A stretch of DNA of 64,000 nucleotides, taken from positions 1 through 64,000 of the forward strand of contig QGNO01000003.1 of assembly GCA_003228195.2 (NCBI GenBank), given 5' to 3'. Under the pieces are notes generated by a model. That model did not search any database, had not been told where the DNA came from, and saw only the letters and a program-made list of their open reading frames with translations. This document shows, piece by piece, positions 1 to 64,000 of this stretch (its first letter is position 1; every line of letters starts with the position of its first letter). The DNA is from Chloroflexota bacterium (GTDB taxonomy: Bacteria; Chloroflexota; Dehalococcoidia; Lucifugimonadales; QGNO01). Made by a program: the position numbers and the translations under genes.

Positions 1-132
1 AGCTTTTGTCGGAGTCGCGGCCGGCTTCTCAGCTGGCGCAGCTTCTTCCGAAGACCCACAGGCCAAACTCCAAAGGAGCCCCATCGCAAGGACGACTCCC
101 ATCAACCTACTTAAATGCGTTCTATACCTCAT
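1..132 (-). CDS. Lipoprotein, N-terminal part only (gene runs off the window)
   Basis: Only the first 44 codons are present. They encode a lipoprotein signal peptide: a basic start (MRYRTHLSR), a hydrophobic stretch and the lipobox LWSLACGSS with the lipidated cysteine at residue 25. An Ala/Pro/Glu-rich linker (about residues 29-44) follows, as is common before an extracytoplasmic binding domain. The ATG at 132 has a clear AAGGGGG ribosome site about 8 nt upstream. The mature function cannot be read from this fragment. A solute-binding protein of an ABC transporter is a frequent owner of such an N-terminus, but that is a guess. Confidence 0.8.
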   Translation of the reverse strand, partial: MRYRTHLSRLMGVVLAMGLLWSLACGSSEEAAPAEKPAATPTKA

Positions 133-375
133 AAGCACACCCCCTTAGTGTGGTTTATTCAATCTAACTAACCCATCCTACAGCATATTCTATGCAAGAT
201 TAACGTATTTTATGTCGATTTCACAATGTCTACGCCGTTTTTCTTATGCATTTTCGCATTAAATCTGTTAGAACAGCGCTGAAATCTGTCGAGCACCTCA
301 CAAATGCTATCTAAACACGCTTGTTACGTTAAAGCCGCCTAGTACAGTCATAGGAACCGTGTCAATAATTAGAAA

Positions 376-397
376 GTTATCCTTCTAGAAGGATAAC
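376..397 (-). terminator. Perfect inverted repeat, likely terminator of the cupin gene
   Basis: A 10-bp perfect inverted repeat with a 2-nt centre (GTTATCCTTC-TA-GAAGGATAAC) starts six bases beyond the cupin stop codon. On the minus strand it is followed by a TTTCTAATT stretch, so it resembles a weak intrinsic terminator. The remaining 133-375 interval shows no gene and presumably holds the promoter of the lipoprotein at the window edge. Confidence 0.5.
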
Positions 398-403
398 CAG
401 CCC

Positions 404-739
404 CTAAACCTTCGCGTGTGCTTCGATAACTGTCACTTCACCTTCTACCGCTTTAAGGCTATGAGGCACTCCCTTACCACACCTGAACGAATCGCCTATA
501 TTAACCCGGAATGTCTCGCCACCTATAGTAACGTCACCCCTACCTCTCAGTACGTAGCTAACTATCTCGTAGGTATGTGTATGTGGCGATGAAAAAGCGC
601 CGTTTTCAAACGTCATCTTCTCCAGTACAGTTTCGTCTCCACCAATCAGAACCTTTGATCTAGCTGCTCCTTGTACCGGCTCGCCTTCTATTGAATCTAT
701 TACATCGTAAGCTGTATCCAGTCCTCTCGATATAACCAT
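404..739 (-). CDS. Small single-domain cupin protein
   Basis: This 111-residue protein is a single cupin_2 beta-barrel. Motif 1 supplies His53, His55 and Glu58 (SPHTHTYEIV), and motif 2 ends in His93 (GKGVPHSLKA). Together these are the usual metal-binding set of three histidines and one glutamate. Proteins of this size act as small dioxygenases, isomerases or ligand-binding proteins, and the substrate cannot be told. The ATG at 739 has an excellent AAGGAGG site. It lies 36 bp after the crotonase-like gene on the same strand, so the two are probably co-transcribed. This context suggests a role near acyl-CoA or carboxylic acid catabolism, but that is inference only. Confidence 0.85.
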   Translation of the reverse strand: MVISRGLDTAYDVIDSIEGEPVQGAARSKVLIGGDETVLEKMTFENGAFSSPHTHTYEIVSYVLRGRGDVTIGGETFRVNIGDSFRCGKGVPHSLKAVEGEVTVIEAHAKV

Positions 740-775
740 ATGGAAACCTCCTTAATTGTAATCGGTGAACCTTCT

Positions 776-1627
776 TTATGAGCGAACACCACCATCAACT
801 TTACGCGGTCGTTTCTCCAAAAAGGCTTGAGCTCCTTCTAAAGCGTCTGCTGAGGAAGTGCTGGCTAGGTGGTTATATACCCACTGCAAATGCCAAGCCT
901 GATCATTTGACAAATCTTGGCCACGAATGAGGAATTCCTTAAGGAACCGGACCGCAATTGGGGGAAGAGAAGCTATCTTATTTGCAATTTCCTCAGCGCG
1001 CGTCATCAATTTGTCGTGAGGCACTGATTCATTAATCAATCCTATCCTAACAGCTTCATCGGCGCCAATTGGTTCATCCATTAAAAGAAACTGCATCGCA
1101 TGTGCATAGTTAAGTTGTTTCATTACCCGAGTAGCCGACGGCCCGCTACCTATACCGCCAAGGTTGGTTGTAAAAGCATAGAAAAACCTCGCATGCTCCT
1201 GACACCCTATTCGGATATCGGTAGTAGTAAGCGTCATGTACAATCCAGCTCCAGCCGCCCATCCGTTAATTGCAGAAACCACGGGCTTATAAATCTGTGG
1301 GAAGTCCATCCCGCCATTTACTACAGCTATTTCACGCCCATTGACAGTGCCAGCCTTGGGATAAATAAAGTTTTCTATGCCTTGGAGTCTCCTGTCTTCC
1401 TCTGTTTGCCCGGGAGGGGGCGGTTGTATATGGTGACCGGCAGAAAAGTGCCTATCTCCAACTGCCGTGACTATAAGACAACGGAGATCCTTGTCTTCCC
1501 AGTAATCCCTGTAGCTTTCAGCCATTTCCTCCACAATCTGGGAGTCCATAACATTTGCTTTTTCGGGGTTGTTAATTGTCAAATATGCAATTTTCCCTTT
1601 CTTTTCGTATATTGTCTTCTTCGGCAT
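776..1627 (-). CDS. Enoyl-CoA hydratase/isomerase (crotonase) family protein
   Basis: The 283-residue protein has the crotonase layout: an N-terminal oxyanion loop (HFSAGHH, residues 60-66), the second oxyanion motif NGWAAGAG (121-128) and a C-terminal helical part. It should bind an acyl-CoA thioester. The block that normally carries the first catalytic glutamate (consensus PE before LG) reads FTTNLGGIG. The second glutamate position also appears replaced, in a stretch reading AHAMQFL. A simple enoyl-CoA hydratase reaction is therefore doubtful, and another crotonase-fold reaction is possible. The start is firm, with TAGGAGG about 5 nt before the ATG at 1627. It lies between the MFS gene and the cupin gene on the same strand. 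Confidence 0.85.
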   Translation of the reverse strand: MPKKTIYEKKGKIAYLTINNPEKANVMDSQIVEEMAESYRDYWEDKDLRCLIVTAVGDRHFSAGHHIQPPPPGQTEEDRRLQGIENFIYPKAGTVNGREIAVVNGGMDFPQIYKPVVSAINGWAAGAGLYMTLTTTDIRIGCQEHARFFYAFTTNLGGIGSGPSATRVMKQLNYAHAMQFLLMDEPIGADEAVRIGLINESVPHDKLMTRAEEIANKIASLPPIAVRFLKEFLIRGQDLSNDQAWHLQWVYNHLASTSSADALEGAQAFLEKRPRKVDGGVRS

Positions 1628-1722
1628 ATCTTCCTCCTAAAGAAATCGGTCACCCTTTCTTTATCTCTATTTGACCAACTAGTCAACTCGCAGCCCTAAA
1701 TTTCATGTAACTGAAGCCGACT

Positions 1723-3033
1723 TCAGGGATTACCGCTTATCGGATTGGTGGGTGTTTTCAATAGCCAAAATGTGATCGCGCCAAGCAAATACGTAGTGCC
1801 AACCCCGATCAATGCAATTTGATAACTTCCAGTATTATCGAATATCCACCCTGCAGCGACCGGTCCGCCTGTAGACAGAATGCTCTGAAAAAGTGAGATG
1901 CCACCACGAAGAGAAGCGAAATTTTTTCGTCCAAAGTACTGGCCAACAAGAGCCCAAGTAATTGCATTGCTGCCCTGAGCAAGTGAAAAGAACAGAACAA
2001 GAATAATACCTGTCATGATGCCATCCTGGCCCCAAATGCCAACAAGTGCAGCAATAGTTCCTGAGAGCATCGCCACAGTAGCCATCTTTTCACGGGACCA
2101 TTTATCTGAAAGGAACCCTAGGGCAAGCACTGAGGGCAATCGCATTAGTGACATTAGAGCAACCAGGCTAGCCGCAACGCCCTCGCTTACTCCACGGGAG
2201 ACCAAGATCGGAACGATGTGCACCATAAGAACTTGTTGACCTGTCAGTCGCATAGCTATCGCAAAGCTAAGAAGCCAGTAAGTGCTTGTGCCTAAGGCCT
2301 GCCTGATAGAGAAGTCCATATCGAGCCCTTGAGCCACTGTTCCCTCAGAATCGTCCGTTCCAGCGACAGACCGAGCATCTCCAGTGATTGAGTCTTCCAG
2401 AGCATTTTCACCAGCTAGTGGGCTTCTTATCAAGCCCACTAGCGGCAAACCGATGATAAGAAGCAAGACTCCGGAAAAGACAGATGCGTACCGCCAGCCA
2501 TGATTAAACACTAGCCACGCGACTATGGGAGTAATTATCGCCCCGCCAATTCCTGAACCGCTGATAGCCAACGACATAGCAAATCCCAGTCGCCGCCTGA
2601 ACCATTGGTTGATCGTAGCAAACAGCCCATGATGGGGCACAGACATTCCCACAGTTACCAATCCAAGGAATACGATAAGAAAAAGCGCGTAAGTCCTTGT
2701 AGTCGCCATTAGTATGAAGCCGATTCCACCTAGCAACACGCCAAACAGGACCATCTTTCTGCCGCCCAGCCGATCTACAAGGAATCCAATGATCGGGCCT
2801 TCTAAGCCCCCCTCCAAAGTACGGAGGGCAAAAGCGAACGACATCTTGGTGTGTGATACTCCAAAGTCACGTGCTAAAGGTAAAAAGTACACAGAGAGAC
2901 CTACATGACCAAGCCCACCCATGACTCCGTGGAGAATTGTAGATACTCCGACGACGCGCCATCCATAATAGGTTCGCCACTCGCCTGGTGTCCCCTTAAT
3001 TGAATCCGCCGAGGTATCTTTCCTATTATCCAA
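1723..3033 (-). CDS. MFS transporter, 12 membrane segments
   Basis: This is a 436-residue polytopic membrane protein with about twelve hydrophobic segments and a hydrophilic central loop near residues 205-240. It has the major facilitator loop 2-3 signature in the form GFLVDRLGGRKMVL, and a second copy after helix 8 (GFLSDKWSREKMA). The overall pattern matches monocarboxylate or oxalate/formate-type MFS carriers, but the substrate cannot be fixed. The start is a TTG at 3033 with GAGG about 8 nt upstream. The stop codon of a small gene lies 11 nt before this start, so the two are probably translated from one mRNA. The acyl-CoA-type neighbour downstream would fit an organic acid substrate. Confidence 0.85.
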   Translation of the reverse strand: MDNRKDTSADSIKGTPGEWRTYYGWRVVGVSTILHGVMGGLGHVGLSVYFLPLARDFGVSHTKMSFAFALRTLEGGLEGPIIGFLVDRLGGRKMVLFGVLLGGIGFILMATTRTYALFLIVFLGLVTVGMSVPHHGLFATINQWFRRRLGFAMSLAISGSGIGGAIITPIVAWLVFNHGWRYASVFSGVLLLIIGLPLVGLIRSPLAGENALEDSITGDARSVAGTDDSEGTVAQGLDMDFSIRQALGTSTYWLLSFAIAMRLTGQQVLMVHIVPILVSRGVSEGVAASLVALMSLMRLPSVLALGFLSDKWSREKMATVAMLSGTIAALVGIWGQDGIMTGIILVLFFSLAQGSNAITWALVGQYFGRKNFASLRGGISLFQSILSTGGPVAAGWIFDNTGSYQIALIGVGTTYLLGAITFWLLKTPTNPISGNP

Positions 3034-3044
3034 GTACCGAGCCT

Positions 3045-3290
3045 CTACTTTTCATGCGGCGCCTGAGTTTCGAGTGAATCAAGTCCCTTCCTCAGCCTTT
3101 CTATATCTACGCTGAGTTTAATGCCCCCAGTCACCCAAATGTCCACGCAGGAATCGTTAATACGTTTCTCAAGAAATAGAAGGTGACTCGGGCTGCTGTT
3201 TACCCGATCGGAACCTCCATTAATATGCTCTGGTGAAGTGCCACAAGGCAAAATAGCAATTTTGTGGGATTCTAAATTGCCTAAGCTCAT
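3045..3290 (-). CDS. Small hypothetical protein upstream of the MFS gene
   Basis: This encodes 81 residues with no family I recognise. I chose the ATG at 3290 because GGAGG lies 5 nt upstream. An in-frame GTG at 3302 overlaps that ribosome site and is unlikely. The protein is soluble and has two cysteines; its C-terminal third (IERLRKGLDSLETQ) looks like an amphipathic helix. The stop is only 11 nt before the MFS start, which suggests translational coupling. The good ribosome site and operon position support a real gene, but the function is unknown. Confidence 0.5.
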   Translation of the reverse strand: MSLGNLESHKIAILPCGTSPEHINGGSDRVNSSPSHLLFLEKRINDSCVDIWVTGGIKLSVDIERLRKGLDSLETQAPHEK

Positions 3291-3448
3291 CACATCCTCC
3301 ACCTGTCAACCTAAACGGAACCTTACTCCTCATCGTCAGCAAGTGCTAGTGGTGAAAAGTAAGCTAGTGAAGAATCTCTAAGTTACGAAGGGCAGTAAAT
3401 TCGTACTTACCGGTCTACCTGGCAAAAATTATTCGGGAAATGCAACTT

Positions 3449-4387
3449 TCATCCAGGGAAAGCATTCCTCAACAACTTAATGTAATTTTCACCAATTCCG
3501 CAGCAGCCACCAACAATTTGAGCTCCCTGTTGTCTCCAATCCCTTGCTGCCTCTACATAGTCTTCCGGTGAAATCATGTTAACGAATTGCCAATTTGGGC
3601 CTACCCAATCGCCAGAGTGAGGGTAGGCACCGATAGGTCCGTCCCAATTCTTCCTCATCGCTTCTAGAGCCGGTATAACATCATAAATCTCCGAATGTAT
3701 GACCAAGAGGGCAGTGGCACCCAACGGCATAAGTCGATCAATCGCTTCTGAAAACAATGGGTCCTCTGACACCAGATCCCATGGCCCCTGGTCACGCCCA
3801 GTCGAACGGTGCCCTCTATTGCCCAGCCTTGCCTCTTGCCCTTCATCAATCCAACAACTCAATGAAAGCCACACTGGTAATCCAGTACTGATCGCTTCTT
3901 TCGTGGCTATTTCAATGTTACTTATCGGTCCACCAAGAAATTCCAGAAGAAGCATGTCTACGCCGGATTCAGCGAGAATACCTGCCTGTTCTCTATAGTT
4001 CGCTTCAAGAATTGCGGGGGCAGTTTGTCTGCCCCCAAATCTCGAAATTGATCCCGCGATGGCAACGTTCCTAGGTACATCAATATTATCTCGTGCTTGG
4101 CGGGCCAGCCTCACTGCCTTGAAATTCATGTCGTCTACAAGCCCACCCATACCCGCAGCCTCAAGAACGTGACGAGCCGCAGAGAAGGTATTAGTGGTAA
4201 GAATATCAGCTCCAGCCCTTATATAATTCTCGTGTAGGGCTCTTACCAAGTCGGGATGATCTCGCATAGCTCTGGCACACCATGCGACGTCATCCATCGG
4301 CACTCCAATACGCTGAAGTTCGGTGCCTATTGCGCCATCCAGCAATAAAAATTCGCCATCCCGCAATCGTTGGTCTAGAACAAACAT
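3449..4387 (-). CDS. Homocysteine S-methyltransferase family protein
   Basis: This is a (beta/alpha)8-barrel protein of 312 residues in the family of MmuM, betaine-homocysteine methyltransferase and the MetH N-terminal domain. Seen are the N-terminal LLDGAIGTEL motif, an SLSC strand, and the C-terminal zinc motif GGCCGIG near residue 293. The enzymes move a methyl group to homocysteine or a related thiol through a zinc with three cysteine ligands. Here the site of the first zinc cysteine (usual form vNC) reads VIHSEIYD, with His231 in that place, so zinc binding is either Cys2His or lost. The ATG at 4387 follows a GGGGG site. An in-frame TTG at 4453 has no ribosome site. It stands alone on its strand, so the true substrate is open. 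Confidence 0.8.
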   Translation of the reverse strand: MFVLDQRLRDGEFLLLDGAIGTELQRIGVPMDDVAWCARAMRDHPDLVRALHENYIRAGADILTTNTFSAARHVLEAAGMGGLVDDMNFKAVRLARQARDNIDVPRNVAIAGSISRFGGRQTAPAILEANYREQAGILAESGVDMLLLEFLGGPISNIEIATKEAISTGLPVWLSLSCWIDEGQEARLGNRGHRSTGRDQGPWDLVSEDPLFSEAIDRLMPLGATALLVIHSEIYDVIPALEAMRKNWDGPIGAYPHSGDWVGPNWQFVNMISPEDYVEAARDWRQQGAQIVGGCCGIGENYIKLLRNAFPG

Positions 4388-4546
4388 AAGGCCCCCATTA
4401 AATCCTTTTACACCTATATTAGAGCCTGATCTTATCTCCTGATTTACATGCAAATCAACCTAGAACGGCTTATACACCTCACGAATAATGCTGCAATGGA
4501 GGAACTTGGAGTTTCCGATTTTCAAGCATAGATGTAAAATTAACCT

Positions 4547-4891
4547 GTGATAAAAAGTTCACTTATTGGATTCCTCATCGCTTTAGCAATGTTGTTACCT
4601 CCGATAATTCACTTTCTAACCGGACCATTGGGGCCACTGGTAGGTGGATTCTTCGCAGGCACCAGAGCTAAGGTGACTGTTGGCAAATCGCCAATCATCG
4701 GAATGATGATGGCTTTGTTCATGATAGCCCCAATTGCTGCGCTGGTTACATACAGCTCCGTAACCGAAAACTTCTTGCCAAAAACCTTTCAAAATGTACT
4801 AATGATCTCAGGATTAGGTATAGTTTTTTACACGCTCATCATGGGTACAGTAGGTGCAGCGCTTGGTGGAGCGTTAATTAGGCGCAAGTAA
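4547..4891 (+). CDS. Small glycine-rich membrane protein
   Basis: The 114-residue product has about four hydrophobic stretches: residues 5-22, 26-38, 50-70 and 80-110. Glycine pairs occur in the second and last of these (GPLGPLVGGFFAG and GAALGGALIRR), an arrangement typical of small channel- or holin-like membrane proteins. It starts with GTG at 4547. I do not recognise the family. It is divergent from the homocysteine methyltransferase-like gene and precedes lutA by about 146 bp, so its neighbours give no clear clue. Confidence 0.6.
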   Translation: MIKSSLIGFLIALAMLLPPIIHFLTGPLGPLVGGFFAGTRAKVTVGKSPIIGMMMALFMIAPIAALVTYSSVTENFLPKTFQNVLMISGLGIVFYTLIMGTVGAALGGALIRRK

Positions 4892-5037
4892 CAAATTTTT
4901 CTTCGGAACTGACCTAGAAACGGCATCATGATTAATTAAGCCGATAATCAACGTCTGTTTCATTCGTTCTCATTCTTGCCACTTCAATCGATCCTCTGCT
5001 ACGGTTCGTCCATACTTTGTCGACATACTGGAGTTGT

Positions 5038-5763
5038 TTGAAAGCTTCTCTATTCATCACCTGTTTAGTTGATCAGTTCTTTCCAGAAGTGGGAGAAAGT
5101 ACCGTTAACGTCCTTCGCAAACTGGGCGTCGATGTTAATCTTCCTTCTGGGCAGACTTGCTGCGGCCAACCTGCCTATAATTCCGGATTCAACAAAGAGG
5201 CGTTATCCTTCGCAGAGCAGTTCATTACAGTTTTTCAAGACAGTGAAAACATAGTCGTACCATCGGGGTCCTGTGCTTCAATGATAAAAGTGTTTATGCC
5301 TGAGATGCTGGCCACCCACCCGACACTTGCAGAGCCAGCCCGCGCGTTGGCGGACCGGACATATGAGTTCTCTCAGTTTCTTGTAAATGTCTTGGGCATA
5401 TCAAAGCTAGGAACTGCTCGAAGAGATAAGGTAACTTATCACGCTTCGTGTCATTTACTAAGAGAACTCAAAGCCTCGAATGAAAGCAAGCTTCTCATTA
5501 GAAATGTGGAAGGAGCCCGATTCTTGCCCATGAGAGGCGAAGATGAGTGTTGTGGCTTTGGAGGTTCATTTTCGGTAAAGTTTCCGGATATTTCGAACGC
5601 GATACTAAATAAAAAATTAGCCAACATTAAAGCCACCAAAGCAGAAACCGTCTTGGCTTGTGACTCTGGATGTCTGATGCAAATCGCCGGAGGGTTATCC
5701 AGACAAAAAATCGATGCACGAGTCATGCACCTAGCCCAATTTCTTGATCAAGAGTCTTCATAA
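5038..5763 (+). CDS. lutA: Lactate utilization protein A (cysteine-rich iron-sulfur subunit)
   Basis: LutA works with LutB and LutC to oxidise L-lactate to pyruvate with an iron-sulfur/flavin-free electron path. The 241-residue protein has the two cysteine-rich CCG domains of the glycolate oxidase GlcF/HdrB type: TCCGQPAYN in the first half and ECCGFGGSF in the second. It begins KASLFITCLVDQFFPEVGE, the usual LutA N-terminus. That makes the TTG at 5038, with TGGAG just upstream, the likely start rather than the in-frame TTG at 5017. Its stop codon touches the lutB start, forming a tight lutABC operon. No regulator of the LutR type is nearby. Confidence 0.93.
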   Translation: MKASLFITCLVDQFFPEVGESTVNVLRKLGVDVNLPSGQTCCGQPAYNSGFNKEALSFAEQFITVFQDSENIVVPSGSCASMIKVFMPEMLATHPTLAEPARALADRTYEFSQFLVNVLGISKLGTARRDKVTYHASCHLLRELKASNESKLLIRNVEGARFLPMRGEDECCGFGGSFSVKFPDISNAILNKKLANIKATKAETVLACDSGCLMQIAGGLSRQKIDARVMHLAQFLDQESS

Positions 5764-7194
5764 ATGCAAATAACAACTGAACAATTTAAGCAAGCATCAA
5801 CAAAAGCCCTTAAAAACGGACAAATCCAACGGTCGCTATCAAAGGTATCATCAGGCTTCGAGCAAGCGAGACGCAGAGCCGTAAATGAATTAACCTCGGA
5901 TGTCTGGGAGCAATACAGAGAGCAGGCCAGACAAATTAAAGACCACACCATTGAAAACCTAGACTACTACCTAAATCTACTAACGGATCGGTTAGAACAT
6001 AACGGAGCAGTCGTGCATTTCGCTAAGGATAGCAAGGAGGCAAATGCCATTGTCCTCGACGTTGCCCGTAGCAGAGGAGTAAAAACAATTACCAAAAGCA
6101 AAAGCATGGTTTCTGAAGAGATCGGATTGAATGAAGTATTAGAAACCAACGGAATAGAGCCTATAGAAACAGATCTAGGTGAATATATCCTGCAACTGGC
6201 GAATGAGACGCCATTCCACCTAGTGGCACCCGCACTACACAAGTCCAAAAAGGAAGTGGCAGATCTATTTAACAGGAAACTCAGGACATCCAAAAAGGCA
6301 AGCATAGGTGCGCTTACCCTAGCGGCAAGGAGAGAGCTTCGCGGCAAATTTCTCAAGGCAGATATGGGAATCACCGGCGTTAACTTCGCAGTAGCTGAAA
6401 CCGGAACGATAGCACTTTTTACAAACGAGGGTAATGGGCGTATGAGCACCTCCATACCACGCATACATATGGCTTTAATGGGAATGGAAAAAGTCGTACC
6501 CACCCTGGAGGATATGGCAGTTATGCTTCGGATATTGCCCAGAGCGGCAACTGGCCAAAGGATCACATCCTACGTGACACTCGTCTCTGGCCCTCGGCGA
6601 CCTGATGAAGAAGACGGACCTGAAGAATTCCATCTTGTCGTAATAGACAACGGGCGTAGTAAGCTTCTCAGAGACCCAGAGCTGAGGGAGGCTTTGAATT
6701 GCATTAGATGCGGAGCTTGTCTGAACACCTGCCCTGTTTACCAAAGCGTAGGAGGTCACGCATATGGGTGGGTATACCCCGGACCAATAGGTTCAATAAT
6801 AACACCCGTTTTAACCGGACTTTCAAAAGCCAACGATCTACCATTTGCATCCACCTTATGCGGAGCCTGTAAGGATGCATGCCCGGTCAAGATAAACATT
6901 CCACGAATGTTAATCAAGCTGAGAAAAGACCTGAAGGAAGGGGATAAGAGTAGCCGAAATGTTGCTATCTCTGAAAAAGTCGCAGTGACCCTCTGGAAAC
7001 ACTTAACGTTGTCTACAGGCAAGATGGCCTTTGCTCGAAGCTTAGGGACCTTCCTACAACGCCCGCTGACTCGTGGCAAATTTATGAAGAACATCCCATT
7101 TCCTCCTTTCTCCAAGTGGACAAAATACAGAGACTTTCCCAGTCTCGCACCAAGGTCTTTCAAAAAGATTTGGGAGAAGCGCAAATGGCAGTAA
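5764..7194 (+). CDS. lutB: Lactate utilization protein B (LUD domain plus ferredoxin domain)
   Basis: This is the 476-residue central subunit of the lactate oxidation complex. The N-terminal two thirds are a LUD (DUF162) domain. It is followed by two [4Fe-4S] motifs, CIRCGACLNTCP from Cys313 and CGACKDACP from about Cys366, and a basic C-terminal tail. The length and domain order match LutB of Bacillus and relatives. It starts directly after the lutA stop, and its last codons overlap the lutC start by 10 bp. This implies coupled translation and equal stoichiometry. It is predicted to be cytoplasmic and to pass electrons toward the quinone pool, as inferred from the family. Confidence 0.95.
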   Translation: MQITTEQFKQASTKALKNGQIQRSLSKVSSGFEQARRRAVNELTSDVWEQYREQARQIKDHTIENLDYYLNLLTDRLEHNGAVVHFAKDSKEANAIVLDVARSRGVKTITKSKSMVSEEIGLNEVLETNGIEPIETDLGEYILQLANETPFHLVAPALHKSKKEVADLFNRKLRTSKKASIGALTLAARRELRGKFLKADMGITGVNFAVAETGTIALFTNEGNGRMSTSIPRIHMALMGMEKVVPTLEDMAVMLRILPRAATGQRITSYVTLVSGPRRPDEEDGPEEFHLVVIDNGRSKLLRDPELREALNCIRCGACLNTCPVYQSVGGHAYGWVYPGPIGSIITPVLTGLSKANDLPFASTLCGACKDACPVKINIPRMLIKLRKDLKEGDKSSRNVAISEKVAVTLWKHLTLSTGKMAFARSLGTFLQRPLTRGKFMKNIPFPPFSKWTKYRDFPSLAPRSFKKIWEKRKWQ

Positions 7195-7925
7195 CTTCCA
7201 AAGAATCTTTCATAGCAATGGTGAGCAACGCTCTGGGTCATCAGGGAGATTTAAAACGCCCGCAATACCCCCGCCTAAAAATAAGGCGGGAAATTCAAAG
7301 GCAAAAAGCGGTGACAATCGAAGCCCGTGCCCAAGCAAGGCGAGCAGAACTAACTGAAAAATTGGCCGAGACTGCATTAAATGCAGGGTGGAAAGTATTC
7401 GCTAATGCCGAACCATCAACAGCGTCAGATTACATTTCAAATATAGTCAAGGAGAAAGGTGCTGACCTTATAGTGCGTTCCACTCACAAAGTACTTAACG
7501 ATCTTAGAGTGGATCATTTCTTATCAGAAATGGGTGTTACTTCCACGATAGTTACAGTGAAGCAACAATCCCCCAGAGAACAGTTGATAAAAAAAATGTC
7601 ACAAGCTCAAATTGGCATTACAGGCGTAGACTATGCAATTGCGGAAACCGGAACGTGTGTACTTGTGCCCAGGAAAGGGGTCAGCCGTTTAGTCTCTTTG
7701 CTTCCGCCAGTCCATATAGCAGTTGTCGAAGAGGACCAAATATACGAAAACCTGGATGATCTATTCGCATTACGACGCTTGGAATTCATGCAAAACCGAA
7801 GCAACATGGGAAGCTACCTAAGTCTTATAACCGGACCAAGCCGAACTGCTGATATAGAGCAAACACTGGTCACCGGTGTTCACGGACCAGTGGAAGTGCA
7901 TATGATCATTCTGAAAAGTTACTGA
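7185..7925 (+). CDS. lutC: Lactate utilization protein C (LUD domain)
   Basis: This 246-residue LUD-domain protein is the third subunit of the lactate oxidation complex. The conserved LUD signatures are GITGVDYAIAETGT and LLPPVHIAVV in the second half. They echo the matching stretch of LutB, as expected for paralogous domains. I chose the ATG at 7185, with GGGAGAAG upstream and a 10-bp overlap with lutB, instead of the longer frame from 7116 inside lutB. The gene end overlaps by 7 bp the convergent glycerate kinase gene. Confidence 0.93.
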   Translation: MAVTSKESFIAMVSNALGHQGDLKRPQYPRLKIRREIQRQKAVTIEARAQARRAELTEKLAETALNAGWKVFANAEPSTASDYISNIVKEKGADLIVRSTHKVLNDLRVDHFLSEMGVTSTIVTVKQQSPREQLIKKMSQAQIGITGVDYAIAETGTCVLVPRKGVSRLVSLLPPVHIAVVEEDQIYENLDDLFALRRLEFMQNRSNMGSYLSLITGPSRTADIEQTLVTGVHGPVEVHMIILKSY

Positions 7926-9070
7926 TTTTTTGAAACCGATGTTTCGGAATTCCATCTTCTTAACAAACGCTCTGTCGCATCCGCCACCAACTCATTTGCT
8001 TGGCTGAGTGCCTCGCCCAACGGCAAATGAGAAGGGGAAGCCCCTTCAGCGTCATCTATTCCATTGCCCAACACAGCTCTGTGGCCTGATCCCAACAAGC
8101 CTGCAACCGCTAACACCGGCAGGCCAAGCCTTTTAGCTCTTCGCGCCACTACGATCGGTGCTTTGTCATTAAGTGTCTGACTATCAAGCTGTCCTTCTCC
8201 CACAATTACCAGATCGGCATCACGCAGGGATGTATCTAGTTTAATCTCATCGCAAACCAAATCCGCACCAGGCTCTATACTCACATTTAACATTGCAAAC
8301 AAGCCCGCGGCCGCACCACCCGCTGCCCCCATGCCAGGTAGCTCCATAACATCCTTCCCGATATCTCGCCTCAGAATCTCAGCAAAGTGCCTGAGGGAAT
8401 CGTCCAATAACGAAACTGCTTCAGGAGTAGCCCCTTTTTGTGGGCCGTAGATTGCTGAAGCTCCGTTGACCCCACAGAGTGGGTTGTTAACATCTGTAGC
8501 TGCCCTGATATGGCACAGCTTCAGCCTCTGGTCCAAGCCAGACAAATCAACGTGCGCGAGTTCGCTGAGGCAACCCCCTCCCATTCCGATTTCTTCGTAA
8601 TTAGCCCCCGTTAATCGGGCTCCGAGCGCCTGGACAATACCGGCTCCACCATCGTTAGTCGCACTACCCCCTAAGCCGACGATTATCTTCCGGCAACCAC
8701 GGTCCAGTGCCTCCCTAATGAGCTCCCCAGTACCGTAACTTGTTGCAGTAGTAGGATCACGACGTCCCGCCGGAATTAAAGCCAGGCCTGAAGCTCTTGC
8801 CATCTCAATTAATGCAGTATCAGAATCACCCGCAACTCCCCACTTCACATTTATCGAGTCGCCTAGCGGGCCGGTAACTTGGGTGTCTAAATATCTCCCG
8901 CGCGTAGATTGCACAAGCGCTTCCATTGTTCCGTCACCACCATCTGCAACTGGCAAAAGAGTCGTGCGTGCGTGAGGAAACACGCGCATTAGACCCAAAC
9001 TAATAGCTTGGGCTGCTTCAATCCCGGAAAGGCCACCCTTGAATGCTTGCGGCGATATCACTACTTTCAT
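7919..9070 (-). CDS. Glycerate kinase (GlxK/GarK family)
   Basis: The enzyme phosphorylates D-glycerate with ATP and links glyoxylate or sugar-acid breakdown to glycolysis. The 383 residues give a full-length type-1 glycerate kinase. They start with VVISPQAFKGGLSGIEAA and contain the glycine-rich active-site motifs VADGGDGTMEALV, VGLGGSATNDGGAG and the late VGEGQLDSQTLNDKAP. The start is ATG at 9070, and the family N-terminus makes it certain. It converges with lutC (7-bp overlap) and diverges from the M20 amidohydrolase gene. Whether it yields 2- or 3-phosphoglycerate cannot be told from sequence alone. Confidence 0.93.
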   Translation of the reverse strand: MKVVISPQAFKGGLSGIEAAQAISLGLMRVFPHARTTLLPVADGGDGTMEALVQSTRGRYLDTQVTGPLGDSINVKWGVAGDSDTALIEMARASGLALIPAGRRDPTTATSYGTGELIREALDRGCRKIIVGLGGSATNDGGAGIVQALGARLTGANYEEIGMGGGCLSELAHVDLSGLDQRLKLCHIRAATDVNNPLCGVNGASAIYGPQKGATPEAVSLLDDSLRHFAEILRRDIGKDVMELPGMGAAGGAAAGLFAMLNVSIEPGADLVCDEIKLDTSLRDADLVIVGEGQLDSQTLNDKAPIVVARRAKRLGLPVLAVAGLLGSGHRAVLGNGIDDAEGASPSHLPLGEALSQANELVADATERLLRRWNSETSVSKNQ

Positions 9071-9152
9071 ATTTGCATTATAGCTTTAGTTCAAAGGAGC
9101 AGATAATATTGGCGAGGTACACTGATTACGAATAGACATCTAAGGAGTCATG

Positions 9153-10481
9153 ATGAGCGAAAAAGAGAACCTCAAACTCCAAGTTAATAAAATTCTCGAC
9201 GAACGAGCTACCGAAATTATAGACATCGCAAAACGAATTGCAGCCAATCCAGAACCAGGCTACAAGGAGTATAAGACCGCTAAGTTAGTTCAGGAGGAGT
9301 TTGACAAACTTCAATTGCCGCACAAGGACAATCTGGCTATAACAGGAGTTAAGTCATGGCTAGACACCGGTTCGCTAGGGCCAACATTGGCAATAATCGG
9401 CGAGCTCGATTCCATGGTTGTCCCTGCCCACCAAAACGCTGACCCCATAACCGGCGCTGCTCACGCATGCGGCCACCATTGCCAAATAGCTATGATGTTG
9501 GGGGTCGCGGCAAGCATGAAATTGTCTGGTGTCCTGGATAAACTGTCGGGGAGATTAGTGTTCTTTGCCGTGCCGGCTGAAGAACTAATAGAGGTGGAGT
9601 TCCGAAATGGACTACGAAGCCAAGGCAAACTGGAGTTCATAGGAGGGAAGCCTGAGTTGGTAAAGCTAGGTGAATTTGACGACGTAGAAATAGCGATGAT
9701 GACTCATACCACAAGTACTCCAGAAGATAGACTTCTGGCTGTTTCCGGTACAAACAACGGGCTTGTGGTGAAACAAATAAGGTACGTTGGCCTTGGGGCG
9801 CACGCTGGCGGCTCGCCACACATGGGGATCAACGCGCTAAACGCTGCGACACTAGGACTGCAGTCGATAAATGCGTTGCGGGAAACGTTCCAAGGGGAGG
9901 ACACCGTTCGAGTACATCCTATAATAACTAAAGGTGGCGACGCGGTTAGTGCGGTTCCTTCGGACGTGCGTTTGGAAACTTTCGTACGGGCCAGCAATGT
10001 AGATGCAATTCTCGATTGGGACAAAAAGGTGGATAGAGCCCTACGAGCGGGTGCGATGGCCGTCGGTGCAAAAGTGAAGATATCTACCATCCCAGGATAC
10101 CTACCTCTCAACATGGATCAAACCATGATGAGCCATTGGCAAAATAACGCGGAAACTTTGGTTGGAAAAGAAAGTGTGAGTTTTACCGGCCATAGGACAG
10201 GCTCAACTGATATGGGGGACATTAGCCAAATAATTCCATCCATCCATCCGTATGCTGGAGGCGTGACAGGAATAGGACATGGTGCTGACTATATTGTCCA
10301 AGATTACATGAAGGCTGTGATCAATCCTGCGAAAGCAATGGCAATGACCGTAATCGACCTATTATCAGACGGAGCCTCCGGGGCAAAAGCAGTGATAAGC
10401 AAATCGAAGATTCCACATACGAAAGAGTCATATCTTAAGTTGATGCGCTCTTTCTCACGAGACGAAGAGTTCGAAAATTAA
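9153..10481 (+). CDS. M20-family amidohydrolase/peptidase
   Basis: The 442-residue zinc hydrolase is of the M20D type (aminoacylase or AbgB-like). It has the bridging aspartate in GELDS, the metal cysteine and histidine in HACGHH (near residue 105), the catalytic PAEE, and a late histidine in GHGADY, with a dimerisation domain between. The usual HACGHD-H pattern reads HACGHHCQ, so the residue after the metal histidine is changed. Two ATG codons overlap at 9150 and 9153. The second is better spaced from AAGGAG and is chosen. The next gene is a CoA transferase 54 bp downstream on the same strand, so a joint role in degrading an amide or amino-acid conjugate is possible. Confidence 0.88.
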   Translation: MSEKENLKLQVNKILDERATEIIDIAKRIAANPEPGYKEYKTAKLVQEEFDKLQLPHKDNLAITGVKSWLDTGSLGPTLAIIGELDSMVVPAHQNADPITGAAHACGHHCQIAMMLGVAASMKLSGVLDKLSGRLVFFAVPAEELIEVEFRNGLRSQGKLEFIGGKPELVKLGEFDDVEIAMMTHTTSTPEDRLLAVSGTNNGLVVKQIRYVGLGAHAGGSPHMGINALNAATLGLQSINALRETFQGEDTVRVHPIITKGGDAVSAVPSDVRLETFVRASNVDAILDWDKKVDRALRAGAMAVGAKVKISTIPGYLPLNMDQTMMSHWQNNAETLVGKESVSFTGHRTGSTDMGDISQIIPSIHPYAGGVTGIGHGADYIVQDYMKAVINPAKAMAMTVIDLLSDGASGAKAVISKSKIPHTKESYLKLMRSFSRDEEFEN

Positions 10482-10535
10482 ACGTACCATTTATCACGAA
10501 ACTGAACAGCGACAAATGCGTGAAAGGAGATCGAA

Positions 10536-11672
10536 ATGCCGGGACCACTTGAAGGTTATAGCGTTATCGACTTATGCCGGGCTGGGCCTGGAAGACATGC
10601 GACGGGTATTCTCGCTGACTACGGCGCTCAGGTAGTTTCAATCGTCCAGCCTGGGTATGCCCAAAAGGCCGCACCTGGAGAAGGTGGCTTGCGACGAGGC
10701 GACATGGTCAACCCACGCAACAAACACAGTTTGTTCCTGAATATGCGAGCAGATGGGGCTCTGGAAGTTTTCATGCGCCTAGTCAAACAATCAGATGCTT
10801 TAATGGAGAGTAATCGACCCGGAGCAGCACAACGCCTTGGGATAGATTACGAGTCTGTTAAAAAAAATAACCACAATATCGTTTATTGTTCGTTAACAGG
10901 ATTTGGGCAAACAGGCCCTTATTCCTCAATCGCATCGCACGATATAGGGTTTCAAGCTGTGTCTGGAATGCTCCCTCTAGACGAATACGGTAACCCAAAG
11001 GTCCCTCAAGTAAGTCAGGGACAAGCAGATCTCAATGCTGCCTATTTTGGAGCAATGGCTATCTTGATGGGTTTACTGGGTCGTGAGAAAACAAGTGAAG
11101 GGCAGTACATAGACGTGTCATTTACTGATATTTCACTCAGACTTCCTGCAGAGCATAAGGATCCAATGCTCTTCGGAGCATACCCGGGATTCAACGTATA
11201 CGAAACTAAAGACGGCAGATTCTTGAGTCTAAGTATAAGAGAACCTTGGTTTTGGGAGAGGCTTTGCCGACTGTTCGAAAAAGAGGAGTGGATAGATCAC
11301 ATAAGACCTAAGGGATCAATGCTGAATGAGATATTTTCATTCCTCAGAAAGGAATTCAAATCTAAATCTCTCTCAGAGTGGATGACCATTCTAAAAACTC
11401 ATGACATCGAGTTTGGTCCCGTAAATTCCACTATGGAACATTTGTTAGGTGACGTTCATTTGAATCACCGCGAAATGATTCTTGAAACAACCGCACCAGA
11501 TACCGGTGAAACGGAATACGAACCCGGATTTGGAATGAAATTTTCGGAAACGCCGGCTGAGTTAGAGCGCGGACCGTCAATGATGGGTACAGATACCGAA
11601 GATATTCTTTCTCAGCTGGGATACAGTGCAATGGAAAGAGAAGAGCTTAAAAGGTCTGGCGCAACCGCTTAG
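10536..11672 (+). CDS. CaiB/BaiF family CoA transferase (class III)
   Basis: Class III CoA transferases move CoA between carboxylic acids through an aspartyl-CoA thioester. The 378-residue protein has the N-terminal GYSVIDLCRAGPGRHAT segment and the NIVYCSLTGFGQTGPY motif. The likely catalytic aspartate is in QADLNAAYFGAM (near residue 167), and the C-terminal part has the EFGPVNS stretch. The ATG at 10536 has AAAGGAG about 6 nt upstream. It sits 54 bp behind the M20 hydrolase. Sequence gives no substrate, though the pairing suggests the hydrolase releases an acid that this enzyme activates. Confidence 0.9.
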   Translation: MPGPLEGYSVIDLCRAGPGRHATGILADYGAQVVSIVQPGYAQKAAPGEGGLRRGDMVNPRNKHSLFLNMRADGALEVFMRLVKQSDALMESNRPGAAQRLGIDYESVKKNNHNIVYCSLTGFGQTGPYSSIASHDIGFQAVSGMLPLDEYGNPKVPQVSQGQADLNAAYFGAMAILMGLLGREKTSEGQYIDVSFTDISLRLPAEHKDPMLFGAYPGFNVYETKDGRFLSLSIREPWFWERLCRLFEKEEWIDHIRPKGSMLNEIFSFLRKEFKSKSLSEWMTILKTHDIEFGPVNSTMEHLLGDVHLNHREMILETTAPDTGETEYEPGFGMKFSETPAELERGPSMMGTDTEDILSQLGYSAMEREELKRSGATA

Positions 11673-11722
11673 GATCAAAAGTAGCAAGTATGGCCAAGTT
11701 TGGATTTAACACGGATCTGAGA

Positions 11723-11751
11723 TTGATCGTTAGACTTTAGCTTGTTAGAAT
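11723..11751 (+). promoter_or_regulatory. Sigma-70-type promoter of tRNA-Asn
   Basis: TTGATC (11723-11728) and TAGAAT (11746-11751) are separated by 17 bp. The predicted start near 11758 is about 13 nt before the mature tRNA 5' end, a usual arrangement for a single tRNA gene. Confidence 0.6.
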
Positions 11752-11770
11752 CAGTATGAAGTCGTTACTT

Positions 11771-11845
11771 TCCCCGGTAGCTCAGTGGTAGAGCGGTCGG
11801 CTGTTAACCGATTGGTCGTAGGTTCGAGTCCTACCCGGGGAGCCA
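11771..11845 (+). tRNA. tRNA-Asn (anticodon GTT)
   Basis: A full cloverleaf can be drawn. The acceptor TCCCCGG pairs with CCGGGGA, and the D-stem is GCTC/GAGC. The anticodon stem GTCGG/CCGAT encloses the loop CTGTTAA, whose anticodon is GTT. The T-stem is GTAGG/CCTAC with loop TTCGAGT. The discriminator base is G, and CCA is encoded at 11843-11845. Confidence 0.97.
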
Positions 11846-11865
11846 CTCACTATCTCTTATACAGC

Positions 11866-12444
11866 CTAAAGATCCGCTGCAAGTTTGCCACCATTAGACT
11901 CCAATGTGGCCATAATCCTATCCGCTACTTCAATTTTTTCTGCATCTGCTAAGTTCAAGACCTTGGCGATAAGCGCCGCGTCTAAAGCCGTAGCTTTATT
12001 TGCATCTACAACATTTACTTTGGCACCAGCCTCTATTAAGAAGGAGACCATCTCTTCTTGTAGAAAAAAAGCAGCCCAATGCAAAGGGGTGCTTACGTCT
12101 TTGTTGGCAGCTATAAGATCTATGTCTGCCCCGTTTGATAAAAGAACTTGGACTGTCTTCTTATCGCCCTTTACAGCAGCAAGGTGTATAGGATACGCAC
12201 CCGCAAGAGAAATACCTTCCGGTATCGGGTCTTTATTCGGATCAGTTCCTGCTGCCATATGCTGTTCAACAATGTCAACTTTTCCCTGATCAATTGCGGT
12301 CAATAGGTCAAGTGTTGGTCTTTTAGCACTTCCCGTAGGCATATCCCCTGTATTTATGACCACGTTGCTCTCTCCGCCGCAACTGACCATGAAAAGCATA
12401 CAGAGTATAGATACAAATCCCAGCGTATAAATTAGCTTTCTCAC
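11866..12444 (-). CDS. Ankyrin-repeat lipoprotein
   Basis: This 192-residue exported protein has a signal peptide with lipobox FMVSCGG (cysteine near residue 22). About three ankyrin repeats follow; the motifs AYPIHLAAVKGDKKTVQVLL and TPLHWAAFFLQEEMVSFLI are clear. Ankyrin repeats bind other proteins, so this is probably an outer-face adaptor or inhibitor held by a lipid anchor. I chose the GTG at 12444 because GAGGGTG lies just upstream and the signal peptide begins there. The longer frame to 12591 has no ribosome site and would overlap the divergent gene region. It lies just after the tRNA-Asn gene on the opposite strand. Confidence 0.82.
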   Translation of the reverse strand: MRKLIYTLGFVSILCMLFMVSCGGESNVVINTGDMPTGSAKRPTLDLLTAIDQGKVDIVEQHMAAGTDPNKDPIPEGISLAGAYPIHLAAVKGDKKTVQVLLSNGADIDLIAANKDVSTPLHWAAFFLQEEMVSFLIEAGAKVNVVDANKATALDAALIAKVLNLADAEKIEVADRIMATLESNGGKLAADL

Positions 12445-12603
12445 GACACCCTCACTGATACCATATTTTAGCTTCAGATCAACAGAAATATCGTACACGT
12501 TTTGAACTGACTTTTCATCCGTTTCACAGTTTCGTTGACATGCTAAGAAAGGTGTCCATAGAATGAGGAGGATTTCTTGAGATGCTACCATCGGGGGTGC
12601 TTC

Positions 12604-14229
12604 ATGACTGTGCCATTCGTTTCCAGAGCTACCGTAATGAGTAGTAGAGGCGTAGCTGCCTCTACTTCACCACTAGCTGCCTCTACCGGGATAAGAATTA
12701 TGTCTGAAGGAGGCAACGCTTTTGATGCAGCCATAGCAATGGCAGCCGCAGAGACCGTTACAGTTCCAAGCATGTGCGGACTTGGGGGAGAGGTATTTGC
12801 CATCTTCTACGAAGCGAAAACCGGCAAAGTTAAAGGATTAACATCCACGGGTGCTGCACCGAAAGGTGCTACTCCAGCTTTTTTCCGCTCTAAAGGGTAT
12901 ACCCATATGCCAGAAGATGGCCCGCTAGCCGCTTCACCTCCCGGGGAAGTTGCCGCATATCAATTCTTCGTCGACAACTTATGCACTCTCCCGCTTGAGA
13001 GACTACTAGGGCCTGCTATAGGCTACGCTGAAGACGGATACCCAGTAACGCCGAGGATTGCTCGCCTTTTTGACACAAGTTTCCCAAGAGTGTCCAAAAT
13101 CCCGAGCCTTGCAAAAATATTCCTCAGAAACAGTAAACCGTACGGTGCAGGTGAAATCCTCGTACAGAAAGATCTTGGCTCCTCTCTCCGCAGAGTTGCC
13201 AAAGGAGGCGCCGAGGAGTTCTATAAAGGACAGTTGGCCAGTGATATCGCGAAACGATTCCAAGAAGCCGGTGGCCTAATTACTGAAGAAACCCTTGCAG
13301 CTCACGAAGTCGAGGTTTATGAGCCTCTATCTACAGAATATCGAGGGTACACCGTAGTAGAAAACCGCCCTCCATCTCAAGGAATGCTCATACTGGAAAT
13401 GTTGAACATAATAGAGGGTTTCGACTTGGCAGGAATGGGGCACCTGAGCCCACAAAGTATTCACACTATGATTGAGGCCAAAAAATTGGCATTTGCTGAT
13501 AGGAATGCCTATCTGGGAGATACAAAATCGGAAGAGCTACCCTTGGATGTTTTGATATCAAAGGCATACGCCAATAACAGGCGAAGTTTGATTAATGCCG
13601 ACAAGGCATCGTTCGAGGTCGGACAAGGAAGCATACAACCTCTCGGCAAAGATACCAGCTACTTTTGTGTAGCGGACGGAGAAGGGAACGCTGTTTCATT
13701 CATACACAGCCTTTATCAAGGCTTCGGATCTGGATTTGTAGCCGAAGGCACAGGAATCGTGTTCAACGCAAGGCAAAGGGGGTTCAGGCTAGAGGAAGGA
13801 CATCCTAATACCGTAACACCCGGCCAGCGACCGATGCACACTCTTAATGCATATATGGTTCTTAAAGATAATTTTCCTGTCCTGGTAGGAGGAACACCGG
13901 GGGCTGATTTTCAACCTCAGGGAAACGCTCAAATGATTACGGGCGTTTTAGATTACGGCCTATCTCCGCAGGAAGCAATAGATGCTCCCAGATGGTCTAG
14001 CATTCCAGGTACCGATCCACCGACCCTTGGAGACCCTGAGGTCGTACAGATGGAACCACGAATGCCTCAAGAAATAGCTGTAGAATTGGAATCTAAAGGG
14101 CATCAGGTTCAATGGGGGCAAGAGGGAATAAGCCATGGAATCGTTCAGCTGATACAGATGGATAAGGCGACTGGGATTCTAAAGGCAGGCTCTGATCCTA
14201 GGGGTGACGGTCACGCGGCAGCACTCTAA
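12604..14229 (+). CDS. Gamma-glutamyltransferase family hydrolase
   Basis: This is an Ntn hydrolase proenzyme of 541 residues that cleaves or transfers gamma-glutamyl groups, as in glutathione breakdown. The small-subunit nucleophile is the threonine in GKDTSYFCVADGEGNAVS. The large-subunit start carries GGNAFDAAIAMAAA and PSMCGLGGEVF. The later GGTPGADFQPQGNAQM stretch is also typical. No signal peptide is evident at the chosen ATG (12604, GGGGGTG upstream), so it may be cytoplasmic, unlike many GGTs. The GGT-like acylase group (cephalosporin acylase type) is an alternative. Its 5' end is divergent from the ankyrin lipoprotein gene. Confidence 0.9.
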   Translation: MTVPFVSRATVMSSRGVAASTSPLAASTGIRIMSEGGNAFDAAIAMAAAETVTVPSMCGLGGEVFAIFYEAKTGKVKGLTSTGAAPKGATPAFFRSKGYTHMPEDGPLAASPPGEVAAYQFFVDNLCTLPLERLLGPAIGYAEDGYPVTPRIARLFDTSFPRVSKIPSLAKIFLRNSKPYGAGEILVQKDLGSSLRRVAKGGAEEFYKGQLASDIAKRFQEAGGLITEETLAAHEVEVYEPLSTEYRGYTVVENRPPSQGMLILEMLNIIEGFDLAGMGHLSPQSIHTMIEAKKLAFADRNAYLGDTKSEELPLDVLISKAYANNRRSLINADKASFEVGQGSIQPLGKDTSYFCVADGEGNAVSFIHSLYQGFGSGFVAEGTGIVFNARQRGFRLEEGHPNTVTPGQRPMHTLNAYMVLKDNFPVLVGGTPGADFQPQGNAQMITGVLDYGLSPQEAIDAPRWSSIPGTDPPTLGDPEVVQMEPRMPQEIAVELESKGHQVQWGQEGISHGIVQLIQMDKATGILKAGSDPRGDGHAAAL

Positions 14230-14248
14230 ATATACGTTTCGAGATGTG

Positions 14249-15178
14249 CTATTGGTAACTTCCATCGGGTATTCGAGTTGGAAGCCTGAACCCTTTGTAA
14301 TTTAGGAGCTGGCTAATCAAAATATCCTTGTTTCGGAGTTCGCTGGCGGTGCAAATATTCCATTCATCAGCAACACGTTCGCATTTGTCAGTTAGTTGGG
14401 GATCTAATGCTCCAATGTTTGCCATTAAAGCCCAATAAACGTACTCATATGCCTGACACTCGTATCCGCAAGACGGATCGTAATATGTGTACCACGCTTC
14501 CGAAGGATATTGGCTAGGCGCGTCTGCGAAATGGCCACCTCGAGCAACATCCAAAGCACTTGTCAAAAGCGAAGATTTTGGATACTCCATCTGAGCCCCA
14601 AAAGATTCGGGATATGTCGCTTCCCAGCCTATAGTAACTATATGCCAGACTTCCTCCAAGTTTGCATCCCAATCCCCAGTCTTTTGAATGCCACCTATGG
14701 CCCATTTATCTTCGTCGTACCACATGCTGGCTCCAAAACGAAAATTTCTGCCGCATTTGGTATCTTCGAAAGCTCTATCTTTCTCCCTCCATACAGGAAC
14801 CACCACATTATTCTTGACTAAATAGTTCAACACGGAGGGATCGTCTGGATTTCCATCCTCGTCATTGTCTATGTATTGCGCCAATACATTGGCAGTATGA
14901 ATTACATATTCGTCAGGTGCCCCATCTGTTGCTATGACATACATACCAAAAACCTCAATAAACACACCCATTTCACTATTGATACAGCCATAAACTGGAT
15001 GTTTGTCAAGAATCTTAAATTTTGATGAAATTGAAAATTCAGATATAGAACTTACTCTAGGTTTCGTGTTTTCGGTTGTGCTGCAAGCCCCTAATAGAGT
15101 GAGCATTACAGTTGGCAAAGCTATATAGCGGAGTGTGAAAATACCGAGCTTAAGAACTTGCGGACTAAGCTTACTCAT
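14249..15178 (-). CDS. Uncharacterised lipoprotein with a calcium-loop-like motif and EExxH
   Basis: A lipoprotein signal peptide with the lipobox LTLLGACS opens a protein of about 309 residues. Visible features are an EF-hand-like acidic loop (DNDEDGNPDDP), the motif LEEVWHIVTIGWE, ALDVARGGHF, and a cysteine-containing stretch DPSCGYECQAYEYVYW. I know of no assigned function. The Glu-Glu-x-x-His motif in a secreted protein with a calcium-like loop hints at a zincin-type hydrolase, but no HExxH is present. The start is uncertain: the ATG at 15178 overlaps the acetyl-CoA synthetase end by 8 bp and has GAGG immediately before it. In-frame TTG or GTG codons upstream are possible. Confidence 0.65.
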   Translation of the reverse strand: MSKLSPQVLKLGIFTLRYIALPTVMLTLLGACSTTENTKPRVSSISEFSISSKFKILDKHPVYGCINSEMGVFIEVFGMYVIATDGAPDEYVIHTANVLAQYIDNDEDGNPDDPSVLNYLVKNNVVVPVWREKDRAFEDTKCGRNFRFGASMWYDEDKWAIGGIQKTGDWDANLEEVWHIVTIGWEATYPESFGAQMEYPKSSLLTSALDVARGGHFADAPSQYPSEAWYTYYDPSCGYECQAYEYVYWALMANIGALDPQLTDKCERVADEWNICTASELRNKDILISQLLNYKGFRLPTRIPDGSYQ

Positions 15179-16919
15179 CCTCAAGCGTACTAGTATCACC
15201 TTCCGGAAGGCCGAGTTCACGGGCTTTTAACAACCTCCGCATTATCTTGCCGCTACGAGTTTTAGGTAACGAATCTATGAAGGCTATCTCTCTAGGAGCG
15301 ACTGCTGCAGCCAACTTCCCTCGGACAAACCGCATGATCTCCCGCCTGAGTTCATCCGATTGTTCGTATCCTTGATGAAGAGAGACAAAGGCTTTTACTA
15401 CTTCCATAGCTAGTGGGTCTGGTTTACCTATTACACCCGCCTCGGCTACCGCCGGATGCTCGATTAACGCACTTTCTACTTCGAAAGGGCCAACCAAATG
15501 TCCTGCTGTGTTTATAACATCATCGGCACGACCTACAAACCAATAAAAACCGTCTTCATCTTTACGAGCCGTATCACCAGTTATATACCAGCCTTTTTTA
15601 AATCGTGAATTATAAAGAGACTGATTACCCCAGTAGGAATGGAACATCGAAGGCCAACCAGGGCGAACAGCGAGTTGGCCCTCTTCGCCTACGGGCACCT
15701 CATTGTACTCCTCATCAATTATTCCAGCCTTAACTCCAGGAATAGGTCTACCCATAGATCCGGAGCGCACCTCCTGAGCAGCATAATTAGCTATCAGTAT
15801 TGCACCAGTCTCAGTCTGCCACCAATTATCATGAAACGGAATGCCGAAAGCATCCACTCCCCACGCAACCCCCTCGGGATTTAATGGCTCACCAACGGAC
15901 GCTATAAATCGCAAGGAAGACGTATCATATCGCTTTGGCAAATCCACTCCAGCCTTCATTAACATACGAATCGCCGTCGGAGCGGTATACCACACGCTAA
16001 CTCGATATTTCTGTATTACTTCGTACCACGCTGTTGCTCTAAATCCCCCCTCGTAAATTATCTGTGTCACCCCATTGCTCCAAGGCGCGAACATCCCGTA
16101 TGAGGTACCGGTAACCCAACCCGGGTCCGCAGTGCACCAGTAGACATCATCTTTGTGAAGGTCTAAGGCCCATTTACCGGTTGCGTACTGTTGGAGGATA
16201 GCTAAATGTCTGTGCACAGCCCCTTTAGGTTTACCAGTAGTACCAGAGGTGTAATGCATAATGGAATAATCATGCATCGATGTCTGCTCAATTGTCGATT
16301 CTTCAGAAGCCGTCGACATAATGTCGTCGTAAAGAAGGTCATGCTCGTCGAGAGGAGAAGTTTCACGGCCAAGTTTGTTAATTATAATAACGTGTTTTAG
16401 GTCAGTGAGGTCAGGCAAAATACCGGATATCCGTTTACGTAAATCCGGTGAGGTTATCAGGGCTACAGCCCCGGAATCCTGCAATCTATCCTTCACTGGA
16501 TCAGGTCCAAAAGCAGAAAATAGGGGTCCCGCAATCGCCCCGGCTTTGAGGGTCCCAAAGACCGATATGTAAAGCTCGGGCACCCTATCCATAAACATGA
16601 AAACACGGTCCCCTTTCTCAATACCAAGGCCTTTCAACACATTTGCAAACTTATCAGTTTCCCTCTTCATATCGGAAAATGTATAAGTCTCTTCCTCCCC
16701 ATTTTTTCCGAGCCAAATCATAGCCACTTTTTCAGGATTTGATAAAGCATGGCGGTCAATACATTCGTGCGCCTTGTTCAAAGAGCCACCTGGAAGCCAA
16801 TCAAGTTCACTCAGCAATGATTCCCAAGCAAAGTTCGCATAACTACTGTCATAATCAACTAAATTAGGCTTAACTTTCAAGGAATCTACCGACGGTTTAG
16901 AGAAAACATCTGGGTCCAT
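15171..16919 (-). CDS. acsA: Acetate--CoA ligase (AMP-forming)
   Basis: This activates acetate (or another short acid) to acyl-CoA through an acyl-adenylate. At 582 residues it has the size of the Bacillus AcsA type rather than the 650-residue E. coli Acs. It carries the ATP loop YTSGTTGKPKG near residue 222, the WWQTETGA substrate-site motif, GDTARKDEDGFYWFVGR in the hinge, and the catalytic lysine in TRSGKIMRR near residue 558. The ATG at 16919 has GGGAGG upstream. Its end overlaps the start of the lipoprotein gene. Together with lutABC it points to growth on small organic acids. Confidence 0.92.
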   Translation of the reverse strand: MDPDVFSKPSVDSLKVKPNLVDYDSSYANFAWESLLSELDWLPGGSLNKAHECIDRHALSNPEKVAMIWLGKNGEEETYTFSDMKRETDKFANVLKGLGIEKGDRVFMFMDRVPELYISVFGTLKAGAIAGPLFSAFGPDPVKDRLQDSGAVALITSPDLRKRISGILPDLTDLKHVIIINKLGRETSPLDEHDLLYDDIMSTASEESTIEQTSMHDYSIMHYTSGTTGKPKGAVHRHLAILQQYATGKWALDLHKDDVYWCTADPGWVTGTSYGMFAPWSNGVTQIIYEGGFRATAWYEVIQKYRVSVWYTAPTAIRMLMKAGVDLPKRYDTSSLRFIASVGEPLNPEGVAWGVDAFGIPFHDNWWQTETGAILIANYAAQEVRSGSMGRPIPGVKAGIIDEEYNEVPVGEEGQLAVRPGWPSMFHSYWGNQSLYNSRFKKGWYITGDTARKDEDGFYWFVGRADDVINTAGHLVGPFEVESALIEHPAVAEAGVIGKPDPLAMEVVKAFVSLHQGYEQSDELRREIMRFVRGKLAAAVAPREIAFIDSLPKTRSGKIMRRLLKARELGLPEGDTSTLEDE

Positions 16920-17083
16920 TAATAGCCTCCCGTTTGACTAACTTTTGAATCCAAACTATTTATCCGAACGATTTTCAACAAACGGCTCAGATATCTGGTC
17001 AAAAAACCTGTGTTAAACCCGCTTGCGCGAATTGAGCCCAAGTGTAGTTGAAGCTTATTTATGGCGTCAATTAAATACAAAAT

Positions 17084-17112
17084 TTGAGTAACAAGGTCCC
17101 AATGGATATGAT
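17084..17112 (+). promoter_or_regulatory. Sigma-70-type promoter of the aminotransferase gene
   Basis: TTGAGT (17084-17089) and TATGAT (17107-17112) are separated by 17 bp, 35 bp before the ATG at 17148. The rest of the 16920-17147 intergenic region shows no gene. Confidence 0.55.
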
Positions 17113-17147
17113 ATAGGGAATACAGAACAGTTATCCAGGAGTGGCCG

Positions 17148-18425
17148 ATGCCTAATGCCCACAACAAATTAACCCTTGAACAAGCCGCAGGCATTTGGGG
17201 AAAAACCGATGTTCGCTCTTTACTTGCTGAATCAGCAATTGCAATCGGCGCCGGGACCCCAACTGATGCTGGTGTTTCATGGACATTAGACACAACAGTC
17301 GAAACTCCTATAACAATGGGAGGCGGAGTTCCAGACCCTGGGACTCTCCCAGCAGCAGATCTTCAAAAGGCTCTAAGCAATGCCGTTTTGGACACACCGG
17401 AGGAAACGCTACGCTATGGCGGCGTGCTTGGATTTGAAGGATTGCGGGAAGAGCTGGCAAAAAGATGGAGTGCAATAGACGGTGTAACCTTAAACTTGGA
17501 CAATTTCATCACAAGTAACGGCAGCGCTGGAGGTATTAGCAACATTTGCGACGCGTTTATCGAGCCAGGTGACGTAGTTATTATTGAAGCTCCCTCTTTT
17601 TCAGGTTCTATAAGAACCATCCGTGGGCATATGGCTGAAATAGTACCAGTATCAATAGATGAGGAAGGAGTACTAGTAGATGAAGCCGCAGTAATCATTA
17701 AACAGTTACAAGATGCAGGTAAAAGGGTAAAGCTTTTTTATACCATTGCCGATTTTCACAACCCAACTGGCGTCACAATGTCAACTCGACGAAGAGAGGC
17801 ACTGATCGATCTTTGTGCCCGAAATCAGATACTCATTATGGAGGATGCTGCCTACGCTGATATTTACTTCGGTGAAGCACCACCACCTTCACTTTACGGC
17901 TTGGCGAACGGCCAGGGTATATTGAAAGTGGGCACTTTCAGCAAGCCCATCGCCACCGGTCTACGCATCGGGTGGATCCAAGGGCGAGAAGACTTCATCG
18001 ATGCGCTGGGGAGAGTAAAATACGATATGGGGAATAGCCCCGTTTTGCTCAGGGCCCTAGGTGAGTATTTAGAGAAAAAATTGCTAGATAAACATTTGGA
18101 GACGATGCGCCCCCTGTACAAAGACAAGTGTGAGGCTCTCTGTGAGAGTCTAGAAAAATACTGCTCCCAGTACGTACGGTTCGTAAAGCCTGATGGTGGA
18201 TTCTTTTTATGGGTAGAATGTATCGGGCCAAAAGCTAGAGAAGTTATGGAACAGGCGGCTCTTTTAGGACTAATATTTCCAGTTGGTGCCAACTTCTTCT
18301 TGGAGCAAGAAAAAGACGATACATCCCATATCAGGTTAGCTTTCAGCACTGCTAGTGTCGACGAGCTTAGGAGAGTGGGGCCTTTAATGCGCGAGGCTTT
18401 TGTCAGAGCGCTCGGAGAAAGTTAG
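17148..18425 (+). CDS. PLP-dependent aminotransferase, class I/II fold
   Basis: This is a 425-residue fold-type I aminotransferase of the 2-aminoadipate/MocR catalytic-domain type. It has the SNGSAGGISN cofactor-binding segment, the FHNPTGVTMS motif, an aspartate in EDAAYADIYF, and the Schiff-base lysine in TFSKPIATGLRIGW (Lys266). No DNA-binding domain is attached, so it acts as an enzyme and not as a GntR regulator. A roughly 50-residue N-terminal extension precedes the usual start of the domain. The ATG at 17148 has AGGAG 6 nt upstream, so the extension is translated. Its end overlaps the convergent epimerase by 4 bp. The substrate is unknown. Confidence 0.88.
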   Translation: MPNAHNKLTLEQAAGIWGKTDVRSLLAESAIAIGAGTPTDAGVSWTLDTTVETPITMGGGVPDPGTLPAADLQKALSNAVLDTPEETLRYGGVLGFEGLREELAKRWSAIDGVTLNLDNFITSNGSAGGISNICDAFIEPGDVVIIEAPSFSGSIRTIRGHMAEIVPVSIDEEGVLVDEAAVIIKQLQDAGKRVKLFYTIADFHNPTGVTMSTRRREALIDLCARNQILIMEDAAYADIYFGEAPPPSLYGLANGQGILKVGTFSKPIATGLRIGWIQGREDFIDALGRVKYDMGNSPVLLRALGEYLEKKLLDKHLETMRPLYKDKCEALCESLEKYCSQYVRFVKPDGGFFLWVECIGPKAREVMEQAALLGLIFPVGANFFLEQEKDDTSHIRLAFSTASVDELRRVGPLMREAFVRALGES

Positions 18426-19387
18426 CCTACGTAACCACTCTCGTCACGCCACTTAAAGTATTCAGTCAATCCTGTATATGGGTCAGTGCTAGCCTCGAAA
18501 CCGAAATCGTTCTTAATCCTTGAAACATCCACGTGTGGGACAGTGCTGCTACTCAAGTCAGCAGGTATCGGCTCAGTGAATTTGGCGTCGGGGCAAGCTT
18601 TACGAAAGGCATCGACAAGCTGACTCGTTGGCGTGGCCACGCCTCTTGCCAAATTATACAAACGATGCGGCAGTACCTGCGCATCCAAGACGGTCGCCAA
18701 TCCTTTAGCGATATCCATTACGTAGGTATAGTCACCCGGGTTTTGTGGAACTACATCAATCGATTCACCCCTAACTGCCTTCCCCGTCCAGTCGTGAAGA
18801 AGAGACATGTTTGCGCGATAGTCCGTAACTCGTTCCATCGGTCCATATGGACCTCCAAGCCTTACGCTGACACTGTCAAGGTCATGTAGATCCCTGTAAC
18901 GTTCCGCAATACGTTCACAAGCATACTTTGATATTCGATAAAAGGCTTTCGGGTGTACACTGGTCTCCTCATGTAAGGGCTTATCGGAATCCAGTCCCTC
19001 ATATACCGCCCCTGAACTAACAAATAAGAACCGCTTTACGGCAAATCGCCTTGCAAGATCCAACATGTTCAAGGTGCCCATGATGTTTACCTCAACAATG
19101 CTTCTACTCCTGTCCTTTTCAACAGGGCCACGCGATCCTGGTGTATAAGCAACTGCATGAACAATTTTGTCTATCTGATGCTCCCCAGCGACCTTATCAA
19201 GTGCATCCACGTCAAGTACACTGGCTTTATGGAAAGTTATTTCATCTTTCCATGGGCTCAAATAGTTGGTTACGAACTGATCAGGATCGGAAACATCTAG
19301 TGAAATGACTTGATGCCCAATTTCAGAAAGGGCTCTCACAACATTAGAGGCAACAAATCCATTTCCTCCCGTAACCAATGTAACCAT
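18422..19387 (-). CDS. NAD-dependent epimerase/dehydratase (extended SDR)
   Basis: The 321-residue extended short-chain dehydrogenase has the N-terminal dinucleotide motif TGGNGFVAS and the catalytic pair in YRISKYACE. It acts on a nucleotide sugar or a related ketone/alcohol. The GPYGPMERVTDYRANMS segment and the C-terminal substrate domain are typical of UDP-sugar epimerase relatives. The ATG at 19387 has AAAGGAGAT upstream. It lies 20 bp after the nhaA start side on the same strand, with no evident pathway partner. Confidence 0.88.
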   Translation of the reverse strand: MVTLVTGGNGFVASNVVRALSEIGHQVISLDVSDPDQFVTNYLSPWKDEITFHKASVLDVDALDKVAGEHQIDKIVHAVAYTPGSRGPVEKDRSRSIVEVNIMGTLNMLDLARRFAVKRFLFVSSGAVYEGLDSDKPLHEETSVHPKAFYRISKYACERIAERYRDLHDLDSVSVRLGGPYGPMERVTDYRANMSLLHDWTGKAVRGESIDVVPQNPGDYTYVMDIAKGLATVLDAQVLPHRLYNLARGVATPTSQLVDAFRKACPDAKFTEPIPADLSSSTVPHVDVSRIKNDFGFEASTDPYTGLTEYFKWRDESGYVG

Positions 19388-19407
19388 CTTCGATCTCCTT
19401 TGTGGTA

Positions 19408-20748
19408 CTAATCTGCGTTTTTAGTATATCGATTGACCAAGACATACCCAACTAAACCGGAAATAACTGACGCAATTAAGACACCGATTTTTGAAACTTG
19501 AAGCAAATCGCCTGCCCCAAATGCGGCAGTCGAGACAAAAATAGACATCGTGAAGCCAATTCCACCAAGCCATGCTATCCCATAAATCTGAGGCCAAGTA
19601 ACACCATAGGGCAATGTACTCCAGCCAAATTTGACAGTTAACCAAGCTGTGAGCATAATGCCCACCTGTTTGCCAAAAATAAGCCCAGCTATTATGCCCA
19701 AGCTTACTGGATTTGAAACTGCCGCGCCTAAATCTCCAGTAATTGCGACCCCAGAGTTAGCAAAAGCGAATAGCGGCATAACTCCGAAAGCAACCCAGGG
19801 ATGAAGAGTATGTTCCAGCCTTTGCAACGGCATCCAGACATGAGTGAGCTGCTTTTCCAATTCCTGCAACGCCATCTGCCGTTCTTGCCTCACTGGTACC
19901 TTATTACCCAAGTCGCCCACTCCTTCATATTCATCAAGTAATTCCCTGCCAACCACAAGGAACTCTGCAACATTAATTCGAGAACGGGCGGGAATAGTCA
20001 ACGCAAGAAGTACACCTGCCAGAGTAGCGTGCAATCCAGAACTCAAAAAAGCAATCCATAGGAAGAACCCAGCGACAAGATACGGGAGCTGGTGGTGGAG
20101 ATGTAGACGATTCATTGAGACAAGCAAAACCATTATAACCAAGGCGACTAAGAGGCTTGAGACAGATATATCACTCGTATAAAACCCAGCTATAACAATG
20201 ACAGCACCAATATCATCGACTATGGCAATCGCTACCAAAAAAGCCTTGAGCGCTAAGGGTACTCTGGAGCCTAAGAGAGCCAAAATCCCCAATGCAAAAG
20301 CAATATCTGTAGCCATAGGTATACCCCAACCTTTGGCGCCAGGCGAATCAAAATTGAAAATTGTGTAAACGAGAGCAGGTACCACCATGCCACCTATAGC
20401 GCAAAAAATTGGCAAAAGCGCCTGTTTTATGTTCGATAACTCCCCAACTAAAAATTCTCGTTTAATCTCCAAGCCAACCAACAAGAAAAAAACGGCCATT
20501 AAGCCGTCGTTTACCCAATGTAAAAGATTTTTAGATATTGCAGCGCCACCAACATGGAACGACATTTCAGTATGCCAAAAATCATTGTATACGTGCGCCC
20601 AACCAGAATTGGCCCATATCAAAGCTATTACGGCACTGAAGAGTAAAACTATCCCGCTAGATGCCTGTCTATGAATGAACTCTTGAAGCGGTCGTAAAAA
20701 ACGGTCTATAGGAACAGTCCGGAATCTTATAGGTTCAGAATCTTGCAT
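19408..20748 (-). CDS. nhaA: Na+/H+ antiporter NhaA
   Basis: This 446-residue inner-membrane antiporter exchanges protons for sodium and sets internal pH and sodium. It carries the ion-binding aspartate pair in AIAIVDDIGAVIVIAG (about residues 175-180), the unwound helix stretch WGIPMATDIAFALG, and the C-terminal ANSGVAITGD and WLGGIGFTMSIFV. A hydrophilic insert of about 50 residues (around residues 255-305) is longer than in E. coli NhaA. A sodium-rich habitat such as seawater would fit. The ATG at 20748 has only a weak ribosome site. Confidence 0.95.
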   Translation of the reverse strand: MQDSEPIRFRTVPIDRFLRPLQEFIHRQASSGIVLLFSAVIALIWANSGWAHVYNDFWHTEMSFHVGGAAISKNLLHWVNDGLMAVFFLLVGLEIKREFLVGELSNIKQALLPIFCAIGGMVVPALVYTIFNFDSPGAKGWGIPMATDIAFALGILALLGSRVPLALKAFLVAIAIVDDIGAVIVIAGFYTSDISVSSLLVALVIMVLLVSMNRLHLHHQLPYLVAGFFLWIAFLSSGLHATLAGVLLALTIPARSRINVAEFLVVGRELLDEYEGVGDLGNKVPVRQERQMALQELEKQLTHVWMPLQRLEHTLHPWVAFGVMPLFAFANSGVAITGDLGAAVSNPVSLGIIAGLIFGKQVGIMLTAWLTVKFGWSTLPYGVTWPQIYGIAWLGGIGFTMSIFVSTAAFGAGDLLQVSKIGVLIASVISGLVGYVLVNRYTKNAD

Positions 20749-20861
20749 TAAGGTTAATTATCCCCTCAAGAATACGTTACTACTTAGCCTTGGAGATTTG
20801 TATCTACGACATCGCACAAAGACCCCCTATCGCACCATCAACTCACTATTGAACAAGGAGT

Positions 20862-21560
20862 CTATTGATTTAGGCCGGAACGGCTCAGTAACTCTGAAAG
20901 CGAAAAGTCGCTGCTCTGGAGAAAAGATATCTGATCAGATTCTCGTTTGTGTAATTCTTCAACCTTCACGGAAAGTTCGTCAATTACTTCTTCTGGAATG
21001 GTTATAACCCCTATCTTATCCGCAAAGATTATATCTCCCGGTCGAATCAGCTGATCACTGATGGTAATTGGATTGCCAGTATCCACCATATTCACAAATG
21101 CGCCAGTCCCATGCGCAGAAACAGTTCCAGGGGCAAACGTGTGGAATCCTATTTCATATAAGTCGTCTGGGTCCCTAACCCCACCATCGGTCACAACACC
21201 AATTGCACCGAGGGCATTCGCAGTGTTAGCCATGATGCCGCCAAAAACCAAGCTCCGGGTGTTATTGTGTCCTCCGGCTTTTATAACAACTACCGCGGGC
21301 TTTGGCGAAGCATCAATTGACTCCAGATATCGCCGTTGGACATCGGCCCGCGCCGGCCGATCAGGAGTTAGATTATCTAGAATACCCGTTATCGCATAAC
21401 CGACCATTGGGCCCAGGTCTGGGAAGAAGCAACGTACATCGTATCCCAGATATCCTTCTGTCGAATCTCGGACACCCATAAATCGGATCGTGTCAGAGAT
21501 TTCCGCAGAAGTATATTTCTTCAAAGCCTCGATTTGTTGCTTTGCTATCTGTTTAGCCAT
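20862..21560 (-). CDS. RraA-like protein (HMG/CHA aldolase or dehydratase superfamily)
   Basis: This is a 232-residue member of the RraA/4-hydroxy-4-methyl-2-oxoglutarate aldolase fold. The signature metal/substrate segment GVVTDGGVRDPDDLYE is present, as is the strand GDIIFADKIGVITIPEE. Members cleave 4-hydroxy-2-oxo acids or act as RNase E inhibitors. An enzymatic role is more likely here, given the many catabolic neighbours. The ATG at 21560 has GGAGG 5 nt upstream. The in-frame TTG at 21572 contains that site and is rejected. Confidence 0.88.
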   Translation of the reverse strand: MAKQIAKQQIEALKKYTSAEISDTIRFMGVRDSTEGYLGYDVRCFFPDLGPMVGYAITGILDNLTPDRPARADVQRRYLESIDASPKPAVVVIKAGGHNNTRSLVFGGIMANTANALGAIGVVTDGGVRDPDDLYEIGFHTFAPGTVSAHGTGAFVNMVDTGNPITISDQLIRPGDIIFADKIGVITIPEEVIDELSVKVEELHKRESDQISFLQSSDFSLSELLSRSGLNQ

Positions 21561-21632
21561 GTAATCCTCCAATAAGAATAGGTCTAATGGTGCAAAATTA
21601 TCTAGTACTAGGTTAACACTATTGCCTAAATC

Positions 21633-22910
21633 ATGAAAAACTTATTATATAATTCCCATAGGCAACCTAGGAATCATAAAGGTGAAAGTATAATCGATAA
21701 CAAATCTAAATGGGTCGGGTGGTGGAATCGATTGGGGCGACTTTTAGAGGTGTTTGTGGTGGCCACAAGGCTAGGCTTAACCTCTTTTGGAGGTCCAGTT
21801 GCACATCTTGGTTACTTCCACAATGAATATGTCAGGCGGCGCAAGTGGCTCGATACACAAACTTATTCTGAGATAGTAGCACTGGCTCATTTTCTCCCAG
21901 GGCCTTCAAGTAGTCAGATAGGCATTGCCGTAGGCATAACGCGGGCAGGGTTGATGGGTGGTGTATTTGCCTGGCTCGGTTTCACTTTACCTTCTACAGC
22001 ACTGTTAATTTTCTTCGCATACGGAATAAACGGCGAGACGGTTTCAGGAGCATCATGGCTGAACGGCCTGCAGGTTGTCGCTGTCGCAGTGGTGGCGGTG
22101 GCAGTTCTTGACATGGCAAAGAGACTCTGCCCAGATCGATCTAGGAAAACTTTTGCTATAGCGGCCGTGATCCCAATGCTATTTATACCGCACGTGATCA
22201 CTCAAATATTAGTGATAGCCGCCGGAGGTCTGCTAGGTCTATTTTTGTTAAAGGATCGAAACAGCGAAACTATTAGCAACCATCGGTTCCCGATAAATCG
22301 TACTGTCGGGCTAATATCAATCATGATTTTCTTAACACTACTACTGGGTCTGCCAGTCATTCTGCAAGTAATCGCACATAAGCCCCTAGAAATTTTTGAC
22401 AGCTTTTTTAGATCCGGATCATTGGTGTTTGGTGGAGGTCATGTGGTGTTGCCACTCTTAGAGGCTGAGGTAGTACCCAACGGATGGGTCAGTAAAGAAT
22501 CTTTTGCGACTGGATACGCAGTTGCTCAAGCCGTGCCAGGGCCCCTTTTCACATTTTCAGCTTATTTGGGAACCGCCATATCAACGCCACACCCCAGATG
22601 GTTATTGGGACTGCTGGCAACCTTCGCCATATTCTTGCCATCGTTCCTTTTGGTAACTGCGACGTTGCCATTTTGGAACACGGTGCGCAGCTCAAAGCGT
22701 TGTCAAAAAGCGTTAATGGGAATCAACGCAGTTGTTGTAGGTCTGCTAATTACCGCTTTGTACAGTCTTCTAGTTACAATTCAAGACCTGCAGTCGCACT
22801 ATTTTGCCATTGGGTTCGCATCATTTTCACTATTAGCGTTTTTTAAATGTCCCCCTTGGGTGGTATTAATACTTGCGACATTAGCCAGCTACGGGATCGG
22901 GCTACTTTAA
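21633..22910 (+). CDS. chrA: Chromate transporter ChrA
   Basis: This 425-residue long-chain CHR family protein has two homologous halves. Each half carries the family signature: SFGGPVAHLGYFHNEYV followed by HFLPGPSSSQIG in the first, and VFGGGHVVLPLLEAEVV followed by QAVPGPLFTFSAYLG in the second. It exports chromate, or possibly sulfate-like anions, across the inner membrane. The ATG at 21633 has no clear ribosome site, and the first 30 residues are hydrophilic, so a later start is possible. It reads divergently from the RraA-like gene, with a 72-bp intergenic gap. Confidence 0.9.
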   Translation: MKNLLYNSHRQPRNHKGESIIDNKSKWVGWWNRLGRLLEVFVVATRLGLTSFGGPVAHLGYFHNEYVRRRKWLDTQTYSEIVALAHFLPGPSSSQIGIAVGITRAGLMGGVFAWLGFTLPSTALLIFFAYGINGETVSGASWLNGLQVVAVAVVAVAVLDMAKRLCPDRSRKTFAIAAVIPMLFIPHVITQILVIAAGGLLGLFLLKDRNSETISNHRFPINRTVGLISIMIFLTLLLGLPVILQVIAHKPLEIFDSFFRSGSLVFGGGHVVLPLLEAEVVPNGWVSKESFATGYAVAQAVPGPLFTFSAYLGTAISTPHPRWLLGLLATFAIFLPSFLLVTATLPFWNTVRSSKRCQKALMGINAVVVGLLITALYSLLVTIQDLQSHYFAIGFASFSLLAFFKCPPWVVLILATLASYGIGLL

Positions 22911-22995
22911 ACCTCTACACATTAAAAAAACCAGCCTAGACATACCTCAATTGTGATAAAGTTAACGCCAATATTCGAAAAGCAGGAGGGCTCAA

Positions 22996-23583
22996 ATGTA
23001 TAGTGGGACAAATCAAACAACTTTAATAGATGCGATTATTCCAAAAAGCACCCGATTGGTTAACCTAGCAGTAGACGCTGTACTGATTGTCGGATATGCC
23101 GCTCTCACTGGCCTTTCAGCTCAGATAGCCTTTTACTTAAATCCAGCAGTCCCAATTACAGGGCAAACTTTCGCAGTCCTCCTTTCTGGAGCAGCTCTGG
23201 GTAGTAAACGTGCAACTGCCTCTATGTTGTTCTATCTAATGGCTGGAGTAGCTGGACTACCAGTTTTCGCCCCCGGTGGCGTAATCCCTGGATCAAGTCG
23301 TGGGTACTTACTCGGATTTGTTCTTGCGGCTGCATTGATAGGTCACCTAGTTGAACGAGGCTGGGGTCGTAGCCTAATCAAATTGCTAGGCGCTATGTTT
23401 GTTGGTGAGTTAGCAATATACGCCGTGGGGCTAACCTGGCTAGCGTTCTTCGTACCAGGGGACAAAGTACTCGAATGGGGCCTCATTCCTTTCATTCCAG
23501 GAGACGCGATAAAAATGGTCTTGGCCTCGCTAACTGTACCATTAGCATGGGCAAGCATAAGAAAATTAAAAGGGGAAAATTAG
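22996..23583 (+). CDS. bioY: Biotin transporter substrate-binding membrane protein BioY
   Basis: BioY is the membrane S-component that binds biotin and works alone or with the EcfAT energy module. The 195-residue protein has about six hydrophobic segments and the family stretches PVPIT-type (here AVPITGQTFAVLLSGA) and GVAGLPVFAPGG, with SRGYLLGF after them. The ATG at 22996 has AGGAGGG upstream. No ecfA/T genes or bio genes adjoin it. A standalone scavenging role for biotin is inferred. Confidence 0.93.
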   Translation: MYSGTNQTTLIDAIIPKSTRLVNLAVDAVLIVGYAALTGLSAQIAFYLNPAVPITGQTFAVLLSGAALGSKRATASMLFYLMAGVAGLPVFAPGGVIPGSSRGYLLGFVLAAALIGHLVERGWGRSLIKLLGAMFVGELAIYAVGLTWLAFFVPGDKVLEWGLIPFIPGDAIKMVLASLTVPLAWASIRKLKGEN

Positions 23584-23706
23584 ACCAACGCTCAGTTTCA
23601 TTAGTGATAATTTCTACACTCGACATTGTTATCGTTTGAAACCGAGTCGCCTAACTAATCACCACTAAGATAAGCTGGCAGCGTATTACGCCATACAGAG
23701 GTTGTC

Positions 23707-24348
23707 ATGTCTGAAATCAGCGAGCCGGGTGTCAATATTTCAACTCATCCTATCGTAAAGGACAAGCTCACTAAACTTCGCTCAGTGGGCACAGAGCCCA
23801 GGAAATTTAGGGAACTTGTGAGAGAGATAAGTTTACTATTGGCCTGCGAAGCAACTAAGAACCTAAATACTAAGACAGTTTCAGTAACAACCCCAGTTGG
23901 AAATACGGAAGGTTTTACCCTTGGTGGATCTGTAGGTTTGGTACCGATTCTACGAGCAGGACTCGGTATGGTAGAAGGAGTGTGGGAGATGATGCCGGAT
24001 GCGGTAGTATGGCATATTGGATTGCGTCGCAATGAACAAACGCTTGAGCCCGTTCAGTATTACGCAAACAAGCCCATTGAACCTGATGTTCAAGCATGTC
24101 TATTAATGGACCCGATGCTAGCGACAGGTGGCTCAGCTTCAGCTGCCTGTAAACTCCTAAAGTCTTGGGGAGTCAGCCACATTATATACATCGGAATTAT
24201 AGCGGCCCCTGAAGGAATACATCGCCTCAAAAAAGATCATCCTGAGGTGCCTATTTACCTTGCAGGGCTAGATTCACACTTAAATGATCAAGGCTATATT
24301 GTTCCAGGATTAGGTGACGCTGGAGACAGACAGTTTGGGACAGCCTAA
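23707..24348 (+). CDS. upp: Uracil phosphoribosyltransferase
   Basis: This salvages uracil to UMP with PRPP. The 213-residue protein is full length. It shows VPILRAGLGMVEG, the PRPP-binding loop as LLMDPMLATGGSA and the C-terminal uracil-binding motif YIVPGLGDAGDRQFGT. The ATG at 23707 has GAGG about 5 nt upstream. It converges on an SDR gene with only 13 bp between the two stops. Confidence 0.96.
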   Translation: MSEISEPGVNISTHPIVKDKLTKLRSVGTEPRKFRELVREISLLLACEATKNLNTKTVSVTTPVGNTEGFTLGGSVGLVPILRAGLGMVEGVWEMMPDAVVWHIGLRRNEQTLEPVQYYANKPIEPDVQACLLMDPMLATGGSASAACKLLKSWGVSHIIYIGIIAAPEGIHRLKKDHPEVPIYLAGLDSHLNDQGYIVPGLGDAGDRQFGTA

Positions 24349-24361
24349 TTCATGGTCATTA

Positions 24362-25456
24362 TCAACTTTCAGTGTTAGGGTTGAACACCCCGCGCCAGTC
24401 GTTAGCGGAACTTAACTCTGGCACAACAGGTTCCGGTATTGAGCTTCCTACTTCATCGTGCCAATTCTTAGCAGAAGCTATTAGCTGATCCTCAATTCCA
24501 TAATTCAAAGGATCTGCCATAAGTACCTGCATCTGAGCATGATCCAGTTTGCCCCAATTGTCGACCATCCATTTCGCGGAAAGGCTCATTCCGACGTGCG
24601 GCTCTACAATATCTGTATAGCCCAAAAGCTTCTTCAGACTATATATGCTTAACTGACTGGAACGCTCATTTGAATAACCGCCAGCCAAAGCGTAAGCCTT
24701 AGGATGAGCTATATCAATTACTTCGAACTCATGATCCAACGCCTCTGCCACAATACGAATTGTATCTTTAACCGTATAACCCACTTCATCTACGGAATTG
24801 AAAATGTGACCATCACCTTCCGATTTATCGCAACCTAAGAGAATCATGTGGGCTGCGTTATCCGCATAGCAAGTAAGTCTCAGTTGACTGCCGTCTCCAG
24901 GCACTATAATCTGCTTACGGCCATCCAAAACCCGCTTAACGATTGACCACATCCATTGTCTAGGTGCCCGTGGTCCGTAAACTGAAGAATAACGAAACAT
25001 CACTGCTTTAAAATTCCCGTTGTTATGATGCTCCATGACGCGGCGCTCCGTATGGGCAATGGCAAATCCATAATGATTAAGGTCTCTTTCAGTGTAGGTA
25101 GGGGAATCCTCTGGTAAGGGCATCCCTAGTCCCTTAGGAAAGGTCAAATGCTCAGACCTGATATAACTAGGGCCTCCCGCTCCTACTAATTTTGAAGTAC
25201 GGCCAGCAACAACGTCTGCAATGTGTCTGAGCCTGCCATACATTGAAACTACTATATCCCAAGTCTTACCCTCCATATCTTTCTCAAAAGTCTCCCTGGT
25301 AAAAGGATCGCCATGAAGGTGTTCAGCAACTTCTGGAAGGTCATCCGGCTCATGGAACCCGCGATGGTACAAAGTTACCTGATATCCTCGTTGATGCAAT
25401 CCGTCAATTATCAAAGGCCCAGTAGGGCCTGTACCGCCTACTACTAAAGCTTTCAT
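24362..25456 (-). CDS. NAD-dependent epimerase-like atypical SDR
   Basis: This is a 364-residue protein with a Rossmann N-terminus (ALVVGGTGPTGPLI) like extended SDRs. The expected catalytic YxxxK reads YGFAIAH, so the lysine is missing and ordinary dehydrogenase or epimerase chemistry is doubtful. Atypical SDRs of this kind act in RNA- or isoprenoid-related binding or in modified redox reactions. I chose the ATG at 25456 because AGGGAG is 8 nt upstream. The in-frame GTG at 25465 overlaps that site. Confidence 0.8.
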   Translation of the reverse strand: MKALVVGGTGPTGPLIIDGLHQRGYQVTLYHRGFHEPDDLPEVAEHLHGDPFTRETFEKDMEGKTWDIVVSMYGRLRHIADVVAGRTSKLVGAGGPSYIRSEHLTFPKGLGMPLPEDSPTYTERDLNHYGFAIAHTERRVMEHHNNGNFKAVMFRYSSVYGPRAPRQWMWSIVKRVLDGRKQIIVPGDGSQLRLTCYADNAAHMILLGCDKSEGDGHIFNSVDEVGYTVKDTIRIVAEALDHEFEVIDIAHPKAYALAGGYSNERSSQLSIYSLKKLLGYTDIVEPHVGMSLSAKWMVDNWGKLDHAQMQVLMADPLNYGIEDQLIASAKNWHDEVGSSIPEPVVPELSSANDWRGVFNPNTES

Positions 25457-25515
25457 AATATTCACTCCCTAATTATCGCTTATAGCTCCACCAACATAGC
25501 CTTAACACCGCTAGC

Positions 25516-25544
25516 TTGGACTGTCAAGATACAACTGGTTTATG
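25516..25544 (+). promoter_or_regulatory. Possible promoter of the M1 aminopeptidase gene
   Basis: TTGGAC (25516-25521) and TTTATG (25539-25544) are 17 bp apart, 55 bp before the start codon. The -10 match is weak. Confidence 0.35.
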
Positions 25545-25599
25545 TTACCTTAATCCGAATGGCATGATGAGCCAAATTTGAGGGGGGAGGTAACTTCTG

Positions 25600-28188
25600 A
25601 TGACAACAAATGGTGATCGCGTAATATTGCCCGATAACGCCCATCCTTTGAGATACAAAATCGCGCTAACTCCAAATCTTGAACAATTCGTGTTTCATGG
25701 GGAAGAAACTATAGACATTGAAATTACGAGAAGCACAACAAGTTTATCTTTGAACTCCGACGATATAAACGTGAGTTCAGCATTAATCACAACTTCAACA
25801 GGAGAAAAAAGAGAGTCAACAGCAACTACTTACGACAAAAGTAGGCAAACTGTAACTTTTGATTTTTCCCAAGCACTGCCGATTGGGAAAGCATCTCTGG
25901 AACTAGTTTTCTCTGGCGAGTTAAATGACCGTCTTCACGGTTTCTATCGAAGCACTTACGAAACTGACCAAGGGGAAACTCGAATACTAGCAGCAACGCA
26001 ATTCGAACCGACCGATGCAAGACGTGCTTTCCCATGCTGGGATGAACCAAATAAAAAAGCGAAGTTTCAAATAAGCCTTGTTATCCCTTCCGAACTGACC
26101 GCCGTATCCAATACTCCAATACTGAGCGATTTGCCTAAAGGACACGGAACTAAACAGGTTACATTTCATGAGACTCCTACAATGTCCACTTATCTAGTGG
26201 CTTTTGTAGTAGGAGAACTTGAATCAATAGAAAATACTACACCTAACGGTACTTTGTTAAGAGTGTGGACTACGCCTGGAAAATCAGATCAAGGTAAATT
26301 CGCGTTAGAAATAACAGCCCGTCTTCTAGATTACTACAATGACTACTTCGGTGTTCCTTATCCGCTAGACAAACTTGATCACATTGCAATACCAGATTTT
26401 GCAGCTGGAGCGATGGAAAACTGGGGAGCAATCACCTATAGAGAAGTCGCACTTCTTTTCGACTCTGAAAATTCGTCCCCACGCACAATGCAACTCATTG
26501 CTGAAATAGTTGCCCACGAAATGGCTCATATGTGGTTCGGAGATCTAGTAACCATGGATTGGTGGGACGACTTGTGGCTCAATGAAAGTTTTGCGTCTTG
26601 GATGGCAACCAAGGCAGTCGACAGTTTATATCCAGAATGGGACCTTTGGACTCAATTTATCTCAACTGATGTAAATACAGGCTTAAGCCTCGATGGACTC
26701 GAGAACTCTCATCCAATCAAGCAAGCAGTTAAGGACCCATCAGAAATAAATCAGCTATTTGACGCAATTAGCTATCAAAAAGGGGCTTCTATACTACGAA
26801 TGTTGGAGCAATTTCTTGGCCCAGACAAGTTTCGGAAAGGACTACAAAAATATATCTTTGACCACACTTATGGGAATGCGACAGGTGCCGACCTTTGGAA
26901 AGCCATAGAGGAGGAAAGCGGCCAGCCGGTGATAGCGATGATGAACAACTGGATAGACCAGGCCGGATACCCATATTTGCAGGTTAAGTTAAATCGAAAA
27001 GACCCTCAAACTATAGAAATATCGCAAAACAAATTTCTATATTCGGGGCCGAGTGATGATCCCACATTATGGGAAATCCCAGTGACAGTCTCAATCGAAA
27101 ATGAACCCATTCCAGTCACCCTTGCAATGAACACTAGGAACACCAATTTCGACCTTCAAAACGAAGCTCGTAACGCTGATTCCTGGGTTAAGGTAAATTC
27201 AGGGCAGACTGGTTTTTACAGGGTCATGTATCAACAACATGAGCTGGCTCTGCTGAGACGCGGGGTAAGCGACCAAATTCTACCAACTGCCGATCGGCTA
27301 GGACTTCAATCTGACGCATTTGCTCTATCTAAAGCAGGCTTCATACCAGCTACAGATTTCTTAGACCTAGCAGAAGCCTACATACATGAAAAAGAGTACG
27401 CTGTATGGTCTGATCTTGCGTCGAACTTGCAGGGTATTGGATTACTAATTTCTGAAGAGCCGTTTTACGATGATTACAAAAAAATTTGCAGGATTCTTTT
27501 TAGCAAAATAACAGACAGTGTCGGATGGAACAAAAGTCCCAATGAGAATCACCTTGGAGCACTCCTACGTAGTACCGTTTTGTCTTCCATGGCTATATTT
27601 GACGACCCGGAAACGCTCGAGAGCGGGCTAGAAAAGTTTCACAAATATCTTGAAGATCCAAGTTCACTGTCACCAGATTTACGGAGTACGGTTTTCTCTT
27701 CAGCGGCCAGATCAGGTGACGTAAACACATATACCTCTATAAAAAGACTGTTTAATGAGGCTAATCTTCAAGAAGAAAAAATACGCCTTCTTGTTGCATT
27801 ATCCAACTTTAAAGACACTAGCCTGTTAGAAAAAACCGTAGAGATGGCCCTTTCAAAAGAAGTGCGCTCCCAAGACAGCGTGTCATTAGTAAATATTTTG
27901 GCTGCAAATCCCGGGCAAGGCAAACATATCGCCTGGGAATACGCAAAAAACAATTGGGAGGAATTTGACCGTCGATATGGCGCTGGGGGATTTGCTATGA
28001 TGCGATTGGTCCAGATTGCTGGTAGGTTTACCACTCCAGATCAGTTGAAGGACGTAGAAACTTTTTTCAAAGAACACCCAACACCGTCAGCGAGTCGAAC
28101 TGTGGAGCAGTCACTGGAAAGAATCTCTCTCAATATAAAATGGCTAGAGAATAACAGAGAGTCTATGGCTCAATGGTTGAAGAAGTAA
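25600..28188 (+). CDS. M1-family zinc aminopeptidase
   Basis: This 862-residue metallopeptidase removes N-terminal residues from peptides. It has the substrate-binding exopeptidase motif GAMENWGAI near residue 270, and the zinc site HEMAH (His306) followed by LWLNESFA with the third ligand. A beta domain and a helical ERAP1-like C-terminal domain follow. The layout resembles the ERAP/APN group rather than E. coli PepN. No signal peptide is visible, so it is cytoplasmic. The ATG at 25600 has GGGAGGTAA upstream. Confidence 0.95.
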   Translation: MTTNGDRVILPDNAHPLRYKIALTPNLEQFVFHGEETIDIEITRSTTSLSLNSDDINVSSALITTSTGEKRESTATTYDKSRQTVTFDFSQALPIGKASLELVFSGELNDRLHGFYRSTYETDQGETRILAATQFEPTDARRAFPCWDEPNKKAKFQISLVIPSELTAVSNTPILSDLPKGHGTKQVTFHETPTMSTYLVAFVVGELESIENTTPNGTLLRVWTTPGKSDQGKFALEITARLLDYYNDYFGVPYPLDKLDHIAIPDFAAGAMENWGAITYREVALLFDSENSSPRTMQLIAEIVAHEMAHMWFGDLVTMDWWDDLWLNESFASWMATKAVDSLYPEWDLWTQFISTDVNTGLSLDGLENSHPIKQAVKDPSEINQLFDAISYQKGASILRMLEQFLGPDKFRKGLQKYIFDHTYGNATGADLWKAIEEESGQPVIAMMNNWIDQAGYPYLQVKLNRKDPQTIEISQNKFLYSGPSDDPTLWEIPVTVSIENEPIPVTLAMNTRNTNFDLQNEARNADSWVKVNSGQTGFYRVMYQQHELALLRRGVSDQILPTADRLGLQSDAFALSKAGFIPATDFLDLAEAYIHEKEYAVWSDLASNLQGIGLLISEEPFYDDYKKICRILFSKITDSVGWNKSPNENHLGALLRSTVLSSMAIFDDPETLESGLEKFHKYLEDPSSLSPDLRSTVFSSAARSGDVNTYTSIKRLFNEANLQEEKIRLLVALSNFKDTSLLEKTVEMALSKEVRSQDSVSLVNILAANPGQGKHIAWEYAKNNWEEFDRRYGAGGFAMMRLVQIAGRFTTPDQLKDVETFFKEHPTPSASRTVEQSLERISLNIKWLENNRESMAQWLKK

Positions 28189-28256
28189 CCTTCCGTCCGT
28201 TTCTTCAATCCATCGCCATATCTATGTCAGATCAGTTACTTCAATGGATCGATCTA

Positions 28257-29534
28257 TTAACTCGATCTTAAACCCAACATAGTCAATAGGTATTTCGAAG
28301 TTACCCCTATCTGATCTCGACGTTGTCTATCAGCAATAATCACAGTTGCAGCAATTAGAACTGCGACGAAGCCAAGTGCCAATCTTTGATCTGTGCCTGA
28401 GAATACCAGTTGAAAGACGAAAAAGACCAGTAATAGTCCCATACCTTGCCAGGATGCGTACAATCGGAGCACCAATGAAATCGCGAGAATAGTTTGTGCA
28501 ACTGTAAGGAAAAGCTCCACCTGCTGCCTATGGACAGTAGTCCCAACAAAAGAAATTGCTTCTCCCGTAGTTAGTGGCAACCCAGCGATACTACCAAATC
28601 CAAAGCTATATGCAATTGGCAAACTCCCAACTAGTAACGTCCACTGATTAATAGTCGCAGATATGAGCATAGTTAGGGCAGCTCTCGGAGAACCCTTTAA
28701 AGCAAAATACCCCGCTATTAGCATCTCAGGAGATTCAGAAGCTAGAGGGGCAAGCCATTGAATAAGTATGAACTCGTTTATGCCAAAGTGAGCACCCGTT
28801 TCTATTAAACCCTCAGCAAATAGTTCAGTAGAAAACAGTATGAGAAGTATAGAATAAGAAAAAACTGATGCGACTACCACTCTTCGCCCAGTAACTCCAA
28901 GGCTAGCGACAGATTTGGCTGGGCCAACCAAATCTGTTGATTCATGCTCGGTTTTTCTACTTAACCAGACATATGCCCCGAACAAGGTAAACAAAATTAC
29001 GGAATCGAATATCGTTATGTTACCTTTAATGATGATAACTCCGGCATAGATCGCAGCTAATACCAAGAAGGAAAGTTCAAGCGATATTGCCTGGCTCAGA
29101 TCAACCCTTTTCTTCCTATTAAGCCAGTAAATCAAAACCACTAAAGGCCAGCCTAAGCCAACTATGAGCCTATTGCCACCAGTCATGTTAGCTGTTGCAT
29201 ATGAAGAATAAAGTGAAGATGGGTCGCTGCCTGCTTGATACGCCAAGAAAATATCGACAGCATATTCAGGCAGTACAGCTACCAAGGCTATTAGTGCAAG
29301 GGCCAGTCCTTGACCTATGTCTAGTTCTATAACCTCCGAAGCCCAAGCCAACAACGCAGCTGCGCCCACGATACCTAAACCAAAGATCACAGTAGAGTAT
29401 AGCGGGGTCAAATGGGGCCCACCCGTGAAAACTACTGACCAACTAATCAAAAGTGCAGGGATGCCAAGTAGCACAGGTATCCAGAATATTATCCACGAGC
29501 GCTGGTTATTCTTTGCAGGAGATTCCAAATTCAC
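28257..29534 (-). CDS. Sodium/calcium exchanger-like membrane protein (CaCA family)
   Basis: This is a 425-residue polytopic membrane protein with two alpha-repeat-like halves. The first holds LPEYAVDIFLAY and ANMTGGNRLIVGLGWP; the second holds LAPLASESPEMLIAGYFALKG-type residues and SATINQWTLLVGSLPIAY. The conserved acidic residue in each repeat is that of cation/Ca2+ exchangers. It is predicted to expel calcium or a related divalent cation using sodium or protons. The start is GTG at 29534 and its ribosome site is weak. The gene is convergent with the M1 aminopeptidase, 68 bp away. Confidence 0.8.
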   Translation of the reverse strand: MNLESPAKNNQRSWIIFWIPVLLGIPALLISWSVVFTGGPHLTPLYSTVIFGLGIVGAAALLAWASEVIELDIGQGLALALIALVAVLPEYAVDIFLAYQAGSDPSSLYSSYATANMTGGNRLIVGLGWPLVVLIYWLNRKKRVDLSQAISLELSFLVLAAIYAGVIIIKGNITIFDSVILFTLFGAYVWLSRKTEHESTDLVGPAKSVASLGVTGRRVVVASVFSYSILLILFSTELFAEGLIETGAHFGINEFILIQWLAPLASESPEMLIAGYFALKGSPRAALTMLISATINQWTLLVGSLPIAYSFGFGSIAGLPLTTGEAISFVGTTVHRQQVELFLTVAQTILAISLVLRLYASWQGMGLLLVFFVFQLVFSGTDQRLALGFVAVLIAATVIIADRQRRDQIGVTSKYLLTMLGLRSS

Positions 29535-29586
29535 TCAGTTATGTTTACCAAAAATCAAGAAATAATTACAAAGTACAAAGCATCTT

Positions 29587-30408
29587 CTATTTTACTTTTG
29601 TAACTTCGTATGGAACACTTCCACTGGGGGTCGTCACATTCACTTTATCACCTGGCACATGGTTCAAGACAGCCTGCCCGACGGGAGAAGCGACTGATAA
29701 CTTTCCAGCTGAGGGATCAGCCTCACTAGGTTCCACTAGAAGGTATTCCGCCTTTTTAGCAGTATCCAGTTGCAGCAATACCACACGCGATCCTAGGCGT
29801 GCAGACACCGCCTTCTTCCCAGATTTGACGGAATCACTCATGATAATTGCGTCTTTCAGGTTTATCTCTAGATCACGAATCCTTGATTCCACTTGGCCCT
29901 GCTCTTCTTTGACAGCATCCAAAGGTGAATTCTCGCTCACATCACCCGTTGAAGAAGCCTCTCGTATAGCTTCCGCCAAATTGCCTCTCTTTGCCTTCAA
30001 TTGCTCAAGTTCGGCAAGTAGCTTGCTGTGTCCCTCTGCAGTGAACTGCTTAGGTGCTGATAACAATCCCGATCTTGGCTTGCCACCAGCTCGTTTTCTA
30101 CCATTACGCCTTGCCTTGGCAAAACTGGCAAGCTTAGCATTAGTCAGCCCATCCTTGTTCAGAAACGTTAGGAATCGCTTAGTTATAGCCAGGCGCACAG
30201 CTCCCTCATCTCCGAAATTCCCAGATGTGGCACTATATTCTTCCACTTGGATTGGCTGTAAAGAACTCACCTCTCTATCTCTACCATCGGTATACTTACC
30301 ACACTGCTGAACAAATCTGGCTAACTCTCGTTGAGCTGACGGAATGTCCTTCTCCTTACTAGTGGATAGGTATTGTTCGGCTGCATCTGAGACAGTTACT
30401 GAATCCAA
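29587..30408 (-). CDS. greA: GreA-type transcription elongation factor with N-terminal core-binding-like domain
   Basis: GreA frees stalled RNA polymerase by stimulating transcript cleavage. Residues from about 110 to 273 form a normal GreA. It has a coiled coil with the acidic tip GDVSENSPLDAVKEEQ and a C-terminal FKBP-like domain starting near RLGSRVVLL. The first roughly 100 residues are extra. They read like the SAM-like core-binding domain of tyrosine recombinases (VSDAAEQYL at the start, later VSSLQPIQVEEY and RLAITKRFLTFLNKDGL). A basic linker (RRNGRKRAGGKPRSG) joins the two parts. I chose the TTG at 30408, because GGAGG lies 5 nt upstream; the TTG at 30420 contains that site. Confidence 0.88.
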   Translation of the reverse strand: MDSVTVSDAAEQYLSTSKEKDIPSAQRELARFVQQCGKYTDGRDREVSSLQPIQVEEYSATSGNFGDEGAVRLAITKRFLTFLNKDGLTNAKLASFAKARRNGRKRAGGKPRSGLLSAPKQFTAEGHSKLLAELEQLKAKRGNLAEAIREASSTGDVSENSPLDAVKEEQGQVESRIRDLEINLKDAIIMSDSVKSGKKAVSARLGSRVVLLQLDTAKKAEYLLVEPSEADPSAGKLSVASPVGQAVLNHVPGDKVNVTTPSGSVPYEVTKVK

Positions 30409-30436
30409 TGTTACCTCCAAATAGGTTTAAATATCG

Positions 30437-30466
30437 ATTTTAGATATTAACAAAAGCTAATGCCAA
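30437..30466 (-). promoter_or_regulatory. Promoter of the greA-like gene
   Basis: On the minus strand, TTGGCA (30466-30461) and TAAAAT (30442-30437) are 18 bp apart, about 30 bp before the start codon. This is a good sigma-70-type match. The rest of the 165-bp greA-ftsH intergenic region must also carry the ftsH promoter, which I could not place with confidence. Confidence 0.55.
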
Positions 30467-30573
30467 CGTCGGTCGCTATAAATTGCTCTACTTTCCTTAG
30501 GGTCTCTCTTAGGGTAGAATGTGTGTTCTATTTGCAGTGAGAATAGTCATTCTAAGGTATGTAGATAAGTCTT

Positions 30574-32427
30574 ATGCGAGGACCTTGGTTACGTAATACT
30601 ATCATTTATGGCTTGGTTGCGCTTGCAACCCTGTCTGTCTTTTACTACTTTACATCCAGCAGCGGCGTTGAAGAGAAAGACATAGCAAGCATAGTTCAAA
30701 TGGCCCAAGATAACAAACTAACGTTGATTGAAGTTGATGGTGACAACCTGACTGTTACTACCAAAGATGGCACGAAATTTACTTCTCGTAAAGAGCCTAG
30801 TACTAGCATTCTGGAGGTTCTTACGGCAGCTAAAGCAATCACGGGGCAAAGCGGCGTGGAAATCGAAATAAAAGGGTCTAGTGGATTATCTAGTTTATTT
30901 GGAATACTAATCAACTTTTTGCCACTAATATTCTTTGGTGGAATTCTTCTTTTCATGATGCGCCAGTCTCAGGGGGGAAGCAGCCAAGCCATGGGGTTTG
31001 GCAAAAGTAAGGCCAGGTTACTAATCGGTAACAAGCCAAATGTTACATTCTCCGACGTCGCTGGAGTTGAAGAGTCGAAAGCTGAACTCGAAGAAATAGT
31101 GGAATTCCTGAAATACCCTGATCGCTTCACATCACTGGGGGCCCGTATACCGAAAGGTGTTCTCTTAGTGGGCCAACCAGGTACGGGTAAAACACTCCTA
31201 GCAAAAGCCGTAGCGGGTGAGGCATCTGTCCCGTTTTTCTCAATTAGTGGCAGTGAGTTTGTAGAAATGTTTGTAGGGGTTGGTGCATCCCGAGTACGTG
31301 ATTTATTTGATCAGGCAAAACGAAACTCGCCCTGCATTATTTTCATAGACGAAATAGATGCTGTCGGTAGACAGCGCGGAGCTGGTCTAGGCGGGGGTCA
31401 CGACGAAAGAGAACAAACCTTGAATCAAATATTGGTTGAAATAGACGGTTTCGATTCAAACACAAACGTAATTGTGATAGCGGCAACTAACCGCCCGGAT
31501 ATATTGGATCCTGCTCTTCTACGACCTGGTCGCTTTGATCGACGTGTCGTGCTCGACCTACCAGATATAGCGGGACGCAAAGCCATCCTGACAGTACATA
31601 CCAAAGGTAAACCTATAGATCCAGATGCTGACTTGGACATTATCGCAAAAGAAACCCCTGGATTCACTGGCGCAGATCTGGCCAATTTGGTAAACGAAGC
31701 GGCCATATTGGCTGCACGAGGAAGGAAAAAAACCGTCACTTTCGACGAATTTGGCGAGGCTATTGACCGAGTAATCGCTGGACCCGAAAGGAAAAGCCGA
31801 GTTATTAGCCACAAAGAAAAGGAAATCACTGCATATCATGAGGGAGGTCATGCTCTCGTTGGGCACAAACTGCCCCACGCAGACCCTGTACAGAAGGTAT
31901 CCATAGTCGCACGTGGTGGTATGGGTGGATACACAAGATTTCTCCCAGAAGAAGATCGACATCTTTTTACCAAGGCACAATTCAAGGACATGATGGCGGC
32001 GGCCCTAGGGGGTCGCGTAGCTGAAGAGCTCATTTTCGGTGAAATTACTACGGGAGCGAGTAACGATTTAGAAAATGCAACGCAAATAGCGCGCAACATG
32101 GTTACTAGGTATGGAATGAGCGAAAAACTTGGACCTCGCACCTTTGGGAAAAGGGAAGAACTTGTGTTCCTCGGAAGGGAAATATCGGAGCAGCGTGACT
32201 ATAGTGACAACACAGCACATGATATAGACGGAGAAGTGCATAGACTAATTGACGAAGCACATAAACAAGCCAAAAGCATACTAGATAAACACAAGGCTAA
32301 GCTGGTACAACTAGCAAGGCATCTAATTACGAATGAAACGATTGAGGGAGCTGCTTTAATTAGTCTGCTTGACTCTGAGTCTCCTCCCATGGGGATGGAG
32401 CCAATGCCTACGCCAGCTAACAACTAA
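30574..32427 (+). CDS. ftsH: ATP-dependent zinc metalloprotease FtsH
   Basis: This is the membrane-anchored AAA protease that removes damaged membrane proteins and short-lived regulators. The 617-residue chain has two N-terminal membrane helices (about residues 10-26 and 105-125) around a small periplasmic domain. Next come the AAA domain with Walker A GQPGTGKT near residue 200, the pore loop [14 protein letters not shown], and [11 protein letters not shown]. The zinc site reads HEGGH at His422 (usual HEAGH, still HExxH), and the third ligand aspartate lies in [11 protein letters not shown]. The ribosome site is weak. It is divergent from the greA-like gene. Confidence 0.96.
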
Positions 32428-32483
32428 AGCAACATTAGTGATCTCAGTTAGCACAAGACACGACACTCAATAATGGTTGCTTA

Positions 32484-32732
32484 TTAATCTTCTTCCAATG
32501 GTTTTTTCCTGAAGTATAGTCCCCATTTTTGCATCAATTCTTCTATCTTCGGATAGTCCAAATTGGAGAGATCCCCAAGAAACCCTGCCAGTGCGTGCGC
32601 GTGGATATGCTCTTCATCACAAACCCAACTTGCGTCACTTGGTACAACGTAAATCAAACCGTTTTGATGAGCACACTGAACTTCCAGGCGTTTACCGGAA
32701 CGGTCGTGTTTTATGGTCAATCCGTACGGCAT
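32484..32732 (-). CDS. Small hypothetical protein
   Basis: This encodes 82 residues with no family I recognise. The ATG at 32732 has an excellent AAGGAGG about 5 nt upstream, so I reject the longer frame to 32876. The protein is soluble. It has two cysteines (VQCAHQNG and SWVCDEEHIHAHAL), a histidine cluster near the second cysteine that could bind a metal, and a basic C-terminus (YFRKKPLEED). It converges on ftsH. Two GGGTGCAC direct repeats lie just upstream in its leader. Confidence 0.6.
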   Translation of the reverse strand: MPYGLTIKHDRSGKRLEVQCAHQNGLIYVVPSDASWVCDEEHIHAHALAGFLGDLSNLDYPKIEELMQKWGLYFRKKPLEED

Positions 32733-32759
32733 TCGCCCTCCTTGAATCAACACCTTTCG

Positions 32760-32778
32760 GGGTGCACTTAGGGTGCAC
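32760..32778 (-). repeat. Tandem GTGCACCC repeat upstream of the small gene
   Basis: GGGTGCAC occurs at 32760-32767 and 32771-32778, an 11-bp period, in the leader region of the 82-residue gene. A third, inverted copy lies at 32942-32949. The near-helical spacing could mark an operator, but three short copies may also be chance. Confidence 0.3.
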
Positions 32779-32811
32779 TCTTTCTTACATTTATAAGCAA
32801 GGCTACGGCCT

Positions 32812-32939
32812 CTAGCACAAACTTCTTGGGCTGACTGTAGAAAACTCAACGATCTCTTCCCACAGGGTCTGATCAAAATCTATGATGTATTGGTGGGTGC
32901 CCCCATCCTCAGCCTTGGCCTAACTGTCGTCTTTGGCAT
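32812..32939 (-). pseudogene. Possible small frameshifted gene downstream of fumC
   Basis: An ATG at 32939 has AAGGGGG about 7 nt upstream, but its frame (MPKTTVRPRLR...) soon becomes unlike protein and stops. The neighbouring frame from 32919 to 32812 reads like a real small protein: EDGGTHQYIIDFDQ, then TLWEEIVEFSTV, ending SPRSLC and TAG. It has no start codon of its own. A single-base change near 32922-32930 would join the two into a protein of about 43 residues. It may be a decayed gene, a sequencing error or a programmed shift. Confidence 0.3.
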
Positions 32940-32978
32940 TTGTGCACCCCCTTGCTATAGAATTTCATCCAAGCTGGA

Positions 32979-34391
32979 TTATCCCCCAGCGGAAATATTT
33001 GCCGTCGGCTCAGTCATTGCTTCTGAGTCAAGCAACTCATCGAGTTGGGCTTCGCTAAGTTCTGTCCACTCACGGGCCACTTCTCGAACAGTTTTGCCAG
33101 TTTTCTGAGCCTCCTGAGCAATTTTGGCTGCTGCATCATAGCCGATCTCGGGAACGAGACCAGTACAGATAGCAAGACCCTGTTCAACCATAGCTGGACC
33201 TTTCTCGGTAGCGGTTATGCCATTTATGCACTGCTCGACAAAATTCTTGGTAACGGAGGCCAGCAACTCTATGGATTGTATCAGGTTGTAGGCAGCCACT
33301 GGCATCATGACATTTATCTCAAAATTGCCAGATTGACCTGCCACTGTAACCGCAACATGATTTCCCATAACTTGGGCGCAAACTTGGCAAACAGCCTCAG
33401 GAATTACAGGATTGACCTTGCCAGGCATTATTGAACTTCCCGGCTGCACTTCCGGCAGATCAATCTCACCTATTCCGGCCCTAGGCCCGGAACCTAGCCA
33501 CCGGAGATCGTTGGCAATCTTCATAAGGCTAACCGCAATCGTGTTCATAGCACCACTGGCTGACACAACGTTGTCCAAAGTACTTTGGGCCTGAAAGTGG
33601 TTCGTTGTCTCCCGGAGCTTGACACCAGTAAGTTCACTTAGCTTCTCAATAACTCTTGGGGCAAATTGCTGGTTAGTGCCGACACCCGTACCTACAGCAG
33701 TGCCGCCCAACGCAACCTCGGCAAGTTCATAGAGGGCTTCCTGCGCACGATCGATTGAACGTTCAGTCTGCCCTACGTAGCCAAGAAACTGTTGACCAAG
33801 CCGTATGGGTGTTGCATCCTGCAAATGTGTCCGTCCCGTCTTAATGATACCCCAAAATTCATCGACTTTCTTTTGCATGGCATCGCGGAGCTTTTTCAGA
33901 GCCGGAACAAGCTCATTTTGAATAGCCTGAGCGGCAGCGATGTGGATGGCAGTAGGAATCACATCATTTGAAGACTGACCTTTATTCACATGATCGTTAG
34001 GGTGAACGGGTCCGCGTGTACCTTTCGAATGGCCCGCAATTTCTGCGGCACGATTAGCGATCACCTCATTCGCGTTCATGTTGGTGGATGTACCAGATCC
34101 GGTCTGGAAAATGTCGACTACGAAGTGGTCTTCCATCTTCCCTTCTATGACATCTTGGGCAGCTTTAATGATGTAGCCGCCTACGTCTTTATCAAGCAGG
34201 CCAAGCTCCATGTTAACCTCTGCAGCTACCTGCTTAATCTGTGCCAGGCCACGATTGAAATTGCGGGAGAATCGAAGATCAGAGATAGGGAAATTAAGTA
34301 CGGCGCGCTGAGTAGATGCACCATAGTAAGCATCTTCAGGGACTTGCATTTCTCCCATAGAATCTTTTTCGACGCGTGTCTTGCCTGTCAT
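32979..34391 (-). CDS. fumC: Fumarate hydratase class II
   Basis: This converts fumarate to malate in the TCA cycle. The 470-residue protein has the fumarase/aspartase superfamily blocks: the N-terminal GEMQVPEDAYYGASTQR, QTGSGTSTNMNANEV, GKTGRTHLQDATP-type residues (here KTGRTHLQDATPIRLG), and the mobile signature loop GSSIMPGKVNPVIPE near residue 317. The ATG at 34391 has CGGAGG upstream. Class II enzymes are oxygen-stable, which fits an aerobic organism. No other TCA gene adjoins. Confidence 0.95.
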   Translation of the reverse strand: MTGKTRVEKDSMGEMQVPEDAYYGASTQRAVLNFPISDLRFSRNFNRGLAQIKQVAAEVNMELGLLDKDVGGYIIKAAQDVIEGKMEDHFVVDIFQTGSGTSTNMNANEVIANRAAEIAGHSKGTRGPVHPNDHVNKGQSSNDVIPTAIHIAAAQAIQNELVPALKKLRDAMQKKVDEFWGIIKTGRTHLQDATPIRLGQQFLGYVGQTERSIDRAQEALYELAEVALGGTAVGTGVGTNQQFAPRVIEKLSELTGVKLRETTNHFQAQSTLDNVVSASGAMNTIAVSLMKIANDLRWLGSGPRAGIGEIDLPEVQPGSSIMPGKVNPVIPEAVCQVCAQVMGNHVAVTVAGQSGNFEINVMMPVAAYNLIQSIELLASVTKNFVEQCINGITATEKGPAMVEQGLAICTGLVPEIGYDAAAKIAQEAQKTGKTVREVAREWTELSEAQLDELLDSEAMTEPTANISAGG

Positions 34392-34461
34392 ATATACCTC
34401 CGAAAGTCCGAGTTTACAAAGGAATCAACCGAGCGGTAGTCTATCATGGTTCCACGAGAAT

Positions 34462-34470
34462 GGGGGGGGG
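34462..34470. repeat. G9 homopolymer upstream of fumC
   Basis: Nine consecutive G residues on the plus strand lie about 70 bp before the fumC start, in the intergenic region between fumC and the RND gene (34392-34556). No gene is visible in that region. Confidence 0.9.
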
Positions 34471-34556
34471 CTTGTCCCAAAATTACCGAGCGGACTGTGC
34501 TGGAACACTGGGTCGAAAGGAATTTGGCGTTACTTATGAGACGCCGCATCAGTTGG

Positions 34557-37094
34557 TTAGCTACGATCCTGACGAAGCAAGCTATACACCACCGGAATAA
34601 CTACAAGAGTCAAGAATGTTGAAGTAATTAATCCTCCGATTACAACTATGGCAAGTTCGGCACCTATAATAGTGGCTTGTTGATCAGTAACCACTGCAAG
34701 CGGAATTAAAGCAAATATCGTGGTCAAAGCCGTCATTAAGATAGGGCGCACTCTAAGTTTTCCGCCTTCTATCAAAGCTTCATACAGCTTGTATCCACGT
34801 TGCCTTAATTGCTCAACGAAGGCAATAAGTACTATTGCATTCGTTACCACAAGCCCTATCAACATAAGCATACCAATAAGTGCCGGCAAGCCTAAAGTTC
34901 GCTGAGTAATGAAAAGCGCTGCGAGAGCTCCGATCGAAGCCAAGGGTAAACTAAATACTATGACCAGCGGGCTGATGAAAGAACGCAAGGTAATCAGCAT
35001 AGCCAAATAAACCAATACTACGCTTGCCAACATAGCAATACCCATCTTTATAAAAGCTTCTTGAATGTCTTGGGCAACGCCTCCAGTGCCTAAGGTAACA
35101 CCCTCCGGCAAACCTAATCTATCTATCTCTTGATTTACCATCGTGTTAACTAGTTGAGTGTCTTCAGAAGTGATCGATCCGGTTATTCGTACAGATTCAT
35201 TCCCATTGTAACGATAAATTAGATAGCGGCCAAACTGCTCGCTAATCGCAATATTACCTTTTACATTAACTAATCCTTCAACATCTTGGATTGCCAATAT
35301 AACAGCCTCAGCAAACCCAGATACCTTAGCGTAGTCATTACCCGTTACTGTTAATTCCAATCCTGCACTCGGAGGTCCATTAGTTTGAACAGTTTCGACC
35401 ATTACCGTACGATCTTGTCCTTTAAGCTCAGATCTGAGGAAATCTGCAACTTCCCGCGCGTCAGTACCCTCCGTCAAACGCAAGAAAACGCTTATCAGCC
35501 CGCCGGTAGCCGTATCTAGCCTATCAAAAGCAACGTCACTACCTCCAGCTGTAACTCTGAAAATCTCAACCTTGCCAGTTTGGCGGAGGCCTCCCAGTAC
35601 AGTCTCAATCTGAGCAACTGGCCCCCCACTCGAGACCATCTTATCAATAGGCATAGGTCGGTTCAGCATTACCTCAACTGATAGCAAACTTTCTCCACCA
35701 CCTGGCAAAAATGATTGCGGTATATATGGGAATAGTCCTAGCGTTCCTAGGAAAAGCAACGCTGCAATAACCAAAGTTGCTAACCGATGTTGTAGCGCCC
35801 ATTTCAACGGGGGGCCATACAAACGATTTAACCATCGCTCCAACCGTTCAGAAGAAGAACCAGTCCTTATCAGAAAGCTTCCTAACACTGGCACTATGGT
35901 AAGCGATACCAATAGAGACGCGATCAGTGCAAAAGTTACAGTTAGAGCAAAAGGCAAGAAAAATGCTCCGATTATTCCGCCTATGAAAGCAAGCGGCAAA
36001 AATACCGCAGCGGTCGTCAACGTTGCTGACAAGATAGCTCCTGAGACTTCTTTAGTGCCTTTCAGTGCTGAGACAATACTAGTCTCAGTCCCTTTACTCA
36101 TTTTTATATGGCGATATATATTTTCCAATACAACTATGCTGTCATCCACCACGCGGCCTACGGCAATTGCCAAACCACCAAGGGTCATAACATTCAGGCT
36201 CATATTTTGCCAATTCATCAAAACAAAAGCTATCATAACGCTCAGTGGAATCGACACGGCAGCTACAACCGTAGAACGTACACTAACCAAAAGTAAGAAA
36301 ATCACGCCCATAGCAAATAAACCGCCGAGCAAAGCCTCACGTTGAAGGCTCTCTATTGATCCCTTTATCTCTGGTGCTTGATTAGAGACTATAACTATTT
36401 CCAAATCTTGAGGCAGCTTAGTCTTAAGTATGTCTAGTTGACTCATTGCGGCATCTACAACCTCAACCGTATTTGAGTCAGCATGTTTCAGCACATTCAC
36501 AGACAAGCTAGGCTGCCCATTGGTACGGGTCAGTGAGGTACCAGCAAGCGCTTTGATTGGAACCTCCGCACTTACAACGCCATTCACTAATCTTAAAGCC
36601 GGAAGTATTTCTCCTTCGATTAGTGGAACTAAATCCTTAAGCCCAGATTGCTTCAGTATACTTACCTGCAGTATCGGTATTTCATCCGGGTTGACTCTTG
36701 TAACGTTAGGTTGCTGAACGAGATCTACGAATTTAATGCCTGATAACGTATCAGTAAGTAAACTTTCGACATTAGCCATGTCCTCGCCAAATTCAAACTC
36801 CGCAATTATCAACGAAAGCCCTGGGCTGGACGTGGATTGTAAAGTACGTATTCCTGCAAAGTCCGATATCAAAGTTTCTATCGGATCAGTAACATCGGAA
36901 AGAACCTGCTCTGCATTGCTTCCAGGGTATGCCGTAACCACGGTAACAATTGGAAAATCAATGTCTGGTAATAATTCAACTTGGAGCCGATTGAGCGAAT
37001 ATACTCCGGAGGCTACTACCAGTAAGGCTATGAAAACGGTGCCCCATCGCCACCGGAGAGAGATATCGATCAAGAAACCCATTACTTTTGCCAT
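34557..37094 (-). CDS. RND-family efflux permease, short form
   Basis: This 845-residue protein belongs to the AcrB/HAE1 group of proton-driven exporters. It has twelve membrane helices in two halves, the helix-4 acidic pair in GRVVDDSIVVLENIY, and the helix-1 start LLPDIDFPIVTV. The AcrB helix-10 lysine is replaced, in IGLVVTNAIVLIAF, as in other HAE relatives. It is about 200 residues shorter than AcrB. The missing length lies in the two extracytoplasmic porter regions, as might be expected where no TolC-type channel exists. No membrane-fusion partner is adjacent. The start at 37094 has no clear ribosome site. Confidence 0.88.
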   Translation of the reverse strand: MAKVMGFLIDISLRWRWGTVFIALLVVASGVYSLNRLQVELLPDIDFPIVTVVTAYPGSNAEQVLSDVTDPIETLISDFAGIRTLQSTSSPGLSLIIAEFEFGEDMANVESLLTDTLSGIKFVDLVQQPNVTRVNPDEIPILQVSILKQSGLKDLVPLIEGEILPALRLVNGVVSAEVPIKALAGTSLTRTNGQPSLSVNVLKHADSNTVEVVDAAMSQLDILKTKLPQDLEIVIVSNQAPEIKGSIESLQREALLGGLFAMGVIFLLLVSVRSTVVAAVSIPLSVMIAFVLMNWQNMSLNVMTLGGLAIAVGRVVDDSIVVLENIYRHIKMSKGTETSIVSALKGTKEVSGAILSATLTTAAVFLPLAFIGGIIGAFFLPFALTVTFALIASLLVSLTIVPVLGSFLIRTGSSSERLERWLNRLYGPPLKWALQHRLATLVIAALLFLGTLGLFPYIPQSFLPGGGESLLSVEVMLNRPMPIDKMVSSGGPVAQIETVLGGLRQTGKVEIFRVTAGGSDVAFDRLDTATGGLISVFLRLTEGTDAREVADFLRSELKGQDRTVMVETVQTNGPPSAGLELTVTGNDYAKVSGFAEAVILAIQDVEGLVNVKGNIAISEQFGRYLIYRYNGNESVRITGSITSEDTQLVNTMVNQEIDRLGLPEGVTLGTGGVAQDIQEAFIKMGIAMLASVVLVYLAMLITLRSFISPLVIVFSLPLASIGALAALFITQRTLGLPALIGMLMLIGLVVTNAIVLIAFVEQLRQRGYKLYEALIEGGKLRVRPILMTALTTIFALIPLAVVTDQQATIIGAELAIVVIGGLITSTFLTLVVIPVVYSLLRQDRS

Positions 37095-37292
37095 AATTTC
37101 AGTGTTCCGAAAAATGAACTAATTGTATTCCTGTTAGGATACCTCTCCTATCGCCCATCTCTAACTTACCAATAGTTAATAAACATTCTTTAAGGAAATT
37201 CTCTAAAAATGCTAAGAGTATCCTAAGAAACCTTCGCCCAAAAATTCGACTCGTAGGCATGCAATCACTCGAAAGCGAAGAAGTAGCAGTCT

Positions 37293-38066
37293 TCATATGC
37301 CCATGATATGGTACCCACCATCCACAGGCAAAATGGTGCCAGTAATACCACTCGAGAGTTGGCTGCATAGAAACAGTGCAGCGTCCCCAACTTCCTCATG
37401 GGTGGTATTTCTCCTCAGCGGAGATCGTTGCTCGTGCACGTGTTTCATATCTAGAAATCCACCAATACCTCTAGCAGACAATGTGTCCAGAGGGCCTGGC
37501 GACAAGGCATTAACACGTATCTCGTTAGGGCCCATCTCCGCGGCCAGCTGTTTCACTTCATTTTCAAGGGCTGCTTTAGCTGTCCCCATTACATTGTATC
37601 CGGGATACACCTTCTCCGATGCGTGAAATGTGATAGTCACAATGCTTCCACCCTCGACCATTAAAGGCGCGGCATACTTAGCTATAGGAATTAAAGAATA
37701 GGCACTGACATCAAGCGCTTTCATAAATCCTTCGCGAGATGTCTCAGAAAACGCTCCTAGTAGGTCTTCTCGGTTAGCGAATGCTACACTATGTACCACA
37801 AAAGAAATTGAGCCATACCGTCCCTTCAATTCTTGGAAAACTTCACCAATTTGCTTGGAGTCCGTGACATCACATTCCCATAACGTAACATTGTCCCACT
37901 GTTCAACCAACCTCGCCACCCGACTCTTCAATCTTTCATTTTGGTATGTCAGTGCCAAATTAGCCCCTGCTTTATGCAAAGTCTCAGCAATCGACCATGC
38001 AATGCTTTTGTCATTAGCAACTCCGAACACAATCCCATTCTTGCCACTCAAATCTATTGGATACAA
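37293..38066 (-). CDS. fabI: Enoyl-[acyl-carrier-protein] reductase (NADH) FabI
   Basis: FabI reduces trans-2-enoyl-ACP in the last step of fatty acid elongation. The 257-residue SDR shows the N-terminal GVANDKSIAWSIAETL, and NALSPGPLDTLSA later. The active tyrosine and lysine are in GYNVMGTAKAALE (Tyr157, Lys164). The outer tyrosine, ten residues before Tyr157 in the E. coli enzyme, is Phe147 here (TFHASEKV). It starts with TTG at 38066 behind AGAGGA. It lies 60 bp after the HQxxH protein gene in the rpoBC direction. Confidence 0.93.
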   Translation of the reverse strand: MYPIDLSGKNGIVFGVANDKSIAWSIAETLHKAGANLALTYQNERLKSRVARLVEQWDNVTLWECDVTDSKQIGEVFQELKGRYGSISFVVHSVAFANREDLLGAFSETSREGFMKALDVSAYSLIPIAKYAAPLMVEGGSIVTITFHASEKVYPGYNVMGTAKAALENEVKQLAAEMGPNEIRVNALSPGPLDTLSARGIGGFLDMKHVHEQRSPLRRNTTHEEVGDAALFLCSQLSSGITGTILPVDGGYHIMGI

Positions 38067-38125
38067 TTTCGATTCCTCTCAGTTTTCGAATTCATTTAAC
38101 TTCCATTTTTTAAACTAAAAGCACG

Positions 38126-38542
38126 TTAGCTATTTGTGACGCCTCCACTACCGGGCTGATAATAATCGTACACATGATTGATCATTTCATGAGGTTCGCG
38201 CTCAACTTGAAGATGGTGAATCGGCTTCCATCTGGCAACTAATCTGGCCGATAAATGGCGCCAGATATAGGATGCAAAGCCCCACTGTAACCGTTGATGC
38301 GCATGACAATATTGATGCACCAAAGGAGCCAAAGCCTCGTTGTCTGCTAATTCCCCATCCAGCTGAACATCTAGTATGTTCTTGCCAATGAATATTATCG
38401 GCCTGACAAACATAAGTGGTAGCATCCACCCATTTATATTAGACCACTTGACAGCAAAAACCGTTGTTCTAGTCAACGCGGCTGATGACACACCATGCTT
38501 ACGCAACCTCATGCCAGAAAGACTACTAGCAGCAAATCGCAT
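38126..38542 (-). CDS. Small zincin-like protein with HQxxH in place of HExxH
   Basis: The 138-residue protein recalls small metallopeptidase-like domains that carry HEYxHxxQ and a downstream glutamate (often EREA). Here the motif is LVHQYCHAHQ (His76, Gln77, His80), and the later acidic stretch is HLQVEREPHEM. The general-base glutamate is replaced by glutamine, so the protein may be catalytically inactive or simply bind metal. A hydrophobic N-terminal stretch (about residues 38-55) could be a membrane contact. The ATG at 38542 has AAGGA upstream. It lies 47 bp after rpoC on the same strand. Its function is unknown. Confidence 0.6.
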   Translation of the reverse strand: MRFAASSLSGMRLRKHGVSSAALTRTTVFAVKWSNINGWMLPLMFVRPIIFIGKNILDVQLDGELADNEALAPLVHQYCHAHQRLQWGFASYIWRHLSARLVARWKPIHHLQVEREPHEMINHVYDYYQPGSGGVTNS

Positions 38543-38589
38543 TTTGATCCTTTAAAACAGTCAATAAGCCTTTTATGCGGCACAAGTCA

Positions 38590-41500
38590 TTAGGATTCGA
38601 CAGCACTTGTATCGTCTTCAAGCCCTTCATCCGCAGGGGAATCAGGTACCGGGTCAGCCTTCGATGATTTTTCTTGGGTTCCTAAGTCTACGACTACACC
38701 AAGGTCCTCAGGTCGAAGACCTTCTGCCTTCTCGTCTTGCCCATTGTTATCATCAAAACCTTTCGAAGTCCCATCAATTAATCGCAGTTCTTCAGGTATC
38801 AACGGAAGCCCAAGCCTGATCCTGCCTTCCTCAGTGTTATCAAGGCGAGCCGGAATGAGCCTGCCAATTATCACGTTTTCTTTCAGTCCAAGTAAATTGT
38901 CGGTCGCACCATTCACTGCAGCCTCAGTCAGAACACGTGCTGTCTCCTGAAAGGAAGCCGCAGCCAAGAAACTATCCGTATTTAAGGATGCTCTTGTAAC
39001 ACCGAGAAGGACTGAACTGGCGGTAGCAGGCTCTCCGCCTTCGGCCAAGACTCTAGCGTTCAAATCCTCAAAAACGAAATGGTCCACAAGTTCCCCAGGC
39101 AATAGTTCTGTATCGCCTATCCCATCAACTCGAACTTTACGAAGCATTTGGCGCACTATTATCTCAATATGCTTGTCATCAATCGTAATACCCTGAGTCC
39201 TATAAACGGCCTGGACTTCCCTAACCAAATGTCGCTGGGTAGCTTCTTTCCCAAGAATACGCAAAATATCTTGTGGACTGAGTGATCCTGAGGTTAACGC
39301 TGCTCCAGCTAGAACCTCCTGACCCTCAGATACAATGAGTCTGGCAGAATGGGGTATTAGATATTCTCGTTGCTCTTGCTCTTCCCAGCTCACCGTTATT
39401 TTTCGACGCCGAATCGAAACCCGGCCAGAAATGTTGCTCAAAAGCGCCTCTTCGGTACCCGTTTTGCTAGAAGCTTTCTTCTTTGTCTCTTCCGACTTGG
39501 CAAGTAGCATACCAGACTCAACCCAATCACCATCTGCCACCGCTAACTTGTAACCTTCTGGCAATGAATGTTCTTCTTCAAATTGCTCAGAATTTACCAC
39601 TCTGAGCCGTCTGCCATCGAGGTCTTCGTCCAGCTCTACTTTACCGTCAATCTCTGATAACAATGCCATGCCTCTTGGCGAACGTGCCTCAAATAATTCT
39701 TCCACTTTTGGCAGACCACTAGTGCCGCTAGTGATATCTATACCAGCTACACCACCTGTGTGGAAAGTCCGCATTGTAAGTTGGGTGCCAGGCTCTCCGA
39801 TGCTCTGAGCAGCCAATATTCCTACTGCCTCGCCAAGCAATACATCCTTCCCGGTAGCAGGGCTCCGTCCGTAGCAAAAACGACAAATACCTCGCCTAGC
39901 AATACAAGTTAACGGAGATCGAACACATACTCGATAGATTCCTAGGTCCACTATGTCTTTAGCCTTCTCATCATTCAATTCCATATTAAAATCTAGCAAG
40001 ATTTCCCCGGTCTTTGGATCGGCTAATGGCAATGCAAGGCGCCTACCGGCAATGCGGTTGTTAAGCGGTGGGGCCATAGTATCTTCCGGAACGTTTTCAA
40101 TCCAAACACCGTCAATGGTGCCACAGTCATCCTCCAACACGATGACGTCCTGAGAAATATCTATCAATCTCCTAGTCAAATATCCACTTTCAGCTGTACG
40201 CAGAGCTGTGTCAGTAAGACCTTTCCTCGCGCCGTGGGTGGAAATAAAATACTCCAAAACGCTAAGGCCTTCGCGAAAACTTGACCTTATAGGTAGATCA
40301 ATAATTTTACCCCTAGGATTACTCATTAGTCCGCGCATACCAGCCATCTGCTTGATTTGAGCGATATTACCTTTGGCCCCGGAAACAGCCATCATGTATA
40401 TCCCTCCATACGTCGGTAAGACTTCAGTGATCAAATCAGTCATTTGATCACTGGCCTCGGTCCATATTGACACTGCTTTAGCATATCTCTCATCTTCGTT
40501 AATAAGCCCTGATAAGTATTGTCCTTCCAGTTCTTCGATTCTGCTATTAGCGGCCGCCATTAGATCTTGCTTCTTAGCTGGTACTTCTATGTCACTAATG
40601 GCTATAGTCGCACCAGACTTAGTAGCATAATGAAAACCTAGTCGCTTTATTGCATCAAGCACTGGCGCTGTACCAGCGTTACCGAGAATCTTATAACACT
40701 CTGCCACAAGAGTGCTCAAGCTCTTAGAATCCATAACCTGATTCTTAAAACCAATCTCTTCTGGAAGGATTTCGTTAAACAATATGCGGCCTACAGAGCT
40801 TCTAAGCCATCCATCCTCCTGATCCGATCCACGCACTTGTATTTCAGCTCTAAGGTCGACTAGATCATAATCATAGGCTAATGTTGCCTCCTCGCGGGAA
40901 TGGAACTTGCTTCCTTCTCCTTTAAGTCCATTCTCTACTTGGGTCAAGTAATAGCAGCCCAAAACAATGTCTAAAGTGGGAGTAACTATCGGATATCCCG
41001 AACTAGGAGAAAGCATATTGTTCGTGCTCATCATAATGTGCCGAGCTTCTCGTACTGCCTCCTTAGCAAGTGGGACATGGACCGCCATCTGATCACCATC
41101 AAAATCAGCGTTAAAAGCGGTGCAAACCAGTGGATGTATTTCAATCGCACTACCTTCAGTTAAAACCGGCTGAAACGCTTGTATCCCCAAGCGATGGAGC
41201 GTAGGAGCTCGATTTAAGAGCACTGGGCGGTCTTTGATTATATCCTCTAAGATGTCCCATACTTCAGGCCTAACTCGTTCAATCATGCGCTTTGCGCTCT
41301 TTATATTATGTGCATGGCCTTCAAGAACTAGTCGATTCATCACAAAAGGCTTGAACAATTCTAAAGCCATCTTTTTAGGCAATCCACATTGGTGCATCAG
41401 AAGGTCAGGGCCAACAACAATAACTGAACGCCCGCTGTAATCTACTCGTTTACCGAGAAGATTTTGTCGAAATCTTCCTTGTTTTCCACGTAACAAGTCA

Positions 41501-42696
41501 GATAATGACTTAAGTTTGTGATTGTGGCTTCCAGATATGGCTCTGCCCCGTCTACCATTATCTATCAACGCATCTACAGCCTCTTGTAACATACGTTTTT
41601 CATTTCTTGCTATGATTTCAGGTGCGCCAAGATCCAATAGCCGTCTGAGTCTATTATTCCTATTAATCACACGCCTATAAAGATCATTCAGGTCACTAGT
41701 GGCAAATCGGCCTCCATCAAGCTGTACCATCGGCCTAAGGTCGGGTGGAAGTACAGGCAAAACCGTGAGTATCATCCACTCAACTTTGTTTTCGCTCTTC
41801 CGGAACGCCTCCACCACTCGAAGCCTCTTGATGGCTTTTTTCCGACGCTGCCCCGCGTTTACTCGCAACTCATTCTGAAGCCACTCTTTAAGTTCAACCA
41901 GATTAGTGTTCTGTAAAACTCTAATAATCGCCTCTGCACCCATACCAGCTTCAAATATAGATTCAAAGCTTTCTCTCAGCTCCCTATATTTGTTCTCCGT
42001 TAGAAGCTGAAGAGGTCTAATATCCTCTAGGTTATCTATTTTACTTTGAAATACGTCCCATATCCGTTGCTTTGCACTTTCGTATGCACCTTCAATATCT
42101 GAAGTGTCCGGTTCAGTTACGTCAACTTGAGTTTCATCGCTCTCTTTTTGAACAGATTCTCCTTGGGATAACGCCTCATCTTCAGAGTCGGAGCTGCCAG
42201 CTTGATTTTGTAATTTTTCGATCTCAGTATCTCTCTGGGATTTCAGTTCCTCAAGAAGTTCATCGCGAAGGTCATGATCCACAGATATAACTATATATTG
42301 GGCGAAATAAAGAACACGTTCCAAGTTCCTAGGGGAAAGGTCTAAAAGAAGTCCGAGTCGGCTAGGTGTGCTCTTAGAAAACCAAATGTGAGCCACTGGA
42401 GCAGCAAGTTTAATATGCCCCATTCGTTCCCGTCTCACCTTGGCCCTAGTAACCTCAACACCACACCGATCACATATCACGCCCTTGTAGCGTATCTTTT
42501 TGTACTTGCCGCAGAAACATTCCCAATCTTTGGTTGGGCCAAAAATTCTCTCATCGAAAAGTCCGTCCTTTTCAGGTCTCAAGGTTCTGTAATTTATAGT
42601 CTCAGGCTTGGTTACTTCTCCATATGACCAATCCATCACCTGCTCAGGCGATGCCAACGAGATTCTCATTGAGCTGAAATCGTCGTTTTCTACCAT
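38590..42696 (-). CDS. rpoC: DNA-directed RNA polymerase subunit beta-prime
   Basis: This is the 1368-residue catalytic subunit of RNA polymerase. It holds the N-terminal zinc site [20 protein letters not shown], the Mg2+-binding active-site loop [12 protein letters not shown], the second zinc site ([11 protein letters not shown]) and the trigger-loop region. An acidic insertion of about 60 residues lies after the N-terminal zinc domain (roughly residues 155-215), and the C-terminus is acidic, a feature shared with rpoB here. The ATG at 42696 has AAGGAGA about 10 nt upstream. It follows rpoB by 55 bp in one operon. Confidence 0.98.
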
Positions 42697-42751
42697 TCTT
42701 TTGAGTTCTCCTTACTTAAATACAAAGACCTTATACAATTGTCTCGTTACA

Positions 42752-45700
42752 TTACTCAGTTTCTTGAGAGGCATCTTCAAGGCTGTCAGCCTCGGCGCCG
42801 ACAACTTCTTCGAGCGGCTCAACCAACTCAGAATCGCCGCTTAAAGCCGAAGCCAACTCTTCAACATCACGCTCCAAATCTGGCTGAGGAACATCGCTTA
42901 TTATATCGGCCGGCTGATCGCCATCCAAAGAATCCTCGCCATCAGACTGGGCTTGTTTATCTACGGCATTTTGATGCGCGGTTAATTCGTTCACACCGTA
43001 ATCTCCAAAACCAAAGGATGCATCACCATCCCCTAATGGCAATTCAACCCCCTCATCGTTTTCACCGAGTAATTCCACTGACAGACCCAAGCTTTGCAAT
43101 TCCTTTAGAAGTACATGAAAAGATTCTGGGACACCAGGCTGAACTATATCCTCTCCCTTGACGATAGATTCATAGGTTTTCACCCTGCCAACTACATCAT
43201 CAGATTTTACAGTGAGCATCTCTTGGAGGTTGTGCGCAGCACTATATGCCTCTAGAGCCCAAACTTCCATTTCCCCAAATCGCTGACCTCCAAACTGTGC
43301 TTTACCACCCAATGGTTGTTGCGTAATCAGTGAGTATGGACCCGTTGATCTGGCATGAATCTTATCTTCGACTAGATGTATGAGCTTCATCATATAAATG
43401 TAACCAACCGTCACGGGATGATCGAAGGGTTCACCAGTCCTACCGTCGAAAAGAGTCGTCTTGCCAAAAATAGGAGGGACGTTCTTCCCTTCCATATTTA
43501 GTACACGTACCTTATCTCGTAGTGCTTGCGCATCATACTTTGAGGTATCAACTCCGCCCTCTTCTTGCAACCAAATCTTGACACAGGCATCAGATGCAAA
43601 ACCCGTTTTCCTGTCATCAAAAATTTCCTGAGCATCATAACCTCTATCGCTGAGCCATTCCGTAACTTCCGTACTAACTTTATTTCCATTTGACGCACCA
43701 TTTGTGAAATGCCCATTCGACAAAGAAAGTTTAGATTCCTCCACAAACCAAGCACGAGCTAGTGCGTCTTGTATTTTGATGTCTTCAGCTCCATCAAACA
43801 CTGGGGTCACTACAGAGTAATTAAGAGACTTTGCAGCCCAGCCAATGTGTGTTTCAAGCACTTGTCCAAGGTTCATTCTAGAAGGAACCCCTATCGGGTT
43901 TAATATGATGTCAACGGGAGTTCCATCTGGAAGATATGGCATATCTTCGGCTGGTAAAATTCTTGAAATAACGCCTTTATTCCCATGACGTCCAGCCATT
44001 TTATCCCCGGCCGCAATTTTACGTGTTTGAGCTACCCAAACTCTTACTAGCTTGTTGACACTTGGAGGCAATTCATCCTTATTTTCTCGGTCAAGTATCT
44101 TTACATCTATAACCTTCCCTCTCTCCCCATGTGGGACCCGTAAGGAACTATCTTTCACATCCCTAGCCTTCTCACCAAATATGGCTCGAAGTAACTTCTC
44201 CTCCGCTGTTAGCTCAGTTTCACCTTTAGGGGTTATCTTGCCTACAAGGATGTCTCCAGGCTCCACCTCAGCTCCAACCAGTATTACGCCGTCGTCATCT
44301 AGATTGCGCAAGCTCTCTTCACCAACATTAGGAATATCTCTAGTGATTTCCTCAGGTCCAAGCTTAGTATCCCTAGCTTCTGACTCGTACTTTTCTATAT
44401 GAATTGACGTGAATTTATCTTGCTCCAACAGTCGTTCGCTAAGTATGATGGCATCTTCATAGTTATAACCTTCCCAACTCATGAACGCTACTAAAACGTT
44501 TTGACCCAAAGCCAAATCTCCTTTATCAGTGGACGAACTGTCTGCCAACGGGTCACCACGTTTTACTAAGTCGCCTTTGTCAACGATCGGATTCTGAGTC
44601 ATGCAAGTGCCTTGGTTACTACGCACGAATTTGTACAAGTCGTGAACATGTTCTTCCCCATTCACATCAGTGACTACTATCCGATCACCAGCGACAGAAG
44701 TTACTACTCCGTCGGAAGTCGCAAGCGCTACTTGACCAGAGTCAACAGCCACTCTACGCTCCATGCCAGTACCCACAATTGGAGCTTCGGGTCGTACCAA
44801 AGGAACTGCTTGTCTCTGCATGTTGGAACCCATCAAAGCTCTATTGGCATCGTCATGTTCCAAAAACGGAATAAGCGCTGTTGAAACACTGACTATCTGC
44901 ATCGGTGAAACATCCATAAAGTCAACCTGATCAGGTTGTTCTACGGCAAATCGTTCACCTTGCCGAATTTCAATTCGATTTTCAACAAATTGCCCACAAT
45001 CGTCCAACAACGTGTTTGCTTGAGCAACTATGTATGCCTCCTCTTCGTCCGCAGCCAGATAACTGATCTCGTCCTTATCGTGTTTCACAAAAGCCCGTAC
45101 GGAAATATCACATTTAGGTAAAGCGTTCAGCTTAGTTACTAGTGATTTGGTAATTTTACGGCCAGATTTGGCAAGAATCTTTCCGTCGTCACCTCTTACA
45201 TCATCCTGCAGCAAACGACCCTCTAGATCCTTAGACTTACTGGATATTTCATGGAATACTTTCCTATAGGGCGTTTCTATGAATCCAAATTCGTTAGTTT
45301 TTGCATAAGTGGCTAGAGATCCCAAGAGTCCTATATTAGGTCCTTCCGGTGTCTCAATCGGACAAATCCGACCGTAGTGAGAATGATGGACATCACGAAC
45401 ATCAAAACCTGCTCGTTCCCTCGAAAGGCCTCCCGGTCCTAATGCCGACAGTCTCCGCTTGTGTGTTAGTTCAGCAAGTGGATTCGTCTGATCCATAAAT
45501 TGAGATAATTGCGACCCTCCAAAGAATTCACGAATCGATGCTACGACTGGACGTACATTTACCAACGCGCTCGGAGTTGCCTGTTCTGTATCGTTTATGG
45601 TCATCCTCTCCCTCACCACACGCTCCATCCTAACTAAACCAACTCTGAGTTGGTTTAGTATCAACTCTCCGACGGCCCTGACCCTTCTATTGCCTAAATG

Positions 45701-46681
45701 ATCTATATCATCCACGCGTTGGGAACCATTGTTGATCTGAATTATGATCTTAGTTACCTTAACAATATCTTCCTTAGTTAGAGTCCTAGTTTCAATTGGT
45801 AGTGTAAGAGCTAGACGCCGATTTAACTTATAACGACCTACTTTGCCCAAGTCATAACGACGAGAATTAAAAAACAGGTTATCCAAAAGAGCCTCGGCAT
45901 TCTCCTGGCTAGGTGGCTCGCCCGGGCGCAAATGTTTGTAGAACTCGAGCAAGGCCTCATTCTTGTCCTTAACTCCCGAGTCTCGTTCGATAGTGGTTTT
46001 AATAAACTGATGGTCTGGTAATTGGTCAACATCCTTGAACGTGTCTAACAGTTCCTTGTCAGTAGAAATGCCTATCGCCCTCAACAGGGTTGTTACTGGA
46101 GTTTTCCTCTTCCGGTCAACTTTGACAGATATTACGTCCCTGGCGCTAGTTTCAAACTCAAGCCATGCCCCTCTATATGGCACGAACTTAGCCATGGCCA
46201 GCCGTCTCCCAGTGGTCGCATCTTGCTCAATAGTGAAATACACTCCGGGAGAGCGCACGAGTTGGCTGACAACTACACGTTCCGCGCCATTGATTACAAA
46301 TGTGCCGTTTATAGTCATCATGGGAATATCTCCCATGAAGAGTTGCTGCTCCTTAACTTCCCCAGTTTCCTTAATTGTTAGCCTTGCGGTCACATAAAGA
46401 GGAGCCGAATAAGTAATCTCCCTTTGGCGACATTCCTTTTCGTTGTACTTCGGTGTTCGAAATTCATGATCAATAAAATCCAGCTCAAATCTCTCCCCGG
46501 TGAAATCGCGTATCGGAAAAATCTCTTTAAAAAGGTCCTTAATTCCGTCTTTTTTCAGATTTTCAAATGAATCAGTCTGTATCTGGATAAGGTTAGGAAC
46601 GTCCAATATCTGTGATATATGAGCGTATGACCTTTTTTCAAGGCTTGACGAATTTAGTGGTGCTGAAGCCAAATCAACCAT
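42752..46681 (-). CDS. rpoB: DNA-directed RNA polymerase subunit beta
   Basis: This is the 1309-residue beta subunit. It contains the rifampicin-region motifs [17 protein letters not shown] and [17 protein letters not shown], both normal for rifampicin-sensitive enzymes. The active-centre stretches [12 protein letters not shown] and [14 protein letters not shown] are also present. The C-terminal 100 or so residues are acidic and low-complexity. The ATG at 46681 follows AAGGAGAG by 9 nt. The gene heads the rpoB-rpoC transcript from its own promoter. Confidence 0.98.
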
Positions 46682-46808
46682 GAACGTTCACTCTCCTTAA
46701 CAACGACAAAAAAACCTCACCTCCCTAATTAGGGAAAAAAGGTCTAATAACCAATAAACTTAATGGATTTCAGACAGGCGTCTTGAATCATGCGCAGAGC
46801 TACAGGGC

Positions 46809-46838
46809 ATAGTAGCATTAGACATATGTATTAGTCAA
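46809..46838 (-). promoter_or_regulatory. rpoBC promoter
   Basis: On the minus strand TTGACT (46838-46833) and TACTAT (46814-46809) are 18 bp apart. The predicted start near 46802 gives a leader of about 120 nt before rpoB. That leader holds the inverted repeat CCCTAATTAGGG followed by a G-rich patch and T7. Confidence 0.6.
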
Positions 46839-46898
46839 CATTTAAGAGAATTATGCTTTTCACTATAAATTCATACGCTGCCTAATACATATAGCGAA

Positions 46899-47369
46899 TC
46901 ACAATCTTAGCGATACTAATGTTTCCAATCTAGGGACTCTACCAATTGTTCTCAGCTTTTCTTTAGCTTCACGATCCAAAACAATAAAGGTAGGAACTAT
47001 TGTAGATGTATAACTTTCCTTGACATACTTGCCCAAATTGGAAGAAGTCTCGACCCTGATAAAGTCAAAAACATCGCTGAGTTGTTTTTCTAGCCTGTCC
47101 ACGTCAGGCTTCGCCGAAAGGCAGCCAATTCAGAGATTAGAATAGAGCATCAAAACCGTGGGTCTTCCATTAAGGACAGTCGCATTGAAATCCTGAATGG
47201 TGAAATCCGTGCTCGAGCCAGTACTCATGATTAATTGAAATATGGCCAAAAGCGTGATGGTAATAAAACTCATACAAATGGCTGGCTTCTTGCCAAAGAA
47301 GCTCCAACTAACGAACGTGAACAAGGCAATGACAGCCAAACCAAAAACAACGAAGGAATACCGATTCAA
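46899..47369 (-). CDS. Membrane-anchored thioredoxin-like protein with in-frame TGA (candidate selenoprotein, UxxC)
   Basis: Two open segments (47369-47133 and 47129-46899) are in the same frame and separated only by TGA at 47132-47130. Read through, they give 156 residues: two membrane helices (about residues 5-23 and 32-49), then a thioredoxin fold. The TGA is residue 80, and the protein reads YSNL-U-IGC, so Sec takes the first position of the redox motif and Cys83 the second. Further on come the cis-proline strand IVPTFIVLD (Pro126) and a C-terminal helix. A stop mutation exactly at the catalytic cysteine would be a coincidence; TGA as selenocysteine fits better. The start is uncertain: TTG at 47369 has GGAG only 3 nt away. 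It follows tRNA-Arg by 48 nt and probably shares its transcript. Confidence 0.75.
47092..47132 (-). promoter_or_regulatory. Candidate SECIS element next to the in-frame TGA
   Basis: After the TGA (47132-47130), AGCCTG (47110-47105) pairs perfectly with CAGGCT (47097-47092) around the 7-nt loop ACGTGGA. The loop starts 26 nt after the TGA, inside the 16-37 nt range known for bacterial SECIS elements, and contains GU. Below it TTTC and GAAA can pair across a 5x1 internal loop. SelB binding is inferred. Confidence 0.6.
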
Positions 47370-47417
47370 AAACTCCAGAGTTTAGGTCCTCCTCAATACA
47401 TTGATACTTATGTTTCG

Positions 47418-47492
47418 TGGTACCCCTGCCGGGACTCGAACCCGGGCGCACGGTTTAGGAAACCATCGCTCTATCCTCTGAGCTACAGGGGC
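47418..47492 (-). tRNA. tRNA-Arg (anticodon CCT)
   Basis: The acceptor GCCCCTG pairs with CAGGGGT with one G-T pair. The D-stem is GCTC/GAGC. The anticodon stem ATGGT/ACCGT holds loop TTCCTAA with anticodon CCT. The T-arm GCCGGG-type stem reads CCGGG/CCCGG around TTCGAGT. The discriminator is A and CCA is encoded (47420-47418). Confidence 0.96.
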
Positions 47493-47505
47493 ATGAATCA
47501 CGCTT

Positions 47506-47581
<76 letters not shown>

Positions 47582-47610
47582 ACTATTATCTAAATTGCCT
47601 ACTTCCTCGT

Positions 47611-49341
47611 TTAAGCACGATTACGCTGATCTTCCAGATCTGCCAATCGACTGCCAGCGTCCACATCTACCCATCTCAACATAACGGTGCCCACAACAAT
47701 TATAACCAGCAAAGACGAGATAGCCACTCTAGTATCAAATAGACCCGTAAATAAAATATACAAGGTCGGGCCTATAACAGTTGAAGCACGACTCATGAAT
47801 CCAAAGAAAGAGAAAAATTCCCCACTTCTAGTTTCAGGCATAATCTGTGCAAAAAGACTTCTTGAAAGTGCCTGACTACCACCCATCACCACTCCCAACA
47901 AAGCTCCTAGAATAAGCCATTGAAAGCTTGATGAAAGGCCAAGAGGCTCCCAGAAAACAGTCCTCAAAGTTAAAGGCCACCAGTCCAAAGGACCTTCGCC
48001 CATGGAGGATACATGTTTAGCTCCGACTGACGTCTGCCCAGCTAGAGGTCCTTCGACAATCGACACACTAAATCTAGCAGTTGCAGATTCACGTATTTCG
48101 GTGAATAAAATCCTTGTTTGATTTACAGATATCGAGCCAGCTTCCTGCAAATCACCATGATTTTGTTCCCACATCGTATCGGGCTCTGATCCTGATAAAT
48201 TAGGAGCGGCGATCACTAGATATGAATTTGTAGGCTGATCAAACTTAAATTGGTAGTCGAATTCGTTTTGACTAGACGGAACGAGCGGAGCAATTCCAAC
48301 TCCGAATAAGACGACTACACACCATCCAATCATTCCAACGATCAGTGCTGGCTTGGTACGCACCCAAGAAGCCAGTCTAGAAAACAGCATGGCCCCAGGT
48401 GCTGCTATGAACTGAATTATCAATATGGTCATCATATTGAATATTAAAGTTATACCTAGAGTATCCGCCCCGTAGGCGCCAGCGATAGCCAACACCGTCT
48501 GTATGCCATCATTAAATAACAAATACGCCACGAGATAAATCAAAAGTGTTTTAAACTTAGTTATACCTCGCAAGGTTTTTCCTAGTTCTTTGATAGCCAA
48601 ACGTAACGCACTAGATATATTCAAACCAGGAACGGGATTAAATATAGGTGGTTCTGGAACAGTTTTCAGAGTCCAAATTGCAAACCCAAACCACCAAAAA
48701 CCAACGGTTGCTATGCAGAGACGCGTAATGAAATCTTCCAATTCGGTGCCAGAAAATACAAATATTGCGGCAAGGTGGATAGCCAACAGTAAGCCAGCGC
48801 CTATATAACCATATGCGAAACCTCGGCTGCTCACATCATCTAATAGGTGTTTCGGTGCTATATGAGGCAATATCGAGTTATAAAAAACCAAGCTTCCCGA
48901 AAAACCAATGTTAGCCAACCCAAACGACAAAGCCAGCCAAATCCAAGGCTGTGAGGTGTAAACAGAAAAGAAAGCTAGTACCGTAAATGCGCTGCCAGCA
49001 ATGGTGTAAATCCAAAGAAGCGTCTTCTTAATAGCTGCACGATCAGCTATCACGCCCAGAACGGGGCTACTAACGGCAACTATTGCTGTCGATAGTGCTA
49101 CCCCTAAGCTCCAAATCGAACTTCCAGTCATCGAGAAACCAAAGAAATCTGTATTATCTCCCATTGCAGCTTTGAAAATCACGACAAAGTAAACAGGGAA
49201 TATTGCTGCCGTCCCACTAGTAGAGAAAGCTGAGTTCGCCCAATCGTACATACACCAACCGCGTATTACCCGTCTTTGTTGAGGCGATAAATCTCGAAGT
49301 CTGACTTTGGGATTAATTACTTTCAATATCTTTAACTCCAA
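47611..49341 (-). CDS. UMF1-type MFS transporter (Atg22-like)
   Basis: This 576-residue membrane protein has the N-terminal UMF1 family signature GWCMYDWANSAFSTSG and about twelve membrane helices. A long hydrophilic segment of about 110 residues (roughly residues 355-465) between helices is larger than usual and looks extracytoplasmic. The family is related to the vacuolar effluxer Atg22, which exports amino acids; bacterial substrates are unknown. The TTG at 49341 is the first possible start, but a TTG at 49326 with GGAG 9 nt upstream is just as plausible. The two tRNA genes follow it. Confidence 0.83.
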   Translation of the reverse strand: MELKILKVINPKVRLRDLSPQQRRVIRGWCMYDWANSAFSTSGTAAIFPVYFVVIFKAAMGDNTDFFGFSMTGSSIWSLGVALSTAIVAVSSPVLGVIADRAAIKKTLLWIYTIAGSAFTVLAFFSVYTSQPWIWLALSFGLANIGFSGSLVFYNSILPHIAPKHLLDDVSSRGFAYGYIGAGLLLAIHLAAIFVFSGTELEDFITRLCIATVGFWWFGFAIWTLKTVPEPPIFNPVPGLNISSALRLAIKELGKTLRGITKFKTLLIYLVAYLLFNDGIQTVLAIAGAYGADTLGITLIFNMMTILIIQFIAAPGAMLFSRLASWVRTKPALIVGMIGWCVVVLFGVGIAPLVPSSQNEFDYQFKFDQPTNSYLVIAAPNLSGSEPDTMWEQNHGDLQEAGSISVNQTRILFTEIRESATARFSVSIVEGPLAGQTSVGAKHVSSMGEGPLDWWPLTLRTVFWEPLGLSSSFQWLILGALLGVVMGGSQALSRSLFAQIMPETRSGEFFSFFGFMSRASTVIGPTLYILFTGLFDTRVAISSLLVIIVVGTVMLRWVDVDAGSRLADLEDQRNRA

Positions 49342-49447
49342 ATAAGCATTTGCCTAATCAGCACTAAAATGTCAGCCCGCTGTCCATGAGCCTTCAGTTT
49401 TCAATAACTTGATAAAAATTGCCATATACCAATGACTGTCATGTCTA

Positions 49448-50224
49448 TCAACTTGCGTCAAAAGAACCTCGCAATTTATCAGTAAACTTATTTATTTCTC
49501 CTAATCTTTTCCCATCGGTCAGATCCGAATGTAAGGGAGTTATAGAGATCCGGTTATTTCTTACTGCCCAGATGTCTGTTCCTTCTACCAAGTGCCAAGC
49601 AGGAGTACCATGAGCTATCCAATAATATTCTTGCTTTCCATCATCTCCGGTAGTTATAACATCAGTATATGCTCGGCCACCCAAACGAGTTACATCAATA
49701 CCACAAATGTCACTGAATTGGATAGAGGGGACGTTCACATTAAGTAACAACCTGTTCGAGTAGCCTTCCTTCTCTATTTGCCTAACGATAGCAGCGAGTA
49801 TCACGGTTGCAGCATGAAAAGTAGGTGGATGAAGAGATCCGACAGATATAGCTATTGAAGGCAAGCCTCGAAAGTAACCTTGAAGTGCGGCCCCTACTGT
49901 CCCCGAAATAAATATGTCCTCACCCAGATTAGCACCACTGTTAATACCGGAAACCACTAAATCTACGTCTTTAGCCATCTGATCGAGCCCCAATATTACG
50001 CTGTCCGCTGGGGTCCCCTCTACAGCATATGACGGTACGCCCGCAGCAATACGTTTCACTTTAGAAATTCTCAAGGGGGAGCTTAGGCTTATAGACGTGC
50101 CCTTACCACTCTGTTCTCGGTCTGGCGCTACAACTATCACTTTGCATATATGACTTAAAACCTCCGCTGCCGCTCTTAAACCAGAAGCATTGATCCCATC
50201 ATCATTTGTAAGTAATATCCTCAC
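49448..50224 (-). CDS. surE: 5'-nucleotidase/survival protein SurE
   Basis: SurE dephosphorylates nucleoside monophosphates and helps stationary-phase survival. The 258-residue protein begins with the metal-binding RILLTNDDGINASGL (Asp8, Asp9). It has SGINSGANLGEDIFISGTVG and a C-terminal swapped domain. The gene starts inside the last four bases of panC, so translation is coupled. It is the last gene of the S58-DUF2520-panB-panC-surE operon. Confidence 0.95.
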   Translation of the reverse strand: MRILLTNDDGINASGLRAAAEVLSHICKVIVVAPDREQSGKGTSISLSSPLRISKVKRIAAGVPSYAVEGTPADSVILGLDQMAKDVDLVVSGINSGANLGEDIFISGTVGAALQGYFRGLPSIAISVGSLHPPTFHAATVILAAIVRQIEKEGYSNRLLLNVNVPSIQFSDICGIDVTRLGGRAYTDVITTGDDGKQEYYWIAHGTPAWHLVEGTDIWAVRNNRISITPLHSDLTDGKRLGEINKFTDKLRGSFDAS

Positions 50225-51069
50225 TCCAGCCTGTTCCCTCCAATTACCTTATTATCTATCAACCTAACATTATCAAACCAAACAGCGACCGATATCATCG
50301 CCTCGCTGTAAACATTGTTCAATTCATCCAAAGTATCAACATCAGATATACTGACGTAGTCAAGCTTTGCCAATGGTTCCGTAGAAACCACTTTCTCAAC
50401 TGTACGTCGCAGAGTCACAGAATCCGTCACGCCAGATTCCCACATGTAAATCGCCTCGGATAAAGCCCTGTTAATTACCGTGGCAGCTTCTCTTTGCTGC
50501 TCCGTGAGGCGCGAATTGCGGCTACTCATTGCAAGGCCATCATATTCACGTACGGTGGGCACTATCACTATTTCAGTTTCGAAATTAAGATCTCTGACAA
50601 GGCGTTTGACTATAACAGCCTGCTGTCCATCCTTTTGTCCAAAATAAGCCCTATCTGGTCGGATAACATTAAACAATTTTGTCACAACAGTTGTCACACC
50701 AAGAAAATGCCCAGGACGACTGGAACCCTCCAATTTACGGGACATTTCACCAACGTCTACGTAAGTTGCGTAATTTTCCGGATAAATCTCGCTTACTTCC
50801 GGTACAAAAACAAAGTTAACATCGAGATCCTCCAGTATTTTGATATCCCTTTGTAAGTTACGCGGGTATCCAGTTAAATCTTCGGTTAAATCAAATTGCT
50901 TGGGGTTAATAAAAATTGAAACTACTACTGAGTCGTTATCCGATTTGGCACGATTTACCAAAGACACATGCCCATCATGGAGATATCCCATAGTGGGAAC
51001 TAATCCAAGTGGACGGGTTATGTGCTGGCTTACCTGCCTAATGGAGGAAACAGTTTCAATGATCCGCAT
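50221..51069 (-). CDS. panC: Pantothenate synthetase
   Basis: This condenses pantoate with beta-alanine using ATP, the last step to pantothenate. The 282-residue protein has the ATP-binding motif PTMGYLHDGHVSL, INPKQFDLTEDL, and FGQKDGQQAVIVKRLV, all standard for PanC. It starts 3 bp after panB and overlaps surE by 4 bp. The tight packing argues for strict co-expression with panB. Confidence 0.96.
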   Translation of the reverse strand: MRIIETVSSIRQVSQHITRPLGLVPTMGYLHDGHVSLVNRAKSDNDSVVVSIFINPKQFDLTEDLTGYPRNLQRDIKILEDLDVNFVFVPEVSEIYPENYATYVDVGEMSRKLEGSSRPGHFLGVTTVVTKLFNVIRPDRAYFGQKDGQQAVIVKRLVRDLNFETEIVIVPTVREYDGLAMSSRNSRLTEQQREAATVINRALSEAIYMWESGVTDSVTLRRTVEKVVSTEPLAKLDYVSISDVDTLDELNNVYSEAMISVAVWFDNVRLIDNKVIGGNRLE

Positions 51070-51072
51070 AAA

Positions 51073-51906
51073 TTATATTTTAGAGAGGAGATCGGCCAAT
51101 AATCTCTCGTCTACATGGAAACTCTGATCATCAGATGGGAACTTACTTTGTTCAACATCATTTAGATAAGCGACCAAAGCCTCCTCAATAACTTGACTCA
51201 AACTAGCGTACTCTTTCGTGTGCTTTCGAGAATTCAGCGTAAGTCCTAAGATATCGTTTATCACCTGGATTTCACCATCGCAATCTGGCCCAGCACCAAT
51301 TCCAATGGTGGGGATATCGAGTCTATCAGTAATTACACGCGCCAACTCCACTGGTATGGCCTCTAGAACAATAGCAAACACACCCGCATTCTCTAGTGCA
51401 ACGGCATCGTCAAGCAAAGCATGAGCACTTGCCAAATCTTTCCCCTGGACTCTAAATCCTCCAAAAGCGTGCTCAGATTGAGGTGTTAATCCGATATGAC
51501 CCACGACTGGAATACCAGCTTCTACAATTCGCTTGGCAGTCTCAGCTGATCGAGCTCCCCCTTCTAATTTCACGGCATGGGCACCCCCTTCTTGGACCAT
51601 GCGCCCTGCATTTCTCAACGCATCATCAATACTTACCTGATATGACATAAATGGAAGGTCAGTCACTACCATGGAATTCTTAGCACCTCTTACCACAGCT
51701 TTAGTATGGTGCAGCATGTCAGGCATAGTAACTCTCACTGTTGATTTATACCCTAACATCGTATTACCCAAACTATCGCCGACGAGAATCATGGGAATGC
51801 CCACTTTATCTACGAGTCGTGCCATTGAGTAGTCGTAAGCAGTCACAGCGGTAATTCTTTTGCCGGATTTTTTCATTTCTTTAAAGTGTTGAACTCTGAT
51901 ACGCAT
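51073..51906 (-). CDS. panB: 3-methyl-2-oxobutanoate hydroxymethyltransferase
   Basis: PanB makes ketopantoate from 2-oxoisovalerate and methylenetetrahydrofolate. The 277-residue protein shows the metal-site motifs TAYDYSMARLVDKVG and VGDSLGNTMLG, then GHIGLTPQSEHAFGG, and GIGAGPDCDGEIQV, all typical of PanB. The catalytic glutamate lies in VKLEGG. It follows the DUF2520 gene by 14 bp in the same operon. Confidence 0.96.
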   Translation of the reverse strand: MRIRVQHFKEMKKSGKRITAVTAYDYSMARLVDKVGIPMILVGDSLGNTMLGYKSTVRVTMPDMLHHTKAVVRGAKNSMVVTDLPFMSYQVSIDDALRNAGRMVQEGGAHAVKLEGGARSAETAKRIVEAGIPVVGHIGLTPQSEHAFGGFRVQGKDLASAHALLDDAVALENAGVFAIVLEAIPVELARVITDRLDIPTIGIGAGPDCDGEIQVINDILGLTLNSRKHTKEYASLSQVIEEALVAYLNDVEQSKFPSDDQSFHVDERLLADLLSKI

Positions 51907-51920
51907 TTCGCACCTCTTAT

Positions 51921-52811
51921 TTATGCTGAGTCTGATCCCATTTTACCAACAAGAACATCATGCCACATTGCCCTGTGTTGATCTTCAGTCCCACTTAATC
52001 TTGAAACTAAGTCAACCATTGCAAGGCCTAATGTCGAATATAGTGGAAGTAACTGTGGTGTTCGCTTCCGAATCGCCCCTAAGTGTAACCTTATAGTATC
52101 GAAATCTTCTCTGGGTATAGGACCAGTAACAGATCGCTCAAGTCCATCCATTTCTATATTCCGTAACGTAGATTGGATCAATGGAAACAAAGCATCGATA
52201 GCCTCATTACTATCGAATCCCATTGCTGCCCACATCTGGATAGCACCTTCCAATAATGTTGTCAGATAACCACAAACCATAACAGCAGATGCGTGGTAAA
52301 GCGGTCTGTCTTCAGCGGATATTGAAACGATTTTCCCTTTGAGGGTTTCTACCAGTCTTATAATCCAATCATGAAGACCTGCGTCAGACGAGACAGTAAA
52401 AGTAGAACCTAATAAATGTTCTGAATCACACATATTGCCACAAAAAGTTTGCAGTGGATGCACGGCGCCAACATAAGCACCTAGTACCCTCGCATTTTCG
52501 AGAACTTCCGTCCCCAAAACTCCACTACAATGTATCACTGCCTGGCCTTTTCTCCACTGAAAATCACTCACGATTCCAGTTATTGCGTGATCTGGCACAG
52601 TCAAAAATATTAAATCGCATCGTTCCTGAAGATCAGCAAAGTTATCAGTAGCTTTACATCCTACTATTTGGGAAGCCAAAGAACTTGCAGCGGCCAATGA
52701 ACGACTAGCAATCATTTCAATTTCATAACCAGCGTTGAACATTGCCAAAGATAAAGCGCTACCCATGCGTCCGCTTCCCAGAAAACCAACGCGCTCAAAC
52801 TTAACTCTCAA
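51921..52811 (-). CDS. Rossmann/DUF2520 dehydrogenase, candidate ketopantoate reductase
   Basis: This 296-residue protein has an N-terminal NAD(P)-binding Rossmann domain (GFLGSGRMGSAL) and a helical DUF2520 domain. Reductases of this build resemble ProC and the F420-type reductases. It sits directly upstream of panB and panC, and no panE appears in this window. A PanG-type ketopantoate reductase, which fills the step between PanB and PanC, is therefore a good candidate function, known from Francisella; that link is inferred from position and fold only. It overlaps the S58 peptidase gene by 11 bp. Confidence 0.8.
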   Translation of the reverse strand: MRVKFERVGFLGSGRMGSALSLAMFNAGYEIEMIASRSLAAASSLASQIVGCKATDNFADLQERCDLIFLTVPDHAITGIVSDFQWRKGQAVIHCSGVLGTEVLENARVLGAYVGAVHPLQTFCGNMCDSEHLLGSTFTVSSDAGLHDWIIRLVETLKGKIVSISAEDRPLYHASAVMVCGYLTTLLEGAIQMWAAMGFDSNEAIDALFPLIQSTLRNIEMDGLERSVTGPIPREDFDTIRLHLGAIRKRTPQLLPLYSTLGLAMVDLVSRLSGTEDQHRAMWHDVLVGKMGSDSA

Positions 52812-53799
52812 CGTTGAGCTCCTTTACCGAAGGTATTCCTTCCAAGCCATCAGCATTGCTAACAGCTCGAACAATTGCCTTGGACATCACGACGGCAGCT
52901 ATTGAGCCAATCTTGGTAAGTAACCTGTGATCGGTCTCACCATCCCATCTACCTGTTGCCAAAGTAAATACGGTATCGCCATCGGCCATAGTGTGGGCAG
53001 GTCTGACTGCAAGCGCAATTCCATCCTGCCCTCTACCGGCCAACTTGTTAGCTTGGCTCTTATCAAGTTCCGCATTAGTGATCAAAATCCCGATGGTGGT
53101 ATTGTTACCAGCGCCTATTTCATTAGAGTCCAATGTTGATTCAGGATTTACCATCGAGTCCATGGTATTTATAAACCCTGCCTTTTTTCTATCGCGTGGT
53201 CCGGCCACAATCCTACCTGTGCCAGGATCAACAACATCTCCCCAAGAGTTAACTACTACCAAAGCGAGAATTATTAACCCGGGTTCAATCTCATGGCTAA
53301 AAATACCCAAACCACCTTTAGTAGCGTTGGCCAAGCCAAATGCCTTGCCAACAGTAGCACCCGTACCAGCGCCAATAGAGCCTTCCCTTAGGTTATCGGA
53401 CCTAGCAGCCTCACAGGCTCGGTATCCATCTAGCGCGTTGGGCCTCACCTCATGGTTACCTATATTCAAATCGGATATTATGGCAGCTGGAACTATCGGG
53501 ACTAAAGCTTTACCTACTCGGTAGCCTACTTGCTTTTCTTCAAGATATTTCATTACTCCCGCAGCGGCATCCAATCCATATGCACTGCCTCCACTCAACA
53601 AAACGCCGTGAACCTCATTAATCAGATTGCCAGGTCTTAAAAGATCCGTCTCCCTAGTGCCTGGGGCCGAGCCTCTGACATCTACTCCACCAACGGCTCC
53701 TCTTTGGGATAATACAACCGTACAACCAGTTGCATTCCTCAGGTCAGTGACATGACCGATCTTAATCCCCGATATGCCCTTCAGTTCTCGTGATCCCAT
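52801..53799 (-). CDS. P1/S58-family peptidase (DmpA-like aminopeptidase)
   Basis: This is a 332-residue Ntn-type hydrolase of the DmpA/P1 group, which self-cleaves to reveal a nucleophile. The usual N-terminal pattern GIKIGHVTDLRNATGCTVVL-like residues (GIKIGHVTD, then TGCTVVL) and REGSIGAGTGATVGKAFG near residue 150 are seen. The family removes beta- or D-amino acid N-termini. The chosen ATG at 53799 gives the usual N-terminus. A GTG at 53805 is also in frame. Neither has a ribosome site, and a terminator-like hairpin ends right before them. It heads the panB-panC-surE operon. Confidence 0.85.
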   Translation of the reverse strand: MGSRELKGISGIKIGHVTDLRNATGCTVVLSQRGAVGGVDVRGSAPGTRETDLLRPGNLINEVHGVLLSGGSAYGLDAAAGVMKYLEEKQVGYRVGKALVPIVPAAIISDLNIGNHEVRPNALDGYRACEAARSDNLREGSIGAGTGATVGKAFGLANATKGGLGIFSHEIEPGLIILALVVVNSWGDVVDPGTGRIVAGPRDRKKAGFINTMDSMVNPESTLDSNEIGAGNNTTIGILITNAELDKSQANKLAGRGQDGIALAVRPAHTMADGDTVFTLATGRWDGETDHRLLTKIGSIAAVVMSKAIVRAVSNADGLEGIPSVKELNVES

Positions 53800-53805
53800 A
53801 AACAC

Positions 53806-53835
53806 AAAAACGCCCGCAACGTTACCGAGGGGGCG
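53806..53835 (-). terminator. Terminator-like hairpin just before the S58 gene
   Basis: On the minus strand CGCCC (53835-53831) pairs with GGGCG (53815-53811) and is followed directly by T5 (53810-53806). The loop contains a further AACGTT palindrome. The T-run ends one base before the GTG at 53805. It may stop a short leader transcript or act as an attenuator. Confidence 0.55.
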
Positions 53836-53836
53836 C

Positions 53837-53941
53837 TTAAAGATTTGCCTTTATAGCTTCAGCCGTCTCGGTCTTGAGTTGATCCCAGCGGCGATTCAAT
53901 TTTAACCATCCAAATACTCGCCTCCTAACGGTAGGCGGCAA
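53837..53941 (-). CDS. Possible 34-residue small protein or leader ORF
   Basis: A frame of 35 codons starts at a TTG (53941) and ends right before the terminator hairpin. Its residues read like protein: RRVFGWLKLNRRWDQL, then KTETAEAIKANL, an amphipathic helix. AGGA lies 5 nt before the TTG, but the likely transcript start (about 53939) falls at the TTG itself, so translation would be nearly leaderless. Another frame has an ATG at 53909 behind AGGAGG and gives a 16-residue peptide ending at 53859. I cannot decide between them. Confidence 0.3.
   Translation of the reverse strand: MPPTVRRRVFGWLKLNRRWDQLKTETAEAIKANL
53919..53937 (-). promoter_or_regulatory. Leader hairpin hiding a ribosome site
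   Basis: CGCCT (53937-53933) pairs with AGGCG (53923-53919) near the predicted 5' end of the leader transcript. The hairpin spans the AGGAGG ribosome site (53926-53921). Opening or closing it could control the short ORF and thereby the terminator downstream. Confidence 0.35.
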
Positions 53942-53945
53942 GTTT

Positions 53946-53974
53946 ATCCTAGCAAGCAGACATTGAGCAGTCAA
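53946..53974 (-). promoter_or_regulatory. Promoter of the S58-panBC leader
   Basis: On the minus strand TTGACT (53974-53969) and TAGGAT (53951-53946) are 17 bp apart. The predicted start near 53939 would give a leader of about 135 nt before the S58 gene. Confidence 0.6.
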
Positions 53975-54046
53975 CAATAATTCGTCCGGTAGAACGGGCT
54001 TTCAGCATTAGTACGCAATCGGTTTTGAAATCTACGACAAGAATGC

Positions 54047-54075
54047 TTGAGGGCAGCATACGGCAGTGCTATACT
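54047..54075 (+). promoter_or_regulatory. Promoter of the guaB3-like gene
   Basis: TTGAGG (54047-54052) and TATACT (54070-54075) are 17 bp apart, with a predicted start near 54082. That leaves a short leader of about 16-22 nt. The divergent S58-leader promoter lies about 75 bp away. Confidence 0.6.
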
Positions 54076-54097
54076 CGGTCAAATTGAGTGACAGAGC

Positions 54098-55243
54098 GTG
54101 AAAATGATCAGTACTTTGAAAGAGATTAGGTATGCCTACGGATTTGAAGACGTAGCAATAGTACCCGGCATGATAACTGTAAATCCAGAGCAAGCTAGCT
54201 TAAGCTTAGAGATAGGAGACTTGCAATTTCCAATACCAATTATAGCTTCTGCCATGGACGCAGTGGTATCTCCGGAGTTCGCAATTCAACTTGGCAAGAT
54301 GGGCGGACTTGGCGTCCTAAATATGGAAGGCCTCTATTCTCGGTACGTGGATGCAGCGGACAAAGTTGCCGAAATCGCCGAGGCTCCGCCAAGCTCGGTC
54401 ACCGGACTTTTGCAAAGTCTGTACCAAGCGCCTATAAAGGAAACTTTGGTAGCTGAACGAGTCGAACAAATTCATAAATCTGGTACTATCTGCGCCGTTT
54501 CCTTCACACCACAAAATACAAAGCGACTCGGGCCTGTAGCAGTTGAGGCCGGAGCCCATATTTTGGTGGTACAGTCTACCGTCACCACAGCTAGGCACAT
54601 ATCGAGAAGCTATCATGGCTTGGTGATATCAGAACTAGTCGAGCAAATTAATGTCCCAGTTATGGTTGGAAATTGTGTGACCTATGGAGCGACTCTCGAG
54701 CTCATGGAGGCAGGAGTTGCTGCGATTCTGGTCGGAGTTGGCCCAGGAGCAGCCTGCACCACACGAGAGGTAACTGGTGTTGGTGTACCCCAGGTGACAG
54801 CTACGATCGACTGCAGTGCCGCTCGAGAAGAATATTACCGAAGAACTGGGCGGCGTGTTGCAATAATAACGGATGGCGGAATTCGAACTGGTGGGGATAT
54901 GTGCAAATCAATAGTGGCTGGAGCAGATGGAGTTATGATTGGCACTCCTTTTGCACAAACCGAAGAAGCTCCCGGAAAAGGATTTAACTGGGGAATGGCA
55001 GCTCCTCACGCGGCTCTTCCCAGAGGAACCAGAATTAACACTGGTACAAAAGGAACACTACACCAACTTTTGCTCGGCCCTACTAGCCGTACTGATGGGA
55101 CACAAAATTTGGTTGGTGCGCTAAGAGTGTGTATGGGAATGTGTGGGGCGCTAAGCATACAGGAATTACAGCAGGCAGAAATGGTAGTGGCGCCAGCAAT
55201 AGCTACGGAAGGCAAGGCCTTTCAAATTGCGGGAAGCATTTGA
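54098..55243 (+). CDS. GuaB3-family IMP dehydrogenase-related protein
   Basis: This is a 381-residue IMP dehydrogenase/GMP reductase-fold barrel without the CBS pair, as in the GuaB3 group. The catalytic loop reads [18 protein letters not shown] with Cys near residue 220. IMP-binding residues are in [16 protein letters not shown] and the late [10 protein letters not shown]. Proteins of this group occur in Actinobacteria, Cyanobacteria and Chloroflexota. Their activity may be GMP reduction or another IMP/GMP reaction and is not settled. Start GTG 54098 and ATG 54104 are both possible; neither has a strong ribosome site. Confidence 0.9.
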
Positions 55244-55308
55244 CGTCTCGTTTATATTAAGGCAAATTTCACATATAAACTTAATCAACCGGAAATCATT
55301 CTTCACAA

Positions 55309-55336
55309 TTGACTACACGGAACTCGGGCTTATACT
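55309..55336 (+). promoter_or_regulatory. Promoter of argF
   Basis: TTGACT (55309-55314) and TATACT (55331-55336) are 16 bp apart. The predicted start near 55343 leaves a 14-nt leader that still contains the GGGAGG ribosome site. Confidence 0.6.
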
Positions 55337-55356
55337 GTTGCCTATGGGAGGATACC

Positions 55357-56277
55357 GTGAGCAGCACTCATCTTTTATCCATATGTGACCTATCTATAAA
55401 TGACATCAGTCATATTGTAACTCTTGCGTCAAAGCTAAAAATCGAAAAGTTCAGTGACACATTGCATGGGAAGAGCGTAGCTATGCTCTTTGAAAAACCT
55501 TCGCTTCGAACCAAAGTTAGCTTTGATGTAGGTATTCGGCAAATGGGCGGGCATCCTATTTACTTGGGTAAGGACGAAGTCGGTCTAGGAGGCCGAGAAG
55601 CCGTTTCTGACGTCGCTCGTGTCTTATCTCGATATGTAGACGCAATTGTCGCCAGAGTATTCAAGCACAATACCCTCGAAGAGCTAGCCATGCATGCCTC
55701 AATTCCTGTTATAAACGCACTCTCTGACTCGGAGCATCCCTGTCAGGCTCTAGGCGACATGCTAACCATTGAAGAACATATCGGACTATCCAAGAGACCT
55801 ACCATTGCCTTCATTGGAGATGGGAATAACGTGGCTTCAAGTCTTGCATTAGCTGCGACTGCTCTTGGGTCAAAATTCATTATAGCGTCGCCAATAGGAT
55901 ACGAGCTGCCAAAAACCGTGGTAGAAAAAGCCAACAGTAGATCATCTAATGGGCAGATTCTAATTCATCAGGTTTCTCAGCCTCAGGAAGCAATAACTCA
56001 AGCAGAGGTTATTTATACAGACGTGTGGACGAGTATGGGCCAAGAAAATGAATCAACCAAACGAAACAAAGATTTCGAAAATTTCCAGATAACTCCACAG
56101 CTTATGGACTTGACCAAACCAGGTTCGATATTTATGCATCCGCTGCCAGCACATCAAGGTCAAGAAGTGAGTTCTGACATGCTGGATGATCCGAGATCAG
56201 TCGTATTTGACCAAGCTGAAAACAGGCTCCACGCTCAAAAAGCAATTTTCGCACACCTGCTCGAGCGCTCAACTTAA
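55357..56277 (+). CDS. argF: Ornithine carbamoyltransferase-type enzyme
   Basis: This makes citrulline from ornithine and carbamoyl phosphate in arginine synthesis. The 306 residues are full length. They show the carbamoyl-phosphate motif KPSLRTKVSF, HPCQALGDM, and the ornithine-side FIGDGNNVASSL. The conserved HCLPxxRG motif reads HPLPAHQGQEV, so the cysteine is Pro and the arginine is Gln. That raises doubt about the exact amino-acid substrate. The GTG at 55357 has GGGAGG 5 nt upstream; the TTG frame start at 55309 lies inside the promoter. Other arg genes are not in the window. Confidence 0.88.
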   Translation: MSSTHLLSICDLSINDISHIVTLASKLKIEKFSDTLHGKSVAMLFEKPSLRTKVSFDVGIRQMGGHPIYLGKDEVGLGGREAVSDVARVLSRYVDAIVARVFKHNTLEELAMHASIPVINALSDSEHPCQALGDMLTIEEHIGLSKRPTIAFIGDGNNVASSLALAATALGSKFIIASPIGYELPKTVVEKANSRSSNGQILIHQVSQPQEAITQAEVIYTDVWTSMGQENESTKRNKDFENFQITPQLMDLTKPGSIFMHPLPAHQGQEVSSDMLDDPRSVVFDQAENRLHAQKAIFAHLLERST

Positions 56278-56303
56278 TACTATACTAATTTTGTGAATTC
56301 TTA

Positions 56304-57632
56304 ATGAACAAGCCCATTATAGCCATAGTCGGCAGACCAAACGTCGGAAAGTCCACTCTTTTCAACCGTCTTGTTGGACATAGAGTTGCGGTGGTGGCAG
56401 AAGAACCTGGAACCACTAGGGATCGGATATCTCTTGACGTCATCTGGCAAGATCGAACGTTCATAATAATGGACACAGGCGGGCTGGATTATGACGAGTC
56501 CATAAGATTATCGAAAGAGGTTGAAGAACAGGTAGAGGCGGCTATAGATTCGGCCGATGCCATCATTTTTCTGACGGACGCCCGTGATGGTATAACATCC
56601 TTAGATCTTGCCATAGGACAGAGGCTCAGGAAATCTGAAAAGCCAATTTTCATGGCTGTAAACAAAGCTGATAATACTAAACTTGCCCAAAACACTGCTG
56701 AATTTTATGGAATTAAACTCGGTGACCCTATGCCGATAAGTGCGCACCATAACCTAGGCATAGATAACCTGATGAGCACAATTTCCCAACAACTTCCAAA
56801 GAAAACCGATGAAGCATCTAAAGATACTCAGACACTGTCATTAGCTATAATTGGTCGGGTCAACGTTGGGAAATCCTCACTGTTGAATGCCCTACTAGGA
56901 GAAGAACGGGCTATAGTTAGCGATATCCCCGGCACTACGCGCGATTCTATAGACACAAGACTCCAATACGCTGATCAAAGACTGCTGCTCATAGACACCG
57001 CCGGAATAAGGAGGAGGGGGAAAGTCGTCCCTGGGATAGAGAAATTTAGTGTCTTGCGATCTGTTCGGTCGATTGACAGAGCCGACGTAATCTTCTTTGT
57101 GATGGATGCCACTGAGTTAGCAACGGCCCAAGACACGCATATAGCAGGACAGATAACCGATGCATTTAAGGGCGTGGTAATAATTGTCAACAAATGGGAT
57201 CTTGCTGAAGCGAATGGGGTCACCGCATCGGATTGTATCACTGAAATAAGAGAGCGTTTCAAATTCATGCCGTACGCACCAATAAGATTTGTGTCAGCCT
57301 TGGAAAAAAACGGTATATCAAGCGCAATTGAGGCAGCAATAATGGTATTTGACGACCTCACAAAGGAAGTGGAAGAAGAAAAACTTAACAATGAAGTAAT
57401 TTCCGCAATGTCAAAGCATCTTCCACCAAATAGGGGTAGGCGTCATCTTAGAGTCCACAAAGTGTTACAAGAGGGTATCAATCCACCAACATTTACCTTT
57501 TATGTAAATTATCCGGACTTAGTACATTTCTCTTACAGAAGATATCTGGAGAATCGACTAAGAGAGGGATTAGGGTTTCGATGGTCCCACTTGAAATTAC
57601 AGTTTAAGAGCAGGTCGAGCAGAAATGTTTGA
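56304..57632 (+). CDS. der: Ribosome biogenesis GTPase Der (EngA)
   Basis: Der is a tandem GTPase needed for assembly of the large ribosomal subunit. The 442-residue protein has two G domains: GRPNVGKSTLFNR with NKAD in the first, and GRVNVGKSSLLNALL with NKWD in the second. A C-terminal KH-like domain follows (VHKVLQEGINPPTFTFYVN). The ATG at 56304 has no ribosome site and lies 27 bp after argF, so it may be translated from a shared mRNA. It overlaps plsY by 8 bp. Confidence 0.96.
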   Translation: MNKPIIAIVGRPNVGKSTLFNRLVGHRVAVVAEEPGTTRDRISLDVIWQDRTFIIMDTGGLDYDESIRLSKEVEEQVEAAIDSADAIIFLTDARDGITSLDLAIGQRLRKSEKPIFMAVNKADNTKLAQNTAEFYGIKLGDPMPISAHHNLGIDNLMSTISQQLPKKTDEASKDTQTLSLAIIGRVNVGKSSLLNALLGEERAIVSDIPGTTRDSIDTRLQYADQRLLLIDTAGIRRRGKVVPGIEKFSVLRSVRSIDRADVIFFVMDATELATAQDTHIAGQITDAFKGVVIIVNKWDLAEANGVTASDCITEIRERFKFMPYAPIRFVSALEKNGISSAIEAAIMVFDDLTKEVEEEKLNNEVISAMSKHLPPNRGRRHLRVHKVLQEGINPPTFTFYVNYPDLVHFSYRRYLENRLREGLGFRWSHLKLQFKSRSSRNV

Positions 57633-58248
57633 GAATATTCAATCTCAGATTCAATGGTTAGTGATTCCAGGTTCATACTTAATAGGCAGCGTATCTTGGG
57701 GCCTGATAATTGGTAAGTTGGCCCGCGGAATCGACGTGCGCCAACATGGAAGTGGGTCTACTGGATCAACTAATGTTTTGAGAACACTTGGAACTCGTCT
57801 GGGCGCCTTGGTATTTATATTGGACGTCGCTAAAGGAGTTTTGGCGACGATAGCGGCCAAGCTTCTCGGTGACGAGCCACTACTAGATGGGTTAGCGGCT
57901 TTATCAGTCATAATCGGTCACAATTGGCCAATTCTTAGCAGGTTTCAAGGCGGACGAGGCATCGCATCTGCAGTCGGAGCACTAGCTGTATTAGCGCCAA
58001 TTTCTACTGTTGTCGCCTGTGCAGCTTTTATCCCAGCTGTGTTAATCACTAGATACGTATCCTTGGGGTCTCTCTTGGCAGTGGTCTCGGCAATAATCAC
58101 AATGCCCATCCTAGCATTCATCGGTATGACCCATTGGGAGTATCTTGCGTATACGATGATCGCAGGACCGCTTATTATACTGCGGCACAAAGAAAACATA
58201 CGGCGCCTTATAGACGGCACTGAAAGACGCTTGTCATTCCGACCCTAA
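57625..58248 (+). CDS. plsY: Glycerol-3-phosphate acyltransferase PlsY
   Basis: PlsY transfers an acyl group from acyl-phosphate to glycerol-3-phosphate and begins phospholipid synthesis. The 207-residue membrane protein has about five helices. The motifs SYLIGSVSWG, GSGSTGSTNVLRTLG and HNWPILSRFQGGRGIAS correspond to the three known conserved loops. It overlaps der by 8 bp. The gpsA gene is found one gene further on, which supplies its substrate. Confidence 0.95.
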   Translation: MFENIQSQIQWLVIPGSYLIGSVSWGLIIGKLARGIDVRQHGSGSTGSTNVLRTLGTRLGALVFILDVAKGVLATIAAKLLGDEPLLDGLAALSVIIGHNWPILSRFQGGRGIASAVGALAVLAPISTVVACAAFIPAVLITRYVSLGSLLAVVSAIITMPILAFIGMTHWEYLAYTMIAGPLIILRHKENIRRLIDGTERRLSFRP

Positions 58249-58259
58249 AGCCTAAAAAC

Positions 58260-58289
58260 TTGGTTTATTCTTGCTGTTTCCAGTAGAAT
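58260..58289 (+). promoter_or_regulatory. Promoter of the hypothetical gene at 58319
   Basis: TTGGTT (58260-58265) and TAGAAT (58284-58289) are 18 bp apart, 29 bp before the ATG. This suggests the gene begins a new transcript after plsY. Confidence 0.5.
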
Positions 58290-58318
58290 CAACGTAACGA
58301 CAAGTGACGAGGTGCTAA

Positions 58319-58903
58319 ATGACTTTCGGAATTGACCCCAATGAGGTCGTCCTCACTGGCGAAAACCCCTTTATCAGGCTTGCGCACTCCCCTGACGGTG
58401 AGTTGACCACTCGCACAAGCCTGTGGAAGGTAATATTCTCCCCACACGGTAGCGGAAATGTGCTATTCATAGTTAGTACACTAACAGATGCGATTCCCCG
58501 CATATATGCCGACAATATACAAGTGGCCCGATGGTTTCAAAGAGATATAGCAAAGTTACAATACGAACCATTCGGCGATGAACAATTGGAAATAATAGAC
58601 GCAGAATTTGATGCTCATGGAGATATCCGAGATTATTGGACTGAAACCATTTCATCTGAAGAGGATGAAATTTTGATGACTTGGTACGATATTAAAGAAC
58701 CTCATATAATAGATTACCCTCCACATAGTCGCCCAGGACGTCCTCACGGCGTGTACGCTTGCATGATACCGACGGCTGGAGCCCAAATAACGATCAATGG
58801 GGAACGAGCTGAAGGTGAAACCTTCTTGGTCGATCAGTACTCGAATTCACTCGCCACTTCATCATTGGCATTCTCGGAATCTTGGGTCGTAGAAAGGAGT
58901 TAA
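58319..58903 (+). CDS. Conserved-looking hypothetical protein between plsY and gpsA
   Basis: This encodes 194 soluble residues of no family I can name. The ATG at 58319 has GAGGTG about 6 nt upstream. The sequence is acidic, with many beta-type segments and a proline-rich middle (DYPPHSRPGRPHGV). That stretch is followed by GVYACMIPTAGAQITING, which could belong to a beta-barrel or lipocalin-like fold. No signal peptide is evident. It has its own promoter. The two flanking genes act in glycerophospholipid synthesis, but a link is only positional. Confidence 0.6.
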   Translation: MTFGIDPNEVVLTGENPFIRLAHSPDGELTTRTSLWKVIFSPHGSGNVLFIVSTLTDAIPRIYADNIQVARWFQRDIAKLQYEPFGDEQLEIIDAEFDAHGDIRDYWTETISSEEDEILMTWYDIKEPHIIDYPPHSRPGRPHGVYACMIPTAGAQITINGERAEGETFLVDQYSNSLATSSLAFSESWVVERS

Positions 58904-58946
58904 ATGCACTCTAAAGACTAATTGTGCTTTCTGTTAAATAAACAAT

Positions 58947-59957
58947 ATGAAAACAAACTTAAATCGAATAGGGGTTGTAGGCACTACTAGTTGGGGCACA
59001 ACCCTCGCGATAATTATGGCACGAAAAGGCCTTTCGGTTACTCTGCTAGCCAGATCACAAGAGGAAGCCGACAGGTTGAATTTAGACAGGGAAAACAAAA
59101 AACTTCTACCTGGATTCCATTTTCCAAAACATCTTGTCGTTACTACTAATGCAAATGAAGCTCTCCTAGAATCCCATTTTACTGTTATCGCCGTACCTTC
59201 CAAAACTTTCAGGTCTAATCTCCAAGGAATAAAAATTAACCTGAACCCAAGTACAGTGATAATAAGCGCCACAAAGGGACTAGAATCAGATTCAGGCCTC
59301 CGAATGAGTGAAATAATAGAACAAGAACTTAGTCCTCCTTTGAATTCTCGTGTATGCGTACTTTCAGGGCCAAATTTGTCAACGGAGATAGCCGACGGCG
59401 TTCCAGCATTGACCGTACTGGCTTCGAATGATACTGCCCTATCCATTGCCGCACAATCTGCCTTAATGACCCACACTTTCAGAATATATACGACCAGCGA
59501 TGTGATTGGCGTGGAACTTGCGGGTGCATTAAAAAACATTGTAGCCATAGGCGCAGGGATCTGCGACGGGCTAGGTTACGGGAACAATGCAAAAGCCGCA
59601 TTTGTTACTCGAGGACTGGCAGAAATAACCAAAGTAGGAATACATGCTGGCGCGGACCCAATGACTTTTGCAGGGCTGGCTGGCTTAGGAGATCTTATGG
59701 CAACTTCATCCAGCAGTTTAAGTCGTAACAGATACCTCGGAGAAGAATTGGGTAGGGGAAAAACTGTAGAAGAAATAAGAGAGAGTATGCATAACGTGAC
59801 TGAAGGTGTAGACAGTACAGTTGCCGCTTTAATAATGGCTGACAAGTATAACGTCGATATGCCAATAACAAAAACAGTCTATCGGATTCTGTTTGAAGGC
59901 CTCGATCCTTCTACCGCCGCAAAAGAACTCTTGGCTAGAACTCCTCAACCAGAGTAG
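58947..59957 (+). CDS. gpsA: Glycerol-3-phosphate dehydrogenase [NAD(P)+]
   Basis: GpsA reduces dihydroxyacetone phosphate to sn-glycerol-3-phosphate, the backbone for PlsY. The 336-residue protein has the NAD(P) motif GVVGTTSWGTTLA (usual GxGxxG here GTTSWG, with Thr for Gly), the catalytic lysine region GALKNIVAIGAGICDGLG, and NAKAAFVTRGLAEI. The ATG at 58947 has no clear ribosome site. It converges on prmA; a 6-bp hairpin (59972-59989) lies between them but no T-run follows. Confidence 0.95.
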   Translation: MKTNLNRIGVVGTTSWGTTLAIIMARKGLSVTLLARSQEEADRLNLDRENKKLLPGFHFPKHLVVTTNANEALLESHFTVIAVPSKTFRSNLQGIKINLNPSTVIISATKGLESDSGLRMSEIIEQELSPPLNSRVCVLSGPNLSTEIADGVPALTVLASNDTALSIAAQSALMTHTFRIYTTSDVIGVELAGALKNIVAIGAGICDGLGYGNNAKAAFVTRGLAEITKVGIHAGADPMTFAGLAGLGDLMATSSSSLSRNRYLGEELGRGKTVEEIRESMHNVTEGVDSTVAALIMADKYNVDMPITKTVYRILFEGLDPSTAAKELLARTPQPE

Positions 59958-59996
59958 AACGACAACCTTTAATTGGCACTTTCGCCAATATGGTGG

Positions 59997-60905
59997 TCAT
60001 TTCTTGGTAGCCAATATCGTAAGCCACTCTCCATCCGCAAAACTTTCCTTAATCAAAAATCGTTTTCTAAGCTGATCTTCGACCTCAAGTTGCCTTTCAG
60101 ATAAGATCCCAGAAGCTATGAGCAATCCTTGATTTTTTAAAATTTCAGCTAAAGGTTCAACAGAAGATATGACTACATTAGCCGTAACGTTTGCCAAAGC
60201 CAAATCAAAAGAATCCTTTGGGAGCTTCACGGCTGGGATCGTACCGTGAATAAGATTAAAGTTCTTAACATTATTCTGAACCGCGTTAGCCGAGGCAACT
60301 TGAATCGCAGTTTCATCTGTGTCCAATCCAGTTATACACTGCGCACCAAACTTACTTGCTGCAATAGCCAATATGCCTGAACCAGTTCCTAAATCCAAAA
60401 CGCGCATTCCAGGAACCACCCATCTTTCAATCTGTTCCAAGCACAATTTGGTGGTAGGGTGATGGCCAGTACCAAAGGCCATTCCCGGATCGAGTTCGAT
60501 CACTATATCGTCTGCCGAGGGATCGTAGTTGTGCCATGTAGGCTTAATAATAAGTCTTTCGCCAATTCTATAAACGGTAAACTGTGCTTTCCAGCTGTTT
60601 TCCCATTCCTCTTCACTAACCACCTTATGCTTCAAATATATGCCTGGCTGCAAATAGGATATTAAACGTACTCCTATATCTATCATCGCTCTACGACTAT
60701 CAGCAGTAACATCTAGCGGGATACAGGTCATAACAACCACCGTATGGGGAACCTTATCGACGTCATGATCGTTATCGGGATCCCAATCTCCTTCTTCCTG
60801 AACTATAACTTCCCTATCTCCATAACGTCTAAAAAGTTCCGAGACTGGCTCAACAAACTCTGGAGTTGTCGTCACGCTCAATTCAATCCATTTTGCTCTA
60901 TTCAT
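59997..60905 (-). CDS. prmA: Ribosomal protein L11 methyltransferase
   Basis: PrmA methylates ribosomal protein L11 with S-adenosylmethionine. The 302-residue protein has the N-terminal L11-binding part, then the SAM motif VLDLGTGSGILAIAA preceded by DPGMAFGTGHHPTT, and the acceptor motif LALANVTANVV in place of the more usual NILA. The start at 60905 lies 18 bp after dnaJ. The dnaJ-prmA pair is often conserved in bacteria, so co-transcription is likely. Confidence 0.95.
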   Translation of the reverse strand: MNRAKWIELSVTTTPEFVEPVSELFRRYGDREVIVQEEGDWDPDNDHDVDKVPHTVVVMTCIPLDVTADSRRAMIDIGVRLISYLQPGIYLKHKVVSEEEWENSWKAQFTVYRIGERLIIKPTWHNYDPSADDIVIELDPGMAFGTGHHPTTKLCLEQIERWVVPGMRVLDLGTGSGILAIAASKFGAQCITGLDTDETAIQVASANAVQNNVKNFNLIHGTIPAVKLPKDSFDLALANVTANVVISSVEPLAEILKNQGLLIASGILSERQLEVEDQLRKRFLIKESFADGEWLTILATKK

Positions 60906-60923
60906 TCGTTGTTATATGAGGTT

Positions 60924-62069
60924 TCAGGCATTTTTTCCAAAAGTATCCTTTAATCGGTCAACCCATCCCTTCGCCTCTTCAATAACAGTACCTTTCACAA
61001 GGGTCCCGTTTAATTGTTCAAACAACTCCCTTTCTTCTTTACTAATAGCCTTGGGAGTTGCGACATTGACATTTACGAGGAGATCTCCAATTCCAGCTCC
61101 GTTAAGCTTTGCGACACCCTGGCCTTTAATCCTTATAACCGTCCCTGTCTGTAGACCAACTGGTATTACTAAATTGGTGTTCCCCTGCAATACGGGAATC
61201 TCAACCGTATCTCCCAAAGCAGCCTGAGCAAAGTTTATAGAAATGCTCAGCAATAAATTAGAACCATCCCTAACGAAAACCTTGTGGCCCTTAACATTAA
61301 GTGACACATAAACATCTCCACGAGGGCCTCCATCCGAACCGATATCGCCCTGCGCCGGTATGCGGATTTGGGTCCGATCTCCGACTCCGGCGGGTATATT
61401 TACACCCAAACTAGCCGTCTTCCTCTCAACACCTCGCCCACGACATTGCCGACAAAGTACCTCAATAACTTCACCCTCCCCGTGGCATGTCGGACACCCA
61501 ACCACTTGCACGAATTGCCCGAATAGGCTCTTCTGAGCACGTTGCACTTGTCCAGTCCCTCGACATGTACTACACGTCTCCGGCGTCGAGTCGGTTTCGC
61601 TTCGGCTGCCGTGGCAAGCTTCGCACGCTTCCACACGCGATAGAGTTAATTCCTTACTTGTCCCTATGGCTGCTTCCTCGAAACTAAGTGTGGCCGCGAG
61701 CTCAAGATCACCCCCCTTCCTTGGTCGCTTCCTTGCTCTAGATTGAGTGTCAAAGCCGCCAAAAAACGTATCGAAAATTTCACCTAGGCCACCAAAGTTT
61801 TCAAACCCGTCGAATCCGCTGCCAGTCCCCGTCGAATCTGCTAACCCAGCATGTCCAAATGTGTCATATGCGGATCGTTTCTCTTTACTAATCAGCACTT
61901 GATAGGCCTCGTTAATCTCCTTAAATCGTTCGCCGGCCTGCGGGTCACTATTTCTATCAGGATGATGCTCAAGCGCTAGCCTACGAAACGCCTTCTTAAT
62001 GTCTTCGTCAGAAGCCGACTTGAGAACGTCCAAAATTTCGTAATAATCTTTCTTAATAGCCACGATCAC
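60924..62069 (-). CDS. dnaJ: Chaperone protein DnaJ
   Basis: DnaJ delivers substrates to DnaK and stimulates its ATPase. The 381-residue protein is a full type-I form. It has a J-domain with HPD at residues 36-38 (LEHHPDRN), a Gly/Phe-rich linker ([13 protein letters not shown]), a zinc region with four CxxC motifs of which the first (CEACHGSRS) lacks the last glycine, and the C-terminal substrate domains. The start is GTG at 62069 or 62063. No dnaK or grpE adjoins it in this window. PrmA follows in the same operon. Confidence 0.95.
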
Positions 62070-62294
62070 ACAACCCCATATGTAAACAATTTATATCGTA
62101 TCAGGCTTAACAATACTTTTGTGGGTTTGGAAGGAATGGTGATTACAATGTTTCATCGAGGGAAAATAGTTCATGCCTGCACCCATACGAGTTGCCAAGC
62201 ATATCATCCATTAATTGAAAAACATACCGAACACTGAAAATCGGGGTTGAGTATCTCATCAGAGCGGCCCAATAATAACTACAGAACCATAAGG

Positions 62295-62453
62295 TTACAC
62301 ATAACGGGAATAAGTCACACTGGCGTTTCGTAGTTTATCCATCGCATGTTCCCTACCGATCTTCCCTTTAACGCTTCCAGCATCTGAGACCTTTGAAACC
62401 ACTTCGGGCATAATTCCAGTGCCTTCAATTAATTCAATCACACTCTGAACCAT
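62295..62453 (-). CDS. Possible small 52-residue protein
   Basis: The interval 62070-62516 holds this frame and a terminator and otherwise nothing I recognise. The ATG at 62453 opens 52 codons (MVQSVIELIEGTG at the start, then VKGKIGREHAMDKLRNAS). The composition looks protein-like, with helix-type ends. The start has only AGG immediately before it and sits just after the terminator hairpin of the surface-protein gene, so expression is doubtful. The family is unknown. Confidence 0.3.
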   Translation of the reverse strand: MVQSVIELIEGTGIMPEVVSKVSDAGSVKGKIGREHAMDKLRNASVTYSRYV

Positions 62454-62456
62454 CCT

Positions 62457-62495
62457 AAAAAGAAGAGGGACCCCAATGGAGTCCCTCTTCTTTTT
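62457..62495. terminator. Strong bidirectional terminator after the surface-protein gene
   Basis: A perfect 15-bp inverted repeat (AAAAAGAAGAGGGAC pairing with GTCCCTCTTCTTTTT) surrounds a 9-nt loop (62472-62480). It is A-rich on one side and T-rich on the other, so it can end transcripts from both directions. It lies 21 bp beyond the stop codon of the surface protein on the minus strand. Confidence 0.85.
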
Positions 62496-62516
62496 ACTAT
62501 CGACTTCTGGTTGTTA

Positions 62517-64000
62517 TTACGAAACCAGTATGCCAGCGGCGGTCACATAGACCCAATACCCTGCGCCTACAGTTACTGTCGCAAAGTTGTTCGGTAGGAC
62601 CTTAGTCCACGTTCCAGCTTGCGTGTCGTAGGTGTAAGCGGTCACCCATGATGTGCTACCAAAGTATGTATCAGCAGACACGGTGTCACCAGGTGATTGG
62701 GAACCCAATACCGTGATTGGAACCATGTTCCAACCAGCCGACAGGTTGATTGCCGGTGGTGGGGCATCAAAGCCCTGCCCAGGCACGCTAACCTTAATCG
62801 GGCTAAATGACGTGGTATTCACCCAGTATGCATATGATCCGTCAACTGTCGACAGAGTACCACTCAAGGTACCGTCTGCATCACGTGTTGCAGATAGCCA
62901 TGCACCATTCTGATAACTAGTCACCGACTTAACTTCGGATACAGTTATGACACTGTTGATAGCAGAGTCAGCAGGCTCGCCTGGCAAGGATATCAAGTTC
63001 ATTCCAGGCTTCAAAGGTATGCTAACGTCCGGGGTCGCCTTTACCGTAAAGGTAACAGAGGCGTTTGAGGCCAAAGTGTTACCTGCATCGTCAGTACCAT
63101 TGATCTCAAGATCGTGGTCGCCAAGGGCTAGGCCGCTCGTCGACAAGATAAAGGTCTGGTTATCGGTAGTAGCTTCCGTACCTAACACATCAGCGTCATC
63201 CAACGTTAGTACCGTTAGGGTAACTGCCTTGTGCGTGTCACCATCGTACTCACTAGCTTCACCAGTCCAGTTGATCGTGACGAACGGGTCATTCCTGGTC
63301 ACATCCGTGCCGTTAGCGGGAGTCACGGATGGCGCCGGGATACTGTCGTCCATCTCTATCATGATCGCACTTGACGAAGCAGGATCATTGCCGCCACCGC
63401 TTCCGGCGTTACCAGCAGTATCAGTACCGGTAACTTTAATTACAAAGGCGCCGTCATCAAGTCCGCGGGCAGTTAGCCACGCATCCACGTCGATTGTCTT
63501 ACTCCACTGGTTGGTACCGAGGAACGTCAGGGAACCTGAGTCCACCATACCTCCTGCAGGCGCTGCAGCCGTGGACAATATCAAAGTACTACTGCCAGAT
63601 GCTGCCCCAACCGTAATGACCGGGTTAGTCAGCAAAGTCTCGTTGGCTTCCACCTGTATCGTAATTTCATCGTCACTTACAGGCACGCCTGTTCCTTCAG
63701 CAGTTATTGTAGTAGTGAAGGTTGGTGCAAGCCCGTCAGCAGCGGCACTGTTGGTCAAAACCGCGGTGTTCGCGTTACCAGCAGCGTCCTCGATCGAGCC
63801 AGCGGCCACTTCTACCTTGGGGGTAGCAGATGGACCCTTCGCACCGACGGTCAGGAACACACTGTCAGTCTGACCAGAGTGCCAGTCAGCTGCGACTGCA
63901 GCAACACCGTCAACGGTGAAGTCCGCAGCAGCTACTGAGTCACCATCAATGGCACCGTCAAAGATGACGCGAATGCTCGTGGTCTTGCCCTTAGTCACAT
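62517..64000 (-). CDS. Secreted surface (S-layer/adhesin-like) protein, C-terminal part
   Basis: The gene enters from beyond the window and ends at 62517. About 494 residues are visible. They are rich in Ala, Val, Thr, Ser, Asp and Gly and form Ig-like beta repeats with SD/DD turns (DSIPAPSVTPANGTDVTRNDP and DDAGNTLASNAS show the pattern). The C-terminal 180 residues hold two similar modules with the form LKPGMNLISLPGEPAD and LSAGWNMVPITVLG, each ending near an aromatic YWV stretch (SYAYWVNTT; AGYWVYVTA). Such pairs occur in surface proteins of marine Chloroflexota. It could be an S-layer or adhesion protein. The long plus-strand frame opposite it is an antisense shadow. Confidence 0.75.
   Translation of the reverse strand, partial: VTKGKTTSIRVIFDGAIDGDSVAAADFTVDGVAAVAADWHSGQTDSVFLTVGAKGPSATPKVEVAAGSIEDAAGNANTAVLTNSAAADGLAPTFTTTITAEGTGVPVSDDEITIQVEANETLLTNPVITVGAASGSSTLILSTAAAPAGGMVDSGSLTFLGTNQWSKTIDVDAWLTARGLDDGAFVIKVTGTDTAGNAGSGGGNDPASSSAIMIEMDDSIPAPSVTPANGTDVTRNDPFVTINWTGEASEYDGDTHKAVTLTVLTLDDADVLGTEATTDNQTFILSTSGLALGDHDLEINGTDDAGNTLASNASVTFTVKATPDVSIPLKPGMNLISLPGEPADSAINSVITVSEVKSVTSYQNGAWLSATRDADGTLSGTLSTVDGSYAYWVNTTSFSPIKVSVPGQGFDAPPPAINLSAGWNMVPITVLGSQSPGDTVSADTYFGSTSWVTAYTYDTQAGTWTKVLPNNFATVTVGAGYWVYVTAAGILVS

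Follow-up and report, generated by a model that had tools for sequence, protein, structure and literature searches.

Two small open reading frames lie on the minus strand, at 46899-47102 and 47130-47369, of the window, the stretch of 64,000 nucleotides that we analysed. The question they raise is whether this locus holds two truncated genes or one gene that is read through a stop codon. According to the sequence and the list of open reading frames, the two form a single frame whose sole interruption is a TGA at 47132-47130, as the preliminary description of this DNA had claimed, and the read-through translation confirmed this. The product reads ...LYSNL-U-IGCLSAKPDVDRLE...VPTFIVLD.... The U of U-I-G-C occupies the position of the first cysteine of thioredoxins and the cis-proline strand (VPTF) is intact, both as first described. 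We consider it very probable that the gene encodes a UGA-decoded selenoprotein, in which a U-x-x-C thioredoxin domain is held by a two-helix tether at the outer face of the cytoplasmic membrane.

In the window there are 24 sites at which nothing but a TGA separates two frames that are each 50 amino acids or longer, but a UxxC motif arises only at 47132-47130. The other 23 joined frames were rejected as UxxC candidates because none contains this motif. A TGA-joined frame at 36715 runs antisense to an RND-type transporter gene. Our locus is thus more than a product of chance, as it is the sole UxxC among the 24 pairs and its TGA is kept at precisely this position in homologs.

One detail of the preliminary description had to be changed. 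It placed the beginning of the frame at the TTG at 47369, but the gene probably starts at the CTG at 47378. We favour the CTG because an AGGAGG lies 9 nt upstream of it and because it agrees with the starts of relatives: it gives MEFLNRYS, and relatives begin with MQTFLNQYS or MPILINQYS (pattern M-x-x-[IL]-N-Q-Y-S). The homologs are collinear with the window protein over its full length. The features are collected in the table.

Features of the selenoprotein locus, its neighbours and the SelA genes of the same genome
Feature	Position	Strand	Details and basis
tRNA-Arg(CCT) and tRNA-Ala(CGC)	47418..47581 (47418-47492 and 47506-47581)	-	Upstream neighbours, outside the selenoprotein gene; ARAGORN
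Shine-Dalgarno AGGAGG	47388..47393	-	9 nt before CTG 47378; sequence
Selenoprotein coding sequence	46899..47378	-	CTG start 47378 (or TTG 47369), stop TGA 46901-46899; 159 aa including one Sec; read-through translation
Predicted membrane helix 1, about residues 9-27	47298..47354	-	Follows the conserved N-x-Y-S; hydropathy over 101 homologs, model helix (low confidence), conservation
Predicted membrane helix 2, about residues 33-52	47223..47282	-	Preceded by a positive loop; hydropathy over 101 homologs, model
Thioredoxin-fold domain	46902..47207	-	cis-Pro 46994-46992; PF00085, family profile
In-frame TGA read as selenocysteine, first position of UxxC	47130..47132	-	Residue 83 from CTG, 80 from TTG; shared by about 70 homologs, replaced by Cys in 38
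Resolving Cys of UxxC, residue 86 from CTG	47121..47123	-	Invariant in alignment A1
Bacterial SECIS hairpin	47092..47110	-	Arms 47110-47105 and 47097-47092; loop ACGUGGA, apical GUG; covariation with synonymous-shuffle control, offset scan, energy
rpoB	42752..46681	-	Downstream neighbour, outside the system; list of open reading frames
SelA genes (L018, L019)	Source genome G000, C16:900-2240 and C15:9717-11030		

We looked for homologs first in 98 relatives; a profile was then run through the order and finally through 400 genomes of the phylum. The 98 relatives yielded dozens of full-length homologs, most of which have exactly one TGA, at the identical column. TGA stands at this codon in 50 genes of the order and in about 20 from the phylum sample, and Cys stands there in 38 genes. 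The set that we compared contained 70 Sec genes (69 of them distinct, as the order genome G073 was drawn twice) and the 38 Cys genes. When residue 80 was followed through the homologs, as had been proposed, every full-length member examined had Sec or Cys there. A sequencing or assembly error, or a pseudogene broken at its Cys codon, is suggested by the MAG origin of the data and by the single base change that turns TGC or TGT into TGA, but we reject it as scarcely credible and prefer selenocysteine, because dozens of genomes, assembled independently and drawn from many families of the phylum, have the same TGA in frames that are otherwise open over their full length. This also disposes of the error at the TGA that the preliminary description had named as a danger to its own reading.

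These comparisons indicate that the family extends past the order into other Chloroflexota families. It was absent from the listed genomes of its own class (complete, 1.4-1.9 Mb). A single-protein scan of genome contigs found no relative, a second scan found one Cys-form relative, in the MAG 'Chloroflexi bacterium isolate S1bins113', and a search of viral contigs found none. The flanking open reading frames of 30 homologous loci share no neighbour gene, and adjacency to rpoB is not conserved. We therefore rejected a function drawn from an operon or gene neighbourhood.

If the TGA is decoded as selenocysteine, what directs the decoding? The preliminary description had pointed to a 6-bp stem with a 7-nt loop that begins 20 nt past the TGA, inside the bacterial SECIS range, and this hairpin (stem AGCCUG/CAGGCU) was found again at +20 to +38. 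In agreement with the bSECIS rules that we used (PMC13188914), its apical loop falls within the permitted 16-37 nt downstream and a G stands in a small loop. This G is the third nucleotide of the 7-nt loop, or the first if a C-G pair at +27/+31 is counted. An offset scan of the Sec genes gave a mean of 5.2 of 6 pairs at +20, which was the sole peak, the next best offset reaching 3.7. The Cys genes form 2.9 of 6 pairs at the hairpin position, and none of them is fully paired.

Since the bases of the stem also encode the conserved KPxVDRLE, we used a control in which synonymous codons were shuffled between sequences within each column, so that every protein and its codon make-up were kept. Against this control z was 10.9 in the Sec genes and 1.0 in the Cys genes; the phylum-level Sec genes alone gave 4.8. 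One stem position shows the compensatory pair types G-C, A-T, T-A and C-G. We take this covariation, which comes from related sequences that are not independent, as evidence of an RNA structure beyond protein conservation. The apical GU is conserved within a Val codon, so it cannot be credited to the RNA.

Folding of the region after the TGA, which had been suggested as a check, gave a divided result. The 48 nt from the TGA, folded alone, favour a different structure (-13.1 kcal/mol, z = -1.2), but the stem is preferred (-8.6 kcal/mol) when the first 9-15 nt, which the ribosome would cover, are left out. We regard the stem as established by comparative evidence and not by the energy of a single sequence. 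Six Sec members are without the standard stem (L048, L087, L088, L092, L099 and L100). The Sec forms of the genus that contains genomes G085 and G166 have no standard SECIS stem at +20, and these two genomes each carry both a Sec and a Cys form (L048 and L118 in G085, L087 and L116 in G166).

All four genes that were to be sought according to the preliminary description, selA, selB, selC and selD, are present in the source genome (1.52 Mb, 90% complete, 1.9% contamination). It contains a tRNA-Sec with anticodon UCA (63.8 bits; L001, C19:5128-5221), SelB (357 bits), SelD (386 bits), which is itself a TGA selenoprotein with the Sec site GUAAK, and two SelA genes that score 554 and 540 bits, both far over the family cut-off. 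As SelB was detected in 209 of the 250 genomes of the order, the SelB of this genome is unlikely to be a contaminant. Judged by gene content, the cell is able to insert selenocysteine. About 107 nt upstream of the tRNA-Sec gene there is an ordinary thioredoxin gene (C19:5328-5597).

Since a changed genetic code would also leave the frame open, the open frame alone is no evidence of Sec, and one might propose that UGA is read throughout this genome as Trp or another residue, or that ribosomes read through the stop unspecifically. We give this proposal almost no chance and reject it: TGA is also the stop codon of the selenoprotein gene itself, homologs without the TGA have Cys in its place and never Trp, tRNA-Sec, SelA, SelB and SelD are all present, and a covarying SECIS follows the TGA. 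The selenoprotein reading of the preliminary description is thus supported by the sel genes, by the homologs with TGA or Cys at the same site, and by the hairpin.

The distribution of the two forms suggests a history of exchange. The tree requires 13 Sec/Cys changes, at least five of them on well-supported branches, which indicates that Sec and Cys have been swapped repeatedly during evolution. A SelB was found in 47 of the 52 genomes that carry the Sec form versus 26 of the 42 that carry the Cys form alone (Fisher p = 0.001, kinship not corrected for). The five genomes with a Sec form and no detected SelB are all incomplete MAGs (55-88%). In genera g76 and g48 (G124-G133, G134-G136 and G057) no SelB was detected, and the family members there are of the Cys form only. 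Cys-form copies with a TAG interruption, possibly decaying genes, occur in genome G169 and at L105 in G170. Rare UxxS variants were seen apart from alignment A1; these relatives, in which Sec stands without a resolving Cys, are tandem or single (L153, L158, L167 and L154; for example SHYUAKSLAARP), and in family f85 a UxxS copy adjoins a UxxC copy.

On which side of the membrane does the redox domain lie? The thioredoxin fold is indicated by PF00085, which all 27 aligned members match (best 2.2e-12) and which the window protein matches at 7.6e-5 with a score of 23.1 versus a cut-off of 23.5. The family profile also matches solved thioredoxins (3.5e-13), and the cis-proline is present in all 108 aligned sequences. 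The predicted structure was poor (pLDDT 54, from two input sequences). Between the two helices, the loop carries a net positive charge in 95% of 101 homologs and a negative one in none, and the other sides lean slightly negative on average; the positive-inside rule therefore predicts that the protein has both of its ends outside. Sec-containing thioredoxin paralogs at four loci (L101, L102, L103 and L104) have lipoprotein-type N-termini, and those at L101, L102 and L104 share the active site. At L042/L046 a lipoprotein-type Sec paralog sits directly downstream of the membrane form.

From the positive loop and the lipoprotein-type paralogs we infer that the redox domain is outside the cytoplasm. 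The earlier suggestion of a protein in the membrane or outside the cell is supported, as the two helices and the positive-inside pattern would put the redox domain outside. A selenoprotein whose redox domain faces the cytoplasm, as an ordinary thioredoxin docked to the membrane, seems improbable to us. The domain profile is nearest to cytosolic thioredoxins and no conduit for thiol electrons across the membrane was found in the approximately 90% complete genome, but the charge pattern sets both ends outside and the lipoprotein-type Sec paralogs would be exported.

How new is this family? Proteins of the TxlA/HCF164/slr1796 type have a membrane-anchored thioredoxin domain with CxxC and act with CcdA in photosynthetic organisms; the domain family cd02950 is the membrane thioredoxin TxlA group. 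The Chloroflexota family resembles these proteins in its membrane-anchored thioredoxin domain, but differs in its UxxC and in that no CcdA was found in the approximately 90% complete genome. The scores were 16.6 bits against NF038096 (TxlA/slr1796 type, cut-off 140) and 22.5 bits against the thioredoxin equivalog TIGR01068 (cut-off 96.8).

Among prokaryotic selenoproteins, for which a 2026 review gives 119 families and subfamilies, most of those characterised have a thioredoxin-like fold, and selenium thioredoxin (PF00085, UxxC) is classed as experimentally verified (PMC13188914). Our family shares with selenium thioredoxin the fold, the placement of Sec in the first position of a UxxC active site and the cis-proline, and differs in having two N-terminal membrane helices and a conserved N-x-Y-S, in scoring below the TIGR01068 cut-off and in forming a separate family within Chloroflexota. 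GOS_C (NF045500), the HUIPC thioredoxin-like proteins (NF047660) and SaoT (NF040730) are likewise thioredoxin-like with UxxC (PMC13188914), and none of their models ranks with the 25 families that the 27 aligned members match most. The family is not covered by any selenoprotein model of Pfam or NCBIfam, the best match being generic thioredoxin, below its cut-off for the window protein. In part of the literature on selenoproteins in SAR202, Dehalococcoidia, Anaerolineae and Chloroflexota, no title or abstract describes it.

There is a substantial chance, somewhat short of even, that the Global Ocean Sampling data already list the family, as the anonymous marine 'Trx-like 3' or as another Trx-like class, so that only the organism, the anchor and the distribution would be new. 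In the parts of PMC2398784 that describe it, Trx-like 3 has UxxC, a weak match to cd02950 and both Sec and Cys forms (212 and 183 sequences), and is commoner in marine samples; our family is similar in its UxxC, its marine occurrence, its two forms and its weak thioredoxin- or TxlA-like similarity, and 20 of its 27 members match NF038096 (slr1796 thylakoid protein) weakly. However, the generic thioredoxin model TIGR01068 outscores NF038096, and Trx-like 3 consists of anonymous reads only, likened to our family by a description that mentions neither an anchor nor a topology. Trx-like 3, as described there, may thus be an earlier sighting of the same family. The preliminary claim of an undescribed system holds in that we found no named family or model, but it must be restricted, as UxxC selenium thioredoxins are known and Trx-like 3 may include the family. 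What is new here is a family that is membrane-tethered, by inference extracytoplasmic, and widespread in Chloroflexota; thioredoxin-fold selenoproteins with UxxC were already known.

For the membrane-tethered selenoprotein we propose the following model. UGA is decoded as selenocysteine through the SECIS 20 nt downstream together with SelA, SelB, SelD and tRNA-Sec, as the comparisons show, and the two N-terminal helices would anchor the thioredoxin domain on the outside of the cytoplasmic membrane. Because this is the established chemistry of thioredoxins, we expect the selenolate to be the attacking nucleophile and Cys86 to resolve the intermediate. The protein may act fast on partners in the membrane or outside the cytoplasm, as a thiol-disulfide or peroxide/sulfoxide reductant. 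Over evolution, Sec and Cys have been exchanged repeatedly, and lineages in which SelB is not detectable have the Cys form.

The final part of our model concerns the electron supply. CcdA/DsbD-type partners (PF02683, PF13386) gave no match in the approximately 90% complete genome, and VKOR was not found there. It is possible, although we hold this only tentatively, that the protein belongs to an unnamed, Chloroflexota-wide family of selenothioredoxins, membrane-tethered and extracytoplasmic, which does without CcdA, DsbD and VKOR and uses an undescribed membrane or extracellular electron donor. The link to such a donor could involve the conserved N-x-Y-S, at the outer edge of the membrane.

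As the same TGA arrangement occurs in many relatives, ordinary annotation would split the whole family in two. Our results add a well-supported selenoprotein family across the largely uncultured Chloroflexota, one whose Sec forms would be split by standard gene calling. The family shows repeated Sec/Cys exchange, Cys-only lineages that appear to lack SelB, and tandem UxxS and lipoprotein variants. It is a natural system in which to ask where the electrons come from when CcdA/DsbD is not found, and why bacteria keep selenium outside the membrane.
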